Source: Bryobacterales bacterium (GTDB lineage: Bacteria; Acidobacteriota; Terriglobia; Bryobacterales; Bryobacteraceae). From it: a stretch of DNA of 64,000 nucleotides. Positions 1 to 64,000 of this stretch are shown in pieces. The notes beneath the pieces were generated by a model. It saw nothing but the letters and a program-made list of their open reading frames with translations. It was not told the DNA's origin and ran no database searches. Every line of letters starts with the position of its first letter. Positions within the stretch are counted from its first letter, which is position 1. Location: positions 1 to 64,000 of the forward strand of contig CANFEY010000012.1 of the NCBI GenBank assembly GCA_947446025.1. The letters are read 5' to 3'. A program made the translations under genes and the position numbers.

Positions 1-2
1 AG

Positions 3-158
3 AAAGAACTGAGTTTGTCGGCCAGCCTCTACCAAATCCTACAGGTTGTCAGCGTCACCATTTTCGAGCGGACGCCCATTCTACAGGCCCTTCAGCTACA
101 ACATACCGGAGAAAAATCAGACCCATTTTTCAACCAGCTGAATCTGTTAGACTTATAG
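3..158 (+). pseudogene. 3' end of an IS4-like transposase gene (truncated by window edge)
   Basis: Frame 3 reads KELSLSASLYQILQVVSVTIFERTPILQALQLQHTGEKSDPFFNQLNLLDL*, resembling IS4-type transposase C-termini (..ILQ..S.TLFEKTPILQALQ....N.LNLFDL). The rest lies outside the window, so intact vs decayed is unknown. Confidence 0.6.
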
Positions 159-184
159 CCGGACACTACTGAACGTAGAATAGA

Positions 185-430
185 ATGGTGGCAAGAGGCT
201 TTGAGAGCAAGAACGTAGAACAGCAGCAGCAGGATCTTGAGGAGCGCCGCGCCGCAGCCAAGCGCGTGATCCTCAACGCCGAACAAGCCGAGGTCAACCG
301 CAAGCGCGACGGACTCATGCTGCAACGCACCCGCATCCTGCGCGAAATCGAAATTTCCAACAACGAGCGCCACCGCGTGACGCTGCAAAGCGGCCTGCAA
401 TTCCTGGACGAGCAAATCGCGGGCCTGTAA
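185..430 (+). CDS. small coiled-coil hypothetical protein
   Basis: 81 aa ORF rich in E/Q/R; stop overlaps hemD start (TAATG). Actual start uncertain. Confidence 0.5.
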   Translation: MVARGFESKNVEQQQQDLEERRAAAKRVILNAEQAEVNRKRDGLMLQRTRILREIEISNNERHRVTLQSGLQFLDEQIAGL

Positions 431-1227
431 TGCGCGTCCTTGCGCTGGAAAGCCGTCGAGCCGTCGAGATCGAAACCCTGATCCGCACCCGAGGCGGCGA
501 TGCGTTCGTCGCGCCGTCCATGCGCGAAATCCCGCTTCAGAACAACGTGCCCGCGTTCGCCTTCATGGACCGGCTGCTTGCGGGCGACTTCGACATGGTG
601 ATCTTCCTCACCGGCGTCGGAGCGAAGCTGCTGGCGCAGGCCATCGAAACGCGCCATCCCCCGGGCTTGTTCCAGGAAGCGCTGCGGGAAATCGCGGTGG
701 TGGTGCGCGGACCCAAGCCGAGCGGCGTGATGCGCGAATGGAATGTGCCGGTGGCTGCCATCGCGGGCGAGCCGAACACTTGGCGCGAAGTGCTCGCCGT
801 GACCCAAGGTAGGCCCGAGCGCAGCATCGCCGTGCAGGAATTCGGCCGCAGCAGTGTCGAGTTGTTGGACGCCCTCCGAGCCCGCGGAGCCGAGGTCACC
901 AGCGTCCCCGTCTATCAATGGGAGCTGCCTGAAGACACCGCCCCCCTGCGCCAAGCTGTCCACCGCCTCGTTGGCGGCGAGTTCGATCTGGTCCTGTTCA
1001 CCGCCGCCGTACAGCTCACCCACCTGCTGCAGATCGCCGAGGCTGAAGGCGTCGACGTCGACGCTGCGCTGCGGAAAATCGTAGTCGCCTCCATCGGCCC
1101 GACTACTTCGGAAGCCCTGCGCGAGCAAGGCATCCCGCCGGATTTTGAGCCATCACACCCCAAGATGGGAATTCTGGTGACCGAGGCGCTCCAGCAGGCT
1201 CCGGGCATCCTACAATTGAAGGGATGA
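430..1227 (+). CDS. hemD: uroporphyrinogen-III synthase
   Basis: 265 aa HEM4-type sequence (VLALESRRAVEIETLIRTRGG..., FTAAVQLTHLLQIAEA, VVASIGPTTSEALREQGI). Confidence 0.85.
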   Translation: MRVLALESRRAVEIETLIRTRGGDAFVAPSMREIPLQNNVPAFAFMDRLLAGDFDMVIFLTGVGAKLLAQAIETRHPPGLFQEALREIAVVVRGPKPSGVMREWNVPVAAIAGEPNTWREVLAVTQGRPERSIAVQEFGRSSVELLDALRARGAEVTSVPVYQWELPEDTAPLRQAVHRLVGGEFDLVLFTAAVQLTHLLQIAEAEGVDVDAALRKIVVASIGPTTSEALREQGIPPDFEPSHPKMGILVTEALQQAPGILQLKG

Positions 1228-1442
1228 ATCCCGGCTCCAGAAAGGCGATCGCTCGGGCTGGGCTGTACGCGGACATGGCTCTTTCGATCCCCGCATCCGC
1301 ACTAGTGGGTTACGGGATCGGCTATTTATTGGACGGGTGGCTCGGGACCACTTGGTTGCGGGTGTTGTTCCTGCTCATTCTGATTGTCGGTGCGTTCACC
1401 CGCATGGTTCTGCAGATCCTGGGAGACCAGAAGTCTAAATAA
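1224..1442 (+). CDS. AtpZ/AtpI family protein
   Basis: 72 aa, two TM segments (SALVGYGIGYLLDGWLGTTWLRVLFLLILIVGAF), directly before atpB region. Confidence 0.75.
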   Translation: MNPGSRKAIARAGLYADMALSIPASALVGYGIGYLLDGWLGTTWLRVLFLLILIVGAFTRMVLQILGDQKSK

Positions 1443-1808
1443 ATGTTTGAGATATCGATTCCACGCATCAAGCGCTACGCCCTAATACTGGGCGTCGTCG
1501 GCACGGTCGTCGCGCTGCTCACCCGCGGGGCGAAAGACGCCTCCGGCTTCGTCGTCGGAGCGTCTCTGGCCTTCGTGACCATCGAATCCTGGTCCCGTCT
1601 GGCCGCCAGCCTCAACCCGGAGGCCGCCTCCAAGCCCTCCGTGGGAGCGTCCGGCGTCTTCCTGGCCGTCCGCTACCTGCTGATCGCCGCCGCTATCTAT
1701 GCTACAGTAAAGGTTTTGGGAGTGACCCCGCTGGCGATGTTGCTGGGCCTGTTTGTGTCCTTTGCCGCCGTCGTAGTCGAACTCATTCAGCAGTCCTCCA
1801 AAAGGTAA
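1443..1808 (+). CDS. ATP synthase subunit I-like membrane protein
   Basis: 121 aa hydrophobic protein in the position of atpI. Confidence 0.65.
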   Translation: MFEISIPRIKRYALILGVVGTVVALLTRGAKDASGFVVGASLAFVTIESWSRLAASLNPEAASKPSVGASGVFLAVRYLLIAAAIYATVKVLGVTPLAMLLGLFVSFAAVVVELIQQSSKR

Positions 1809-1811
1809 CCT

Positions 1812-2582
1812 ATGGAACACGAGCTAGGGCTCACCCGTCTTTTTAACGATTTTCTGGCCGCTCCGGCCAATGCCGCGCTCAATCTGGTCGGAATGCCCAG
1901 CGATCCGCGCCCGTGGGGCAATTGGCTCGCCGTGGAAGTCATGTGCGCGGTCCTCATCATGCTCATCGCGCTGATGATCCGCGGAGCGCTCTCCGCCGAC
2001 AAGCCGGGCGGCCTGCAGCATTTCTTCGAGACCTGCTACGAATTCATCAAGAAGTCCGCCGTGGACGCGGGCGTGGAAGATCCTGCGAAATACATGTCGT
2101 ACTTCGCCACCATCTTCATTTTCATCGCGACGATGAATCTCATCGGGATCATCCCGGCCTTTGAATCGCCCACCATGTTCGCCTGGGTGCCGGCTGGACT
2201 CGCCCTCTGGACCTTCCTCTACTTCAACGTCGCCGGCTTCCGCACCAACGGCCTGGGCTATTTGAAGCACTTCGCAGGACCCATTTGGTGGATGGCTCCC
2301 CTGATGTTCCCCATCGAAATTATCTCCCTGTTCATCCGGCCGCTTTCCCTCACCGTGCGTCTCTACGGCAACATGTTCGCGGGCGAGCAGGTGACCCTGG
2401 TATTTATCTCCATGACCAAGCTGATCATCCCGGTGATCTTCATGGGGCTGCACGTGTTCGTCGGCTTGGTGCAGGCGTATGTGTTTACGATGTTGACGAT
2501 GATCTACATAGCGGGAGCAACCGCGACGTCTCATGGTCATGGCGACGAGCATGCTCACGGGCATGACGCGCACGCGCACTAG
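1812..2582 (+). CDS. atpB: F0F1 ATP synthase subunit A
   Basis: 256 aa; ...SLTVRLYGNMFAGEQVTLVFI..., GLVQAYVFTMLTMIYI; His-rich C-terminus. Confidence 0.95.
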   Translation: MEHELGLTRLFNDFLAAPANAALNLVGMPSDPRPWGNWLAVEVMCAVLIMLIALMIRGALSADKPGGLQHFFETCYEFIKKSAVDAGVEDPAKYMSYFATIFIFIATMNLIGIIPAFESPTMFAWVPAGLALWTFLYFNVAGFRTNGLGYLKHFAGPIWWMAPLMFPIEIISLFIRPLSLTVRLYGNMFAGEQVTLVFISMTKLIIPVIFMGLHVFVGLVQAYVFTMLTMIYIAGATATSHGHGDEHAHGHDAHAH

Positions 2583-2679
2583 AGTTTTGCAGTACCCCGT
2601 TTCAGTGTGAGCCCCCGGTCTCCCAAGGCACGGACGGAACCACCTCCTGGCGGAATTTATAGTTGAAAGGCAACAAACA

Positions 2680-2982
2680 ATGCGTCTCAAGAATTTCCTA
2701 TTTCTCTCCACCCTGCTCCTGATGGCCAGCCCCGTATTCGCCCAAGAGGGCGGCGGTGCAGGCGTCACCGGTAGCGTTACGGCCGTGGGTGCCGCGGTTG
2801 GCATGGCGATCGCCAGCGGACTTTGCGGACTCGGTCAGGGCAAGGCCGTCGCTTCCGCCGCTGAAGCCGTGGCTCGTAATCCTGGTGCCGCCGCCACCAT
2901 TCAGACCCTGATGGTTCTCGGCCTCGCGTTTATTGAATCGCTGGCGCTGTTTACGCTTGTCATCATCTTCTTGAAGGCGTAG
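2680..2982 (+). CDS. atpE: F0F1 ATP synthase subunit C with N-terminal signal-like extension
   Basis: GLGQGKAVASAAEAVARNPGAAATIQTLMVLGLAFIESLALF; signal-like MRLKNFLFLSTLLLMASPVFAQ. Confidence 0.93.
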   Translation: MRLKNFLFLSTLLLMASPVFAQEGGGAGVTGSVTAVGAAVGMAIASGLCGLGQGKAVASAAEAVARNPGAAATIQTLMVLGLAFIESLALFTLVIIFLKA

Positions 2983-2989
2983 TGGGGCT

Positions 2990-3016
2990 GTCCGCTCCCT
3001 TACGGTCGCGGTTCGG
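2990..3016. repeat. candidate interspersed REP-like repeat (GTCCGCTCCCTTACGGTCGCGGTTCGG)
   Basis: Intergenic GC-rich segment resembling the GCGACCGTGAGGGAGCGGAC-type repeat recalled from Solibacter-like genomes; followed by imperfect hairpin CCGCTATGC-GTGA-GCATGCGG. Confidence 0.4.
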
Positions 3017-3073
3017 TGCAGCAAGCAGTGAGCCGCTATGCGTGAGCATGCGGACGGACGGTACAACAACGAG

Positions 3074-3099
3074 GGCGGGCCGCTACGGTCCGCCTTTTT
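3074..3099 (+). terminator. Rho-independent terminator after atpE
   Basis: GGCGGGCC-GCTAC-GGTCCGCC followed by TTTTT; 8-bp stem with one wobble. Confidence 0.75.
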
Positions 3100-3112
3100 C
3101 ATTTGAGGAACC

Positions 3113-3997
3113 ATGAAACTGCAAGGAATTTTTCCCGCCATCGTCACTCCTTTTGACTCCAAGGGTGAACTGTACAAAATCAAGGTCCAGCATAATGTCG
3201 AACGCTGGAACCGAACCGTGCTCTCCGGCTACGTCGTCTGCGGCTCCACCGGCGAAAGCGCGCTGCTCAGCGGCGAAGAAAAGCTGCTGCTGTTTGAATG
3301 GGTCGCGCAGCATGCGGCTCCGGAGAAGACGCTCATCGCGGGGACCAGCGCCGACAGTGTGCGGGAGTGCGTGCGCATGACCAATCGGGCGGCGGAGCTG
3401 GGCTACAAAGCCGCGCTGATTCTGCCGGCGAACTACTACAAGTCGATTTTCAGCAAGCCGGAGTCGCAGAAGTTGTTCTTCCGGGCGGTTGCCGATCAGG
3501 CCAAGATTCCGGTGCTGCTGTATCACTTCCCGCAGGTCAGCGGGATCGACATGTTGCCGGAGACGGTGGCGGAGCTGGCGGCGCATCCGAACATCATCGG
3601 GATGAAGGATAGCTCGGGGAACCTCGAAGGGACCAAGACGTTTCTCGCCGCGGTGCCGAAGGATTTTCAGGTGATGACGGGGTCGTCGAATGTGCTGGCC
3701 GCGTCGCTGGCGGCGGGCTGCTCGGGCGCGATTTTGGCCTTGGCGAATGCGGTGCCGTACGCGTGCATCAGCATCTGGGAAGCGCACCGGTCGCGGGAAA
3801 CTGAGGCAGCGGAAGACTGGCAGAGCCGCATCGCGGCGGGGTCGGCGATTATCTCGGGAAGCTACGGTATCCCCGGACTGAAGCACGCGATGGACCTGAT
3901 GGGGTACTTCGGCGGCGATCCGCGGCTGCCGTTTGTGCCGGTGGGTCCGGCGGCGCAGGCGGAGATCGCACGCGCCTTTGAGGGACTTAAAGGCTGA
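3113..3997 (+). CDS. dihydrodipicolinate synthase family protein (DapA-like aldolase)
   Basis: 294 aa; GIFPAIVTPFDSKG, STGESALLSGEEK, IIGMKDSSGNLE. Confidence 0.9.
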   Translation: MKLQGIFPAIVTPFDSKGELYKIKVQHNVERWNRTVLSGYVVCGSTGESALLSGEEKLLLFEWVAQHAAPEKTLIAGTSADSVRECVRMTNRAAELGYKAALILPANYYKSIFSKPESQKLFFRAVADQAKIPVLLYHFPQVSGIDMLPETVAELAAHPNIIGMKDSSGNLEGTKTFLAAVPKDFQVMTGSSNVLAASLAAGCSGAILALANAVPYACISIWEAHRSRETEAAEDWQSRIAAGSAIISGSYGIPGLKHAMDLMGYFGGDPRLPFVPVGPAAQAEIARAFEGLKG

Positions 3998-4370
3998 GCT
4001 GCGATAGCGGTACAATCTGGCGCGGGCGGCCGATGCGGATTTTGCCGTTGCGGAAATCGTGGGCCCTGGCGTGGATGATTTCTGAGACGCTGTCGGCCAG
4101 GAAGCCGATCAGCTTGCCGGAGTTCAGCACCACGATACACGGCGTCCGCCCCGATATGCCGTGGCGCAGCTTGAGGCGCAGCCGCAGATCGATCACAGGG
4201 AACGGCTCCCCGCGCAAGCGGGATTCGCCCGCCAGCCAGGCCGGATCGGGGTGGTCCGCGCTGAGCAGGTCGTGCGCGGGGATGATCGCCTTGACCGGAC
4301 CCGCTTCAATCGCAAATTCCTGCCGCCCCACCCGGAACGTCAAGTATTCGCCGCTGCGGAATCCTTCCAC
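3987..4370 (-). CDS. CheW-like domain protein
   Basis: YLTFRVGRQEFAIEAGPVKAIIP ... RGEPFPVIDLRLRL ... VVLNSGKLIGFLADSVSEII. Confidence 0.75.
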   Translation of the reverse strand: MEGFRSGEYLTFRVGRQEFAIEAGPVKAIIPAHDLLSADHPDPAWLAGESRLRGEPFPVIDLRLRLKLRHGISGRTPCIVVLNSGKLIGFLADSVSEIIHARAHDFRNGKIRIGRPRQIVPLSQLSL

Positions 4371-4391
4371 ATGGCCCGTATCGGCCCGGCG

Positions 4392-5549
4392 TCAGGAAGT
4401 GTGAGCGTCGCGAGCCACGTAGCCGCACGCGATGATGCTGAGCAAGACGCCCAGTGGTTCGCTGTCATTGAGGTTGTGCTCGGCCACTCCCGCCACCGTC
4501 ACCGCAAGGAGACACGCAATCGCCGCCGGCATCATCCAGTTGGCCCGTCGAGCCATCCAGAAATCGAACAGCGCGCGCCCCAGGAACCCCAGCATCGCCA
4601 GCAGCGCCGGCACACCGCGCTCCGCCGCGTATTGGTAGTAGACGTTGTGCAAGTGCCCGATGGACCATTCCGTCGGCACCGGACTCGGCACGCTGGGCGG
4701 CGCGTATTCGACGAACTTGCGGCTCACCATCTCGGGCCCCACTCCCACCAACGGATGCGCCTTGATCATCTCCCACCCCGTGGCCCGCAACGCCGCCCGG
4801 TGCGCCGTGGAATCCACAATATTGAGTTGAGGCTGGAACACAGACATCACGCGCTCCCGTAGCAACGGACTAGCCGCCAGAACCACCGCCCCCGCTACAG
4901 GCACCAGCGCCACCAGCCACCGCTTGCGGGACCACAACATCCACATACCACCCAGCGCCGTCCCCGCCCACATGGTGCGCTGGAAGGAGACGAGCAGTCC
5001 CGCTCCCATCACGCCGACCGCGCCCAGCAGGACCCCGCTCCGCCTATCGAACAGTATCAGCGCGCCAGCCACCATCAGAGCCATCATGGTGATCCCGCTG
5101 AAGGTCATCCAGTGGGACATGAATCCGGTGGCCCGCGAGCCGTTGCTGTATACGTGATAGAACAGCACAGCGTTGGTGCGGTAGATTCCGGCGAACTGCA
5201 CCAGCGCCCAGGCGGCGGAAAGCGTGGCCCCCGCGAGGATGCCGTACATCACCCAGCGGACTTCGCGCAGCGTCCGGATCGCGCTGAACACCGCGAAGAG
5301 CATCAGGTACTCGTAGAATTTCTTCACCTGCGCGAGGCCCACGCGCGGCTCCGGCGAAAACGCCAAGGACACCAGCGTCCACCCCATGAACAGCAGCAGC
5401 GGCAGCGTCACGGGGGGCCAGCGCAGCTTCTTGGGGTCCAGCAGCAGCGCCAGCACCGCCGCGCCCAGCAGAATCTGGCTCGCTGCGATGGACACGGTTG
5501 AGGTGGCTGCCGCCGCACCCGCTAGATAGGCTGGGGCCTTGTCGCGCAT
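4392..5549 (-). CDS. O-antigen ligase family membrane protein
   Basis: Multi-TM; GWEMIKAHPLVGVGPEMV...IGHLHNVYYQYAAERGVPALLAMLGFL (Wzy_C-like). Start placed at ATG MRDKAPAYL. Confidence 0.8.
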   Translation of the reverse strand: MRDKAPAYLAGAAAATSTVSIAASQILLGAAVLALLLDPKKLRWPPVTLPLLLFMGWTLVSLAFSPEPRVGLAQVKKFYEYLMLFAVFSAIRTLREVRWVMYGILAGATLSAAWALVQFAGIYRTNAVLFYHVYSNGSRATGFMSHWMTFSGITMMALMVAGALILFDRRSGVLLGAVGVMGAGLLVSFQRTMWAGTALGGMWMLWSRKRWLVALVPVAGAVVLAASPLLRERVMSVFQPQLNIVDSTAHRAALRATGWEMIKAHPLVGVGPEMVSRKFVEYAPPSVPSPVPTEWSIGHLHNVYYQYAAERGVPALLAMLGFLGRALFDFWMARRANWMMPAAIACLLAVTVAGVAEHNLNDSEPLGVLLSIIACGYVARDAHTS

Positions 5550-5551
5550 GG

Positions 5552-5887
5552 CTAGTAACGCGGGACCGAGGGGTCCACCATCGCGCTCCAGGCGTCGATC
5601 CCGCCGGCCATGCTGGAGCAATTCTCGACGCCCTGTTCGCGCAGCCAGTGGACCACGTTCAGACTGCGCACGCCGTGATGGCAAAACACCACCAGCGGCC
5701 CGGTGGCAGCTTTGGCCTCCAGTTCCTGCAACTGCGACGGCACGGAGCGCATGGGCAGCAACGCCGCGCCTTCAATCTTGCAGATGGCGAACTCATTCGG
5801 TTCGCGCACGTCGATGAGGTGCAGAACCTCTCCAGCGTCTATGAGTTGCTGAACGTCGCGGGCGGAAATTTCCAAGGGACCGGGCAT
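5552..5887 (-). CDS. rhodanese-like domain protein
   Basis: LIDVREPNEFAICKIEGAALLPM...VVFCHHGVRS. Confidence 0.88.
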   Translation of the reverse strand: MPGPLEISARDVQQLIDAGEVLHLIDVREPNEFAICKIEGAALLPMRSVPSQLQELEAKAATGPLVVFCHHGVRSLNVVHWLREQGVENCSSMAGGIDAWSAMVDPSVPRY

Positions 5888-6000
5888 GATTCACCATCAT
5901 AGCGGGTACCCCGGCGTCTAAGGGTACCGGGGTGGAAATTCCCATGTGTCCAGGGATCTCTGCGGATTCCTAATGGCGGGAGCGTAGGTTATTGTGGATC

Positions 6001-6189
6001 ATGGCCAACCTACTGCGGCGAATCTGGCGCGAACTGCAGGCCCAGGACCTGATCGAATACGCGCTTATGGCCGGCTTCGTAGCCGTATCCGCGGGAGCTC
6101 TGATGCCTGGGGTAGCGGGCAGCATCAGCACCATCTTCTCGAAGGTCGCCTCGGTGCTGTTCGTGGCGCAAGACCCGTTCACAGGATAA
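6001..6189 (+). CDS. Flp family type IVb pilin
   Basis: MANLLRRIWRELQAQDLIEYALMAGFVAVSAGALMPGVAGSISTIF; ATG at 6001 preferred over upstream TTG. Confidence 0.75.
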   Translation: MANLLRRIWRELQAQDLIEYALMAGFVAVSAGALMPGVAGSISTIFSKVASVLFVAQDPFTG

Positions 6190-6193
6190 ACGA

Positions 6194-7531
6194 TCATCCC
6201 CCAGGGAGAATCTTGGAGATATCGTTGTAGATCACAAAAACGATCACGACCATCAGGAACGCGAAGCCCACCTTCACGATGCCTTCCTTGACGCGCATGC
6301 TGAGGTCGCGCTGCATCAGCATCTCGATCAGCAGCATGAGGATGCCGCCGCCGTCCAGCAGCGGAATGGGTAGCAGGTTCACCACCGCCAGATTCAAGCT
6401 GACGGCTGCCATCAAGCCCAGGAACGTCTTGGCACCCTCTTTCGCCGCGCGCCCCGACTGCACGGCGATGCCGATGGGGCCGTCGATCGAGCGCGCCGAC
6501 ATGCGCTGCTCCACCACGCTTTGCAGGAAGCGGTAGATCATCATCGCGTTCTTCTGGTTTTCATCCCACGACGCCATGGCAGCCTCGCGCAAAGGGAGCT
6601 GCACTACTTCCACACGCCCTTGCTGCAACTGCGCGCCGATGCGCCAATGTTCCGCTCCCGCTTCGGTGGTCTTGAGTGGCTGAATCCCAACCTCATGTTC
6701 CTGCCCGTCGCGAAGATAAACCAGCTGCACCGGCTCACCCTTGGACCCCTCCACCGTCTCGATCAACTTCTCCGAGGACAGGATCAGGTTACCGTTGATG
6801 CTCACGATGCGGTCGCCCTTCTGGAGCCCCGCCTTCTCTGCCGGAGCGGCGTCCGAGAACCCCGCCACCAGCACCTCCACCTGCGGCGACCAGCCTGAAG
6901 AACCTGGGCTCCGCGCATCCGGCGATTCCGGCACAAGTTTGAACTGCAGCCGCGATCCACCACGCACTACGGTGACGTCCATGGACCGCCCCACGCCCAC
7001 CATCTCCTTGCGTTGGATGGCTTCCCAATTCGGGCCGCCCTGCCCGTCGAACTCAACAACCTGATCGCCCTCTTGGATGCCCGCCTTTGCCGCCGGACCC
7101 TTGGCCATCACCGTTGCAATCACCGGATTCGGCGGGTCGACGCGCTTCGGGTACTCCCACATGAACAGGCCTGTCAGGATCAGCAGGGCCAGCACAAAGT
7201 TAACAGCTGGGCCGGCAAAGATGATGCATAGGCGCTGCCAACGGGGCTTGGCGGGAAATGCGCGTGGGTCCATTTGCGCGGATTCGGTATCCGCGATTTC
7301 GCCCGGCTGCTCACCGGCCATCTTGACGTACCCGCCCAGCAGGAAAGCGCAGAACTTGAAGTCGGTTTCGCCGCGCTTGAAGCCGAACAGCCGCGGCCCG
7401 AAGCCGAAGCTGAACGCTTCAATGTGGACGTCGAAGAAGCGCGCCACCATGTAGTGACCCAGCTCATGCAGCAGGATCATCACGCCAATCAGAACCAGAA
7501 ACCAGAAAACTGTCTGCAGAGTATCGAACAT
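6194..7531 (-). CDS. rseP: RIP metalloprotease RseP (site-2 protease)
   Basis: HELGHYMVARFF zinc motif, PDZ domains, NLLPIPLLDGG. Confidence 0.93.
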   Translation of the reverse strand: MFDTLQTVFWFLVLIGVMILLHELGHYMVARFFDVHIEAFSFGFGPRLFGFKRGETDFKFCAFLLGGYVKMAGEQPGEIADTESAQMDPRAFPAKPRWQRLCIIFAGPAVNFVLALLILTGLFMWEYPKRVDPPNPVIATVMAKGPAAKAGIQEGDQVVEFDGQGGPNWEAIQRKEMVGVGRSMDVTVVRGGSRLQFKLVPESPDARSPGSSGWSPQVEVLVAGFSDAAPAEKAGLQKGDRIVSINGNLILSSEKLIETVEGSKGEPVQLVYLRDGQEHEVGIQPLKTTEAGAEHWRIGAQLQQGRVEVVQLPLREAAMASWDENQKNAMMIYRFLQSVVEQRMSARSIDGPIGIAVQSGRAAKEGAKTFLGLMAAVSLNLAVVNLLPIPLLDGGGILMLLIEMLMQRDLSMRVKEGIVKVGFAFLMVVIVFVIYNDISKILPGG

Positions 7532-7546
7532 TTCGTCTCTCTTATT

Positions 7547-8737
7547 TTACGTACGTGCCGCCAAAACGGCTCTAGCCGCGATCACTTCCGCCGCCACCCG
7601 GCGCGCCTCGCGGTCCACTTCCAGGACTTCATTGATGGACGCGGGTTCGCGGGCGGGCATCCGCTCCAGCGTTTCCGCCACCGTTTCCCAGATGCCGGGA
7701 AAAGGAAGCTTGCCCGCCAAAAACTCCGCCACAGCAACCTCGTCGGCGGCATTCAGGATCGCCGTGGCCGCCCCGCCCGCTTCCTGCGCCTGGTAGGCCA
7801 GACTCAGCAGCGGAAATTTCTCAAAGTCCGGAGCGTAGAAATTCCAACACGAAGTCTCCCGCCAATTGATGCGCGGCACTGGAGCCGCCGCCCGCTCGGG
7901 ATACGTCATCGCGTACTGGATCGGCATCCGCATGTCGGTAGCACAGACTTGCGCGATCACGCTGCCGTCCACGTACTCCACCATGGCATGGACTTTCGAT
8001 TCCGGATGCACCACCACATCCACTTCTTTCGGCTGGAAGTCAAACAGCCAGCAGGCCTCGATCACTTCAAATCCCTTGTTCATCAGCGTCGCCGAATCAA
8101 TGGTGATGCGCTGGCCCATTTTCCAGGTGGGATGGTTCAAGGCCTGTGCTACAGTGACGGACGCAAGCTGCTCGCGCGGGGTTTCGCGGAACGGCCCGCC
8201 GGACGCCGTGAGAATCAGCTTCGTCACTCCGTCGCGCCCGCCGCGCAGGCACTGATGCGCGCCGTTGTGCTCACTATCGACGGGGATCATCTCCGCCCCC
8301 GAGGCCTCGCGCGCCGCCATCACCAGCTTGCCCGCCGAAACCAGGACTTCCTTGTTGGCCAGCCCCACCCGCTTTTTCGCGCGGATTGCCTCGTAGGTGG
8401 CCTTCAGTCCTTCCACGCCGACTATCGCCGACATAACGAAGCCGACTTCCGGCGCAACGGCCGCGTCCACCTTCGCCTTGCCCCCGTACACGATTTCCGT
8501 GCCCGTGAACGTGCCAATCGCGCGCAATGCCTTCGCCGCAGCCTCGTCGGCAACCACGGCCACCTTCGGCCGGAATTCCCCAATCTGCTGCGCCAGCAGG
8601 TTTACATTCCGTCCAGCAACCAGTGCGTAAATGCCGAACCGCTCCGGCCACTGCCGGACGACATTTAAAGTATTGACACCAATGGAGCCAGTAGAGCCGA
8701 GAACAGTTAGGAGAGTCACCCGATTCAAGAATACCAC
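7547..8737 (-). CDS. dxr: 1-deoxy-D-xylulose-5-phosphate reductoisomerase
   Basis: GSTGSIGVNTLNVV, NKEVLVSAG, IPVDSEHN, GQRITIDSATLMNKGFEVIEA. True start may be a few codons downstream (GTG). Confidence 0.95.
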   Translation of the reverse strand: MVFLNRVTLLTVLGSTGSIGVNTLNVVRQWPERFGIYALVAGRNVNLLAQQIGEFRPKVAVVADEAAAKALRAIGTFTGTEIVYGGKAKVDAAVAPEVGFVMSAIVGVEGLKATYEAIRAKKRVGLANKEVLVSAGKLVMAAREASGAEMIPVDSEHNGAHQCLRGGRDGVTKLILTASGGPFRETPREQLASVTVAQALNHPTWKMGQRITIDSATLMNKGFEVIEACWLFDFQPKEVDVVVHPESKVHAMVEYVDGSVIAQVCATDMRMPIQYAMTYPERAAAPVPRINWRETSCWNFYAPDFEKFPLLSLAYQAQEAGGAATAILNAADEVAVAEFLAGKLPFPGIWETVAETLERMPAREPASINEVLEVDREARRVAAEVIAARAVLAART

Positions 8738-8781
8738 TCGTTTCTTTGGATGGGTTGCAGAAGGTAAGGATTTTAGGGGGC

Positions 8782-8851
8782 GCCGGGGAGGTTTTGCTTC
8801 AGGGGTCTTATCTGAGGTTAGTCTCGCTTTGGTGGGAGTCGCCTCCCCGGC
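8782..8851. ncRNA. candidate structured RNA / long inverted repeat upstream of dxr
   Basis: 10-bp perfect closing stem GCCGGGGAGG (8782-8791) / CCTCCCCGGC (8842-8851), with nested CTTCAG...CTGAGG hairpin, in a non-coding gap. Confidence 0.35.
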
Positions 8852-8968
8852 TTGATTCCAATACTAATATAAGTCGCCCGAAGATGCAAGACTTTTCGTA
8901 TGAATTTTTGGATACAGCCCTAATCGATTGTTTCTATAGGGGTCATATGCCCATCAGATGAGTCCGTA

Positions 8969-9862
8969 CTACGCCTTTTTGATCACAGTCCCGGTCCAAT
9001 CTTCCAAAACACGGATTGCGGAGCAGAAGTCGTCATCCCCGCGCCCGCTTGCCACCGTCGCCCGTAACATCTGTTCTGTGACCGAGCTAGCCGGAACCGG
9101 CACGTTCAGATCCCGAGCCATTTGCGTGGCGAACCCCACGTCTTTGTGCATCCACTTCGCCGAAAAGTGCGTTGTGAAGTCGCGGTTGAGGATAAACGGT
9201 GCCTTAAAGCTGGCGAGGCCGCTCTTCGCCGCACTGTTTTCCAGAATGTCGATCATCAGCTCCGGTGGGATGCCGGCCTTGGCGGCCAGGACCAGGCCCT
9301 CGGAGAACGCCTGGAAAATCCCGGCTCCCACCATGTTCTGGGTGACTTTGGCGCGCAGCCCCATGCCCGGACCGCCGCAATAGAAGAACAGCTTCCCCAT
9401 GATCTCCATATAGGGCTTCGCGCGCTCGTAGGCCGCCTTGTCGCCCCCGATCATAAAGGTCAGCGTGGCTTTATCCGCCCCGCCCGTCGAACCCGTCACC
9501 GGCGAATCCAGAAAATCGATCCCCTGGGCGGCGAGCACCAGCCCGATCTCCACGCTGGCGTCCGGCGCGATGGAACTGCAGTCGGCAATCACCGTGCCCT
9601 TGCGAGCCGTCTCAATCAGCCCGTCCTTGCCCAGGCAGACATCGTGGACCATCGCCGTGTTGCCGACGCAGAGGAAGATGAAATCGGCCCGCTGGCCCAC
9701 CTCGCGCGGAGACAGGCACACGGTCCCCTTGCCTTCACTGGCCAGCTTCTCGGCCTTGCCCGCGGTGTGCGACCACAAAGCTACCTCATGCCCCGCCCGC
9801 AGCAAATGTCCGGCCATGCGGTAGCCCATGATGCCGAGTCCAATGAATCCGAGTTGTGACAA
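8969..9862 (-). CDS. NAD(P)-dependent oxidoreductase, 3-hydroxyisobutyrate dehydrogenase family
   Basis: LGFIGLGIMGYRMAGHLLRAGHEV, FLDSPVTGSTGGA. TTG start at 9862 with AGGGAGG upstream. Confidence 0.88.
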   Translation of the reverse strand: MSQLGFIGLGIMGYRMAGHLLRAGHEVALWSHTAGKAEKLASEGKGTVCLSPREVGQRADFIFLCVGNTAMVHDVCLGKDGLIETARKGTVIADCSSIAPDASVEIGLVLAAQGIDFLDSPVTGSTGGADKATLTFMIGGDKAAYERAKPYMEIMGKLFFYCGGPGMGLRAKVTQNMVGAGIFQAFSEGLVLAAKAGIPPELMIDILENSAAKSGLASFKAPFILNRDFTTHFSAKWMHKDVGFATQMARDLNVPVPASSVTEQMLRATVASGRGDDDFCSAIRVLEDWTGTVIKKA

Positions 9863-9892
9863 TGTAGCCTCCCTGAAAGTGTACAAAAGATC

Positions 9893-9905
9893 GGTGTCAG
9901 ACACC
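9893..9905. repeat. GGTGTCAGACACC palindromic element
   Basis: 13-bp near-perfect palindrome in the divergent intergenic region. Confidence 0.6.
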
Positions 9906-9946
9906 ACAACTCCCGATCTCCAACCGCTGCGTTAGAATCATAGATC

Positions 9947-12499
9947 ATGCCTCTAGCCTCGGGAGACCACTTAGGCAACTTCGAAATCCTGGCCAAAATC
10001 GGTGCCGGAGGCATGGGAGAAGTCTACAAAGCCCGCGACACGCGCCTGGACCGGGTCGTCGCCCTCAAGACTTCCAAGCAGCAATTCACGGAGCGCTTCG
10101 ACCGCGAGGCACGGGCCGTGGCGCAGCTCAACCACCCCAACATTTGCACGCTCCACGACGTCGGACCTAATTTTCTGGTCATGGAGTTCGTCGAAGGCGC
10201 TCCCTTAAAAGGGCCGCTGCCGATAGACGAAGTCCTCCGCATCGCCCACCAAATCACTGCCGCCCTGGAAGCCGCGCACGAGAAACACATCACCCATCGC
10301 GACTTGAAACCCGCCAACGTGATGCTCAAGCCCGACGGGTCCATCAAGGTCCTCGACTTCGGCCTAGCCAAACTCGCCCCACCCCCGCGCACCGACCTCT
10401 CTCCCGAGTACTCCCCCACGCTCACCATGTCGCTGACCGACGCCGGCATGGTCGTCGGCACCGCCGCCTACATGGCCCCCGAGCAAGCCAAGGGCTCTGA
10501 CGTGGACAAGCGAGCCGACATCTGGTCCTTCGGCGTCGTCCTCTACGAACTCCTCAGCGGCAAGCGCCCCTTCCAAGGCAACGACATTGCCGAGATCCTC
10601 GCCAGCGTCATCAAAGAGCAGCCCGACTACGAAAAGGTCCCCCACGAGTTCCGCCGCCTCATCAAAAAGTGCCTGGAGAAAGACCCCGCCAAACGCCTTC
10701 GCGACATCGGCGACGCCTGGGAGTTGCTGGAGACACCACCCGTGCCAGCACCCGCGCCTCCCGCCGCGAAGAGCAACAAGCGCTGGCCCGCCGCCGCAGC
10801 CGTGTTCGCGATCTTGGCAATTGCCGCCGGCTTCCTCTACCTCCGCCAGCCGCCTCCAACCGACCCGCCATCGCGACTGCTGGCGATCGAAATGCCGGAT
10901 GCTATCTCGGGGCTCGCGCTTTCCCCGGACGGAACCATGCTGGCCGCTGGTTCGGCAGCCGGCATCAACGTCCGCCGCTTCGATAGCGACGAAGTTCGCT
11001 TGCTGCCCGATACGGATGGCGCTACCTATTTTTTCACTTGGTCGCCAGACAGCCGTTCGATCATCTTCCGGGCAGCCGGCCCGCGGCTGATGCGCACGGA
11101 TGTGAACAACGGTCCGCCGGTGTTGGTAACGAACATTTCTCCAGACTACTACGGGGCAGCTTGGCGCGACGACGGGGTTCTGCTGATCGGGCCCGCTAAG
11201 GGCATCCTTCGGACATCGGTGAACGGCGACACACCCACGCCAGTCACGATTGCAGGCAAGCAATACTCTTCGCACCAGAACCCTGTGCTCCTTCCCGATG
11301 GACACCACTTTTTCTACAATGCCGTCATAGGCCTCGGAAACGGTGACCTTCTAGTCGGCGACCTGAATACTCCACCCGCTCAGCAATCCATGCAGCCCTT
11401 GATCTCGGGGAGCGTAGGCGGCCCGGAGTCGCGGGTCTTCTTTATCCCCGCCGACCCCGCGCGACCGGAGCAAGGGCACCTGATCTTTCGCCGGGGAAGC
11501 ACGCTACTGGCTCAGCCATTCGACGCGGATGCGCGGAAACTCAGTGGGGAACCCACTGCTCTTTCCAGCCAAACCGTCCGGCAACAAACCGTGATCGGTG
11601 ACACTGCGGTGTTCTCCACCCTGGGCGGCCAGAAGAGTCAGCTCACGTGGTTCGACCGTACAGGAAAGCCGACGTCCGCCACGGTCGGCGAGCCAGCCTT
11701 TCAATTCGCCACGTCGCTCTCACCCTACGGCAAACACATCGCCGTGGAGCGGACACCCGATCTGCGGCCAGGGGGCGCCAATATTTGGGTGCTGGACGTA
11801 GCCTCGAATACATCCACAAAAATCTCCGGCCAAGGGCAGATGCCCATTTGGTCTCCCGACGGAACCGAACTGATCTTTGCAGGCTACAGCTCGAATGGCC
11901 GTAACTTGGTCCGAGTACCCGCCAACGGTGCCGTCGAACCAAAGCTTGTCTACCAGCCTGCCGGTAATGGGATAGTTACGCCGCAAAGCTGGATCGGCAG
12001 CACCCTCCTGCTGGAGGAAGGCGGCGACCTCTATACGCTCGACCTCAATGGCCGCGACGCGAAGCCGCAACTCTACCTCGCGCTCGCCGGCAACCAATAC
12101 ACCGCGCAGTTTTCTCCCGATGGACGCTGGGTTGCCTACTCCTCCAACGACTCCGGCACCACCGAAGTGTACGTCAGCTCGTACCCCGATCCGAGGATTA
12201 GCCGAGTTACGGTTTCGAGCGGGGACGGCCTGCGCCCGCGCTGGTCCCGCGACGGCAGGCTGCTCTATCTCACACCCGACAACACCTTGGTGTCTGTAGC
12301 CGTAAACACCGGGAGCACCTTCACCCTGGGCACTCGGACCACACTCGGCAACGTACACGCACGCTCCGGCTCGAACGCACGCGGCAACATCTGGGACATC
12401 ACCCCGGATGGGCGAATCCTGGTCAACTCCGGCGCGGACGGCACGGATACGCCAGCGCTTTCGATTCTGCTCAACTGGCGGTCGTTGTTGAGAAAGTGA
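9947..12499 (+). CDS. serine/threonine protein kinase with C-terminal TolB/PD40 beta-propeller
   Basis: IGAGGMGEVYKARDTRLDRVVALK, HRDLKPANVML, DFGLAK, then TM and repeated SPDG/PDGRW motifs. Confidence 0.95.
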   Translation: MPLASGDHLGNFEILAKIGAGGMGEVYKARDTRLDRVVALKTSKQQFTERFDREARAVAQLNHPNICTLHDVGPNFLVMEFVEGAPLKGPLPIDEVLRIAHQITAALEAAHEKHITHRDLKPANVMLKPDGSIKVLDFGLAKLAPPPRTDLSPEYSPTLTMSLTDAGMVVGTAAYMAPEQAKGSDVDKRADIWSFGVVLYELLSGKRPFQGNDIAEILASVIKEQPDYEKVPHEFRRLIKKCLEKDPAKRLRDIGDAWELLETPPVPAPAPPAAKSNKRWPAAAAVFAILAIAAGFLYLRQPPPTDPPSRLLAIEMPDAISGLALSPDGTMLAAGSAAGINVRRFDSDEVRLLPDTDGATYFFTWSPDSRSIIFRAAGPRLMRTDVNNGPPVLVTNISPDYYGAAWRDDGVLLIGPAKGILRTSVNGDTPTPVTIAGKQYSSHQNPVLLPDGHHFFYNAVIGLGNGDLLVGDLNTPPAQQSMQPLISGSVGGPESRVFFIPADPARPEQGHLIFRRGSTLLAQPFDADARKLSGEPTALSSQTVRQQTVIGDTAVFSTLGGQKSQLTWFDRTGKPTSATVGEPAFQFATSLSPYGKHIAVERTPDLRPGGANIWVLDVASNTSTKISGQGQMPIWSPDGTELIFAGYSSNGRNLVRVPANGAVEPKLVYQPAGNGIVTPQSWIGSTLLLEEGGDLYTLDLNGRDAKPQLYLALAGNQYTAQFSPDGRWVAYSSNDSGTTEVYVSSYPDPRISRVTVSSGDGLRPRWSRDGRLLYLTPDNTLVSVAVNTGSTFTLGTRTTLGNVHARSGSNARGNIWDITPDGRILVNSGADGTDTPALSILLNWRSLLRK

Positions 12500-12511
12500 G
12501 ATCCTAACCCC

Positions 12512-12727
12512 ATGGAGCTCATCTTCGAAATCCGCGACGCCGAAGAAGGCGGCTTCTACGCCCGCGCCCTCGGCCACGCCATTTTCACCGATGCCGAGAC
12601 GTGGGACGAACTCCGCGCCAACATCCTCGAAGCCGTCTCCCTGCACTTCGAAGACAGCCCCGAGCAGCCCCGCTTGGTCCAGCTCCACTACGTCAAAGAC
12701 GAACTCATCCCGATCGAAGCCGCATGA
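12512..12727 (+). CDS. HicB-like antitoxin
   Basis: 71 aa; EIRDAEEGGFYARALGHAIFTDAETWDELRANILEAVSLHF; overlaps HicA by ATGA. Confidence 0.78.
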   Translation: MELIFEIRDAEEGGFYARALGHAIFTDAETWDELRANILEAVSLHFEDSPEQPRLVQLHYVKDELIPIEAA

Positions 12728-12960
12728 AGCTCCCGCGCGACGTCTCTTCGGATCGGGTCATCGGCGCCATGAAACAGTTGGGCTACTCCGTTGTACGTCA
12801 GAAAGGCAGCCACATCCGCCTCATGCACCCCGGCCCGCCCGCGCATTTCGTCACCGTTCCCGACCACAACCCACTTAGGATGGGAACGCTGCACTCGGTT
12901 CTGGCCGAAGTAGCTCAACAACGTTCGCTGAGCATCGACGACATCGCCCAAATTCTGTAG
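12724..12960 (+). CDS. HicA-like mRNA interferase toxin
   Basis: MKLPRDVSSDRVIGAMKQLGYSVVRQKGSHIRLMHPGPPAHFVTVPDHNPLRMGTLHSVLAEVA; GSH motif and typical HicA pattern. Confidence 0.85.
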   Translation: MKLPRDVSSDRVIGAMKQLGYSVVRQKGSHIRLMHPGPPAHFVTVPDHNPLRMGTLHSVLAEVAQQRSLSIDDIAQIL

Positions 12961-13029
12961 GAACCCAGCCCCACACCCTTTGCGAGTCTTCGCGCCCTTA
13001 GCGTGACATTCTTTGCTAGAATCCATCCC
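12961..13029. repeat. TTTGCG/CTTCGCG-type interspersed low-complexity repeat
   Basis: CCTTTGCGAGTCTTCGCGCCCTTAGCGTGACATTCTTTGC; the antisense reading HAKGAKTRKG is typical of spurious translations of such repeats. Confidence 0.4.
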
Positions 13030-14031
13030 ATGCGGACTCTCTTCTTGACACTGCTCGCAGCCTCCACCGTCTTTGCCCAAGGCAAAGGCAAAGCCGCCGC
13101 CCCCGCGTGCGACCGAGCTTGCCTCGAAGGCCACGTCGACCGCTACCTCGACGCCATGGTGGCGCACGATCCCTCCAAGGTCACCTTCTCGCGCGACTAC
13201 AAGTTCACCGAAAACGGACAGCGCCTGCTCGCGGGCGACGGCTTGTGGAACACCATGACCGCCAAGGGCACCTACCGCCTCTTCGTTACCGACGTCGAAG
13301 CCCAATCGGTCGGCTTCTTCGGCAGCATCCAGGAAATGGACGCGGGCGCGATGATCGGCATGCGCCTCAAGATCCGCAACAACCAGATCGCCGAAGCTGA
13401 GCAGTTCATCCAGCGCAGCCCCAGCTCCGCCGCTGGCTTTGAACGCATCGGCTACAAATGGACTGACCCCATCCCCGCAGCTGAGCGTCAAACGCGCGAG
13501 CAATTGATCGCACTGGCTGACAAATACTTCACCGGCATGGCGTCGAACGACGGCAAGGGCGACTACCCGTTCGCCGACAACTGCCATCGCATTGAGAACG
13601 GCAACAACTCCACCAACGCGCCCACGCCCGCCGGACAGACGCGTCCCGATCCGAAGGACCCGAAGGTCACTGGATACTCTGGGCAATGGGGTTGCAAGGA
13701 ACAATTCGAAAGCGGCCTGCTGCACTTCGTCACCCGCATCCGCGACCGCCGCTACGTCGCAGTCGATCCCGAGCGCGGCTTGGTCTTCAGCTACATCTTC
13801 TTCGATCACTCCGCCGGCGACACGCGCGACTTCGAAAAGCCCGACGGCACCAAGGTCAGCGCGGGCCCGCAGCAGCCCTGGACCTGGCAGCTCGCCGAGC
13901 TGTTCCGCCTGGAAAAAGGCAAGATCTACCAGATCGAGGCGACGATGGAACGAGCCCCATACGGGATGAACTCCGGCTGGTCGCCGTGGGAAGACGGCAT
14001 GAGCCAACGGGCCCGTGACGTAGCAAAATAA
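13030..14031 (+). CDS. secreted hypothetical protein, paralogue A
   Basis: Signal peptide MRTLFLTLLAASTVFAQ; shares CDRACLE..VD.Y..A..AH, DPERGLV, PYGM..GWS.WEDGMS with the CDS at 14575. Confidence 0.75.
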   Translation: MRTLFLTLLAASTVFAQGKGKAAAPACDRACLEGHVDRYLDAMVAHDPSKVTFSRDYKFTENGQRLLAGDGLWNTMTAKGTYRLFVTDVEAQSVGFFGSIQEMDAGAMIGMRLKIRNNQIAEAEQFIQRSPSSAAGFERIGYKWTDPIPAAERQTREQLIALADKYFTGMASNDGKGDYPFADNCHRIENGNNSTNAPTPAGQTRPDPKDPKVTGYSGQWGCKEQFESGLLHFVTRIRDRRYVAVDPERGLVFSYIFFDHSAGDTRDFEKPDGTKVSAGPQQPWTWQLAELFRLEKGKIYQIEATMERAPYGMNSGWSPWEDGMSQRARDVAK

Positions 14032-14044
14032 GGGACGCCGCCAA

Positions 14045-14578
14045 ATGAAAACTCTTCTCTTACTGACACTCCTTTTCCAAGGAGCCGAACCCAAGCCGCT
14101 GATCGACAACCCACGCGTGCGCGTGTGGGAAAACCGTCCGCCCGCCGGATCATTCGAGTTCGACACGCTCACCGTCTCCGCCGACGGCAAGGTGCAATAC
14201 TACAAGGCCGGTTCCCTCGCCGTCGCCGCGAAAGAGATCATCAGCTTCAAGCCCGTAAAAGTGGCTCCGCTTGCGAACACCACCGGCCTACCCCAAGCCA
14301 TGGACCGCCCCGGCGCAAAAAAGATTCTCGACAACGACCGCCTCACCGCCTGGGACTACACCTGGACACTGAACCACGCAACGCCGCAGCACTTTCACGA
14401 CAAGGACGTCGTCGTCATGTTCCTTGAAGAAGGCGACCTCAAGTCCACCACCGTCAAGGGCGAAGTAACGCTCAATCAGTACAAGCCGGGAACCATCCGT
14501 TTCAACGCCCGCGACCGGGCGCATTCGGAAGAATTGGTGCGCGGCAAGCAGCGCGCTATCATCGTGGAGCTAAAATGA
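14045..14578 (+). CDS. cupin-like hypothetical protein
   Basis: N-terminal hydrophobic segment; HATPQHFHDKDVVVMFLEEGDLKSTTVKGEVTLNQYKPGTIRFNARDRAHSEELVRG. Confidence 0.6.
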   Translation: MKTLLLLTLLFQGAEPKPLIDNPRVRVWENRPPAGSFEFDTLTVSADGKVQYYKAGSLAVAAKEIISFKPVKVAPLANTTGLPQAMDRPGAKKILDNDRLTAWDYTWTLNHATPQHFHDKDVVVMFLEEGDLKSTTVKGEVTLNQYKPGTIRFNARDRAHSEELVRGKQRAIIVELK

Positions 14579-15570
14579 GAACCCTCATCCTCATCCTCAC
14601 CGCCGCAGTCGCGTCCGCCCAAACCTGCGACCGCGCGTGCCTGGAGAACTTCGTCGACCAATACATGGAAGCGCTCATCGCGCACAAGCCCGCGCAGCTC
14701 GCCATGACGCAGCGTGTGAAGAACACCGAAGACGGCGTCCGCCTCGACCCAGGCGACGGCTTCTGGCGTACCGCGATGGGCAAAGGCAGTTATCGCCTTT
14801 TCAACACCGACGTCGCCAGCGGTCAAGTGGTTTTCATGGGCACCATGCGCGAAGTCCCCAACCTCTCCGTGATCGTGATGATCCGTCTTAAGGTGGTCAA
14901 CAAACAGATCGCCGAGATTGAGAACTTCGTGGTCCGCGACGCCGCTGCTGCGAAGGCGTTTGAAGACCGAGGCCGCCCCGCCGAAATGTTCACCGCCGCC
15001 GTCGCGCAGCGGGCCAACCGAACTGCGCTCATTCAGACCGCCAACAGCTATTTCACCGGCCTGCAACTCAACGACGGCAAAGGCACCTACAATTTCACCG
15101 CCGACTGCGACCGCTACCAGAACGGCACCCAGACAACCAACCGCACCACTCCGTTACCCGCTCCCGCGCCCGCCGGACGCGGAGCCGTCGCCCCCAAGCC
15201 CGACCCGCTGCTAGAAAGCGTGCTCCGCATGAACTGCACCGACCAATTCAAGTCCGGCTACTTCAACTTCGTGACGCGCGTCCGCGACCGCCGCTTCGTA
15301 GCCGTCGACCCCGAGCGCGGCCTAGTCACCGCCATCTTCGCCGTCGATCAAGCGTCCGGCAAATACCGCACCTTCAAAATGGCCGACGGCACCCAAGTGA
15401 GCGCAGGCCCCGTTAAGCCCGAAACGTTGGCAGCGGCCGAAACGTTCAAGATCGAAGGCGGCAAGATTCGGCGCATCGAAGCCGTGCAGCTCGCCGTCCC
15501 TTACGGCATGATCACCGGCTGGTCGAGTTGGGAAGACGGTATGAGCGACAAGGTTCAGGATATTAAGTAG
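14575..15570 (+). CDS. secreted hypothetical protein, paralogue B
   Basis: Signal peptide MRTLILILTAAVASAQTCDRACLENFVDQYMEAL; paralogous to 13030-14031; ATGA overlap with upstream gene. Confidence 0.75.
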   Translation: MRTLILILTAAVASAQTCDRACLENFVDQYMEALIAHKPAQLAMTQRVKNTEDGVRLDPGDGFWRTAMGKGSYRLFNTDVASGQVVFMGTMREVPNLSVIVMIRLKVVNKQIAEIENFVVRDAAAAKAFEDRGRPAEMFTAAVAQRANRTALIQTANSYFTGLQLNDGKGTYNFTADCDRYQNGTQTTNRTTPLPAPAPAGRGAVAPKPDPLLESVLRMNCTDQFKSGYFNFVTRVRDRRFVAVDPERGLVTAIFAVDQASGKYRTFKMADGTQVSAGPVKPETLAAAETFKIEGGKIRRIEAVQLAVPYGMITGWSSWEDGMSDKVQDIK

Positions 15571-18038
15571 CGCTTCTTCTTTTCTTCCTGCATGCGCCGT
15601 AGCTTCTCAATCGCTGCTACGATCTCAACCTCGTGCGGAATCCCCTCATCAGGCACCTGCTCCGCCGCTTCGGCCCGGGCCAAAACCTGATTGCCCGCCT
15701 CCTCCAGCCCCAGCGCGAAACAAGCGCGAGCCGAAAAGCGATTGTTGGACGACCTCGCCAGCGCCTCCTTGGCCTCCTTCTCCCGCCCCAACTCGGCCAG
15801 CGCCAACGCCCGCAACGAGTAAGGCAGCGCCGCCCGTTCCCCGGTGCGCTGCACAATCTCGATAGCGGCATCCGCGAAGCGCAGAGCCTCGGTCCAGTTG
15901 CCACGCTCGCCCTCGTAGCGTGACCGCAGCACGTGCAAGTCCTTCTGCGCAGAAGGCTGCGTAACCGTCACATCCAACCACTCCCCCGTGGTCTCAAACA
16001 CAATCGAGGCTTCCAGCACAGTCGACCCGCGCGACTTCGCCAGATGCTCCCGAGCCTCCTCATACCGGCCCCGCTCAGCCGCCACATGCGCCAGTGACAA
16101 GTAGGCAGCCGCGGCGCCGTCGGCGTTCGACGTCAGTTCGCACAGCTCCAAACACAGACGAGCGCCCCGCTCCTGCATCGCATGACTGCCCCCCAACGAC
16201 ACGTTGCGAATTTCAATCGCCAGATTCGCCCAGTCGCTCTCCGCCAAATCCAGCGCAATCGACTGCGCCTCCAACGCGCGGGCTTCTTCCACCTCGCCCA
16301 ATTGCTGCAGCGCAATCGTCAGCGCGCCCTGCACGTAGCTCGCGGGCTTGGGACCCAACACCTTCCATGGCTCATCGCCTGCTGTCTTCAGAAGCTCGCG
16401 CAGCAGCTCGCACACCACGCGGTACGCGCCAATCGAATAGTGCAGCGCATTCGCCAGCTCACCGAAGTAGTGCGACGCGGCTTCCTTCAGCAACCCCGCG
16501 CCCAGCAGCAGCCGGAAGACCTCGATGCTGTTCTTCAAATGGTCCAGTTCGGTGGCGCGTTTCAGATCCTCTGGAGGCATGGCCGCGAAGTGATCGCGCA
16601 GCGCTTTGTAGGTGCCCGCTTTGTCGGTGCTCTCCAGTTGATCGAACGCAACTCCACGAACCGCCGGATGCAGATCGTAGGTGTTGGCGTGCCGGTCCCA
16701 TTGCAGCAGCTCCCAGTCTTCCAGCGTCTTTAACGCCGCGTGCAACTCCACGGCCGACGCGAACGGGCTGATGACGCGGATGGTTTCGTACGAAGCCGTG
16801 TCGCGCAGCACCGCGATGCGGCTCAACAACTGCCGCTGCTTCGGATCCAGCCGCGCCAGCGCGAATTCCAGAATCTGCGAATGATTCGTGACCCCGCGCA
16901 GGGCCCCGCCCGCGTCCGGATCTTCAATCCAGTGGTCAAAGAACCCCGGCTCGCGGGTGTAGTCGTTCACCATGCCGCAAACGACCCTCAGCACCAGCGC
17001 ATGACAGCCGAACTGCTCCGCGAAATCCTGGATCATGCGGCTCGACCCTTTGATCCCCGCCGCGCGCACCAACGACTCCGCATCGCGCGGCGTCAACCCC
17101 GGCAGCACGTAATGCCGCGAGCAGTCTTCGAGCGCCTTCGGCATCAGCCGCGACGTCACCAGAATCTTAGACGGCGCGCAATCCACCAGCGCGCGCATCA
17201 AATCCCCGTCCTGCGGATTCGTGGATTCCCGCAAGTCCTCGCGCACGCGGTCATCGCGAATCTGCGCCTTGTCCAAGTGGTGATAGGCGGCGAGCAACCG
17301 CTCAAACCCGTCCAGCACGATCAGGTAAGGCTGCTTCTGCAGCGCCGCGACCAGCTGCCGCACAGCATCCCAATCGTCCATGTGCCGGTACTCTTCCACG
17401 TCCGCGTCGTTGACGTAAGCAAGCGCATGCCGCACGAACCCGCGTAGCGAGCTCCCACGTTCGTAGAAACTCCACCACACGCGCCCCGCCAACCCCGGAA
17501 TCTGAGCCTCCGCGTGCCGCTCCAACCACTCCCACACCAGCGCGCTTTTCCCGATGCCGCCGATGGCCTCGTACACCATCGCCGCCTCGCCCGACGCGGC
17601 CCATTGATCGAGCTCGTGCAGCTCCTGCCAGCGCCCGATGAACGTGTACGTGAGTAGGTAAGGCGGATTCGCATAGAGCCCCGGCGGCTTGGGGATGGCG
17701 CGCACGTCTTCGTCCGGAGCCGCCCCCGCCATCCGAGCCTGCAGCGCTTCGACAACCTGCGCCTCAAGGTCCGCCGTAGCCGCAAACGCAAGCACCGGAA
17801 TCCCCTGCCCGCCGGCGCGCGCGAGTTCCTGCAGGGAAAGGTCATCGGCGGGCTCGAGCAACAAGTACACATCCGAGTTGTCCACCAGCTCCAACGCCCG
17901 CTCCACCACCTGGGAGTGCGCGAGGTCTGATGGCTCCCGCGAGTCGGCGATGCAGCCAATGCGCACAACGGCGTCGCGCACCCGTTCCCGATGCTCGGGC
18001 GATTGGAAGAAACTGCTGCTGAGAAGGACGCGAATCAA
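15555..18038 (-). CDS. STAND/NB-ARC-like NTPase with TPR-like C-terminus
   Basis: Walker A EAIGGIGKSALVWEW, Walker B YLIVLDGFERLL, ILVTSRLM; N-terminal MIRVLLSSSFFQSPEHRERVRDAV resembles DUF4062/TIR-like modules; helical repeats at C-terminus. Confidence 0.8.
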   Translation of the reverse strand: MIRVLLSSSFFQSPEHRERVRDAVVRIGCIADSREPSDLAHSQVVERALELVDNSDVYLLLEPADDLSLQELARAGGQGIPVLAFAATADLEAQVVEALQARMAGAAPDEDVRAIPKPPGLYANPPYLLTYTFIGRWQELHELDQWAASGEAAMVYEAIGGIGKSALVWEWLERHAEAQIPGLAGRVWWSFYERGSSLRGFVRHALAYVNDADVEEYRHMDDWDAVRQLVAALQKQPYLIVLDGFERLLAAYHHLDKAQIRDDRVREDLRESTNPQDGDLMRALVDCAPSKILVTSRLMPKALEDCSRHYVLPGLTPRDAESLVRAAGIKGSSRMIQDFAEQFGCHALVLRVVCGMVNDYTREPGFFDHWIEDPDAGGALRGVTNHSQILEFALARLDPKQRQLLSRIAVLRDTASYETIRVISPFASAVELHAALKTLEDWELLQWDRHANTYDLHPAVRGVAFDQLESTDKAGTYKALRDHFAAMPPEDLKRATELDHLKNSIEVFRLLLGAGLLKEAASHYFGELANALHYSIGAYRVVCELLRELLKTAGDEPWKVLGPKPASYVQGALTIALQQLGEVEEARALEAQSIALDLAESDWANLAIEIRNVSLGGSHAMQERGARLCLELCELTSNADGAAAAYLSLAHVAAERGRYEEAREHLAKSRGSTVLEASIVFETTGEWLDVTVTQPSAQKDLHVLRSRYEGERGNWTEALRFADAAIEIVQRTGERAALPYSLRALALAELGREKEAKEALARSSNNRFSARACFALGLEEAGNQVLARAEAAEQVPDEGIPHEVEIVAAIEKLRRMQEEKKKRYLIS

Positions 18039-18101
18039 TTTCCCATTATCGCGTGAAGCTCCTTGTAATGAGGCAGCATCTAATTAGCAGGGAATTCACA
18101 A

Positions 18102-18377
18102 ATGCTTGACTTAGGAGAAATTCGCTCCGTCACAAAGTTTCAACGGAACACGAAGATGTACCTGGGCCACATCAAGAAATCCAGGAAACCTCTGGTCCTG
18201 ACCGTCAACGGTCGGGCAGAAGCGGTTGTGCAGAGCGCCGCAAGCTACCAGGCCATTCTTGATCGGCTAGAAGAGGCCGAGACCCTGGCCGCCGTCCGAA
18301 CGGGCATTCAGCAAGTCCGCGCAGGGCGAGGAATACCCATCGACAAAGTGGAGCGGCAACTCCGCAAGAAGCATTGA
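18102..18377 (+). CDS. Phd/YefM-type antitoxin
   Basis: RSVTKFQRNTKMYLGHIKKSRKPLVLTVNGRAEAVVQSAASYQAILDRLEEAE. Confidence 0.82.
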   Translation: MLDLGEIRSVTKFQRNTKMYLGHIKKSRKPLVLTVNGRAEAVVQSAASYQAILDRLEEAETLAAVRTGIQQVRAGRGIPIDKVERQLRKKH

Positions 18378-18726
18378 TTTTCGAGTTGAACTCGCGCCCG
18401 CCGCGGCAGATGACTTAGATCAAATCGCAGGTTACATTCGCGAGCGCGGCGGCCAGGAGAGTTCCGAGCAATGGTTCAACGGCATCATGACGGAGATCCG
18501 TACACTGCGGTCCTCGCCGGGCCGTTGCTTGGTCGCATCCCTCTCGACCGACGTAGGCGCCGAAGTTCGAGTGCTCCTGTTCGGAAGGAGGCACCGCCAA
18601 TACAAGGTGTAGTTTATTGTCGACGGAGAAATCCGTACCGTGTCCATCGTGCACATACGACACTGGGCACGCAGGGCAGTATCGGCTAGCGAACTCGCCG
18701 AGAGACTGAAGGGGATCCATGACTGA
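18373..18726 (+). pseudogene. decayed RelE/ParE-type toxin with in-frame TAG
   Basis: Frame from 18373 reads (I)DFRVELAPAADDLDQIAGYIRERGGQESSEQWFNGIMTEIRTLRSSPGRCLVASLSTDVGAEVRVLLFGRRHRQYKV*FIVDGEIRTVSIVHIRHWARRAVSASELAERLKGIHD*; TAG at 18610-18612; no ATG/GTG/TTG start in frame. Confidence 0.8.
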
Positions 18727-19351
18727 GGCGGACTGGTTTGTCGACTTCGAACAGATGCGGCATCAAGTCGAACAAGTTATCCAGATCTTCCATATGGAAC
18801 GCACTCTCAATGAGATAGCGCGAAGCAGCCCGGAGACATGGCACGCCATTAATAGGTGTGGTGCATTCTGGGGCACTCATCGGAACTGCTTAGACACCAC
18901 TCTCTTTATCGTAATGGGGCGCCTTTTCGACAAGTCTGGAGGGGCCACCTCACTTCGCAGCTTTCTTAAGGCCACGGCGGAACACCCTGGTTTCTTTACC
19001 AAGTCCGCTCTGCGAACTCGAAAGATCGGGCAAGGCGTTTTACACAAGTGGTTGGACGGGTGCGTGGAGGGTGCCTGGGTGTACGCTCCCCTCCGCAATA
19101 GAGTGTACGCGCACATCCAGGAGAAGGACCGGAATCGGATCGACGAGCTTTATTCGCAGACCCGATACGATGAAGTAGAGGGGATGTTGCGTTTTTTGAA
19201 AGGCGTCATTGACGACCTGTGGGAGCTCTACGTCAACGGTCACGAATTTGGCACGCTCGGATCAAGCTACGAAAGTTTTGTCAACCGAGTGCAAACCGAA
19301 GCGCGCCTCGTGATGGAGCAGATAACCCGTGCCGAGGCGACTGCGTCCTAA
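18719..19351 (+). CDS. HEPN/AbiU2-like domain protein
   Basis: CGAFWGTHRNCLDTTLFIVMGRLFDKSGGATSLRSFL... LRNRVYAHIQEKDRN; RNxxxxH HEPN motif. Confidence 0.6.
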   Translation: MTEADWFVDFEQMRHQVEQVIQIFHMERTLNEIARSSPETWHAINRCGAFWGTHRNCLDTTLFIVMGRLFDKSGGATSLRSFLKATAEHPGFFTKSALRTRKIGQGVLHKWLDGCVEGAWVYAPLRNRVYAHIQEKDRNRIDELYSQTRYDEVEGMLRFLKGVIDDLWELYVNGHEFGTLGSSYESFVNRVQTEARLVMEQITRAEATAS

Positions 19352-19665
19352 ACCGCAGTTTCCGAGAGCAGCATCCAGATCATCACGCACAACCCGCTGG
19401 CCGCGAGGAATGCGATGAACTTGGCGAACGCGGGGCCCATGAACTCGAAGCGGAGCAGCAGCACGAAGGCTAGGCCTCCGTGCAGCGCCGCGGGGTTTAC
19501 GGGGCGGTCGAACATGCTGGTGAACGGCACGGCGAAGATGTAGAACAGCAGCGGCACGTTGGAATCGTAGCGCTTGCCGAAGAGCTTGAAGATGCCGATG
19601 ATGGCGAGCGAACTCACCAGCACGGCGACCATGTTCGTGGGAGTGGCGCGGAAAAACATATCCAC
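19348..19665 (-). CDS. small integral membrane protein, unknown function
   Basis: 105 aa with four hydrophobic segments. Confidence 0.55.
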   Translation of the reverse strand: MDMFFRATPTNMVAVLVSSLAIIGIFKLFGKRYDSNVPLLFYIFAVPFTSMFDRPVNPAALHGGLAFVLLLRFEFMGPAFAKFIAFLAASGLCVMIWMLLSETAV

Positions 19666-19703
19666 TGAATCTATCGGCGGAGGCTCGGGCGGGGTTTAGG
19701 GGG

Positions 19704-21692
19704 TTAAAACGCCCAGGTAACCGAGGTGTACCCCGTATGCGCCCGGAAGCCTTGCGCCGAGGAGAACTGCTCGCCGTAGCCGTAATTCTGGTAGCCGGCA
19801 TTCCACCGGAGCTTGTCGTTAATCCGTACCGAAAGTTTCCCCTGCGGCGAGGTGAACCGCAGCGGGAACGTCTGCACCGATTGGAACGCGGCCAACGACG
19901 TGTACCCGGCGTTGCCCAACACCGTTGCCCGCCCGTCGCCGGTATCCTGAATGTGGCTCAACCCCAGTGACACATCCACCCGGCCGCGCACCGTGAAATG
20001 GGCCGAGAGGTTCGCCGTGTGGAGGTTGCTCACGTAGTAGGACCGGTCATTCGTCACCGACACCGTCGCAGTCCCCACGCGCGAGAAGTAGCTCAGCGAG
20101 CCCAGCGTATCCAAGTGCAGCTTGGCGTACGAGGCGTCGATGAAGAAGGTCCGCGAAATGGTCCACGTGCCGTCCGCCCCATACTGCCGGTTGCGTGACG
20201 CGAAGCTGTACAGCGACCCCGAGTTCACGTTGTAATCCGTTCGCACATAGCCGGCAAACCGGAAGTCCCCGCGCCGGTACTCCGCCCGCCCGCGGAACGC
20301 CTGGAAATTCTTCCCGCTCACCGGATAAAACGGCTGATCCGCGCGCCCGATCTCCCCATCGAAATTCATCGTCAGCGACTTCGTGGGCCGCAACCGCACG
20401 CCCAGGATGCCGGTGTTCAGCCCGTTTTCCTGCTCCGACATGGGCTGCACCCCCACCGCGTTGAAGCCCTCGATCGACCGCACCCGCCGCGTCGAATACT
20501 GATACCCCAGCCGCACGCCGAGCCAGGTCAAAGGCCGGTAATCCGCGTCCGTCGAATTCGCAATCGTCCGAATCCCCAAAAACTCAAACGGCACAAACGG
20601 CCGGATGGGCGATCCGTTGGTTAACTGCGTGAACACCGAGCTCCCCGACATCCGAATATGCGACAGCGCCGTCTGATTCGTAATCGTCAGCTTCGTGGAA
20701 GGAAACACGCTGAAGTTGAAGCTCCCCGTGGCCGCCGGACGCTGCGCATTCCCCGCCGTGAACACTTGCTGCGTCACGTTGTTGCCGAACCGGTCGGTCC
20801 CGAACCCTGTGCCATCCTGAATGAACGCCCGCTGGCCCTTCACATAAGTGAACCGCCCATTCACTGCCCACCACCGCGATTCCTGCATCAGCACCACGCG
20901 CCAATAGGGACTGGTCCCATGATACGGCTCGGTGCGCTGGAACGAAGTCAGCGTGCTGTTGTCATTGACGTTGTAGCCCGCCGACGGCGCAGGCAGCCGG
21001 ATCGAGTTGTCTTCCTTGAAGTCCACCCACCCGTGCATCACGTTCAACCGCCACCCCGCGTACCCGGCCTCAAACCCCGCCCGATACTCCCGCTGCTGGC
21101 GCCGCACGTTCGCGAACAGGGCAAACTGATCAGCCCGCCCATCAAACAACTGCGCCGACGTGATCGCCGGACCGGTCTGCTTGTTCTGCGAATACCCCAG
21201 GAAAAACTTCAGCGAGCTTTGCGGGAACAGCGTCAAGTCGTGGTCCTGATAATTGCGCACCGTGTCCGCGAAGTGCTGGCCATGGTCCGACCGCAGCCCT
21301 GGATTGTAGTACGCATTCGAGCGCCAGCTCAAATCGTAGCGATACAGCCGGTTCTTCTCGACGCGCAACGACGCATTCTGGTACGGATCATTCCCCAGCC
21401 CCTGTGTGTTCAGCTGGATCTGATCGAACGCGCTCCCGTGCCCTTCCACCGACTGCACCGACAGCGAACTGCTCAGCAGCCGCAACCCGTTCCCGTAATT
21501 CACCGTCGCGCGATACGTACCCTGGTCGCCGCCCACGCTGCGGAAGCGAGCCCCCAACTCAAACGACTGCCGCACGTTGTAGCCGGAGTGGTTTTCGCCG
21601 CGCGTAATCCCGACCGGTTCCCCCGTGGGAGCCACCGTCGGCTGCGCCGATGCGGCGGCGGCCAGCAACGCAACTATGGCAAGCCGTCTCAT
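19704..21692 (-). CDS. outer-membrane beta-barrel protein, MtrB/PioB-like
   Basis: Signal peptide MRRLAIVALLAAAASAQ; alternating beta-barrel pattern ending in aromatic TSVTWAF; ATGA overlap with decaheme cytochrome gene. Confidence 0.78.
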   Translation of the reverse strand: MRRLAIVALLAAAASAQPTVAPTGEPVGITRGENHSGYNVRQSFELGARFRSVGGDQGTYRATVNYGNGLRLLSSSLSVQSVEGHGSAFDQIQLNTQGLGNDPYQNASLRVEKNRLYRYDLSWRSNAYYNPGLRSDHGQHFADTVRNYQDHDLTLFPQSSLKFFLGYSQNKQTGPAITSAQLFDGRADQFALFANVRRQQREYRAGFEAGYAGWRLNVMHGWVDFKEDNSIRLPAPSAGYNVNDNSTLTSFQRTEPYHGTSPYWRVVLMQESRWWAVNGRFTYVKGQRAFIQDGTGFGTDRFGNNVTQQVFTAGNAQRPAATGSFNFSVFPSTKLTITNQTALSHIRMSGSSVFTQLTNGSPIRPFVPFEFLGIRTIANSTDADYRPLTWLGVRLGYQYSTRRVRSIEGFNAVGVQPMSEQENGLNTGILGVRLRPTKSLTMNFDGEIGRADQPFYPVSGKNFQAFRGRAEYRRGDFRFAGYVRTDYNVNSGSLYSFASRNRQYGADGTWTISRTFFIDASYAKLHLDTLGSLSYFSRVGTATVSVTNDRSYYVSNLHTANLSAHFTVRGRVDVSLGLSHIQDTGDGRATVLGNAGYTSLAAFQSVQTFPLRFTSPQGKLSVRINDKLRWNAGYQNYGYGEQFSSAQGFRAHTGYTSVTWAF

Positions 21693-22636
21693 CTGAAGAA
21701 GAACGAATCCGCATTCGACCCGTGAATGCGCACGTGGCACGAGGTGCAGTTCTGGAACCGGGGATCCGCCATATTGTGGAACGTGGAATTCCTGGGAATC
21801 CCGTTCGCCTGCCGCCCGAAGTTCCCCGAACCCGTGTGGCACTCCAGGCAAACCGTGTACACCACCGGGCGCTTCAGCAGCCGGGGATTGGTCGACCCAT
21901 GCGCGCTGTGGCAGGTCTCGCAGCCTTCCACCCGGACCGCCGCGTGCTCGAATACAAACGGTCCGCGCTTGTCGATGTGGCACTTCATGCACGGCTGCTC
22001 ATTGCCCACGCCCTGCTCCACCATTCGCGGCCGGGCCCCCATATTCCACGTCGCGGCGAACGACCCGTGTGGATTGTGGCAATCGGTACACTGCACGGAG
22101 CCTTCGTTTACCCGGTGCTTAAACGGCATCGAAAACTGAGCCCGCACCGTCGTATGGCAGCCGTAGCAGAGGTCGCGCTGCTGCTCGGTTTTGAGCAGAT
22201 TCTTGGGCGCGGGCGACCGGTGGATGGAGTGGCAATTCGTACACACCACGTCATCCAGCGTATGTTCACTGCGCCGGATGTTGGCCCGCGAAATCGACTG
22301 CGCATGGCACCCGAGGCACGTGTCGGCCACCTGTGTGGGCGACAGCTTTGAAAACGCCCGAGGGATGGTATCCTTGCCCCCGCCTGCTCCCACGTGTCCC
22401 GACGCCGGACCGTGGCAGCTTTCGCAGCCCGTCTTTTCAGGAGCCTGATTACCCGCCGCGATGCTCTTATAGTGGGGATTGCGGAAAAACGTGGAGTAGA
22501 GGTCGATGTGGCAGGTCCGGCACGCGTTGCTGCCCACGTAGTCCTGCGCAGCCGCCGGCAGCGCGCACAAACCAATCAGCAGGGCTAACGGAGCCCACGC
22601 ATTGCAACCTGACATCTTCCAAATATAGCGCACCAA
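21689..22636 (-). CDS. decaheme c-type cytochrome, DmsE/MtrA family
   Basis: Ten CXXCH motifs: CRTCH, CESCH, CLGCH, CTNCH, CYGCH, CTDCH, CMKCH, CETCH, CLECH, CTSCH; signal peptide ALLIGLCALPAAAQ. Start may be the internal ATG (MSGCNAWAP). Confidence 0.92.
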   Translation of the reverse strand: MVRYIWKMSGCNAWAPLALLIGLCALPAAAQDYVGSNACRTCHIDLYSTFFRNPHYKSIAAGNQAPEKTGCESCHGPASGHVGAGGGKDTIPRAFSKLSPTQVADTCLGCHAQSISRANIRRSEHTLDDVVCTNCHSIHRSPAPKNLLKTEQQRDLCYGCHTTVRAQFSMPFKHRVNEGSVQCTDCHNPHGSFAATWNMGARPRMVEQGVGNEQPCMKCHIDKRGPFVFEHAAVRVEGCETCHSAHGSTNPRLLKRPVVYTVCLECHTGSGNFGRQANGIPRNSTFHNMADPRFQNCTSCHVRIHGSNADSFFFR

Positions 22637-22643
22637 AATAGTT

Positions 22644-22694
22644 TGCCCCGGAGCGAGTCTGACCTTGTTACAGGTAAGACCCGGCTCCGGGGCA
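22644..22694. repeat. 51-bp REP-like inverted repeat
   Basis: TGCCCCGGAGC (22644-22654) and GCTCCGGGGCA (22684-22694), perfect 11-bp arms, inner imperfect GAGTCTGACC / GGTAAGACCC pairing. Confidence 0.7.
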
Positions 22695-22993
22695 TTGTGG
22701 AACAGAACTACTTTGTCCAGCTGATGCCTACCATTGGGACGATGTTGTGCAGCATGCTGATGCCCGCCACACAGTCCGCGCTGGACGTCGAAGATCCCTT
22801 CGACCCTGAAGAAAGCCTCATGGCCGGCGCCCGCCTGCTAAGGGAGTTGCTCACCCGCTACAACGGAAGCCTCCCACGCGCTTTAAGCGCCTACAACGCC
22901 GGTCCCAAGAAAGTAGACCGCGCAGGCGGCATCCCCGCCATCGCCGAAACCCGCCAATACGTAGCCCAAATCCTCAGCCGCCTGGGGGACTGA
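22695..22993 (+). pseudogene. 5'-truncated lytic transglycosylase (SLT domain) remnant
   Basis: LMPATQSALDVEDPFDPEESLMAGARLLRELLTRYNGSLPRALSAYNAGPKKVDRAGGIPAIAETRQYVAQIL = C-terminal SLT; N-terminal part including the expected catalytic Glu region is absent. Confidence 0.7.
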
Positions 22994-23309
22994 CGGCACT
23001 CACCGGGCTCCGCTGTCTCGATCTCCCACCTCTTCAACCACATACCACTTCCCTCCACCAGCAACCCAAATCCCGAGCGCTATGCTCCAACCAAGCAGCC
23101 GGGTGTTGGTATTGCACAGTACCGGTTGGCCAAAGCCGCAGGGGCCTAGGAAACTCTGTGGCACGGTGCGTCGCGCAAAGGCGTTAGTCCGTCTTGCGCG
23201 ATGGATCACGGTGTTAGCCTCCCGGCAGGGGGGCAATGGGTGATAGCGCCGTTAACCCCTATCCGAATCAGGGCGCGCGCACTGAGAAAACAAGTAAGAT
23301 TAACGAAGG

Positions 23310-23759
23310 ATGTCCAATTCGCAGGTTCCCATCAAGCTGACCGCTTCCGCGAAAATGATCAAGGCCGGCTACGCTCTTGCGCTGCTGTTGGCCCTCGCCA
23401 TTGGTGCCTACATTCTCACACTCCAAAACCCGGACACTAGCCTATGGTGGCTGCTCGCCCTCCCGGCGGCGCTCGCAATCTATGCGGTGATCCACCATCT
23501 GCAACTCAGCTTCACCCACATCACAATCGACAACGGGCGCATCCGCTACGAAGCGGGAGTGTTCGCAAAATCCACCCGCACCATGGACCTCTCCAAGCTT
23601 CAAGACGTGCGCGTGGACCAAACCGTCCCGCAGCGCCTCTTGGGCATCGGCGATCTGTCTATCGAATCCGCGGGCAACACCAGCCAGATCGTGATCCTCG
23701 CCATCGACCGCCCGCAGGAAGCCGCGGATCGCATCCTCGAACTCGCCCGCGCCCGCTAA
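23310..23759 (+). CDS. bacterial PH domain membrane protein (YdbS-like)
   Basis: Two TMs then ITIDNGRIRYEAGVFAKSTRTMDLSKLQDVRVDQTVPQRLLGIGDLSIESAG. Confidence 0.8.
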   Translation: MSNSQVPIKLTASAKMIKAGYALALLLALAIGAYILTLQNPDTSLWWLLALPAALAIYAVIHHLQLSFTHITIDNGRIRYEAGVFAKSTRTMDLSKLQDVRVDQTVPQRLLGIGDLSIESAGNTSQIVILAIDRPQEAADRILELARAR

Positions 23760-24286
23760 CGCCGCAAGGCGACGAATTTCCGCAGCAGCTCATACAGCAC
23801 CACTCCGCCCGCCGTGGCCACATTCAACGAGTGCTTTTGACCGAGCATTGGGATACGCACGTGTGTATCCGCCAACTCCAACACCGGCGCGCTCAGTCCG
23901 TCCACCTCATGCCCGAACATCAGCAGCACCGGAAACCGAGGCGTCCACTCAAACAAATCTACCGACCGGTCGTTAGTCTCAATCGCCGCGATCTCATAGC
24001 CTCGCGCGCGGTGCTCTTTTACGCGCGTCAATGCATCCAACGTGTGGTCCCAGCGAACTGTATCCTCCGCCCCTAGTGCTGTCTTTGAAATTTCCTTCTT
24101 GGGGGGATAGCTGGTGTACCCGCACAAATGCAGCGCCTCCACTCCAGCCGCGTCGCAGGTCCGGAAGAACGACCCCACGTTGTACATGGACCGCACGTTC
24201 TCCAGCAGCACGGAAACCGGCAGCGGACGCACAGAATCATAGGCGGCCGCACCCGCGGTCGCGCGATACGGAACTCGTTCGCTCAT
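23756..24286 (-). CDS. TrmH/SpoU family RNA 2'-O-methyltransferase
   Basis: LLENVRSMYNVGSFFRTCDAAGVEALHLCG...LMFGHEVDGLS...IPMLGQKHSLNVATAGGVVLYELLR. Confidence 0.9.
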   Translation of the reverse strand: MSERVPYRATAGAAAYDSVRPLPVSVLLENVRSMYNVGSFFRTCDAAGVEALHLCGYTSYPPKKEISKTALGAEDTVRWDHTLDALTRVKEHRARGYEIAAIETNDRSVDLFEWTPRFPVLLMFGHEVDGLSAPVLELADTHVRIPMLGQKHSLNVATAGGVVLYELLRKFVALRR

Positions 24287-25996
24287 TTATGGCAACGCGA
24301 AGACGTACATCGCGTTCGCCCCCGCGGGGACCTTTAGCTCCGGCACTTCGGCCGCAAGCTCCGGCAGCTTCAGATTGTCGCCCGTCATCACCGCGATGTA
24401 CTGCTTACCGCGCACCGCATACGTGATCGTGCTGACCGAGATGTTGCCGCCCAGGATCGCCTCCCACAGCATCTTGCCGTTGTTCGCATCGAACGCCCGG
24501 AACCTGCGCGACATGTCGCCGTGGAAAATCAGCCCGCCCGCAGTAGCCAGCACCGCCCCCATGCTCGGCGCGCGGCCCACGTCAAAGCGCAAAATCTCGC
24601 CCGTGGAAAGGTTGATCTTCGCGATCCCCGTCAGCTCGTTCGGATTGCCGCCCGGCCGCTGCACCACCTTCCAACTTTCGCGCCCGCCCGGCTGCGCCGA
24701 AATCAACTCGCGGCAGTTGTCGATGTACGACGTGTACAGCGAATTCGTCACCGGCGAATACGCCGCTGGCCAGTAGCTCTTGGCGTTCCAGTAACAGATG
24801 GTCTTCTTCTGCCCCGGACCCGTCACCACGTTGTCCCAATTGATCGTCGCCTTGCCCGTCTTCACGTCGATGTCGGAGATGGCGAAATTCGGCGTGTCGA
24901 ACGGAAACGGAGTCGCCCACAAAAACTCGCCGGTGTGCCGGTCGATCACCGAAACTCCCCCGCCCTCCGCCACCGTCACGCTCACGTCCCGCTGCTCACC
25001 ACGCTTCACATTCGCGCTAATCCACTTCACCGACTTCGGATCGGGATTGAATGCAACCCGAGCCAGTGTGCGCTCATTGGTGTGGTCCAGATCCGAGTCG
25101 TCGCCGGGAAGATGCTGGTAATACCACTTCAGCTTGCCCGTCGCCGGATCAATCGCCACCGTCGAGTTGCTGTAGAGATCCGCCGGCGCAGTCTTCGATA
25201 CGCCGTCCGCCGTGCCGTGGCGGTCCATGCGCCGGTCCGGCATCGGATTCGCGACGCCCCAGATCAGCGTCTTGTTCGCCACATCATAGGCGCCCGGCAA
25301 TCCCCAAGTGGAGGCCAAGCGCTTTTCAAGCGGCGCGCCCGCCCAAGACTCGGCACCCGGCTCACCATCCGCCGGCGTGGTGTAGAAGCGCCACAATTCC
25401 TTTCCCGTCAGCGCATCGTGCGCCGAGATGAAACAGCTGGCCCGGTTGCCCGCGCACGCGCCGCCCGAAATCACCTTGCCCTCCGCAATGATCGCGCCCG
25501 AAGTATTGCCGCGCGATTCCACCTTCGCCTCCCAACGCTGCTCACCCGTGCGCGCATCCAGGCCCACCACGAAGCTATCCGGCGCGGTGTACGCGATGAT
25601 ATCGCCGAAAATCGCCAGCGTCTTCGCCCTGCCCTGAGCGGCCTGGTTCGCCGGGACTTTGCGCTTGTACTCCCACAACACGTCGCCAGTGGTTGCATCC
25701 AGCGCCTGCACAATGGCCCCCGGAGCGATGACGTACATCACCCCGTCGTGGACCAGCGGGATCGTCTCCGTCTGCCCCGCCCCAATGCCGCGCGACCACG
25801 CCATCTTCAGTTGCCCCACGTTCGACGTGGTGATCTGATTCAACGGGCTGTAGCGCTGATTATCGTAGGTCCGGCTGAACATCAGCCAGTCATTCGGGCT
25901 CGGATTCTCCAGCATCTGCTGCGTCACCGGCACGAAATTCTTGACCTGGGCAATCGCCAAGGCACCGAAGGCAAAAAGTAGGATTGTGCGTTTCAT
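24287..25996 (-). CDS. PQQ-dependent (methanol/ethanol-type) dehydrogenase
   Basis: Quinoprotein propeller: NDWLMFSRTYDNQRYSPLNQI, WEYKRK, GGACAGNRASCFISAHDALTGKELWRF, DDSDLDHTNE. Confidence 0.87.
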   Translation of the reverse strand: MKRTILLFAFGALAIAQVKNFVPVTQQMLENPSPNDWLMFSRTYDNQRYSPLNQITTSNVGQLKMAWSRGIGAGQTETIPLVHDGVMYVIAPGAIVQALDATTGDVLWEYKRKVPANQAAQGRAKTLAIFGDIIAYTAPDSFVVGLDARTGEQRWEAKVESRGNTSGAIIAEGKVISGGACAGNRASCFISAHDALTGKELWRFYTTPADGEPGAESWAGAPLEKRLASTWGLPGAYDVANKTLIWGVANPMPDRRMDRHGTADGVSKTAPADLYSNSTVAIDPATGKLKWYYQHLPGDDSDLDHTNERTLARVAFNPDPKSVKWISANVKRGEQRDVSVTVAEGGGVSVIDRHTGEFLWATPFPFDTPNFAISDIDVKTGKATINWDNVVTGPGQKKTICYWNAKSYWPAAYSPVTNSLYTSYIDNCRELISAQPGGRESWKVVQRPGGNPNELTGIAKINLSTGEILRFDVGRAPSMGAVLATAGGLIFHGDMSRRFRAFDANNGKMLWEAILGGNISVSTITYAVRGKQYIAVMTGDNLKLPELAAEVPELKVPAGANAMYVFALP

Positions 25997-26110
25997 GCTC
26001 GAACTAGGGTGACTGAAGTCGCGCGCTGACGCAAGCCCTGCGCGGCATAGCGCAACCCTCGCCGGATTACGGCCTTTAAAGTGGCATTCTACATGCTACA
26101 TTTATGGCGT

Positions 26111-27352
26111 ATGAAACGAAGCGCAATATGGCTGGCCGCCTTCGCGGGTGCCGTGGCTCTGATGATGGCCGCGGAAAGTTCCATCATCCCCTCTGACCAT
26201 CCGGCCATCGACTACCCCAACACCCCCACCTCCGACCCCGGCGAACTGCTGAACCGCAAGCTGGCCACAGGCGAGGTGAAGTTGAAGTATGACGACAAGT
26301 GGGGCTACCTGCCGGCATTGCTCAAAGCACTCGACGTGAATCCTGATTCGCAAGTCCTTGTGTTCTCTAAGACCAGCTTCCAGGCCGTTCGCATTTCTCC
26401 CCGCCAGCCGCGTGCCCTCTACTTCAATGACACGGTAAGCATCGGTCGCGTGCAAGGCAGTGACGTGTTGGAGCTGGCCACGCTCGACCCCAAGCAGGGT
26501 TACATTTTCTACACCTTTGAAGACAAGAAATCCGATCACCCGGTATTTGACCGCCGCGATATTTGCCTGAGTTGCCATCATGGACCCGCCACCGCGGGCG
26601 TTCCGGGCATCATGGTCGCCTCCGTGTATCCCGACTCCTCTGGGATGCCCTTCGCCCGCCTGGGTATGCCCGCCACGGACCATCGCACGCGATTCCAGGA
26701 TCGCTGGGGAGGATGGTACGTGACCGGCACGCACGGAGGCCAGCAGCATCGCGGCAACGCCGTGGCGCGAGACCGCGCTGCTCCAGATCTTCTCGACTTG
26801 CGCGATACGCAAAATCTGCTCAGCCTGTCAAAGAAGTTCGACACGGATCCGTACCTCGAAAAGACCAGTGACGTGGTGGCGCTGTTGACGCTGGAACATC
26901 AGACCCGCATGACCAATCTGCTCACGCGTCTGGGCTGGCGCTCGCGTGTGGGTGAGGATGTGACAGAGGACATCGAGAGCACAGTGACGTACATGCTGTT
27001 CGCCGACGAGGCACCTCTGCTGGATACCGTCAAGGGGGCGTCCACGTTTCAGGAGACCTTCCCCAAGCGCGGCCCGCGCGATGCGAAAGGCCGCAGCCTG
27101 CGCGACTTTGACCTGCGCACACGCCTGTTCCGCTACCCGCTGAGCTACATGATCTACAGCGACGTGTTCGATAGCCTCCCGGCGGTGGTGCGCGACCGCA
27201 TCTACAAACGCTTACTGGAAGTGTTGAGCGCCGAATCCCCGGAGGCGAAGTTTGCGAAGTTGACGCCGGAGACGCGCCGCTCAGTCCTGGAAATCGTCGC
27301 CGCTACGAAGCCCGGCCTGCCCCAGGGCTGGTTAGAGCGGGATCACCAGTAA
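26111..27352 (+). CDS. secreted protein with single c-type haem motif
   Basis: Signal peptide MKRSAIWLAAFAGAVALMMAA; CLSCHH. Confidence 0.65.
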   Translation: MKRSAIWLAAFAGAVALMMAAESSIIPSDHPAIDYPNTPTSDPGELLNRKLATGEVKLKYDDKWGYLPALLKALDVNPDSQVLVFSKTSFQAVRISPRQPRALYFNDTVSIGRVQGSDVLELATLDPKQGYIFYTFEDKKSDHPVFDRRDICLSCHHGPATAGVPGIMVASVYPDSSGMPFARLGMPATDHRTRFQDRWGGWYVTGTHGGQQHRGNAVARDRAAPDLLDLRDTQNLLSLSKKFDTDPYLEKTSDVVALLTLEHQTRMTNLLTRLGWRSRVGEDVTEDIESTVTYMLFADEAPLLDTVKGASTFQETFPKRGPRDAKGRSLRDFDLRTRLFRYPLSYMIYSDVFDSLPAVVRDRIYKRLLEVLSAESPEAKFAKLTPETRRSVLEIVAATKPGLPQGWLERDHQ

Positions 27353-27781
27353 CGTGTCAATGTGCCGTGAATCGGCCACGACAATGCGCTCTTCAAATTT
27401 CGTCGTGGTGCCGTCGAGCGCGATCTTGTCCAAATACACACCGGCCGAAAAGACGCTCATGTCCCCGTCGGCCGTCGTGCGGATCACCAGGTAGTTTGAG
27501 CGGCACACCGCCGTCTCGCCATCAAACGACTCAATCGACAAGCCGCTGATTTGGTGCGAGTAGTGATGTTCATCGTCGGTGATGCGGACCCGGTCGGCGA
27601 GCATGCCGTGGCCGCGGCATTCCATAACCGTGAGTTCGTCGCGGGTGGTGACGCGGTAGAGGCAGTAATCGGTGAACAAGTCCGGCCATTCGTCCATCCG
27701 GCCATCGTCAATCAAACGGATGTAGCGGGCGTGCAGGTCTTCGATCTGTCGGCGTTGCGCTTCGTTCACATGAATTATCAT
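27332..27781 (-). CDS. aromatic-ring-hydroxylating dioxygenase beta subunit-like / SnoaL-fold protein
   Basis: LHARYIRLIDDGRMDEWPDLFTDYCLYRVTTRDE...YLVIRTTADGDMSVFSAGVYLDKI. Confidence 0.72.
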   Translation of the reverse strand: MIIHVNEAQRRQIEDLHARYIRLIDDGRMDEWPDLFTDYCLYRVTTRDELTVMECRGHGMLADRVRITDDEHHYSHQISGLSIESFDGETAVCRSNYLVIRTTADGDMSVFSAGVYLDKIALDGTTTKFEERIVVADSRHIDTLLVIPL

Positions 27782-27788
27782 AGTCCCC

Positions 27789-29462
27789 ATGCGTACTCTT
27801 GCATTTTTGGCCTGCACGGCGGCGTTCGCGCAGACGGGCGCACCCGCGCTCAACGATTGGAGCAGTTACGGCGGCACGCAGTACAGCTGGCGTTACAGCG
27901 CCTTGAACCAGATCAACACCCAGAACATAAAGCAGCTCGCCCCCGCGTGGTTGTTTCAAACCGGCGACTATGCGGAGAACCTGCATTCGACGCCCATCGT
28001 GCAGAACGGCGTGATGTACCTGATCACCGCGCGCTTGCAGGTGTTCGCGCTCGATGCCACCAACGGCAAAGTGATCTGGCACTACCGTTACCCCTCGCCC
28101 GCCGCCGGGCTGCCCGGCACACACGCCGACTTCATTCAGAATCGCGGCGTTGCCATCGGCGACGGCAAAGTGTTCTTCGGTACCAAGGACAACTTCATGG
28201 TCGCGCTGGACCAAAGAACGGGCAAAGAAGTTTGGAAGGTTTCCATCGACGATCCCAAGCAATGCGGCTGCAACATCACAGGCGCGCCGCTAGTGGTGAA
28301 GGACAAGGTGATCATCGGCGGCAACGGCGGTGACCAGGCGCATCGCGGCTACCTCACAGCGCTGTCCACCAAGACTGGCCGGGTCGCGTGGCGCTGGTAT
28401 GTGGTGCCGGGTCCGGGCGAACCGGGCAACGATACGTGGAAGGGCGATAGCTGGCGCTACGGCGGCGGATCGCCGTGGCTCACTGGCTCCTACGATCCGG
28501 AGTTGAACTTGCTCTATTGGGGCACCGGCAACGCAGCCGCGGATTTCTACGACGGCGACCGCGTCGTAGCCGGCGCGAACAAAGGCGCACCGACGAATCT
28601 TTACACCGCAAGTGTGGTCGCGCTCGATGCCGATACCGGCAAGCTTCGCTGGCACTATCAGGAAGTCCCCGACGATGTGTGGGACTACGACGCCGCCTAC
28701 GAAGTGCTGTTGATGGACCGCGAAATCCGCGGGCAGATGCGCAAGATTCTGGTCCACATGAACAAGAGCGGGCTGACGTTTGTGCTGGACCGCGTGACCG
28801 GCCAATATCTCAGCGCGTTCATGGTGCCGGAGGTTTACAACTGGATCACCGGCTTCACCGAAGACGGCAAGCTGGTGGGCCGCAATGAACCCGTGCTGGG
28901 GCAGAAGGGCAATTTCTGTCCGTCGACGGCGGGCGCGAAGAGTTGGAACAGCATGGCATATTCGCCGCGCACCGGCTTCATTTACACACCCACGAATGAG
29001 ACCTGCAACGACATCACTTCAAACGCAACACCGGCGAGTGAAGGTAAGTTCTACATGAACGGCGAATTTCCGATGACGCTGCCGCCGGGGCGCACCACCT
29101 ATAGCCACGTGGATGCGTTCGATCCGGTGACGGGTAAGCGCATGTGGAGCATGCCGTACCGCCTGATGCTGCTCTCTTCGATGCTCACCACAGCGGGCGA
29201 CCTGGTGTTCACCGGCGATCCTGAGGGAAATTTCTTCGCGCTGGACGCGCGCTCTGGCAACAAGCTGTGGAATTTCCAGACGGGCGCGGGCCATCGTGGC
29301 GCGGCGATTTCCTATTCGGTGAACGGCAAGCAGTACATCGCGACGACCACGGGCTGGCATCAGACAGTGGTGGGCGGCGCGGTGGCTAGAATTTTCCCAG
29401 AGGAAGAGTTCCGGTTGGGTTCGACGTTGGTGGTGTTCGCATTGCCGGAGGGTACGCGATGA
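27789..29462 (+). CDS. PQQ-dependent (alcohol-type) dehydrogenase
   Basis: NDWSSYGGTQYSWRYSALNQINTQNIKQL, VALDQRTGKEVWK, VPDDVWDYDAAYE. Confidence 0.88.
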   Translation: MRTLAFLACTAAFAQTGAPALNDWSSYGGTQYSWRYSALNQINTQNIKQLAPAWLFQTGDYAENLHSTPIVQNGVMYLITARLQVFALDATNGKVIWHYRYPSPAAGLPGTHADFIQNRGVAIGDGKVFFGTKDNFMVALDQRTGKEVWKVSIDDPKQCGCNITGAPLVVKDKVIIGGNGGDQAHRGYLTALSTKTGRVAWRWYVVPGPGEPGNDTWKGDSWRYGGGSPWLTGSYDPELNLLYWGTGNAAADFYDGDRVVAGANKGAPTNLYTASVVALDADTGKLRWHYQEVPDDVWDYDAAYEVLLMDREIRGQMRKILVHMNKSGLTFVLDRVTGQYLSAFMVPEVYNWITGFTEDGKLVGRNEPVLGQKGNFCPSTAGAKSWNSMAYSPRTGFIYTPTNETCNDITSNATPASEGKFYMNGEFPMTLPPGRTTYSHVDAFDPVTGKRMWSMPYRLMLLSSMLTTAGDLVFTGDPEGNFFALDARSGNKLWNFQTGAGHRGAAISYSVNGKQYIATTTGWHQTVVGGAVARIFPEEEFRLGSTLVVFALPEGTR

Positions 29463-30178
29463 TTCGTTCGTTGGTGTTGAGCATGGTGGTATGCGGGATC
29501 GCGAATGCGCAGGCAGTCCGCGGAGAGCAAGTGTTCGTGCAGTCATGTAGCACGGGCTATTGCCACGGGTCGAGAGGTGTGGGAGCGGGTGCGCCGCGTC
29601 TGGCGGCTCGCGGGTTCGATCAGAATTCTATCCGCGCCACCATCACCAACGGAGTGACCGGCACCAGCATGCCGTCGTTTGCAAAGAGTCTTTCGCGGAC
29701 GGATCTTGCTGCCGTCGTGAACTATGTATCGGCCTTGAATGGCGCGACCGCAACGGCTGCCGCAACAGCTCCGGTGAAGCTGGCACCGCAGGCTGCGCGC
29801 GGCAAGGCGCTCTTCAGCGACGCCGTGAAGAGTTTTGGACGCTGCGCAACTTGCCATGAGGCAGGAGGGCTCGGCATCGCCGTGGCCCCGCCGATTCACG
29901 ACGTGCCTCTCAACGCCGCAGCCCTGAAGGCGCTAAAGACTCCGCGCGTAGTGACTGCAACCATTGCCGGGGAATCGATGCCTGCGTTAGTCGTCGCGAA
30001 GAAAACCGGCACCATCACGTTCTACGATCTGACCATGCCACCGCCTGTGCTGCGCACCGAACCGCCGGCGGAATTCACCAGCCGGGAGGAATCCACTTGG
30101 AAACACTCGGATGTGATCGGCGCGTATTCAGATGCCGACCTCACCCCGATCCTGACGTTCCTACGCGCCGTGAAGTAG
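29459..30178 (+). CDS. dihaem c-type cytochrome (CX4CH + CXXCH)
   Basis: Signal peptide; CSTGYCHG and CATCHEAGG; overlaps upstream PQQ dehydrogenase stop. Confidence 0.82.
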   Translation: MIRSLVLSMVVCGIANAQAVRGEQVFVQSCSTGYCHGSRGVGAGAPRLAARGFDQNSIRATITNGVTGTSMPSFAKSLSRTDLAAVVNYVSALNGATATAAATAPVKLAPQAARGKALFSDAVKSFGRCATCHEAGGLGIAVAPPIHDVPLNAAALKALKTPRVVTATIAGESMPALVVAKKTGTITFYDLTMPPPVLRTEPPAEFTSREESTWKHSDVIGAYSDADLTPILTFLRAVK

Positions 30179-31111
30179 TTACTTCGTCACGCCCGGTGCG
30201 TAGTAGCCTTGCCGCGCGCGGACGATCATGTCTCCCACGGCGACGACCTTCACGTTGATCTGGTGATACTTCCCGTCGCGGATCAGCGGTTCCGGGCGAT
30301 ACAGCACGTTGTATTGGTGACGCAGCTCGTTGGTGATGTTCACGAACGACTGCCCCAGGTCCTCTTCCTTGAACGGGAAGTATGCCAGGCCGCCGGTCTG
30401 CTCGCCGAGGTACCGGAGAACCTTGTCGCCGTCTGTGGAGTTGTGAGTGATGTTCGTGGAGACGGTATAGATGACAACGTCGGCTTTCTGCGCCATCTCC
30501 AGCGCCTGCTCGCGGCTGAATTCGCTCAGCGTGTCTTCACCGTCACTCAGGATGATGATCGCCCGGCGGTACTTGTCGTGGGGTTCGTCTTTCGTTAGTT
30601 GTTCGGAGGCGCGGTAGATCGCGTCGTAGAGAGCCGTTCCACCTCCGGCCTGCATGCGGCGGACGGCGGACGTAAGCGCGGTCTTGTCACCCATAAGGTC
30701 GACGGCCAACTGCGCCACGGTATCGAAGTGCATGATCAGCGCCTTATCTTGTCCTGTGCGCATCGCCGTGTTGATGAAGTCCACGGCGGCGTCCTGCAGG
30801 AAGCGGAAGCGTGTGCGGATGCTGTTGCTGGTGTCGACAAGAATTGCCAGACGCAGGGGCAGGTCGGTTTCGGCGGTGAACTCCAGGATGTTCTGTTTGC
30901 GCTTGTTTTCGGTGATCTCGAAGTCTTCCTTCTTGAGTTCTGTCATGAAGCGGCCCTTCTTGTCGGTGACGGTGAACAGCAGGTTGACGCGGGTCACGTC
31001 AAGCGTGAAGGGCGTGTCGGAATCCTGCGGGCCGGCGTCAACCGGAACGGGCGGCTTGGTCTGCGCGAACGTCATCGCGGAGAACAGAAGGAGAAGGCCT
31101 AGATGTTTCAT
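30179..31111 (-). CDS. VWFA-related domain secreted protein
   Basis: DVTRVNLLFTVTDKKGRFMTELKKEDFEITENKRKQ, LAILVDTSNSIRTRF, RAIIILSDGEDTLS. Confidence 0.88.
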   Translation of the reverse strand: MKHLGLLLLFSAMTFAQTKPPVPVDAGPQDSDTPFTLDVTRVNLLFTVTDKKGRFMTELKKEDFEITENKRKQNILEFTAETDLPLRLAILVDTSNSIRTRFRFLQDAAVDFINTAMRTGQDKALIMHFDTVAQLAVDLMGDKTALTSAVRRMQAGGGTALYDAIYRASEQLTKDEPHDKYRRAIIILSDGEDTLSEFSREQALEMAQKADVVIYTVSTNITHNSTDGDKVLRYLGEQTGGLAYFPFKEEDLGQSFVNITNELRHQYNVLYRPEPLIRDGKYHQINVKVVAVGDMIVRARQGYYAPGVTK

Positions 31112-31123
31112 GGCTACTTTGAA

Positions 31124-32029
31124 TTATAGACCTGTCAGCCAGTCCGCGAGGTCGCGGGGGAGTGGCGCTTCGACGAGGACCCGCTCATCAGCGGCAGGGC
31201 TGTCGAATTCGATGCGCCAGGCGTGCAGAAACATGCGCGGAGCATCGGGCTGTTTGGCGGAGCCGTAAACTACGTCGCCCGCGACCGGATGACCCAGGCT
31301 CTGTAGGTGTACGCGGATTTGATGCGTGCGTCCGGTGCCGATGCGGACTTCGAGGTAGGTGAACTTCTCGAAGCGCTGCAGCACCCGGTATTCGGTGAGG
31401 GCCTCGCGTCCCGTTGCAACTCCGCAGGTCATGCGCGTCCGGCGGACTGGGTCACGCGAGATCGGCTTGGTGACGCGGCCTGTTTCGTCGCGAACTTTCC
31501 CGCGCACCAACGCCAAATACGTCTTCGACACGGTGCGCCCCGAAAACTGCGCCGCCAGCGACTGATGGGCAGCATCTGTACGAGCCACTAGGATCACACC
31601 GCTGGTGTCCTTATCCAAGCGATGCACGATGCCGGGGCGCAGGTCTCCGCCGACGTGCGAGAGATCTTCCTGGAAACGATGCACCAGCCGGTTGACCAGC
31701 GTGCCGTCGTGATTCCCCGCGCCTGCGTGGACAATCATTCCTGCCGGCTTGTTGATCGCGAGGACTGCGGCGTCTTCATACAGCACCTCGACTGGCAAGT
31801 CCTCCGGCATCGCTTTCAATGGCGTGAGATTCGCGGGCTGCACGTCCACACGCTGGCCGCCGCGCAACAGAGTGGAAACCTTTGCGGGAACGCCGTCCAC
31901 CGCCACGTGCCCATCCTTCACCCACGATTGCAAACGGCTGCGGCTGTACTCCGGCAGTTGCTCTTGCAGAAAGTGATCGAGGCGCTTCTGAACGTCCCTT
32001 TCACCGGCGATGAGTGAGTGCGGCGTCAC
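31124..32029 (-). CDS. RluA/RluD family pseudouridine synthase
   Basis: S4-like domain then INKPAGMIVHAGAGNHDGTLVNRL, RPGIVHRLDKDTSGVILVART; GTG start overlapping metW stop (GTGA). Confidence 0.92.
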   Translation of the reverse strand: MTPHSLIAGERDVQKRLDHFLQEQLPEYSRSRLQSWVKDGHVAVDGVPAKVSTLLRGGQRVDVQPANLTPLKAMPEDLPVEVLYEDAAVLAINKPAGMIVHAGAGNHDGTLVNRLVHRFQEDLSHVGGDLRPGIVHRLDKDTSGVILVARTDAAHQSLAAQFSGRTVSKTYLALVRGKVRDETGRVTKPISRDPVRRTRMTCGVATGREALTEYRVLQRFEKFTYLEVRIGTGRTHQIRVHLQSLGHPVAGDVVYGSAKQPDAPRMFLHAWRIEFDSPAADERVLVEAPLPRDLADWLTGL

Positions 32030-32616
32030 TTGGATTGTGCCGACACGAGAAATACCGCGACCTCGGCCATCAGGTTCGGAAACGCAGTGATCTGTTTCTG
32101 TTTGGAGACGAACACTCGCTTTTCGAGGCGCCAGCCTTGGCGTTCCGCCAGCGATTCGAAATCGAGCACGCTCAGGAAGTGGATGTTGGGAGAATCGAAC
32201 CACTCGTGCGGAAAAAGATCCGTGCGCGGAGCCTTGCCTGCCCACATCGTCGCCCAGCGGACTGAATAGTGGCCGAAATTCGGGAACGTCACGATGGCGC
32301 GCTTGCCCACGCGCAGCATTCCATTGAGCACGCGCAACGGATCGCGCGTTTCCTGCAAGGTCTGCGAAAGAATCACGTAGTCGAAGACGTGGTCGGGGTA
32401 GTCGGTCACGGCGGATTCAAGGTTGCCCTGATACACAGAGACGCCGCGCGCGATGGCGCGTTGCACTTTTGGTCCGGCCAACTCCACACCGCGGCCATCG
32501 ACGTGTTTGTGCTCCTTGAGCCAGTCGAGCAGTTCGCCCTCGCCGCAGCCCAGGTCGAGCACGCGGGTGCCGGGGTTGACCAGTTCGCCGATGATTTCAA
32601 AGAGGAGGTTATCCAC
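32026..32616 (-). CDS. metW: methionine biosynthesis protein MetW
   Basis: VLDLGCGEGELLDWL, VDGRGVEL, VILSQTLQETRDP; directly downstream of metX. Confidence 0.92.
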   Translation of the reverse strand: MDNLLFEIIGELVNPGTRVLDLGCGEGELLDWLKEHKHVDGRGVELAGPKVQRAIARGVSVYQGNLESAVTDYPDHVFDYVILSQTLQETRDPLRVLNGMLRVGKRAIVTFPNFGHYSVRWATMWAGKAPRTDLFPHEWFDSPNIHFLSVLDFESLAERQGWRLEKRVFVSKQKQITAFPNLMAEVAVFLVSAQSK

Positions 32617-33724
32617 GTTGGACCTTTTGGGGTTGCGCCTTTTGCCGCGTCACATCGCGGAACGTGCTGGCGAGGAACCCCGCGACCACTTCCTTCTGCT
32701 TATCCACTTCCACCAGGAACGCATCGTGCCCATAGCGTGAATCGAGATTGCAGTAAGCCACGTCGCAGTTGCGGCCGCGCAGAGCGCTCGCGATTTCAAG
32801 CGACTGGTAGCTGGGATACAGCCAATCAGACGTGAAGCTGATGACCAGGAAGCGAGCCTTCATGCCGTCAAACAACACGCCGAGCGCGCCGCGCTGCGTC
32901 AGGTCGAAGGTGTCCATCGCACGCGTGATGTAGATATAGGAATTCGCATCGAAACGATCCACGAACTTGTAGCCTTGATACTGCAAGTAGCTTTCGACCT
33001 CGAATTGCTCCCCGCCTGGGGAAGTCTCATTGGCACGCACGCGGCGGCCGAACTTTTCGCGCATGCTGTCGTCACTCATGTAAGTGATGTGGCCCACCAT
33101 GCGAGCCAGCTTGAGTCCGGTGCCGGGAAGCTTCTGCCCATAGTAGTTGCCGGCGGCCCAATCGGGGTCGGCCATGATGGCTTGGCGTCCGACTTCGTTA
33201 AACGCGATCTGCTGCGCGCTGTGCTGCGCGGTGGTGGCGATGGGCAGCGCGGCGGCAACGCTTTCCGGATAGGTCACGGCCCATTCCAGCGCCTGCATTC
33301 CACCCATGGAACCACCGGCCACGGCGAGCAGCCGTTCGATGCCGAGGCGGTCCACAAGTTTCTTCTGCAAACGCACCATGTCGGCGATGGTCACTTGCGG
33401 GAACGTCATGGCCCAGCGTTGGCCGGTAACCGGATTGATGGAGCCGGGACCGGTGGTGCCGCGGCAACCGCCGAGCACGTTGGAGCAGATTACGAAGTAC
33501 TTGTCGGTATCGAACGCGAGGCCGGGGCCGATCATGTTGAACCACCAGCCGCCGTCGCCCGCGGCATGTGCGTCGCCGGAAAACGCGTGGGCAACCAGGA
33601 TCGCGTTGCTGCGGTCGGCGTTCAGCGAGCCGTAGGTTTCATACGCGGCATCCACCTGCGAAAGCGTGACGCCGCAATCCAGCTCCAGGGATTCAAAGGT
33701 ATGCGTGCCGGTTTCCGTGACCAT
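32609..33724 (-). CDS. metX: homoserine O-acetyltransferase
   Basis: YETYGSLNADRSNAILVAHAFSGDAHA, GGSMGGMQALEWAV, SYLQYQGYKFVDRFDANSYIYITRAMDTFD. Confidence 0.95.
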   Translation of the reverse strand: MVTETGTHTFESLELDCGVTLSQVDAAYETYGSLNADRSNAILVAHAFSGDAHAAGDGGWWFNMIGPGLAFDTDKYFVICSNVLGGCRGTTGPGSINPVTGQRWAMTFPQVTIADMVRLQKKLVDRLGIERLLAVAGGSMGGMQALEWAVTYPESVAAALPIATTAQHSAQQIAFNEVGRQAIMADPDWAAGNYYGQKLPGTGLKLARMVGHITYMSDDSMREKFGRRVRANETSPGGEQFEVESYLQYQGYKFVDRFDANSYIYITRAMDTFDLTQRGALGVLFDGMKARFLVISFTSDWLYPSYQSLEIASALRGRNCDVAYCNLDSRYGHDAFLVEVDKQKEVVAGFLASTFRDVTRQKAQPQKVQRG

Positions 33725-33754
33725 TTAGAGACGTGTACTTTTAGTGTACAAGCC

Positions 33755-34582
33755 TCACGATAGCTCGTCATACCTTGAGAGCTGGCCCCCGCTGAGGATC
33801 TTCGCCCAGTAGTCGAAATACTTGTCGGTCTTGCGGTAGCCGCTGTGATCCTTTTTCACGCGCGCCGTGCAGTCGACCACGTAGACATTGGGCGTTTTCG
33901 CCAGCGTGACGGGCTTGCTGCGCGGACCCTTGCGGCCGAGCGCGCCGTGGATGCCATCGGTAATGTCGCCCACCCAGAAGCCGGTGCTGAGGACAGAATC
34001 TTGATCAGAGTGGCAGACGAAGCAGCGGTTGCAACTGTCCATCGCGGGGAAGAACGCTTCGTCCGGCTCGAGCAAATGGTTGTCCACCGCGGGTGCCGTG
34101 AGAATGAGGTTATCGACGAACACTTTCTTCGGGTTCTTCAGCGCCGACAATGCCACGCGCGCGCCGAGCGAATGGGTTTGCACGTCCACAGAGTGGGCAA
34201 CGGTGCGCAGCGCGTTGACCAGTTCGAGCAGCCGCGCCCCCGAACGAGTCGCGTTCAACACAGCCGGAGCGTAACCGAGCGAGGTAGAAAACCCCGGCCA
34301 CAGGAATCCTATGACTGTGCCGTAGCCCTGTGGTCCGGCAACTCCGGTTTTACGCATGCGGTCGACTATTTCCCAATACGCGGCCATGGCTTGGCCGACG
34401 CCGGTGTTGAAGCCATGCACCAGGATTCCCACGTGTTTGTCGGTGGCTGCGTTGAGGATATCGGTCAGCGTCAGGTCGTCAAACTTCTCCGGGTCCAGCG
34501 GATTCTTGTAATTCCGATAGCGGTTTTCGGACGCTAGAAGTTGGGTCGGCTTGAACCCCTTGCGGCAGCTGACAACGTACAT
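33755..34582 (-). CDS. alpha/beta hydrolase, DUF900-like
   Basis: VGILVHGFNTGVGQA...VQTHSLGARVALSAL. Confidence 0.75.
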   Translation of the reverse strand: MYVVSCRKGFKPTQLLASENRYRNYKNPLDPEKFDDLTLTDILNAATDKHVGILVHGFNTGVGQAMAAYWEIVDRMRKTGVAGPQGYGTVIGFLWPGFSTSLGYAPAVLNATRSGARLLELVNALRTVAHSVDVQTHSLGARVALSALKNPKKVFVDNLILTAPAVDNHLLEPDEAFFPAMDSCNRCFVCHSDQDSVLSTGFWVGDITDGIHGALGRKGPRSKPVTLAKTPNVYVVDCTARVKKDHSGYRKTDKYFDYWAKILSGGQLSRYDELS

Positions 34583-34597
34583 GAACTCCTCCTGTTT

Positions 34598-36136
34598 TTA
34601 CTTCTTCCCCATCACGATGCTGACGTCGTCCGGGTTGATCAAGTCTGGCACAGTCCAGCCGTCGAGGTTGTATTCGGACATGCACTGCTCGGCGAAGCCT
34701 TTATATTTGGCGCTGTGGCCCATGAGGTCGGAAACCATGAGCGTCTCGAAGCGGATGCTTTCGTGGTTGCCGAAGTAGTTGCGCTCATAGAGTTCATGAC
34801 GACCGCCGAATTCGGTACCCATGGCGTCCCACATGAGTTTCATCACCTTCACGCGGTCTTCGGCGGAGTAGCCGTTGGAGCCGCGGACGTATTGGTCGAG
34901 GTATTTGCGGATGTCCGGATTCTGGAAATCGCGCGCGTGGCTGGGCAGGTAGATGAGCGCGCTGGCGAGGACGTTTTCGACGATTTCCTTGAGCTTGGGG
35001 TAAATCGTGCTGGCGGCGACGCGATAGGCGAGGCCGTAATCGAGATTCGGGAGCACGTAACCCGGGGTCCAGTCCTTCGTCGTCCGGGCCATCGCGTCGG
35101 TAAGGCCCCAGAAGAGATTGCGCCATGCGAGCACTTCGCCGACCTGGGCTTGCACACCTCGGAAGTCCTTGGAGCCTGTCGCATCCACGCACTTGAGTAG
35201 GACGCCGGCGATGAAGTCGAGCTTGACCGACAGGCGCACGCAGCCATGGAACATGAAGCGCGGCAGGAAGCCGGAGCGCGGGAAGAAGTTGTTGACCTTG
35301 TCGATGTCGCCGTAAGCGAAGACGTTCTCATAGGGCACGAAAACTTTGTCGAAGACGATGATGGAATCGTTCTCGTCTAGACGGCTGGATAGCGGGTAGT
35401 CGAACGGGCTTCCCGTCGCCGCGGCCTGTAGTTCGTACGACGGGCGGCAGATCAGCTTCACTCCCGGCGCGTCGGTGGGGACGATGCAGACGAAGGCAAA
35501 ATCCTTGGTCTTGATGGGCAGCGCTCCGTTGTTGGCGATGAAGTTGTAATGCGTCAGCGCCGAGGTGGTGGCCACCACCTTCGCTCCACTCACGATCAGC
35601 CCCGCGTCGGTTTCTTTCTCGACGTGCATGTAGACGTCGCGGCACTCTTCCAGCTGCTTGTTGCGATCCACGGGCGGATTCACAATCGCGTGGTTGACGA
35701 AGGTACACTCTTCCTGCGTTTTCTTGTACCAGCGTTTGGCGTTCTCGTGATACGGGTGGTAGAAATCGGAGTTCGCGCCGAGCGTGGCCAGGAACGCCGC
35801 CTTGTAGTCCGGGCTGCGGCCCATCCAGCCGTACGTCACGCGAGCCCACTCCGCAATCGCATCGCGCGAGCCGACCATCTCTTCCACATTCTTCGGAGCT
35901 TGGAAGAAGCGTTGCGTGTAGCCGCCGCTGCCGGTGTCGGTGGGCGTGCAGAGGATGCCTTTCTTCTCGCCATGCAGCGCGTCATACAGGCGCGCGATCA
36001 TGCGGACCGTGTTGCGAAACGCGGGGTGCGTGGTGACGTCCTTGACGCGCTCGCCGTAGATGTAAATCTCACGCCCGTCGCGCAGGCTCTCGATGTATTC
36101 TTGTCCGGTGAATGGGCGGGTCCGCTGGGTGTCCAT
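34598..36136 (-). CDS. 4-hydroxyphenylacetate 3-hydroxylase family protein (HpaB-like)
   Basis: 512 aa; [75 protein letters not shown]. Confidence 0.88.
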
Positions 36137-36142
36137 GGCTTG

Positions 36143-36367
36143 TCAGTCTATCAAATGGTGACGAGGCGAAGCTCGGGGGGCGATTCGGCGCAGGTCCGCG
36201 GCATCGCTGGTGACTACGGCCTGTCCCGCTTTGCGGGCGCAAATGGAGACATGGGCGTCGACGATGTCTTTCGTCCCCGTGGACGCGAGCAGGAGTGCGA
36301 CGGCGGTAGCGGCAAGATCCCCAAAGCCAGCATTGAGCGCGCAATGGCGCCAATGTTTGCCGCGGAC
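36143..36367 (-). pseudogene. truncated PIN-domain (VapC-like) toxin fragment
   Basis: Minus frame reads VRGKHWRHCALNAGFGDLAATAVALLLASTGTKDIVDAHVSICARKAGQAVVTSDAADLRRIAPRASPRHHLID*; in-frame TAG just upstream. Upstream boundary approximate. Confidence 0.65.
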
Positions 36368-36374
36368 GCTCTAT

Positions 36375-36464
36375 TCCAAGCTGACTAAGAACGAGAGCGT
36401 CAGCATCAACAGCTTGGTGACCGCGATCATTGCGGAGGCTGTCGGGGCGAGGTTGGCGCGCTAG
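36375..36464 (+). pseudogene. RHH/HicB-like antitoxin C-terminal fragment
   Basis: Plus frame ends LYSKLTKNESVSINSLVTAIIAEAVGARLAR*, resembling C-terminal RHH segments. Confidence 0.4.
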
Positions 36465-36501
36465 CCCCTACACGTTTTCGCGCTGTGCGATGATAGCGGC
36501 T

Positions 36502-37344
36502 ATGTGGAAGCCACTTACCCTCGCCATTACCGTGTCCCTCGCTGCTCAAGCTGCCGTTAAGACCGACATGCTGGTCTCCGGCGCGTGGCTCGCCGACCAT
36601 TTGAAGGACGCAAACCTCGTCATCCTGCACGTGGCCCCGGCGCGCACGAGCTACGATGCCAACCACATTCCGGGGGCGCGCTACGTTGCGTTCGGTGAAC
36701 TCGCGGTGACCAAGGACGGCATCTCGAACGAACTCCCCGCGGTGGCCGATTTAAAAGCTGTGTTCGAACGCGCTGGAGTCAACGACAACGCGCGCGTGAT
36801 TCTGGTGACCGACGGCAGCGTGCTTTCGGCGACGCGGGCTTATTTCACGCTCGATTATTTGGGCCACGATCAGACCGCGCTGCTGGATGGAGGCATGGAA
36901 CAGTGGATCAAGGACGGGCGCGCGCTGACGAAGGACGCTCCCGTGGTAGCAGCAGGCAAGTTCACGCCGAAGCCGCGGCCGGAGCTGATCGTCAGCACGC
37001 CGGACGTCCAAAAGCAGACCACCGCCCCGTCAGCCAGGCTAACCCTGCTCGACGTGCGCAGCGCGCCTGAATTCACGGACCGCGGCCACATCCCGACGTC
37101 TCTCAATGCCAACTGGACCGATTCCCAACTCACAGGGAGTTCGGTGCTGAAGTCCGAAGACGCCCTGCGCCAACTCTACGCGGCCGCTGGCTTGGCGCCC
37201 AACAAGACTGTGGTCACCTACTGCAACTCCGGCATGCAGGCCAGCCAGTCGTACTTCACGCTGAAGTACCTCGGCTACGACGTGAAGCTCTACGACGGCA
37301 GCTTGGGCGAGTGGAACAAGGTGGGCGGGGCGATTCAGAAGTAA
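36502..37344 (+). CDS. secreted two-domain sulfurtransferase (rhodanese)
   Basis: VSGAWLADHLKDANLVILHVAPARTSYDANHIPGARY, LLDVRSAPEF, VVTYCNSGMQASQSYFTLKYLGY. Confidence 0.88.
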   Translation: MWKPLTLAITVSLAAQAAVKTDMLVSGAWLADHLKDANLVILHVAPARTSYDANHIPGARYVAFGELAVTKDGISNELPAVADLKAVFERAGVNDNARVILVTDGSVLSATRAYFTLDYLGHDQTALLDGGMEQWIKDGRALTKDAPVVAAGKFTPKPRPELIVSTPDVQKQTTAPSARLTLLDVRSAPEFTDRGHIPTSLNANWTDSQLTGSSVLKSEDALRQLYAAAGLAPNKTVVTYCNSGMQASQSYFTLKYLGYDVKLYDGSLGEWNKVGGAIQK

Positions 37345-37531
37345 ATTGCCTCCGCGTGGAACCTCGTGTTGGGGGGCGAGGGCGGTCCGCACGGAGGCGT
37401 TACTGCGATTGCCCCTGTGACGCGCGCGTTTCCGGTTTTCTTCCCTGTTTCTCAAAGAACTTTTTTGGCCGCCCTTGCTATCATGGATTTTACCCCCGGG
37501 CCGCCTCGGCCTCGATTTCCCGGTCTCTTAC

Positions 37532-40500
37532 ATGTCTCAAAGCCCCTTGCACCTTGCCTTCGGGTTCTCCTTCGAGGACCTCTATACACGTGACGGAATT
37601 GTGAAGCTGGACGCAGCGTTTCTGCATCAATTGCAGGCGACGGACGCGGGATTGCGGGCGCGGCTGGGCGAAGCTCGGGCGAATCCGGCTGGGCTGGAGC
37701 CGAAGCCGACGTCGGAGCTGATCATTGCGTTGGCTCCGCATGTGGAGGATTTTGTTGGTGAGTTGTTCGACATCGCCGAGGACTTGACGGGGCTACAGGC
37801 TCGGCATCACGCGCTGGCGCCGCTCAATGCGCTGAAGCGGAAATTTATCCAAAAGAAGGCGATTAGCGGCGTTAAGGAAGAGCAGGCCAACGCGATCAAC
37901 GGCATGGCACTGGCTGCCGAGCTAGAATCGCTGTTCGGGGAACCGCTCACTGAAGCGAGCTATGCCGAACACGTAAACCGTTGGCTCGAGGGCGAAGACA
38001 AGCACAAGACGCAGCTGGACATCGCGGCAAAGTATGGGGCATGGGCCGCGCTATCCGAATCGGGCCGTGAGCGTTATGGGCACCACAGCGTGCTGTTCCG
38101 GGTGCCGCAGAAATTGGTGATGGATCGACTGGTGCCGGTGGAATCGCTCACCACGCCCAACGGCGTGCACAATCAAATTCTGGCCGATCATCATCTGCGG
38201 CATCGCGAAGGTTTCAAGCTGACCGATCCCGGTATGGGCTTGGCGGGTGCGCTGGATCAGGCGAACTACTGCATCAAGTGCCACAACCAGGGCAAAGACA
38301 GCTGCTCAACCGGCCTCAAGGAAAAGGACGGGGCGTTCAAGGCGAGCGCGTTCGGCGTGCCGCTGGCGGGATGCCCGCTCGAAGAGAAGATCTCCGAGAT
38401 GAACCTGGTGAAGCAGAACGGCAACCCGATCGGGGCGCTGGCGATTGTCACGGTGGATAATCCGATGGCCGCAGCCACGGGGCATCGCATCTGCAATGAC
38501 TGCATGAAGTCGTGCATTTATCAGAAGCAGGACCCGGTGGATATTCCGCAGGTGGAAACGCGGACGCTGAAAGACGTGCTGGATCTGCCGTGGGGCTTTG
38601 AAATTTACAGCTTGCTGACGCGTTGGAATCCGCTGAATTTTTCGCGACCGGTGCCGCGCGCGGACTCGGGATACAAGGTGCTGGTGGTTGGTTTGGGACC
38701 GGCGGGCTTCACCTTGTCGCATCACTTGATGAATGATGGGCACACGGTTGCGGCGGTGGACGGGCTGAAGATTGAGCCGCTGGATCCGGGAGTGAGCGGC
38801 GTGACTCCGCTGGGCGAGCGCGTGCCGTTCCTGCCGGTGCGTGATGTGACGGACCTTTACGAATCGCTGGATGACCGCGTGATGGCGGGCTTCGGCGGCG
38901 TGGCGGAGTACGGGATCACGGTCCGCTGGAACAAGAATTTCTTGAAGATCATCCGCCTGCTGCTGGAGCGGCGCAAGCAGTTCGCGATGTTCGGCGGCGT
39001 GCGCTTCGGCGGGACCATGACGGTGGACAGCGCGTTTGCGATGGGCTTCGACCACATCGCGTTGTGCGCGGGTGCCGGTAAGCCGACGGTGATTCCGATG
39101 AAGAACGGTCTGGCTCGCGGTGTGCGGCAGGCGTCGGACTTCCTGATGGCGCTGCAGCTCACGGGCGCAGCGAAGTCGAACTCGGTTGCGAACCTGCAGC
39201 TGCGCATGCCGGTGGTGGTGATTGGCGGCGGGTTGACGGCGATTGATACTGCAACCGAATCGATGGCGTACTACGTGGTGCAGGTGGAGAAATTCCTGGA
39301 GCGTTACGAGACGCTGGTGAAGGAGTCCAGCGAAGCCGCAGTCCGGGCGAGTTGGAATGCGGAGGAGTCGGAAGCCGCGGGAGACTTTTTGGAGCACGCC
39401 CGAGCCATCCGAGCCGAGCGCGCAGCCGCCGCGCATGATGGACGCGTTCCGAACTTCGTGCCGCTCATCAACAGCTGGGGTGGGGTTACGCTGGCCTATC
39501 GCCGCCGCTTGATCGACGCGCCGAGCTACACGCTCAACCACGAGGAAGTGAACCTTGCGCTGCAAGAAGGCATCCGCTTTGCCGAGAGCCTTACACCCAA
39601 GGAAGTCGAGCTCGATCAATACGGCCACGCTGCCGCGCTGCTGGTAACGAATGCCGCTGGAGAGAAGCAGCGCCTGCCGGCGCGTTCGATTCTGGTGGCC
39701 GCCGGAACGCAGCCCAACACGGTGCTCGGCCGCGAGGACACCACCAACGTGTTCCTCGACGGCAAGTGGTTCCAGGCCGTCAACGAACAGGGCCAGCCGG
39801 TGAAGCCGGAGAAGAGCGCCAAGCCTGCGGAGGCTTCGGTACTAATGTCCGTGCGCGCCGATGGCCGCGCGCTCAGCTTCTTCGGCGATCTGCATCCTTC
39901 GTTCGCTGGCAACGTCGTGAAGGCGATGGGCAGCGCCAAGCAGGGGTTCCCGGTTGTCTCGCGCAGCCTTGCCCGCCGAGCTGCATCGGCACCCAGGCCC
40001 GCTGCACTGATCGCGCAACTCAATACCGAACTCCGGGCAACGGTGAAGGAAGTCGTCCGCCTCACGCACAACATCGTCGAGGTGATTGTGAAAGCGCCGC
40101 TGGCCGCCCGAGCGTTCCTGCCGGGCCAGTTTTACCGCCTGCAAAATTTCGAGACCCTTGCACCACGCGCTGGCAACACGGTGCTCGGCATGGAAGGGCT
40201 GGCGCTCACTGGAGCGTCGGTCAATCGCGAGGAAGGCCTGCTCTCAACCATCGTGCTAGAGATGGGCGGCTCCTCTGACCTCTGCGCGATTCTCAAGCCC
40301 GGCGAGCCTGTCATCCTGATGGGCCCCACGGGCACTCCCACGGAAACTCCCGCGAACGAGACGGCTCTGCTGGTCGGCGGCGGTCTTGGCAACGCGGTGC
40401 TGTTCAGCATCGGCCAGGAGTTGCGGGCCGCTGGATCGAAGACGGTCTACTTCGCCGGTTACAAGAAGCTGGTCGACCGATACAAGATCGACGAGATCGA

Positions 40501-40975
40501 AAAAGCGGCCGACGTGGTGATCTGGTGTTGTGATGAGGCTCCCGGCTTCGCGCCCACCCGCCCGCAGGACCGCACCTTCGTGGGCAACATCGTCGATGCA
40601 ATGTTGACCAACGCCGACCTGATCAAGGGAACGGACCGCATCATCGCCATCGGATCGGACGGCATGATGGCAGCCGTCGCACGCGCGCGGCACGGTGTGC
40701 TTCAGCCGCACTTAAGACCGGACCACCACGCCATCGGCAGCATCAACTCACCCATGCAGTGCATGATGAAAGAGATCTGCGCCCAGTGCCTGCAGCAGCA
40801 CAAGGACCCTATCACCGGCGAAGAGACGGTGGTGTTCTCCTGCTTCAATCAGGATCAATCGCTGGACAAGGTGGATTGGGCCAACCTTCGCACGCGCCTG
40901 CAGCAAAATGGTGTGCAGGAGAAGCTGACCAAGCAGTGGATCGACCGCAGCCTGCGCCAGATTGGTGTACGCTGA
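37532..40975 (+). CDS. large fusion FAD/NAD(P) oxidoreductase (GltD-like core + ferredoxin-reductase-like C-terminus)
   Basis: 1147 aa from MSQSPLHL; CNDCMKSCIYQ, VLVVGLGPAGFTLSHHLM, PVVVIGGGLTAIDTATE, then FNR/PyrK-like segment (LPGQFYRLQNFET, ALLVGGGLGNAVLFSIGQELRAAG), Cys-rich MQCMMKEICAQCLQQH. Confidence 0.82.
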   Translation: MSQSPLHLAFGFSFEDLYTRDGIVKLDAAFLHQLQATDAGLRARLGEARANPAGLEPKPTSELIIALAPHVEDFVGELFDIAEDLTGLQARHHALAPLNALKRKFIQKKAISGVKEEQANAINGMALAAELESLFGEPLTEASYAEHVNRWLEGEDKHKTQLDIAAKYGAWAALSESGRERYGHHSVLFRVPQKLVMDRLVPVESLTTPNGVHNQILADHHLRHREGFKLTDPGMGLAGALDQANYCIKCHNQGKDSCSTGLKEKDGAFKASAFGVPLAGCPLEEKISEMNLVKQNGNPIGALAIVTVDNPMAAATGHRICNDCMKSCIYQKQDPVDIPQVETRTLKDVLDLPWGFEIYSLLTRWNPLNFSRPVPRADSGYKVLVVGLGPAGFTLSHHLMNDGHTVAAVDGLKIEPLDPGVSGVTPLGERVPFLPVRDVTDLYESLDDRVMAGFGGVAEYGITVRWNKNFLKIIRLLLERRKQFAMFGGVRFGGTMTVDSAFAMGFDHIALCAGAGKPTVIPMKNGLARGVRQASDFLMALQLTGAAKSNSVANLQLRMPVVVIGGGLTAIDTATESMAYYVVQVEKFLERYETLVKESSEAAVRASWNAEESEAAGDFLEHARAIRAERAAAAHDGRVPNFVPLINSWGGVTLAYRRRLIDAPSYTLNHEEVNLALQEGIRFAESLTPKEVELDQYGHAAALLVTNAAGEKQRLPARSILVAAGTQPNTVLGREDTTNVFLDGKWFQAVNEQGQPVKPEKSAKPAEASVLMSVRADGRALSFFGDLHPSFAGNVVKAMGSAKQGFPVVSRSLARRAASAPRPAALIAQLNTELRATVKEVVRLTHNIVEVIVKAPLAARAFLPGQFYRLQNFETLAPRAGNTVLGMEGLALTGASVNREEGLLSTIVLEMGGSSDLCAILKPGEPVILMGPTGTPTETPANETALLVGGGLGNAVLFSIGQELRAAGSKTVYFAGYKKLVDRYKIDEIEKAADVVIWCCDEAPGFAPTRPQDRTFVGNIVDAMLTNADLIKGTDRIIAIGSDGMMAAVARARHGVLQPHLRPDHHAIGSINSPMQCMMKEICAQCLQQHKDPITGEETVVFSCFNQDQSLDKVDWANLRTRLQQNGVQEKLTKQWIDRSLRQIGVR

Positions 40976-40984
40976 GCTGGAGGC

Positions 40985-41203
40985 ATGCGCCAGCCCCATC
41001 GGATGACCGCGATCATCGAACGTGAAGGCGACGGGTTCGTCTCACTTTGTCCAGAGTTTGACATTGCAAGTCAGGGCGTGACCATCGGGGAAGCACGCGC
41101 GAATCTGGTGGAAGCGCTAGCCTTATTCTTCGAGACTGCGGACGAAGCAGAAGTCACGCGGCGGCTGCGCAACAGACTGAGCCGATCTCTGTTTGAAGCC
41201 TAG
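40985..41203 (+). CDS. orphan HicB-like protein
   Basis: MTAIIEREGDGFVSLCPEFDIASQGVTIGEARANLVEALALFFETADE. Confidence 0.75.
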   Translation: MRQPHRMTAIIEREGDGFVSLCPEFDIASQGVTIGEARANLVEALALFFETADEAEVTRRLRNRLSRSLFEA

Positions 41204-41619
41204 CGGGAGAGCGGCACGAACATGACGTGCCATTCGCTCTCGGCTGTCACCTTCGCGCGGTGCCCTTTGCCGGTCATGTCTTCAATCAGCAGCACGCTGC
41301 CTGTGGTGGCGTGGACGATTTGACCGCCGCCGATTTCGATTTCGGCGTGACCTTTCAGCGTGATCAGGTATTGGCGCTGCGGAGCGGTGTGCCAATCGTC
41401 CGAAGTGCCGGGGCCACGCGTGGAGAAACGCACGCTGGCGGGCTTCAGAATGCCGGGTTGCGCGGTTGCCAACTGACTGATGTTCACTTCTTCGGCGTGG
41501 GTTTGTCCATCGGGGCCGGAGAAGAGCCGAGTCGCGCGGACACCGCCGGGGGCTTGCGCGTCAACCAAGGACATCGCGATGAGCAACCCGGAGGCCACTC
41601 GCAGCAGTTGTGGGATCAT
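41200..41619 (-). CDS. secreted cupin-like protein
   Basis: Signal peptide; RQYLITLKGHAEIEIGGGQIVHATTGSVLLIEDMTGKGHRAKV. Confidence 0.65.
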   Translation of the reverse strand: MIPQLLRVASGLLIAMSLVDAQAPGGVRATRLFSGPDGQTHAEEVNISQLATAQPGILKPASVRFSTRGPGTSDDWHTAPQRQYLITLKGHAEIEIGGGQIVHATTGSVLLIEDMTGKGHRAKVTAESEWHVMFVPLSR

Positions 41620-41636
41620 GAGTCTAGGATATCCCT

Positions 41637-41906
41637 ATGATGGTCGAGATCAAACCCGAAGACGAAGTGCTGGTACGGCGAAGCCTGGAAGAGGGGTTCT
41701 TTTCCAGCGCTGAAGAAGTTGTCCACCACGCGTTGCGTTCCCAGGAATTTGAACGGTGGATCGCCGCGAACAAACAGACCATCAGCGACCACATTGATGA
41801 GGGCTGGGCACAGCTGGACCGAGGAGAGAAACTTACGGAAGAAGAGTGCATCGCGCAGATGGCTGAAATGAAGGCGCGCTGGCGACGAGAAAACGGACGA
41901 GCGTGA
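41637..41906 (+). CDS. ParD-like antitoxin
   Basis: VRRSLEEGFFSSAEEVVHHALRSQEFERWIAANKQTISDHIDEGWAQLDRGEKLTEEE. Confidence 0.78.
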   Translation: MMVEIKPEDEVLVRRSLEEGFFSSAEEVVHHALRSQEFERWIAANKQTISDHIDEGWAQLDRGEKLTEEECIAQMAEMKARWRRENGRA

Positions 41907-42205
41907 GCAAGTACCAAATTTCGTCATCTGCCAACGCGGATCTGTTTGAGATTTGGTCATTCATTTCCAAAGACAGCGACGCTGCCGCGGACCGCGTCGA
42001 ATTTGAGTTCTACGAAACCTTCCGCGCCCTGGCGCAGATGCCAGGCATGGGTCACAGCCGCCTTGACCTGACGAGAAAAGCAGCCCTCTTCTTCCCAATC
42101 TATTCATACTTGATCGTCTACCGATCAGCTGGACCCGACATCGAGATTGTCGCGGTAGTGTCCGCCTACCGCAATCTGCGACGATTGCTCAAAGAACGCC
42201 TATGA
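41903..42205 (+). CDS. ParE/RelE-family toxin
   Basis: YQISSSANADLFEIWSFISKDSDAAADRVEFEFYETFRALAQMPGMGHSR...YLIVYRSAGPDIEIVAVVSAYRNL; GTGA overlap with antitoxin. Confidence 0.83.
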   Translation: MSKYQISSSANADLFEIWSFISKDSDAAADRVEFEFYETFRALAQMPGMGHSRLDLTRKAALFFPIYSYLIVYRSAGPDIEIVAVVSAYRNLRRLLKERL

Positions 42206-42675
42206 GTGTGCCAAAGAAAACCCTGAACGTGTGGGGTCTCGTCGCCATCACCTACGGCTTGGTGCTCGCGACCAGTGTGCTGGCCGTGGCGTCCTACTTC
42301 TACTTCCGCTCCGAAGTGAAACCGGGCGACGACGCCGACGGCAATCAAATGCGGCGCATGATGGTGGGGGCGGTGTGGGTACCCGTTTACACGGGAGCGA
42401 CATACGTGGAGCCGGGCATGGTTGAACAGAAGGAAATCACGACGGGCTGGGTGAAGTTCCGCACGAAAGATCCGGCGGGTGCGGTCCTAGGTTTCTACCA
42501 AGGGTCACTCAAAGAGGGTGGATTCGTTACCGTTACGCAGGGCAACGCTGGCGGGACTGTGCAGGCCGTGCGGCGCGGGGGCAAGACGAACGTGACGGTG
42601 TCGGTGACGACGGGGCCTGAAAACACGACGGGCGAGATCCGCACGTTGCATCGTGCCGATCCCGCCCGTAAGTAA
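42202..42675 (+). CDS. membrane-anchored hypothetical protein
   Basis: 157 aa, N-terminal TM; ATGA overlap with ParE-like toxin gene. Confidence 0.65.
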   Translation: MSVPKKTLNVWGLVAITYGLVLATSVLAVASYFYFRSEVKPGDDADGNQMRRMMVGAVWVPVYTGATYVEPGMVEQKEITTGWVKFRTKDPAGAVLGFYQGSLKEGGFVTVTQGNAGGTVQAVRRGGKTNVTVSVTTGPENTTGEIRTLHRADPARK

Positions 42676-42707
42676 CTACTGAGGCTGCTTGTTATTCCTC
42701 ACAACCG

Positions 42708-43367
42708 TTATTGCGGTTGCTTCACAAGCCGAAGATAGGGCTTCACAGTCTTCCAGCCGTCGGGATACTTCTCTTTCGCCATGTCATCCGTCACGGCGGG
42801 GACGATGATCACGTCATTGCCCGGCTTCCAATTCACGGGCGTCGCCACCTGATGTTTCGCGGTGAGTTGCATGGAATCGAGCACGCGGAGCACTTCGTCA
42901 AAGTTGCGGCCGGTGGTCATCGGGTAGATCAGCATCAGCTTGATTTTCTTGTCCGGGCCGACGACGAAGACAGTGCGCACGGTGGCGTTGTTCGCGGCGG
43001 TGCGGCCTTCGCTGGTCTCGCCCGCATCGGCGGGAAGCATGTCGTATAGCTTCGCAACCTTCAATTCAGGATCGCCGATCATCGGATAGGTGACCTTGTG
43101 GCCCTGCGTTTCTTCGATGTCCGCGGCCCACTTGCCGTGGTTGGTGACGGGATCTACGCTGAGGCCGATCACCTTGCAGTTGCGCTTCTTGAACTCGGGT
43201 TCCAGGCCTGCCATGTAGCCCAGTTCGGTGGTGCAGACGGGCGTAAAATCCTTGGGGTGCGAAAAAAGGATCGCCCAGCCGTCGCCGATCCACTCGTGAA
43301 AGTTGATCGAGCCTTGCGTCGTCTCGGCTGTGAAATTCGGAGCCGTGTCGTTGATTCTGAGTCCCAT
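42708..43367 (-). CDS. peroxiredoxin, 1-Cys/Prx6-like
   Basis: FSHPKDFTPVCTTELGYMAGL; DPVTNHGKWAADIEE; KYPDGWKTVKPYLRLV. Confidence 0.92.
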   Translation of the reverse strand: MGLRINDTAPNFTAETTQGSINFHEWIGDGWAILFSHPKDFTPVCTTELGYMAGLEPEFKKRNCKVIGLSVDPVTNHGKWAADIEETQGHKVTYPMIGDPELKVAKLYDMLPADAGETSEGRTAANNATVRTVFVVGPDKKIKLMLIYPMTTGRNFDEVLRVLDSMQLTAKHQVATPVNWKPGNDVIIVPAVTDDMAKEKYPDGWKTVKPYLRLVKQPQ

Positions 43368-43398
43368 GGTTCTCTCCTTGGAACTCTATAATAGAACG

Positions 43399-43995
43399 GT
43401 GTACGAACGAATTGCACCTACTGACCACGAGATCCTAGAATTGCTCGCCCGCCGCTGGAGCACGCGGGCTTACACGGCGCAGTCCATCGAGCCGGAGACA
43501 CTGCGGCGTCTGTTTGAAGCTGCACGATGGGCTCCTTCGAGCGGGAACGGGCAACCGTGGAGCTTTGTGGTGGCGCGCAAGGAAGACGCGGCGGAGTTTG
43601 AAAAGTTGGGGAGCGTGCTGAATCCGGGGAACGCATGGGCGAAGTCGGCGGCGGTGCTGGTGATTTCTGTCGCGCAACTGGATCGCGCTCCGGGCAAGCC
43701 CAACGGGCACGCATGGCACGACGTGGGGCTGGCGTGTGAGAATCTTGCGCTGCAGGCGACGGCTCTGGGGCTGTCCGTACACATGATGGGCGGCTTCAGC
43801 GCGGAGAAAGCTCGCGAGGTTTTTGCGATACCGGAGCGCTTTGCGCCGGTGGCGGCGATCAGCATCGGCTACCCCGCGGACCCGGACACGCTGCCCGAAG
43901 AGCTGCGTGCGAAGGATCTTGTACCGCGCCAACGGAAGACGATTCGTGAGTTTGTGTACTCGGGAAAGTTCGGCCAGCCGGGGGGCCTCGACTAA
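43399..43995 (+). CDS. nitroreductase family protein
   Basis: RRWSTRAYTAQSIEPETLRRLFEAARWAPSSGNGQPWSFVVA; GTG start. Confidence 0.87.
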   Translation: MYERIAPTDHEILELLARRWSTRAYTAQSIEPETLRRLFEAARWAPSSGNGQPWSFVVARKEDAAEFEKLGSVLNPGNAWAKSAAVLVISVAQLDRAPGKPNGHAWHDVGLACENLALQATALGLSVHMMGGFSAEKAREVFAIPERFAPVAAISIGYPADPDTLPEELRAKDLVPRQRKTIREFVYSGKFGQPGGLD

Positions 43996-44897
43996 TGGAG
44001 CACCGCAAGATTGGGTCGCTCAGTGTGTCACTCGTGGGCATCGGCTGCAATAACTTCGGGTGGCGCATCGATGCGGCGGCGACGCAGGCGGTGGTGGACT
44101 CGGCTTCGGACGCTGGGATCAATTTCTTCGACACCGCGGATGTCTACGGCACCGGGCAAAGCGAGGAGTTCTTGGGCAAGGCGCTGAAGGGCCGGCGGGA
44201 CAAGGCGATCATCGCCAGCAAGTTCGGCATGCGCATGGGCGACGGGATGGAGGGCGCGCGGGCCGAGTACATCCGCAAGGCGCTGGATGCGAGTCTGCGG
44301 CGCTTGGGCGTCGAGGTGATCGACCTCTATCAGATCCACCGGCCGGACGCGAATACGCCCATCGCGGACACAATGGAAGTGCTCAACGAAGCCGTGAAGG
44401 CGGGCAAGGTGCGCGAGATCGGCTGCTCCAATTTTTCAGTGGAACAGCTGCAGGCCTCGCGTGCGACCCATGGCCCTGCGTATTTCGCCAGCGTGCAGAA
44501 CGAGTACAGTTGGTTCCACCGGGCTCCTGAGGCGGGAGTCCTGCCGGAGTGTGCACGGACAGGCGTCGGATTCCTGCCTTACTTCCCACTCGCCAACGGA
44601 TTGCTCACGGGCAAGTACCGTAAAGGCGCGCCGCTACCGGAAGGCAGCAGGGCGAAGGATGGCTTCGGTCCCAAGGTGTTCACCGAAGAAAATCTCGCTC
44701 GCGTGGAAGCGTTGGCCGCTTTCGCTGAAACGCGCGGACATACGTTGCTGGAGCTGGCCTTCAGCTGGCTCGCGGCACGGCCCGAAGTCTCCAGCGTAAT
44801 CGCCGGGGCCAAATCACCGGAGCAAGTGCGCGCGAATGCGAGCGCTGCTTCGTGGACGCTCAGCGAAGCGGATCAGGCCTTGGTGCTGGCGATATAG
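43995..44897 (+). CDS. aldo/keto reductase
   Basis: INFFDTADVYGTGQSEEFLGKAL, IDLYQIHRPD, GKVREIGCSNFS. Confidence 0.93.
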   Translation: MEHRKIGSLSVSLVGIGCNNFGWRIDAAATQAVVDSASDAGINFFDTADVYGTGQSEEFLGKALKGRRDKAIIASKFGMRMGDGMEGARAEYIRKALDASLRRLGVEVIDLYQIHRPDANTPIADTMEVLNEAVKAGKVREIGCSNFSVEQLQASRATHGPAYFASVQNEYSWFHRAPEAGVLPECARTGVGFLPYFPLANGLLTGKYRKGAPLPEGSRAKDGFGPKVFTEENLARVEALAAFAETRGHTLLELAFSWLAARPEVSSVIAGAKSPEQVRANASAASWTLSEADQALVLAI

Positions 44898-46639
44898 GCA
44901 TCGATCCGGCTCTCCATTAACTCCATAGGTACGGAACCGGTGCGCAGGACCACGTTGTGATACTCGCGCATGGAGAAGCGCGCGCCCAGAGCCGAGCGTG
45001 CGCGGTCGCGTAGCTCGATGTACTTCAGCTGGCCGATCATGTAGGAACAGGCTTGGCCTGGGTACACAACGTAGCGTTCGATCTCACTCGCTTCAATGCC
45101 GTAGTCGATGGATTGCTGACGGGTCCAACGTTTCGTGTGGATACCGGTATCGATCACCAGCCGGCGCGCACGGAACAATTCGGAATCCAGCTGCCCGATC
45201 TCGCCTTCCACATCGCCCTGATACCAGCCGGATTCGGCGGCAAGGCGCTCGGCGTAGAGGCCCCAGCCTTCGCTGTTCGCGGCGATATTGCCGAATGCCC
45301 GCAACTGCATGAAGCGCGGCAGGGAGCGGTCTTCCACCTGCAGCGCGATCTGGAAGTGGTGGCCTGGAATCGCTTCGTGATAGGCCAGGCTGCGCAATCC
45401 GAAGGTGGTCATATTGGAGAGCCGGCGCGGGAACTGCACGATGCCGCCGCGGGACCCGTCAGCCGCCGGCGCGTTGTAGTTGGCCGCGGCGTTGGCTTCA
45501 CGGAATGTTGGAAATGGCTGGGCCGCCACTGGCGACTTCGGGCGCACGTCAAACAGCGACTCGGCCCGCTTCGCCGCGTCCTGAATGATGGCGTTGAAGT
45601 CCTTCATCACCTGCTCACGGCTGGCTTCCGAGGTGGGATTCGGATACTGCAAATCCAGATCGAGCTTTTCGGCGCGCTCTTTCACGGTGCCCTGCGTGCG
45701 GCCGAGCTGCTTCAGCAGCGTGTCCATGCGCGCCTCGATAGCGGCCACCTGGCGCAATCCGACTTGGTGGATTTCCTCGGGCGTCATCTTGGTAGTGGTG
45801 AAGCGGCGCAGGAAATACGCGTAGGCTTCGTCACCGCCCTTGAGCCGCCACAGACCGGCGTCGTCATTCGACTTCGGCAACTGGGCTTCCAGGGTGGCGA
45901 TGGCCTGTTTCCAGGACGGGTAGATTTGCGTGGAAACGATGCGTTCCACTTCCGCGCGCAATTGCGTGCGCTTGGCGGCGGGAAGGTCCGGGATGGCGGC
46001 GGCCTTGTCTCCGAACACGATTGCGAAGGGGTTGGAGGCGGGCGCAGGATCAATGAAATTCTGCATCTGGCGGATGGTCGCCTGCAGGATAAAGCGCGGG
46101 GGAATGATTCCCTTCCCGGCCAAGCGCCGCGATTCTTCGATGGCTTCGAGCGTCCGCGCACGGATCTGCCCCATCGCCGCGACGAAGTTTTCCGCGTCGC
46201 GGACCTTGCCCATGGGGCGGGTCACAGTGAAGCGCTCCACCACGCTGACGTTCCAGCCGTTCATCTGTTCCAGCGGGAAGGTGTAGTCGAGATACGGCTC
46301 CTCTTCGGCGATGGTGTTGAGCTGCCACTCCATCACTTCGGACCACAGGCGCTGCTGTTCGGACATCGCACCGCGGTCGAACGCGCGCAATCCGGCGAGG
46401 CCCTTGCGGGCGAGTGCGATGGTCTTGCGGCGCTGGTCCAAGGTTTGCGGAGAGAGCGTGCGCTCCAAGCGGTCTTGCTCGGGACCCGTGAAATAGCGCT
46501 GGTTGGTGGCGAGCGCGGGATTGCTGCGGGCCCACTCATCGGTGAACTCGCGGAAGAAATCATCGATGGCGCGTTGCTGCCCGAAGGCAATCTCCGCCCC
46601 GGCCGCCGCGGTGGCTAGGCAAAACGTCCTGCGCTGCAT
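44873..46639 (-). CDS. DUF885 family secreted protein
   Basis: YHEAIPGHHFQIALQVEDRSLPRF, NSEGWGLYAERLAAESGWY; signal/Tat-like N-terminus MQRRTFCLATAAAGA. Confidence 0.9.
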   Translation of the reverse strand: MQRRTFCLATAAAGAEIAFGQQRAIDDFFREFTDEWARSNPALATNQRYFTGPEQDRLERTLSPQTLDQRRKTIALARKGLAGLRAFDRGAMSEQQRLWSEVMEWQLNTIAEEEPYLDYTFPLEQMNGWNVSVVERFTVTRPMGKVRDAENFVAAMGQIRARTLEAIEESRRLAGKGIIPPRFILQATIRQMQNFIDPAPASNPFAIVFGDKAAAIPDLPAAKRTQLRAEVERIVSTQIYPSWKQAIATLEAQLPKSNDDAGLWRLKGGDEAYAYFLRRFTTTKMTPEEIHQVGLRQVAAIEARMDTLLKQLGRTQGTVKERAEKLDLDLQYPNPTSEASREQVMKDFNAIIQDAAKRAESLFDVRPKSPVAAQPFPTFREANAAANYNAPAADGSRGGIVQFPRRLSNMTTFGLRSLAYHEAIPGHHFQIALQVEDRSLPRFMQLRAFGNIAANSEGWGLYAERLAAESGWYQGDVEGEIGQLDSELFRARRLVIDTGIHTKRWTRQQSIDYGIEASEIERYVVYPGQACSYMIGQLKYIELRDRARSALGARFSMREYHNVVLRTGSVPMELMESRIDAYIASTKA

Positions 46640-46647
46640 ATGACCTC

Positions 46648-47427
46648 CTATTGTTGACCGGCGTGTGCCCGGGCTGTGCGTTCGTTCAGGTCGCGCAACA
46701 CGGCAAGTTCCTTTTCGGTCGGCTCCGGGGTGGTGTCGACGTGCGGTGCTACTTTCAGCGGCCACCCGGTTTCGGCGACCACTTGCTCGACGGTAACACC
46801 GGGATGCACGCTGGTGAGCGTCAACTCTTTGGTGACCGGGTCAGGGGTGAGAATGCCCAGGTCCGTGATGACTGCCGTGGGGCCTTTGCCGGGCAGGTTG
46901 AGTTTGGCGCGGCTATCGCCGCCCTCGAAATACCCACCCGACGTGAGGAAATCGAGCGTCTCTACGAACGCGCGCTTGTTGTGGCGCAAAGTGATCAGCA
47001 CCTCGCCGCATGAAGCAGCGATCTCCTGGGCACCGCCCGCTCCCGGCAAGCGGACTTTGGGGCGCTGATAGGTGCCCCCGATGACGGTGCTGTTGATGTT
47101 GGCGTACTTGTCGATCTGCGCGGCACCCAGGAAGCCGAGCGCGATGCGCCCGCCCTGTAGCCAATAGGAGAACATCTCCGGGATCGACACGACGGCGTCG
47201 GCGGTTTCGGAGAGTTCCCCATCGCCGATGGAGAGCGGCAGCACAGTGGGCTTCGCGCCGATGGTGCCGGATTCGTAGATCAGGATTGTATCCGGCGCGT
47301 GGGTCTGGCGGGCCAAGTTGGCGGCCGCGCTGGGAAGGCCGATGCCGACGAACAGCGGCGCTCCATTGCGGATCTTGCGCGCCGCGGCAATCGTCATCAT
47401 TTCGTCTGAGGTGTATTGGAGTGCCAT
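46648..47427 (-). CDS. CoA-transferase subunit B
   Basis: GAPLFVGIGLPSAAANLARQTHAPDTILIYESGTIGA. Confidence 0.87.
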   Translation of the reverse strand: MALQYTSDEMMTIAAARKIRNGAPLFVGIGLPSAAANLARQTHAPDTILIYESGTIGAKPTVLPLSIGDGELSETADAVVSIPEMFSYWLQGGRIALGFLGAAQIDKYANINSTVIGGTYQRPKVRLPGAGGAQEIAASCGEVLITLRHNKRAFVETLDFLTSGGYFEGGDSRAKLNLPGKGPTAVITDLGILTPDPVTKELTLTSVHPGVTVEQVVAETGWPLKVAPHVDTTPEPTEKELAVLRDLNERTARAHAGQQ

Positions 47428-48287
47428 TACTTGCCCCCCAGGGTCTGCCCAGCAAGGCTCAGTTTGAATTCCGCGAAATCCTTAGTGCCCTTGATGTGTT
47501 TGTCCATCCAGGAGGTGAAGGATTCGCGATCCTTGGAAATGTCATCCCACTTCTTGTAGAACGCGTTGTTGCGGGCGTAGTAGCCTTGCGCGTAAGACGG
47601 GAACGCGCCGCCCTTCACTTCGCACACGTGGCCGACAACCCAATAGGGCAGCACCACCGCGTTGGGAGGAGCTTGCAGGTCATCGACAATCTCCTCGACA
47701 GTGACGATGCTGCGTTTGGCGGCGAGTACGGCTTCTTTCTGCACGCCAACCACGCCCCACATCAGGACGTTGCCCTTGCGGTCCGCCTTCTGCGCGTGGA
47801 TCACGGTGACGTCTGGCCTGTGGGCCGGAACCGCGGCCAGCTTTTCGCCGGTGAACGGACAATCGATGAACTTGATGCGACCGTTGTGTTTCGTGAGGTC
47901 CGTGCCGATGTAGCCGCGCAGCAATCCGAAGGGGAGGTTGGCGGCACCGGCGGCATACATAGCGGCCATGCCGGCGTGCGCGTGTTCCTCAACTTCGATG
48001 GGCAGGGGCCAATCCTTTTCGACGGCGTCGCGCAGGCGGTGCAGTGAGCCGACGCCGGGATTGCCGCCCCAGGAGAAGACGATCTTCTTGACGCAGCCGG
48101 AACCGATCAGCATGTCATAGATGACGTCCGGGGTCATGCGGATCACAGTCAGATCCCGTTTGGCCTGCCGCACGATTTCGTGGCCGGCGGCGTAGGGGAT
48201 CAAGTGCGTGAAACCTTCCAGCGCCACGATGTCGCCGTCCCGCACCGCGTCGCGAATCGCGTCTGAGAGTTGAGTGATATGTGCCAA
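47427..48287 (-). CDS. CoA-transferase subunit A
   Basis: DAVRDGDIVALEGFTHLIPYAAGHEIVRQ, IGSGCVKKIVFSWGGNPGVG; TTG start proposed. Confidence 0.87.
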   Translation of the reverse strand: MAHITQLSDAIRDAVRDGDIVALEGFTHLIPYAAGHEIVRQAKRDLTVIRMTPDVIYDMLIGSGCVKKIVFSWGGNPGVGSLHRLRDAVEKDWPLPIEVEEHAHAGMAAMYAAGAANLPFGLLRGYIGTDLTKHNGRIKFIDCPFTGEKLAAVPAHRPDVTVIHAQKADRKGNVLMWGVVGVQKEAVLAAKRSIVTVEEIVDDLQAPPNAVVLPYWVVGHVCEVKGGAFPSYAQGYYARNNAFYKKWDDISKDRESFTSWMDKHIKGTKDFAEFKLSLAGQTLGGK

Positions 48288-48340
48288 GAGACTATTTTGC
48301 CACGCCGGGGGGCAGCGCCGCGCTGCTATAATCGGCCTAC

Positions 48341-49111
48341 ATGGGCCCCGGTTCGCTCTTCGGCAAGCTTCGCAAGATTCTGGAGAAACCACCCGTGCCT
48401 GCGCATCTGCAGCAACAGGGATACGGAGAGGTCCCGTGGTACCGGGGTTTGTTGGACGCGATTCGTCCGCCATCAGTTGTACCCACCGGGCGGACGCCGA
48501 TGAACTCATCGCAACGCCGGATGCTGCTGATCACCGCGGGCATCGTGCTCCCTGCCGCAGCGATATGGGGCGTCATCGACTACGTGGCAGGCGCTCCCGC
48601 CCGCTCGAAGGCGGCGTTTGAAGATGGAATGCGCATCATGGGGACCAATGATTTCGTGGGTGCGGCGAAGCGCTTTTCTGATTCGATTTCCATTCGCGAG
48701 ACGGCCGATGCGTATCTGGAGCGCGGGAACGCGTATGAGAATTTGCAGCAGGGCGACAAGGCACTGGCGGACTGGAGCAAAGCGTTGAACCTGGATCAGG
48801 GCATGGCCGCCGCCTATACGGCGCGGGCCACGCATTACCGTTTGGCCGGGAACTTTGCAAAAGCCATTCCGGATCTGGATCAGTCCATCCAATTGGACCC
48901 ATCAGTGGACGGCTATTTTCAACGCGGCCAGACGTACGCCGCGTTGGGTGACTACAAGAAAGCGGTGGAGGACTACGACCGGTCCATTCTGGAGCGCCGG
49001 GAAGCGCCCTACGTGTATTTGGCGCGGTCGATTGCGAAACGCGCGCTGGGCGATGAAGAGGGTTACCGCCAGGACCAACTGAAGGCCGCTGAATTGCAGA
49101 ACATCCGCTAG
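48341..49111 (+). CDS. TPR-repeat membrane-anchored protein
   Basis: TM followed by TPR units; terminal RALGDEEGYRQDQLKAAELQNIR. Confidence 0.75.
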   Translation: MGPGSLFGKLRKILEKPPVPAHLQQQGYGEVPWYRGLLDAIRPPSVVPTGRTPMNSSQRRMLLITAGIVLPAAAIWGVIDYVAGAPARSKAAFEDGMRIMGTNDFVGAAKRFSDSISIRETADAYLERGNAYENLQQGDKALADWSKALNLDQGMAAAYTARATHYRLAGNFAKAIPDLDQSIQLDPSVDGYFQRGQTYAALGDYKKAVEDYDRSILERREAPYVYLARSIAKRALGDEEGYRQDQLKAAELQNIR

Positions 49112-49129
49112 CGCGGGTTATAATTTGGC

Positions 49130-49807
49130 ATGTCTGCTCCGCTTAGTAAGGCTCCCCCTCCGCCACCCACCGCTGAGCGGCGCGCGCAGAGGCTGAAACA
49201 AAAACGGTTGATCATCAGCTGGGTGGCTGTTTTGCTGGTGGTTGGCCTCTCCTGGGAAGTTTACGACTACTACGCTTCGGCGGCCGCGCGGGCGGAGGAG
49301 CAAGTCAGGGAAGCAGCCAAACTCCTAAGCCCGGGCAACTATGAGCGGGCGGTGCCGCGACTGGACCAGGCCGTGGAAACGGACCCCACGTCGTGGAACG
49401 CTTACTTTCAACGGGGCTTGGCGAAGCAGAACCTTGACAAACTGGACGACGCGCTGGCGGACTTCGACCATGCGTTGGCGCTTAAGCCTGACTTGGTTGA
49501 GGCGCTGACGGCCCGCGCTGAGATCTTGCGTAGGCAGGGGAACCTAAAGCGGGCAATGGAGGAACTTACTAAGGCGCTGGAGTTTAAGGCCGACCTGACG
49601 GCGCACTATAGCAGAGGCTCGATCTACTCGGAATTGGGGCAACATCAGGAGGCGCTCGCCGATTTCACGTGGGTCATCGAGCAATCGCGCGATGCCCCGT
49701 TTGCGTACTTTGCCCGCGCCAAATCCCGGCGCGCGTTGGGGGACGAAGAAGGCGCGGTGGCAGACGAAAAGAAGGGCAATTCGTTCAACCGCGGCGTCGT
49801 GCGCTAA
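49130..49807 (+). CDS. TPR-repeat membrane-anchored protein (paralogue of preceding gene)
   Basis: TM ISWVAVLLVVGLSWEVYDYYAS then TPR units; RALGDEEGAVADEKKGN. Confidence 0.78.
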   Translation: MSAPLSKAPPPPPTAERRAQRLKQKRLIISWVAVLLVVGLSWEVYDYYASAAARAEEQVREAAKLLSPGNYERAVPRLDQAVETDPTSWNAYFQRGLAKQNLDKLDDALADFDHALALKPDLVEALTARAEILRRQGNLKRAMEELTKALEFKADLTAHYSRGSIYSELGQHQEALADFTWVIEQSRDAPFAYFARAKSRRALGDEEGAVADEKKGNSFNRGVVR

Positions 49808-49809
49808 CC

Positions 49810-51378
49810 ATGTTCGTTCCGTTGACGCCGCTCCGCTGTCTGCATCACGCCGCGGCGCTGTACGGGTCGCGCGTAGGGGTGGCGTGCGGACCTCGGGAAT
49901 TCACCTACACGGAATTGAAGCGAAGAGCAGAGCGCCTGGCGACAGGCCTGCGGGACTTGGGCGTTGCGCCCGGGGACCGCGTTGGCTACCTGAGCTTCAA
50001 CAACCACCAGTTGTTTGAGGGCTATTTCGGGGTACCCCAGGCACGCGCGGTATTGATGCCGCTGAACGTGCGCCTTTCCGAGCCCGAGTTGGCGGCGATC
50101 CTACAGCATTCCGGCGCGCGGGTGCTGATCTACGAAGACGAATTCCTGCCGCTGGTGGAACGCTTGCGGCGATCCTGCCCTGCGGTGGCCCACTGGATCA
50201 GCATTGAGCGCGACTATGAATCCGTACTGGCCGCGGGGCGCGAAGAACACGCCGACGTGATGAGCTATGACGAACTGGGGATCGCGGAGTTGTTCTACAC
50301 CAGCGGCTCCACGGGCGTGCCCAAGGGGGTCATGTTATCGCACAGGACGCTCTACCTGCACGCGCTCGATTATGCGCTGCAATACAGGCAGGCAGCGACG
50401 ATGATCGACTTGCACACCATCCCGCTCTATCACGCAAATGGTTGGGGGCGGCCGCAAGCTTCCACCATGCTGGGCACCAAGCAAATCATGGTGCGGCGCT
50501 TCGATCCCGAGCATGTGTTCCAACTGGTGGAGCGGCACAGGGCCACGGACATGTGCCTGGTGCCGACGATGGCGAATGCGCTGGTGAACTCTGGGGCGCG
50601 CGAGCGGTTCGATTTATCCAGCCTGCGCCATATCAACATGGGCGGCGCGGCGAACTCGCCGGAGTTGGTGGCGCGTGTGGAGAGGGCGTTCCCCGGGTGC
50701 GAGTGTTCGAGCGGCTATGGGCTGACCGAGACCTCGCCGGTGATCACGCACACTGAGCAAAAGCTGGCGCTGCGGTTACCTGATGAGGAACGCTACCTGC
50801 GGCAATCGAAGACAGGGTGGCCATTGCCGGGCGTGACGTTGCGCGTGGTGGATGCGGAGATGCGGGACGTGCCGCGCGACGGGGCGACGGTGGGGGAGAT
50901 CGTCGCCATGGGAGACCACGTGATGGACGGCTACTTCGGAGACGCGGCGGCGACGGAAGCTGCCTTCAGCGGACCGTGGCTGCACACCGGCGACATGGCG
51001 GTGTGGGAGGCCGACAACTACATCAACATTGTGGACCGCAAGAAGTTGATCATCGTGTCGGGAGGCGAGAATATCTCTTCGATAGAAGTCGAGAACACGA
51101 TTGCGGCGCATCCGGCGGTGCTGGAGTGCGCAGTGGTGGCGGCTCCCGATGAACGTTGGGGCGAAGTGCCTATGGCGTTTGTCGTCTTGCATCCGGGTGC
51201 GGAACTCACCGCGGAGGCCCTGCTCGGATTCTTGCGCGAGCGGCTGGCGAAATTCAAGCTGCCAAGAATCGTGGAGTTTTGCGAAGAGCCGCTTCCGAAG
51301 ACGGGGACGGGCAAGATTCGCAAGCTGGAATTGCGTGAGCGGTTCTGGGCGGATGAGAAAGCGCGGGTGAAGGGCTGA
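49810..51378 (+). CDS. AMP-dependent acyl-CoA synthetase/ligase
   Basis: LFYTSGSTGVPKGVMLSHRTL, SSGYGLTETSPV, WLHTGDMAVWEADNYINIVDRKKLIIVSGGENISSIEVE. Confidence 0.93.
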   Translation: MFVPLTPLRCLHHAAALYGSRVGVACGPREFTYTELKRRAERLATGLRDLGVAPGDRVGYLSFNNHQLFEGYFGVPQARAVLMPLNVRLSEPELAAILQHSGARVLIYEDEFLPLVERLRRSCPAVAHWISIERDYESVLAAGREEHADVMSYDELGIAELFYTSGSTGVPKGVMLSHRTLYLHALDYALQYRQAATMIDLHTIPLYHANGWGRPQASTMLGTKQIMVRRFDPEHVFQLVERHRATDMCLVPTMANALVNSGARERFDLSSLRHINMGGAANSPELVARVERAFPGCECSSGYGLTETSPVITHTEQKLALRLPDEERYLRQSKTGWPLPGVTLRVVDAEMRDVPRDGATVGEIVAMGDHVMDGYFGDAAATEAAFSGPWLHTGDMAVWEADNYINIVDRKKLIIVSGGENISSIEVENTIAAHPAVLECAVVAAPDERWGEVPMAFVVLHPGAELTAEALLGFLRERLAKFKLPRIVEFCEEPLPKTGTGKIRKLELRERFWADEKARVKG

Positions 51379-52040
51379 TGTTCACGGTACGGATCGCGGT
51401 GGAGCCGGCGGATCAAGACGTGTTGCTGGGGGACTTGTGGGAAGCGGGAACGCTCGGAGTCACCGAAGAAGACGGCTGCGTTGAGGCTTGGTTTGAGACG
51501 AAGGAAGCGGCGTCGCGTTTTGGAACCGCGGTCCCCGCGCCGGAGCGGGATTGGGTGGCGGAGATGAAAGCCTCCTGGCCGGCACTGCTGGTGGGCGAGA
51601 AATTCTTTGTGGTGCCGCCGTGGTGCGACGATCCTACACCGGCGGGGCGGTTTCGTTTGGAGATCAACCCCGGGCAGCAGTGCGGCACGGGACAGCATCC
51701 ATGCACGCAGAAGTGTCTGGCCGCGATGGAGCGCTGCATCCGCCCGGGGGATTCGGTGCTGGACGTGGGCAGCGGCTCGGGCATCCTTTCAATTGCCGCG
51801 AAGTTGCTGGGCGCGGGGAGAGTGGTCGCTTGCGATATCGACCTGGAGACCGCGCGGCCTGTACCGTTCTTTCAGGGCAGCGTGGATGCGGTGCGGTCCG
51901 GTTCATTCGATGTTGTGGTGGCGAACATCAGCGAAGAGGTCATTGGAGAGATGCTGGCGGACTTTGAGCGCGTCGCTCGGGTGCGTATTCTCTCTGGCTT
52001 CCAGGACGACGCCGGCGATTGGACCTGCCAGGTGCGCTAG
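51378..52040 (+). CDS. ribosomal protein L11 methyltransferase-like
   Basis: LEINPGQQCGTGQHPCTQKCLAAMERCI, VLDVGSGSGILSIAAKLLGAGRVVACDID, VVANISEEV; shorter than canonical PrmA. Confidence 0.78.
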   Translation: MFTVRIAVEPADQDVLLGDLWEAGTLGVTEEDGCVEAWFETKEAASRFGTAVPAPERDWVAEMKASWPALLVGEKFFVVPPWCDDPTPAGRFRLEINPGQQCGTGQHPCTQKCLAAMERCIRPGDSVLDVGSGSGILSIAAKLLGAGRVVACDIDLETARPVPFFQGSVDAVRSGSFDVVVANISEEVIGEMLADFERVARVRILSGFQDDAGDWTCQVR

Positions 52041-52873
52041 CCGCGCATTTGCTTGTAGGTCGCGAGGCACTTGGCGGCGGTGTCCAGTGAACTGAAGCGG
52101 CTGCCTTCCTGCTCGATCAGATAGTATTCAACGCCGCCGACGGATTCGGCGGCCTCGAAGATCGCCTTCCACGGCGTGTCACCTTCTCCGAAAAGTGTAC
52201 GGTAGCCGCGATCCGGGCCTTGGCCCGCGCCCCAGTCCTTGCAGTGGACGCTCCTGATGCGACCGGGGTTGGCCTTGATCCACGCGATGGGGTCGGCTCG
52301 GGCTTCGATACACGTGCCTGCGTCGAATTGAAGGATGAAGTCCTTGGGAGTGCTCGCGGCCAGCACGTCCATGGGGCGCTGGCCTTCCACCACGCGCCAC
52401 TCTGTTTGATGATTGTGGAAGCCCGTCGCCATGCCTAGCGGCTTGAGACGTTCGGAGACCGCGGTCATGCGCGCGCCCCATTGCGTCCAACCGTCAATGC
52501 CGGTCATGCGCGGGGCGCTGGCGGCTATCGGGTAGCGCGAACCAATGATCTGATTTAGCTCAATGACCTTTGCAAGATTCGCGTCATCGAAGTAGTTGGC
52601 GTTGTTGTGCGTGGAGTTGCAGCGGATGCCTTCGCCGTCCAGCACGTTGCGGATTTCCTTGGCGTGATCGGTGGTCCAGTTGAAGTAAGGCGCGTAGAAT
52701 TCGACGCTTTCGTAACCCATCTTGGCGACGGCGCGCACGGTGGCGATTTCGTCCTTCATGAGTTCGTCGCGCACGGAGTAGAGTTCCAAGCCCACGGGGA
52801 TTCTTCGGGCTTGCGCCAAGGCAGCGGGTGCCGCGGCTGCCAGAGCGGCGAACGTTCGTCGACTCATTTCCAT
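52037..52873 (-). CDS. sugar phosphate isomerase/epimerase (TIM barrel), exported
   Basis: MSRRTFAALAAAAPAALAQ; VGLELYSVRDELMKD; TGFHNHQTEW; FDAGTCIEA. Confidence 0.85.
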   Translation of the reverse strand: MEMSRRTFAALAAAAPAALAQARRIPVGLELYSVRDELMKDEIATVRAVAKMGYESVEFYAPYFNWTTDHAKEIRNVLDGEGIRCNSTHNNANYFDDANLAKVIELNQIIGSRYPIAASAPRMTGIDGWTQWGARMTAVSERLKPLGMATGFHNHQTEWRVVEGQRPMDVLAASTPKDFILQFDAGTCIEARADPIAWIKANPGRIRSVHCKDWGAGQGPDRGYRTLFGEGDTPWKAIFEAAESVGGVEYYLIEQEGSRFSSLDTAAKCLATYKQMRG

Positions 52874-52909
52874 GCCCCACACGATATCACGGTTTGCGAC
52901 ACTGACAGG

Positions 52910-53938
52910 ATGCAGCATTCTCGGCTTGGGGATTCAGGATTGGTGGTATCAAAGCTCGCGTTCGGGGCGATGACGTTTGGCACGGGGCAAGGGCCGTTCG
53001 CGGCGGTGTCAAAAGTGGACGCGGCGTTAGCGGATCAGATGGTGGGCAGGTGCCTCGATGCGGGCATCAACCACTTCAATTCGGCGGACGGATACACTGG
53101 AGGGCAATCGGAGGAGATGCTCGGAAAAGCGCTGGGAACACGGCGCAAGGATGTCGTGATTTCCACCAAGGTCGGCTTCCGCAGCGCGCCGGCATTGCTT
53201 CATCAAGGTCTCTCGCGGCAACACATTCTTGCGTCCTGTGAAGGGAGCTTGAGGCGGTTGGGCACGGATTACATCGACGTCTACTTGGTGCATCGGGTGG
53301 ATTTGAACACACCGGTGGAGGAGACAGTGGCAGCGCTGGAGTCCTTGGTGCAGCAGGGCAAGGTGCGTTACGTGGGGTTTTCGAACTGGCCTGCGTGGAT
53401 GGCGGCGAAGGCGGTGGGTTTGCAGAAGTCGAGCGGCGCTTCGCAGTTTCGCGCAGCGGAGCTGTATTACTCGCTGGTAGGCCGCGACTTTGAGCATGAC
53501 CTGGAGCCGTTCGTTCACAACGCCGGGATCGGCGTGTTTGTTTGGAGTCCGCTGGCTGGGGGCTTTCTCACCGGCAAGTACACACGCGAAGAACCGCAGG
53601 GTGGCGGCGGGCGGTTGAGCAGCCTGGACATGCTGCCCTATGACCGCGCCAAGGGACACGATGTGGTGGACGCGTTGCGCGAGATGGCGGCTGCGCGCAA
53701 TGCGTTGCCTGCGCAGATCGCGTTGGCGTGGCTGATGGCAAAGCGCACCGTGGCCTCGGTGTTGATCGGCGCGAACAAGATGGCGCAGCTGGACGACAAC
53801 CTTGCGGCGGCGGATGTGAAGCTGACCTCGGAAGAGCTGCAGCGGCTGGACACGTTGACAGCGGTCCCGCTTCCGTATCCGCATTGGTTCACCGAGCGTG
53901 TGCAGGATCAGGCTGTGATGGCGGCGCTGAAGGGGTGA
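52910..53938 (+). CDS. aldo/keto reductase
   Basis: INHFNSADGYTGGQSEEMLGKAL, YIDVYLVHRVD, KVRYVGFSNWPAW. Confidence 0.93.
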   Translation: MQHSRLGDSGLVVSKLAFGAMTFGTGQGPFAAVSKVDAALADQMVGRCLDAGINHFNSADGYTGGQSEEMLGKALGTRRKDVVISTKVGFRSAPALLHQGLSRQHILASCEGSLRRLGTDYIDVYLVHRVDLNTPVEETVAALESLVQQGKVRYVGFSNWPAWMAAKAVGLQKSSGASQFRAAELYYSLVGRDFEHDLEPFVHNAGIGVFVWSPLAGGFLTGKYTREEPQGGGGRLSSLDMLPYDRAKGHDVVDALREMAAARNALPAQIALAWLMAKRTVASVLIGANKMAQLDDNLAAADVKLTSEELQRLDTLTAVPLPYPHWFTERVQDQAVMAALKG

Positions 53939-53987
53939 TGTGCTGAATTTCATTCCAGAGACGTAGCGTGCGGCGGCGGTCCCGCTG

Positions 53988-54932
53988 ATGGTGTTCGCCG
54001 CGGTGTTGGCGGCGGGGTTGTTGTTGCGCCGCTTTCTGACGGCCCGGCTGCGCAAGTGGACGCGCTCGACGGAGACTCGCTTTGATGAGACGCTGCTCGA
54101 ATCCCTGCGCGGGCCGGCGTTGCTGTGGGTGGTGATCCTGGCTATCTACGTGGCCACAGACACTTCGCAGCTGCCGCGCACGGTGACGTTTTGGTCGGAG
54201 CGCGCACTGCTGGTGTTATGGATCGTGTCGCTGACGCTCGCGGCCACTCGTCTGGCGGGGCGATTGGTGCGCGTGTACTTGCCGGTGGGCACGCTGACGG
54301 AATTGCTAGCGAGCTTGACGGTGGGTTCGCTAGGGGCGTTGGCGTTGTTGCAAGTGCTGGGGATCGACATCCGACCGATCCTCGCTGCGTTAGGTGTGGG
54401 CGGGTTGGCAGTCGCGCTGGCGTTGCAGGACACGCTGTCGAATCTGTTCGCTGGATTCTACGTGAGCTTGGCGGGGCAGATCCGCGTGGGAGACTTCATC
54501 CAGTTGGAATCGGGCCAGCGCGGGTATGTGACGGATATCGGCTGGCGGAGTACCACATTGCGCGAGCGGCAGAACAATCTCATCGTGATCCCGAACAACA
54601 AGCTGAGCCAGAGCACGGTGACGAATTTTCATTTACCCGACCGGCGCATGGCGCTGCCGTTGCAAATTGGCGTGGCAGTGGATTCGGACGTGGAAAAGGT
54701 GGAGCGCGTGTTGCTGGATGTGGCACGATCCGCGGAGGTGCCGGGGTTACTGAAGGAGCCTGCGCCGTCGGCGTTGCTGTTGGGGTTCGGCGAACGGTCC
54801 TTAGACTTCACGCTGGTGTGCCAAATCGGGGACTTTGAAGATCAGTTCCGCGTACAGCACGAACTGCGCAAGCGCATCGTCGAACGCTTCCGCAAGGAAG
54901 GCATCTTCATCCCGCGCGCGCCGTCGGCTTAG
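53988..54932 (+). CDS. MscS family mechanosensitive ion channel
   Basis: GVGGLAVALALQDTLSNLFAGFYVSLAGQIRVGDFIQLESGQRGYVTDIGWRSTTLRERQNNLIVIPNNKLSQSTVTNF. Confidence 0.92.
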   Translation: MVFAAVLAAGLLLRRFLTARLRKWTRSTETRFDETLLESLRGPALLWVVILAIYVATDTSQLPRTVTFWSERALLVLWIVSLTLAATRLAGRLVRVYLPVGTLTELLASLTVGSLGALALLQVLGIDIRPILAALGVGGLAVALALQDTLSNLFAGFYVSLAGQIRVGDFIQLESGQRGYVTDIGWRSTTLRERQNNLIVIPNNKLSQSTVTNFHLPDRRMALPLQIGVAVDSDVEKVERVLLDVARSAEVPGLLKEPAPSALLLGFGERSLDFTLVCQIGDFEDQFRVQHELRKRIVERFRKEGIFIPRAPSA

Positions 54933-56215
54933 AGTTTTGCCGGCTTGAAGCCGCCCTTGGAGCGGTCGTAGAGCAAAATCGCGCCGAAGACCACGAGAAG
55001 GATCGCGGGAAGAATTGCCACGGCGCGGAAGGATTCCTGCGCGGCCTGACCTAGGATTGTGTTGAGCGCGTCACCTTCGAGCGCGTTAAAGGCGGCGTCG
55101 CCGCCCGCGAGACGGATCTTCGCGGTGTCATAGATGCTGCCCATTTCCGGCAAGACGAATTGAATCGAGAGTGTTCCCGCCGTGCCCATCAGCCCCATGA
55201 GTAGCGCTCCGCCACGCGGGAAGCGTTCGGATGAGGTGGCGAGCATGGTCGGCCACATGTAGCAGACTCCTGTTCCCCAGAGCGTGGCTGCGAGCAGGCC
55301 GGTGATGGGCGAATCCGCGTAGCTCAGCGCCACCAAGCCGAGCGCTGCCCCCAAGCAGGAAAACCACAAAACACCGATGGGAGATAGCTTGTGTACCAGC
55401 GGTCCTGCGAAATGCCGCATGAGGAACATGAGTCCGCTGACGTACACCAGCAGCAGGATGCCGGGCATGCCTACGGTGCGGCTGAGTGCGAGGTCCACCC
55501 ATTGCCCGGGCGCGAGTTCCGATGCCGCTGTGAGGAACATGGAGCAGAAGAGCACGAGAAACATCGGGTTCAGCAACTCTTTGAACATCGAACCGGTGGA
55601 GAGCCCAGCGGCGGCGCGTTCGGTGGGCGGATACTTCACGCCGAGCGACATGATGAACACAACAATCGCAGGCAGCAGCACAAGACCGAGCTTCATTTGA
55701 AAGCCAAGCTGCATGTCCGACATCGCAACGCCGAGCAAGCCGCCGATGACCAGGCCTCCGGGCCACCAGGCGTGGGCGGAGTTGAGCTTGGCCGTCTTGT
55801 CGCCGGGGTACAGAGATGCGATCAGCGGGTTCATGACGGTTTCCGTGATGCCCCAACCGACGCCTGCGATTGCCGCGCCGATCCACAGCACGTTGTACGC
55901 GCCTTGGCCGGTCGCGATTTCGCCGGCGAATCCCATGAGCAGCATGCCGACGGCGACCAAAACGGGGGCGAGCGGAAGCAACAGACCCATCCCGATGATG
56001 TCGAGCAGCGGACTGCTGATCGCAATGGTGATGGCGAAGGCCAGGAACGGAACACCGAGCACGGTGCCGATCATCTCGGCGGAATGCAGTTTGTCGATGG
56101 GGTCCAGATAGGTGCGCTGCAAGTCCGCGGCGGCGTTGGCGCGCAGGGCGTTGGCGATGCCGGACATGCACAGCGCCATGCTGCTGGTCCAGAACAGACG
56201 GCTCTCGTTGAACAC
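54929..56215 (-). CDS. MFS transporter
   Basis: Polytopic; GTG start overlaps upstream gene stop (TAGTG). Confidence 0.82.
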   Translation of the reverse strand: MFNESRLFWTSSMALCMSGIANALRANAAADLQRTYLDPIDKLHSAEMIGTVLGVPFLAFAITIAISSPLLDIIGMGLLLPLAPVLVAVGMLLMGFAGEIATGQGAYNVLWIGAAIAGVGWGITETVMNPLIASLYPGDKTAKLNSAHAWWPGGLVIGGLLGVAMSDMQLGFQMKLGLVLLPAIVVFIMSLGVKYPPTERAAAGLSTGSMFKELLNPMFLVLFCSMFLTAASELAPGQWVDLALSRTVGMPGILLLVYVSGLMFLMRHFAGPLVHKLSPIGVLWFSCLGAALGLVALSYADSPITGLLAATLWGTGVCYMWPTMLATSSERFPRGGALLMGLMGTAGTLSIQFVLPEMGSIYDTAKIRLAGGDAAFNALEGDALNTILGQAAQESFRAVAILPAILLVVFGAILLYDRSKGGFKPAKL

Positions 56216-57312
56216 TATGCAACCTCGACCCAAGCGTGCGCTTTGTGGCTCGCCAGCTCGGCTTCTAGAATTTTCAACTGGCGCAAGCCGTCGGCGAACT
56301 GCGGGTATTCGGGCGCGACGGTGGGGTCGGCAATGGACGCATAGAAGCGGCGGAAGACTTGCTTGAACGTATCGTCGTAGCCCTCGCTGTGGCCGCCGGG
56401 GAGGTCGGCGTAAGAACGCGCGGCTCCGTGCATCAGCGATGGATCTTTCACGATCGTCTGGTTCGGGGAGTTTCGGTGGCCGATCCACAGTTCGTCGGGG
56501 CGCTCCTGATTCCACGCAACGGACGCTTTCGAGCCGTAGATTTCGATACTCAGGCGATTCTTGCAGCCCGCGGACACTTGGCTGGCGGTGAATGATCCAC
56601 GCGCGCGATCACCCATGCGGAAGATGACGGAGGCGAAGTCTTCGGTGTCGATGGGAATCTCGTCGTAGTCGCTGGGAGCAAGCGTTTTGCCCGCGAAGGT
56701 CTCGACGATGCCCTTGGGGCGCTTGCGGGTCTTGTGGAATGTTTGCAAGTCGGCGCAAACGGAGGTAATGCGCAGGCCGGAGACGTGCTCCGCCATGTCA
56801 CACCAATGCGAGCCGATATCGCCGAGCGCGCGCAAAGCTCCGCCGATGTTGCTTTCAATGCGCCAGTTCCAGTCCGTGTCGTAGAGCAGCCAGTCTTGCG
56901 AGTAGGTGCCTTGCGCGACCAGGATCTCACCGAGTTCGCCGGCCTCGCGCATGCGGCGCATGTGTTGCACCATCGGGTAGTAGCGCAGGTTGTGGCAGGT
57001 CGCGTTGCGCAGCCCGCGGGCGTTGGCTAGCTCGGTGAGCATGGCGGCGTCGGCGGATGAAGTCGCGAGTGGCTTTTCGCACAACACGTGTTTGCCGGCT
57101 TCGAGCGCGGACTTCGCCAGAGGAACGTGAGACGAGTTCGGCGTACAGATGTGGACAGCGGTAACGGTTGGGTCCGCCATCACCGCGCGCACGGCGGCTT
57201 CGTCGCGGCTGGTTACGGAGAGGGCCTCGACGTTGCCAAGGCGGCGGAGTCCTTCAAGGTGCACCCGGCCCATGAAGCCGGTACCGAGAACCGCGGCCCT
57301 CATACCCACCAC
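56215..57312 (-). CDS. Gfo/Idh/MocA family oxidoreductase
   Basis: AAVLGTGFMGRVHLEGLRRLG, VHICTPNSSHVPLAKSALEAGKHVLCEKPLA. Confidence 0.93.
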   Translation of the reverse strand: MVGMRAAVLGTGFMGRVHLEGLRRLGNVEALSVTSRDEAAVRAVMADPTVTAVHICTPNSSHVPLAKSALEAGKHVLCEKPLATSSADAAMLTELANARGLRNATCHNLRYYPMVQHMRRMREAGELGEILVAQGTYSQDWLLYDTDWNWRIESNIGGALRALGDIGSHWCDMAEHVSGLRITSVCADLQTFHKTRKRPKGIVETFAGKTLAPSDYDEIPIDTEDFASVIFRMGDRARGSFTASQVSAGCKNRLSIEIYGSKASVAWNQERPDELWIGHRNSPNQTIVKDPSLMHGAARSYADLPGGHSEGYDDTFKQVFRRFYASIADPTVAPEYPQFADGLRQLKILEAELASHKAHAWVEVA

Positions 57313-58259
57313 GCCGCTCCTGGCTGCGCGGTCGGAACGAGGCCTTTGAGGAAAGTTGCCGCGCGGTTCAAGCCTTCTTCGGCGGAGAGCAGGCTGTCTT
57401 CATGCTCGATCGACAGCACGTAGTCGTAACCGAACATGCGCAAGGTGGAAACAAACTCGCGCCACCATTCCTCGCCATGCCCGTAGCCGCAGGTGCGGAA
57501 GATCCAGGCGCGATTGCGTTCGTCGGTATAGGCTTTGGTGTCGAGTACGCCGCTCATGGGCAGGTTGCGCTCGTAGATCTGTGTGTCCTTGGCGTGGACG
57601 TGGAAGATCGCGTCGCCCAAGATGCGGATGGCTGCGATGGCATCGATACCTTGCCAGAACATGTGGCTGGGATCGTAGTTGCAACCGATGCTCGGGCCCG
57701 CGATGTCGCGCAGACGCAGCATGTTCTCTGGGCTGTAGGCCACGAAGCCAGGATGCATCTCCACTGCGATTTTTACGCCGTGGTCCGCAGCGAACTTGCC
57801 ATGCGCCTTCCAAAAGGGCGTTACTACTTGATCCCACTGCCACTTCAGTGTCTCGAGATATTCGGGCGGCCACGGGCACGTCACCCAGTTGGGACGCAGC
57901 GCGTTGGGCCCGTCACCGGGGCAGCCGGAAAAATCGACCACCACCGGCACGCCGAGCTTTTCGGCCAGCAGCACCGTCTTGCGGCTGACGCCGCTATGCT
58001 CGACCGCGATCTTCGCGTCAGGATGAATCGGATTACCGTGGCAGCTCAGCGCACTGATGCTGAAGCCGTTATCGTCGAGCAGCTTGCGGAACGCGTCGCA
58101 TTCGCGCTCGTCGTCGAGCATGGACAGCTTGCAGTGCGCGTTGCCCGGATAATTTCCCGTGGCCAACTCCACCGTCGAGATGCCCTGCGCCTTTAGTTTC
58201 TTGAGAACGTCCGCCAGCGGAAGTCCCGAAAGTAGTGGTGTGAAAACTCCAACTCGCAA
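57300..58259 (-). CDS. sugar phosphate isomerase/epimerase (TIM barrel)
   Basis: GVKIAVEMHPGFVAYSPENMLRL, GCNYDPSHMFWQGIDAIAAIRILGDAIFHVHAKDT. Confidence 0.92.
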   Translation of the reverse strand: MRVGVFTPLLSGLPLADVLKKLKAQGISTVELATGNYPGNAHCKLSMLDDERECDAFRKLLDDNGFSISALSCHGNPIHPDAKIAVEHSGVSRKTVLLAEKLGVPVVVDFSGCPGDGPNALRPNWVTCPWPPEYLETLKWQWDQVVTPFWKAHGKFAADHGVKIAVEMHPGFVAYSPENMLRLRDIAGPSIGCNYDPSHMFWQGIDAIAAIRILGDAIFHVHAKDTQIYERNLPMSGVLDTKAYTDERNRAWIFRTCGYGHGEEWWREFVSTLRMFGYDYVLSIEHEDSLLSAEEGLNRAATFLKGLVPTAQPGAAWWV

Positions 58260-58670
58260 TTACTTGCCCTTACCCTCTCCGTTTGTATCCAGAGGCGCAC
58301 CCGTGCCCGACGAGCCGAGGAACAGCTTGGTCCCGTCCGGCAAACTGATGGACCCGCCATTCGCGCGCCGCGACCCATCCTTAGAAAGATACCCCTGAAT
58401 GACCACCTTTGTCCCCTTGGGCAGCGAGGCTTTGGTGAATCCGCGCCGGGCGAGGATGTTGGGACTGCCGCCTTCCACCATCCACTTGGTGACGGTGCCG
58501 TTGTCTTCGGTGACTTCCAGGTGGATCCACGCGTGCGGATTGATCCACTCCATGTCCGTCACAGTGCCGCGCAGAGTCACCGGCTTGTTGGCGTCGAACT
58601 CCGCAGCGAAGGCGTGATGGGCAGCCAGCGGCCAGGCGGACAACATGAGCAAACAAAGTGTGGTCTTCAT
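58260..58670 (-). CDS. DUF6152-like secreted protein
   Basis: AHHAFAAEFDANKPVTLRGTVTDMEWINPHAWIHLEV. Confidence 0.8.
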   Translation of the reverse strand: MKTTLCLLMLSAWPLAAHHAFAAEFDANKPVTLRGTVTDMEWINPHAWIHLEVTEDNGTVTKWMVEGGSPNILARRGFTKASLPKGTKVVIQGYLSKDGSRRANGGSISLPDGTKLFLGSSGTGAPLDTNGEGKGK

Positions 58671-58680
58671 GGATGGTCTC

Positions 58681-59643
58681 CTATTTCTTAGCAGCGGCAG
58701 CAGCTTCGTCTGCGCGAGCGCCGCTCAGCATGTTGAACATGGCGTAGTTGCCTTCGTGGCAATCGTACTCGTAGAGCTTGTAAGTTGGATCGGCCTTCAA
58801 CGGAAAGGCGATGCGGAAGGGGCTGACCCAAGTCTTCGGATCGTTGAGGTACGCCTCGTAATTCACTTGATCCGAAGCCACCCGCGTGAATTTCTCCGTA
58901 AGCACCAGAGCGTCACTATGAGGATCGCCGCCGCCGTTGCCGGTGAGTCCATTCTTGTCGCCCAGGAAATTGGTGGTTTCGACCACCAGCGTGTCCCCTT
59001 CCCAATGCCCGCGCGCATCGCCCATGTAAGAGCGAATGCCGGGTCCAGGATGCGCGCCGCCCAGCGGAATGATCCGCGCTTCGTGGATCATCTCGTACTT
59101 GATCGAGACGTAGCCGGGGGCCTGGATGATTTCGTTGCCGTTGTTATAGATCACGGGCAGTACGGAGCCCATGACACCGCGGCTGATGCAGCGGTCGTAG
59201 AGGCTCTGGTCCTCCCATGTCTCGTTGGGGCCATGTCCCACGCGCGCGGCGGCCTTCGCGGCTTTCTTCGCCTGCGCGGCGGCGGTGAGGGCGGGCATCT
59301 TGCCGTTCTCGGGCTCAACGATCAACGACGTCTGGCGCGAAGGCTTCGGAGTATCGAGCCAGTAGCCAGGAGGATTGATGGACACGGGACCCGTGGAAGC
59401 GGTGGGGGTTTGCCGCGCGGCCAAGGTGCGCTCGGCTTGTGCGGCGCGGTCCGCGAATTCGGAATCGGTCAAGTACAGGCGATTGCCGAATGCATCCGGC
59501 CGCTGTAGCGGCACGTTGATCATGTCGGTGGCGGGCCAGATGCCTTGGAGGTCGGGATCGCCCCACGGAGTGCGCGGGATCTTATACGCGGCCTGCCCGA
59601 ATGCTATGGAAGCGAACGCGAGTGTACAAATGAAGCGGTTCAT
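58681..59643 (-). CDS. secreted hypothetical protein (WGDPDLQGIW family)
   Basis: MNRFICTLAFASIAFGQ; PRTPWGDPDLQGIWPATDM; GHWEGDTLVVETTNFL. Confidence 0.8.
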   Translation of the reverse strand: MNRFICTLAFASIAFGQAAYKIPRTPWGDPDLQGIWPATDMINVPLQRPDAFGNRLYLTDSEFADRAAQAERTLAARQTPTASTGPVSINPPGYWLDTPKPSRQTSLIVEPENGKMPALTAAAQAKKAAKAAARVGHGPNETWEDQSLYDRCISRGVMGSVLPVIYNNGNEIIQAPGYVSIKYEMIHEARIIPLGGAHPGPGIRSYMGDARGHWEGDTLVVETTNFLGDKNGLTGNGGGDPHSDALVLTEKFTRVASDQVNYEAYLNDPKTWVSPFRIAFPLKADPTYKLYEYDCHEGNYAMFNMLSGARADEAAAAAKK

Positions 59644-60404
59644 TTCTTTCTTAAGTCTCCGTACAGCAATTCTTCGGCGAACTCCACGCACTTGAACTCC
59701 AGCAGCTGGGCGTTCTTCTCCATCCGCCGGTACAGCGGCAGACTGATTTTCCACGGGTGCGTGAACACCGTGGGATCTTCAATGGTGGCTTCGTACTGAA
59801 TGTGGTTGGCGTCAGTGAGCGCGTAGCGTTCCACCACGTGGACATTGTTACTGGCGTAGTTTCCAGCGCGATCCAACCAACTCTTGCCGTTTAGGCCTGT
59901 CACGTCGACCACCAGCGTGTCGCCCTCCCAGCGGCCATTGGACCAGCCCATCCACAAATCGTAAGGCGCGTCCTCGTGCTTCTTCATAAGGATGGTCCGG
60001 TTCGCCGTCGCGAATTCGTAGGCGATCAGGATGTTGTCGGTTCCTTGTATGATTTGAAACGGGAAAGGCAGGTAGGTCGCGCGCGGCACTCCGGGCATAT
60101 AGCACTTGGCTTCGGGATCGTCCTTCATACGGTTGGCGCGATTTTTCTGCTTCTGCGGGAGCGCTTCGGGGCGGTAAGGAATGGCTCCGCCTTCGACAAT
60201 GCCGAGGCCTGCGGGGATCGCGCCCGTGGCACCCAGCTGGAAGAATGCGCCGGGTTGCGCGGAGTGGTCTTCGATGTCCCAATAGGCGCTGCTGAGGGAT
60301 TGCCACACGCCGGTCAAGTTGGGTTTGCCGTCGGGCAAGCGCGGGAGGGTTTGCGCGCCCAGCGTGAGCGCGCACAGAAACAGGGCAATCAGACCGGTTC
60401 GCAT
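59640..60404 (-). CDS. secreted hypothetical protein (distant paralogue of the following gene)
   Basis: DGKPNLTGVWQSLSSAYWD; GRWEGDTLVVDVTGLNGKSW; ATGA overlap with 58681-59643. Confidence 0.8.
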   Translation of the reverse strand: MRTGLIALFLCALTLGAQTLPRLPDGKPNLTGVWQSLSSAYWDIEDHSAQPGAFFQLGATGAIPAGLGIVEGGAIPYRPEALPQKQKNRANRMKDDPEAKCYMPGVPRATYLPFPFQIIQGTDNILIAYEFATANRTILMKKHEDAPYDLWMGWSNGRWEGDTLVVDVTGLNGKSWLDRAGNYASNNVHVVERYALTDANHIQYEATIEDPTVFTHPWKISLPLYRRMEKNAQLLEFKCVEFAEELLYGDLRKK

Positions 60405-60462
60405 AGGATCGTTCTAGATGGTAGCGGGGTCCGCAAGTGGTGTCAAAGGCGCGACGGGTAAA

Positions 60463-61968
60463 ATGGGTGCTGTGCCTACACCCGGCGAATTTCCTTACAC
60501 GCGCGGCATTCACACGTCGATGTACCGCGAGCGGCTGTGGACCATGCGGCAATTTTCGGGCTTCGCCACCGCAGAGGAGACCAACGCGCGTTACCGGTAT
60601 TTGCTGGCGCAAGGGCAGACCGGGCTTTCGGTGGCGTTCGACTTACCGACGCTGATGGGCGTGGATGCGGACGATCCCACGGCGCTGGGCGAAGTGGGCA
60701 AGTGCGGCGTGGCGGTTTCGACGCTGGCCGACATGGAGACGCTGTTCGACGGGATTCCGTTGGGCGAGGTCACGGTGTCCATGACGATCAACTCACCGGC
60801 GTCGATCCTGTGGGCGATGTACCTGGTGGTAGCCGAGAAGCACGGCATCGAGTGGGCTCGGCTGTCTGGCACGCTGCAGAACGACATCTTGAAGGAATAC
60901 ATCGCGCAGAAGGAGTTCATCTTTCCGCCCAAGCCATCCATGCGATTAGTGACGGACTCCATCGAGTTCGCTGCGCAACACACGCCGCGGTTCAATCCAA
61001 TTTCGATTTCGGGGTATCACATTCGCGAGGCGGGATCGACGGCGGCGCAGGAGCTCGCCTTCACTCTGCGCGACGGATTTGAGTACGTGGACCACTGCAT
61101 CGCGCGCGGTCTCGGGGTGGATGCGTTTGCACCACGGCTGAGTTTCTTCTTCAATTCACACAACGATTTCTTTGAGGAGATCGCCAAGTTCCGCGCGGCG
61201 CGCAAAATTTGGGCGGAGGCGATGCGGGATCGCTACGGCGCGAAAGACGAGCGGAGTTGGAAGCTGCGCTTCCACGCGCAAACCGCTGGCTGTTCGCTGA
61301 CGTGGCAGCAGCCGGAGAACAACATTGTCCGCACCTCGATCCAGGCTATGGCGGCGGTGCTGGGCGGGTGCCAGTCGCTGCACACCAACTCGCTCGATGA
61401 GGCGTATGCGCTGCCCTCGGAGCATGCGGTCACGCTGGCGCTGCGGACGCAGCAGGTTCTCGCGCATGAAACGGGGGTGACAGGGGAGCCCGATCCGTTT
61501 GGCGGCAGCGAATATGTGGAGCGGCTCACGCGGCAGATGGAAGCCGAGGCGCTGGACTACATGCGGCGCATCGACGATATGGGCGGAATGATCGCGGCCA
61601 TCGAGCGCGGGTTCCCGCAGGGGGAGATTGCCCGGTCGAGCTATGAGTTTCAGCGGACAGTGGAAGCGGGGAAGAGAGTGGTGGTGGGGGTGAACAAGTT
61701 CCAACAGGCGGGGGAGAAGCCCATCGACATCCTGCGGATCGACCCGGACGTGGAACAGCGGCAGATGCAGCGATTGGCGGAAGTGAAGCGGCGGCGGGAT
61801 GCTGCCGACGTGGAAGAGGCGCTGCGGGAACTGAAGCGCGCGGCGCAAAGCAATGAGAACACGATGCCGAGCCTGCTGGGCGCAGTTCGGGCGTATGCAA
61901 CCGTGGGAGAGATGTGCGCCGTCCTCAAAGAGGTCTTCGGCGCGTATACGGAGACGAGCGTTTTTTGA
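60463..61968 (+). CDS. acyl-CoA mutase large (alpha) subunit, isobutyryl-CoA mutase-like
   Basis: [78 protein letters not shown]. No B12-binding domain in this chain. Confidence 0.88.
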
Positions 61969-61990
61969 AGCCCCGGGCTTACGCCAGAGG

Positions 61991-62476
61991 TTAATTCAGC
62001 GCGTTCGTCAGTTCTTCGGCGAACGGGCTGACGGGGCCGTCACTGCGGCGGCCGCCACTCACGCTCTTCTTGCCTCGGCGCGGCGGACGCTGGTCGGCGG
62101 CGGGAGCAGCACTCGCAGCCGGCGTATAGGCCTGAGCAGCGGGCGCGGCTGTGCGCGGCGTGTAGGGACGGCGTTCGCCCATGCCCTGCGGCGGCGCGCC
62201 GGTTGCAGGACCGGCTCCCTTGGGACGCGGCGGCTGCGCGGGGTTAGCGCGAAGCAGACGGTCTTCGAGCGGCGCGCGATCAAACCGGCGGATGATCGAA
62301 TTCATCTCTTCGGTGTTCGGCGCTTCGATGAACGCGAAGCCTTTCGACTCCTGCGTTTCCGGATTACGGATGACTTTAATAGCGTCCGCAACTAAGGATT
62401 CGGCGTTCAGCCAACCCATAATGTCGTCCACGGTTACCCAGGTAGGCAAGTTGCCCAAAAAGACAGTAAAACTCAT
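61991..62476 (-). CDS. RRM-type RNA-binding protein with Pro/Ala/Arg-rich tail
   Basis: FTVFLGNLPTWVTVDDIMGWL (RNP2-like), SKGFAFIEA (RNP1-like). Confidence 0.85.
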   Translation of the reverse strand: MSFTVFLGNLPTWVTVDDIMGWLNAESLVADAIKVIRNPETQESKGFAFIEAPNTEEMNSIIRRFDRAPLEDRLLRANPAQPPRPKGAGPATGAPPQGMGERRPYTPRTAAPAAQAYTPAASAAPAADQRPPRRGKKSVSGGRRSDGPVSPFAEELTNALN

Positions 62477-62614
62477 TCAGCGCTTGTTATTTACTCCATG
62501 GCGGGATTGCGTCCGGGAAGACCTTTCCTGAAGGCTCTATCAGAGTATCACAATTTTACGCCGCAACTGGGGTGGGGTGAAGTGGTATGTGGGCCGGGGG
62601 CAAGGCGTTAGGGG

Positions 62615-63886
62615 TTAGACTCCCGCGGAAATGATTCCCGTGGCAGAGGGAGAGGATGTTTGCAGGCTGCGCCGGTAGTGCAAGTGGCGGCGGCGTGTGA
62701 CCTCAACCAACGGGCTCCATACGGCGTGGACGGCGTGGTGCTTGATCAGCCAATACCACAGGAAATTCGACCGCTTGTAGAGATAGGACATGCCGAGATA
62801 GGGTGCGGCGGCGCGCCAATCTTCGGGGCGGCGGGCCCAGATGGACGCGTGCGAAAACAGGCGGCCGTAGATCCACTCGTAGCCTGCCTCGAGTTCTTCC
62901 GGCGTCATGTGTTGCGGGCGGAAGACGGCGTGGGTGGTGTCATAGAGCGACCAATCGCGATGCAGCAGGCGGCCTTGCGCTTCCATCTGGCGGTAGAGCG
63001 GCGTTGCGGGATAAGGCGTGAGGATGTGGAAGGTCGCGCACTCTAGTCGATTTTCCTCCACCCATTGCGCGGTGGTGGCGAAGACGTCCTTGCGATCATG
63101 ATCGAAGCCCAGCACAAAGGATCCGTTCACCTGGATGCCGTGATCATGCAGCAGGCGGACGCGGCGCGCGTAGTCGGAAGTCTTGGGCGTCTTCTTGCGC
63201 GCGTCTTCCAGGTTGCCGTCGGTCAACGATTCAAAACCTACGAAGACCCCGGTACAGCCCGCCAGCGCCATGTCGCGGATGAGCGTGGGATCGTCGGTGA
63301 CGTCGATGGAGACCGCCGCGCTCCAGATTTTCTCGAGCGGCTGTAACGCTTGGCACAGCGAACGCAGATACTCGCGGTTGGAGCCGAGGTTGTTATCGAT
63401 GAAGACCGCGTAAGGCTGCTCGTTGGCGGCGAACTCCTCGGCGATCTGCCTCGGCTCGCGCATGCGGTACGGCATGCGGAGGCCGTCCGTGGCCAGGTAG
63501 CAAAAGCCACAGCGGTTGTGGCAGCCGCGGGTGGCGATCAGACTGGTGGTAGTGAGAAAGCTGGATCGTGGGACCAGTTCGCGGCGCGGCGAAGGATCGG
63601 CGCTGTAGCCGTTTTCGTATGTGGCTGTATAGCGCGATTGCAGGTTGCCCGCTTCGACGTCCGCCAGGATGCGTGGCCACAGCTGCACGCCGTCCCCGAG
63701 CGCCAGCGCGTCGGCGTGGGGGGCGCACTCTTCGGGGCAGGAGAGCACGTGCAGTCCACCGAGAATGATGCGGCTGCCGCGTGCGCGATACCAACGCGCG
63801 AGCTCGAAGGCTCGCTTTGCGAAGGTGAGGTGGACGGAAATGCCGACCACTTCGGGGATGGGGTCAGATGGCGGCGGGCCGTTCAA
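62615..63886 (-). CDS. B12-binding-type radical SAM protein (5' part interrupted by in-frame TAG)
   Basis: IATRGCHNRCGFCYL (CX3CX2C); upstream same-frame sequence KDPHASFGKHVLTPSLALTSFAATTPEHWDV*YWDENLLNGPPPSDP continues the family but contains a TAG. Confidence 0.82.
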   Translation of the reverse strand: MNGPPPSDPIPEVVGISVHLTFAKRAFELARWYRARGSRIILGGLHVLSCPEECAPHADALALGDGVQLWPRILADVEAGNLQSRYTATYENGYSADPSPRRELVPRSSFLTTTSLIATRGCHNRCGFCYLATDGLRMPYRMREPRQIAEEFAANEQPYAVFIDNNLGSNREYLRSLCQALQPLEKIWSAAVSIDVTDDPTLIRDMALAGCTGVFVGFESLTDGNLEDARKKTPKTSDYARRVRLLHDHGIQVNGSFVLGFDHDRKDVFATTAQWVEENRLECATFHILTPYPATPLYRQMEAQGRLLHRDWSLYDTTHAVFRPQHMTPEELEAGYEWIYGRLFSHASIWARRPEDWRAAAPYLGMSYLYKRSNFLWYWLIKHHAVHAVWSPLVEVTRRRHLHYRRSLQTSSPSATGIISAGV

Positions 63887-64000
63887 CAGGTTCTCATCCC
63901 AATACTACACGTCCCAGTGTTCGGGCGTTGTGGCCGCGAAGCTGGTGAGCGCGAGGCTCGGCGTCAGCACGTGTTTGCCGAAGCTGGCGTGCGGGTCTTT

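Follow-up and report, generated by a model that had tools for sequence, protein, structure and literature searches.

A decahaem cytochrome and an MtrB-type barrel form a conserved two-gene module, a probable porin-cytochrome conduit, in a family of Bryobacterales

Introduction

The closest described systems are the MtrCAB complex of Shewanella (PDB 6R2Q), in which the decahaem cytochrome MtrA and the 26-strand barrel MtrB are joined by MtrC, and the two-gene PioAB and MtoAB systems, which pair a decahaem cytochrome with a barrel and have no MtrC. The characterised relatives of the latter kind, PioAB and MtoAB, work inward (PMC12016527, PMC10654088). Here we describe a gene pair of this layout found in a 64,000-nucleotide stretch of DNA (the window) at the beginning of contig CANFEY010000012.1 of a Bryobacterales bacterium. 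Acidobacteria rank among the most abundant bacteria of soil, and the cultured members of the group are mostly described as aerobic heterotrophs.

Homologues of mtrA and mtrB have been reported in Bryobacter aggregatus MPL3, Ca. Solibacter and KBS 96 (Eichorst et al, 2018, PMC5900883), acidobacterial decahaem cytochromes have been proposed as signs of iron reduction (Lipson et al, 2013, PMC3669403), and PioA/MtoA homologues in Acidobacteriia were reported by a network study of 2023 (PMC10654088). The genes of Eichorst et al (2018) and Lipson et al (2013) are, judging from the relevant passages of these papers, very probably the same as those of the module. These passages deal with the presence of homologues (a decahaem cytochrome in Lipson et al) and mention no barrel fold, separate lineage or third gene. 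As far as these papers show, the presence of the genes was already known, and what is added here is the identification of the barrel at the level of its fold, an MtrC-free lineage and a third gene.

Results

The module lies on the minus strand of the window. Its first gene encodes a decahaem c-type cytochrome of the MtrA/DmsE family, a protein of 308 residues with a signal peptide (22615..21689); the open reading frame extends over 22636..21689, and the ATG at 22615 is a likelier start than the alternative TTG at 22636 that the first-pass annotation had used. The second gene (21692..19704) encodes an outer-membrane barrel, of MtrB type by its fold, a cysteine-free protein of 662 residues with a signal-peptide-like N-terminus and a final Phe. 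The stop codon of the cytochrome gene and the start codon of the barrel gene overlap in an ATGA at 21689..21692, which appears as tcat at 21689-21692 on the plus strand. The first-pass annotation had read the locus as a ten-CXXCH cytochrome overlapping by ATGA with a large barrel gene ending in Phe, isolated from other multihaem genes, and this description is confirmed in all its parts by the count of ten motifs in the 308-residue protein, by the sequence of the overlap and of the barrel C-terminus, and by the neighbourhood, where no other multihaem gene adjoins the cytochrome and the barrel.

It had, however, overlooked a third minus-strand gene at 19348..19665, which follows the barrel gene after a gap of 38 nt and encodes a hydrophobic protein of 105 residues, predicted to be probably a multi-pass membrane protein, with no match in Pfam or NCBIfam. 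This gene would belong to one operon with the pair. A profile built from the 105-residue protein was run on the sequence downstream of barrels and found a same-strand homologue at 57 of the 123 loci with an orthologous barrel and at none of the 21 loci of a more distant barrel group described below; the two sets of loci behind the 123 draw on the same genomes and partly overlap, so that the fraction, about half, carries more weight than the count. Homologues were present at 42 of the 80 named loci and in the genomes of both isolates discussed below. At the module, the promoter scan did no better than chance, and the terminator scan departed from chance by about one standard deviation at most. 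On the opposite strand, directly upstream of the cytochrome gene, a short open reading frame (22643-22993) covers a lytic transglycosylase SLT domain in its C-terminal part alone and may be a gene remnant, and a protein convergent to the module (18719-19351) matches an AbiU2-type HEPN domain.

The assignment of the cytochrome is supported by several features. Its CXXCH motifs lie at residues 32, 64, 100, 125, 150, 176, 209, 232, 256 and 290 of 308, compared with a mean of 0.095 motifs and a maximum of 2 in 20,000 shuffles of its residues, and all ten are invariant across 58 homologues. The protein contains exactly ten further His residues, eight of which are kept in 58/58 homologues and the others in 57/58 and 54/58, and this is the number required by ten bis-histidine haems. 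Its TIGR03508 score of 273.5 bits exceeds the cut-off of 192.2, and its top PDB sequence match is 6r2q_A (E 1.1e-33), with ten out of ten haem motifs aligned; the sequence-database label of this chain reads cystathionine beta-synthase, while the chain is really A of the Mtr complex. Taken together, the TIGR03508 match, the motifs, the His residues and 6r2q_A identify a periplasmic decahaem cytochrome of the MtrA/DmsE family. A haem-free AlphaFold model of the cytochrome (mean pLDDT 65.5) is confident in its first half only, and although 6r2q_A is its sole significant PDB fold match, this search is weak evidence alone because AlphaFold models the cytochrome poorly without haems.

The barrel, for its part, was recognised by its fold. 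The barrel protein has no Pfam match of substance, no NCBIfam match and no match in a PDB sequence search, and PF11854 (MtrB_PioB) matches neither the barrel nor any other protein in the window's genome. An AlphaFold2 model based on an alignment of 58 natural homologues (pLDDT 87.2, pTM 0.79) contains 26 strands, as counted from the DSSP list of the model with three stretches of 3-4 residues left out, and has no plug domain. Among about 350,000 PDB chains, the top fold match of this model is 6r2q_B, which is MtrB (E 4.9e-13, TM-score 0.67/0.68), with 12% identity over the fold alignment, and the other 49 fold matches listed, TonB-dependent receptors and the like, have query TM-scores of 0.37-0.49. 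The MtrB-type pore of about 26 strands, on which the first-pass annotation had staked its reading beforehand, is therefore found in the model by strand number and by best match. The barrel is identified by fold and not by PF11854, the latter being a sequence model rather than a mechanistic feature. As judged from its sequence, the barrel escapes the standard family models, which is one of the novel points here and a gap in annotation.

The pair is widespread. The barrel query matches 86 of 101 relatives, and barrel matches at E <= 1e-10 occur in 207 of the 237 genomes of the family; by a hand count of genomes with a best E below 1e-60, about 172 of the 237 have an orthologue, and the remaining barrel-matching genomes have only members of the distant group, at around 22-30% identity. 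Wherever the contig extends far enough, the gene of the orthologous barrel is directly preceded by a decahaem gene, and the two adjacent genes are conserved as a pair. Ten motifs were found in the aligned part at 77 of the 80 named loci, two others being cut by a contig end and one contig stopping before the cytochrome gene, and the gap between cytochrome and barrel is at most 30 nt in 74 of the 79 cases in which it was measured. The named loci come from acidobacterial metagenome-assembled genomes (MAGs), mostly of Bryobacterales, and the isolate names indicate soil, peat, groundwater and lakes. The first-pass annotation had considered such a module notable in an organism that otherwise looks like an aerobic heterotroph; the module is instead a common conserved trait of the family, published earlier in the form of mtrA/mtrB homologues.

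The distant barrel group lies in clusters with an OmcA/MtrC cytochrome (TIGR03507), several of them also with a NapC/NirT-like cytochrome, and we infer that these loci are the Bryobacterales MtrCAB, Group 5 of Baker et al (2022, PMC8805035). They belong to the same bacterial order and have a related cytochrome and barrel, but the two-gene module has no MtrC cluster, its barrels are only about 22-30% identical to theirs, and its decahaem cytochromes form a separate clade. In the decahaem tree, one clade (support 99) unites the MtrC-linked acidobacterial sequences and another (99) nearly all those of the two-gene module, the exception being two class-level relatives of unsettled placement; the tree was made by a quick method with SH-aLRT support only and with an outgroup limited to 6R2Q MtrA (the aligned stretch) and one distant decahaem cytochrome from Photobacterium, the single one that plasmid records yielded. 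Each module can be present without the other: among the about 172 genomes that carry the two-gene module, at least 29 lack any TIGR03507 match at E <= 0.001 (hand count), and other genomes of the family carry the MtrC-linked kind only. Two class-level relatives (L042 and L043, family f10) depart from the Bryobacterales pattern in having pentahaem proteins after the pair, and their decahaem cytochromes do not group with the main two-gene clade. In a relative of the same order (L066, 7611-11105), an open frame of 1164 residues with 27 CXXCH motifs joins a membrane-anchored start to an MtrA-like decahaem cytochrome, and is possibly a fusion or a sequencing artefact.

The genome of the window (4.43 Mb, 99.9% complete) contains one such barrel and one such decahaem cytochrome over the cut-off. 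The first-pass annotation had proposed a search of the genome for CymA/NapC and MtrC-like genes; this yielded no family member, with no match to NapC/NirT/CymA (PF03264) in the genome and none to MtrC/OmcA (TIGR03507) in the genome or beside the pair. No haem protein and no molybdoenzyme recurs beside the pair, and no gene for a HiPIP of the PioC type was noted among its recurring neighbours. Two neighbouring PQQ dehydrogenases (24287-25996 and 27789-29462) were considered as partners and set aside, as they do not recur beside the module. Other multihaem proteins are encoded at least on contigs C2 and C3, the listing of CXXCH motifs being that of the first contigs, and searches of the genome with the paired-CXXCH and C554 families found nothing beyond these two. 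On C3, a gene run (L094, G000:C3:66000-82000, at 3121-12691) encodes a NuoE/NuoF-like protein, a 705-residue NuoG/HoxU-like Fe-S protein with cNMP-binding domains, a 263-residue probable membrane protein and a 400-residue membrane-anchored decahaem cytochrome, with a convergent gene for a 1252-residue nine-haem protein with LVIVD repeats; it is possibly a NADH-to-multihaem complex. As a general inner-membrane electron source for the module it was rejected, since its decahaem cytochrome occurs in 16 of 101 relatives, which is too patchy for a general donor, and does not track the module. On C2, a 393-residue eight-haem cytochrome (L095, 2811-3992) weakly resembles the GSU2203 and DmsE families, below their cut-offs, and no hit of the barrel search lies near it.

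Discussion

The strongest evidence for a conduit is that two adjacent genes lead, independently of each other, to two chains that are partners in one complex, 6r2q_A for the cytochrome and 6r2q_B for the barrel. We consider that the pair is probably, though short of certainty, a porin-cytochrome conduit of the MtrAB type. Like Shewanella MtrCAB, the module combines a decahaem cytochrome, whose ten motifs align with those of MtrA, and a barrel of 26 strands whose best PDB fold match is MtrB, but the genome of the window has neither MtrC nor CymA, and the barrel, at 12% identity to MtrB and free of cysteine, falls outside the MtrB models. With PioAB and MtoAB it shares the two-gene layout of decahaem cytochrome and barrel and the lack of MtrC, and it differs from them in having no CymA/ImoA or other haem gene nearby. 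The first-pass annotation had likened the locus to PioAB, MtoAB and MtrAB and taken it as suggestive of extracellular electron transfer: the anatomical part of this proposal holds, with 26 strands and MtrB as the match, while the electron transfer itself is putative.

It can be hypothesised that the cytochrome threads ten bis-histidine haems through the 26-strand barrel in the outer membrane, and that the barrel would insulate the cytochrome while the haem chain reaches the cell surface at one end. Electrons could then cross between periplasmic carriers and extracellular iron minerals, iron complexes or humic quinones, a transfer that would dispense with a surface cytochrome of the MtrC type and with a dedicated CymA on the inner side. 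Such a device would enable a respiring soil heterotroph to swap electrons with iron or humics under fluctuating oxygen, which is the most likely role of the module. The assembly of the complex, its exposure at the surface, its substrate, the direction of flow and the periplasmic donor are inferred. An outward flow, with electrons dumped at low oxygen, agrees with the wetland origin of some members and with the isolate that reduces Fe(III); we give it a little under an even chance, and lean slightly towards outward dumping or reversible use over uptake.

The conduit could also work inward in the manner of PioAB and MtoAB, oxidising external Fe(II), reduced minerals or humics and feeding the aerobic chain as a supplement to heterotrophy. 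We regard this as a serious but tentative possibility: the absence of MtrC is common to PioAB, MtoAB and the module (PMC12016527, PMC10654088), and the module is found in a genome that fits an aerobic isolate, but the genome of the window has no cytochrome of the CymA/ImoA type, no haem protein recurs beside the pair as it does in the mto cluster, and the direction of electron flow is not deducible from MtrAB genes or sequences (Baker et al, PMC8805035). A more far-reaching proposal, which appears speculative and rather unlikely as a whole, is that a distinct, MtrC-free and often three-gene lineage of conduits, unseen by standard MtrB models, belongs to the core traits of Bryobacterales and gives aerobic acidobacteria of the soil a means of trading electrons with iron or humics, the small membrane protein being a dedicated partner that replaces CymA or aids assembly.

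Two further explanations dispense with a general conduit. It is improbable that the barrel serves as an ordinary transporter or receptor beside a cytochrome that acts on its own as a periplasmic carrier, with no wire across the membrane, since the best fold match is MtrB, whose TM-score clearly exceeds that of every TonB-dependent receptor listed, a plug domain is missing from the model, and cytochrome and barrel are linked at every complete locus checked; what speaks for such a view is the lack of an MtrB_PioB sequence match and the fact that many large barrels match weakly by fold. Still more improbable is that the pair serves one dedicated extracellular reductase, as DmsEF does with DmsAB, and has no general role towards iron or humics. 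TIGR03508 is indeed named after DmsE, but the model takes in MtrA-like proteins broadly, and the lack of a recurrent molybdoenzyme argues in the same direction, as do the four molybdopterin matches in the genome, which over their matched stretches resemble formate dehydrogenase, NasA or NuoG types and all fall below the DmsA cut-offs.

Two genomes of isolates are relevant to the general conduit that we favour. One of them (G247), probably that of Paludibaculum fermentans P105, a strain that reduces Fe(III) (PMC8407742), has an MtrC-MtrA-barrel cluster at another site in addition to the two-gene module; with both modules present, its phenotype does not show which of them works. The other (G143) fits Bryobacter aggregatus MPL3, although this naming is weaker than that of P. 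fermentans; the strain is recorded as aerobic in the relevant part of Eichorst et al (2018, PMC5900883). In this genome the third gene accompanies the two-gene module, and it is not among the genomes with a TIGR03507 match, so that the organism would allow the function of the module to be studied with no MtrCAB alongside. The module can be seen as a variant of a known device that is common in its family, aerobic members included, and an outer-membrane conduit conserved across most of one family would tie Acidobacteria to the redox cycling of iron and humics in soil.

The gap in annotation left by PF11854 can be set beside a published case. Peatland acidobacterial MAGs were described, with the exception of SbA2, as having no known metal-reduction genes (Hausmann et al, 2018), yet the record of one of them, SbA4 (L142), carries the pair, with a barrel 45% and a cytochrome 66% identical to those of the window. 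Among the other public records, a MAG titled Bordetella parapertussis (L097, CALQCC020000007.1) contains an 80%-identical copy in an acidobacterial context, and is surely mislabelled.
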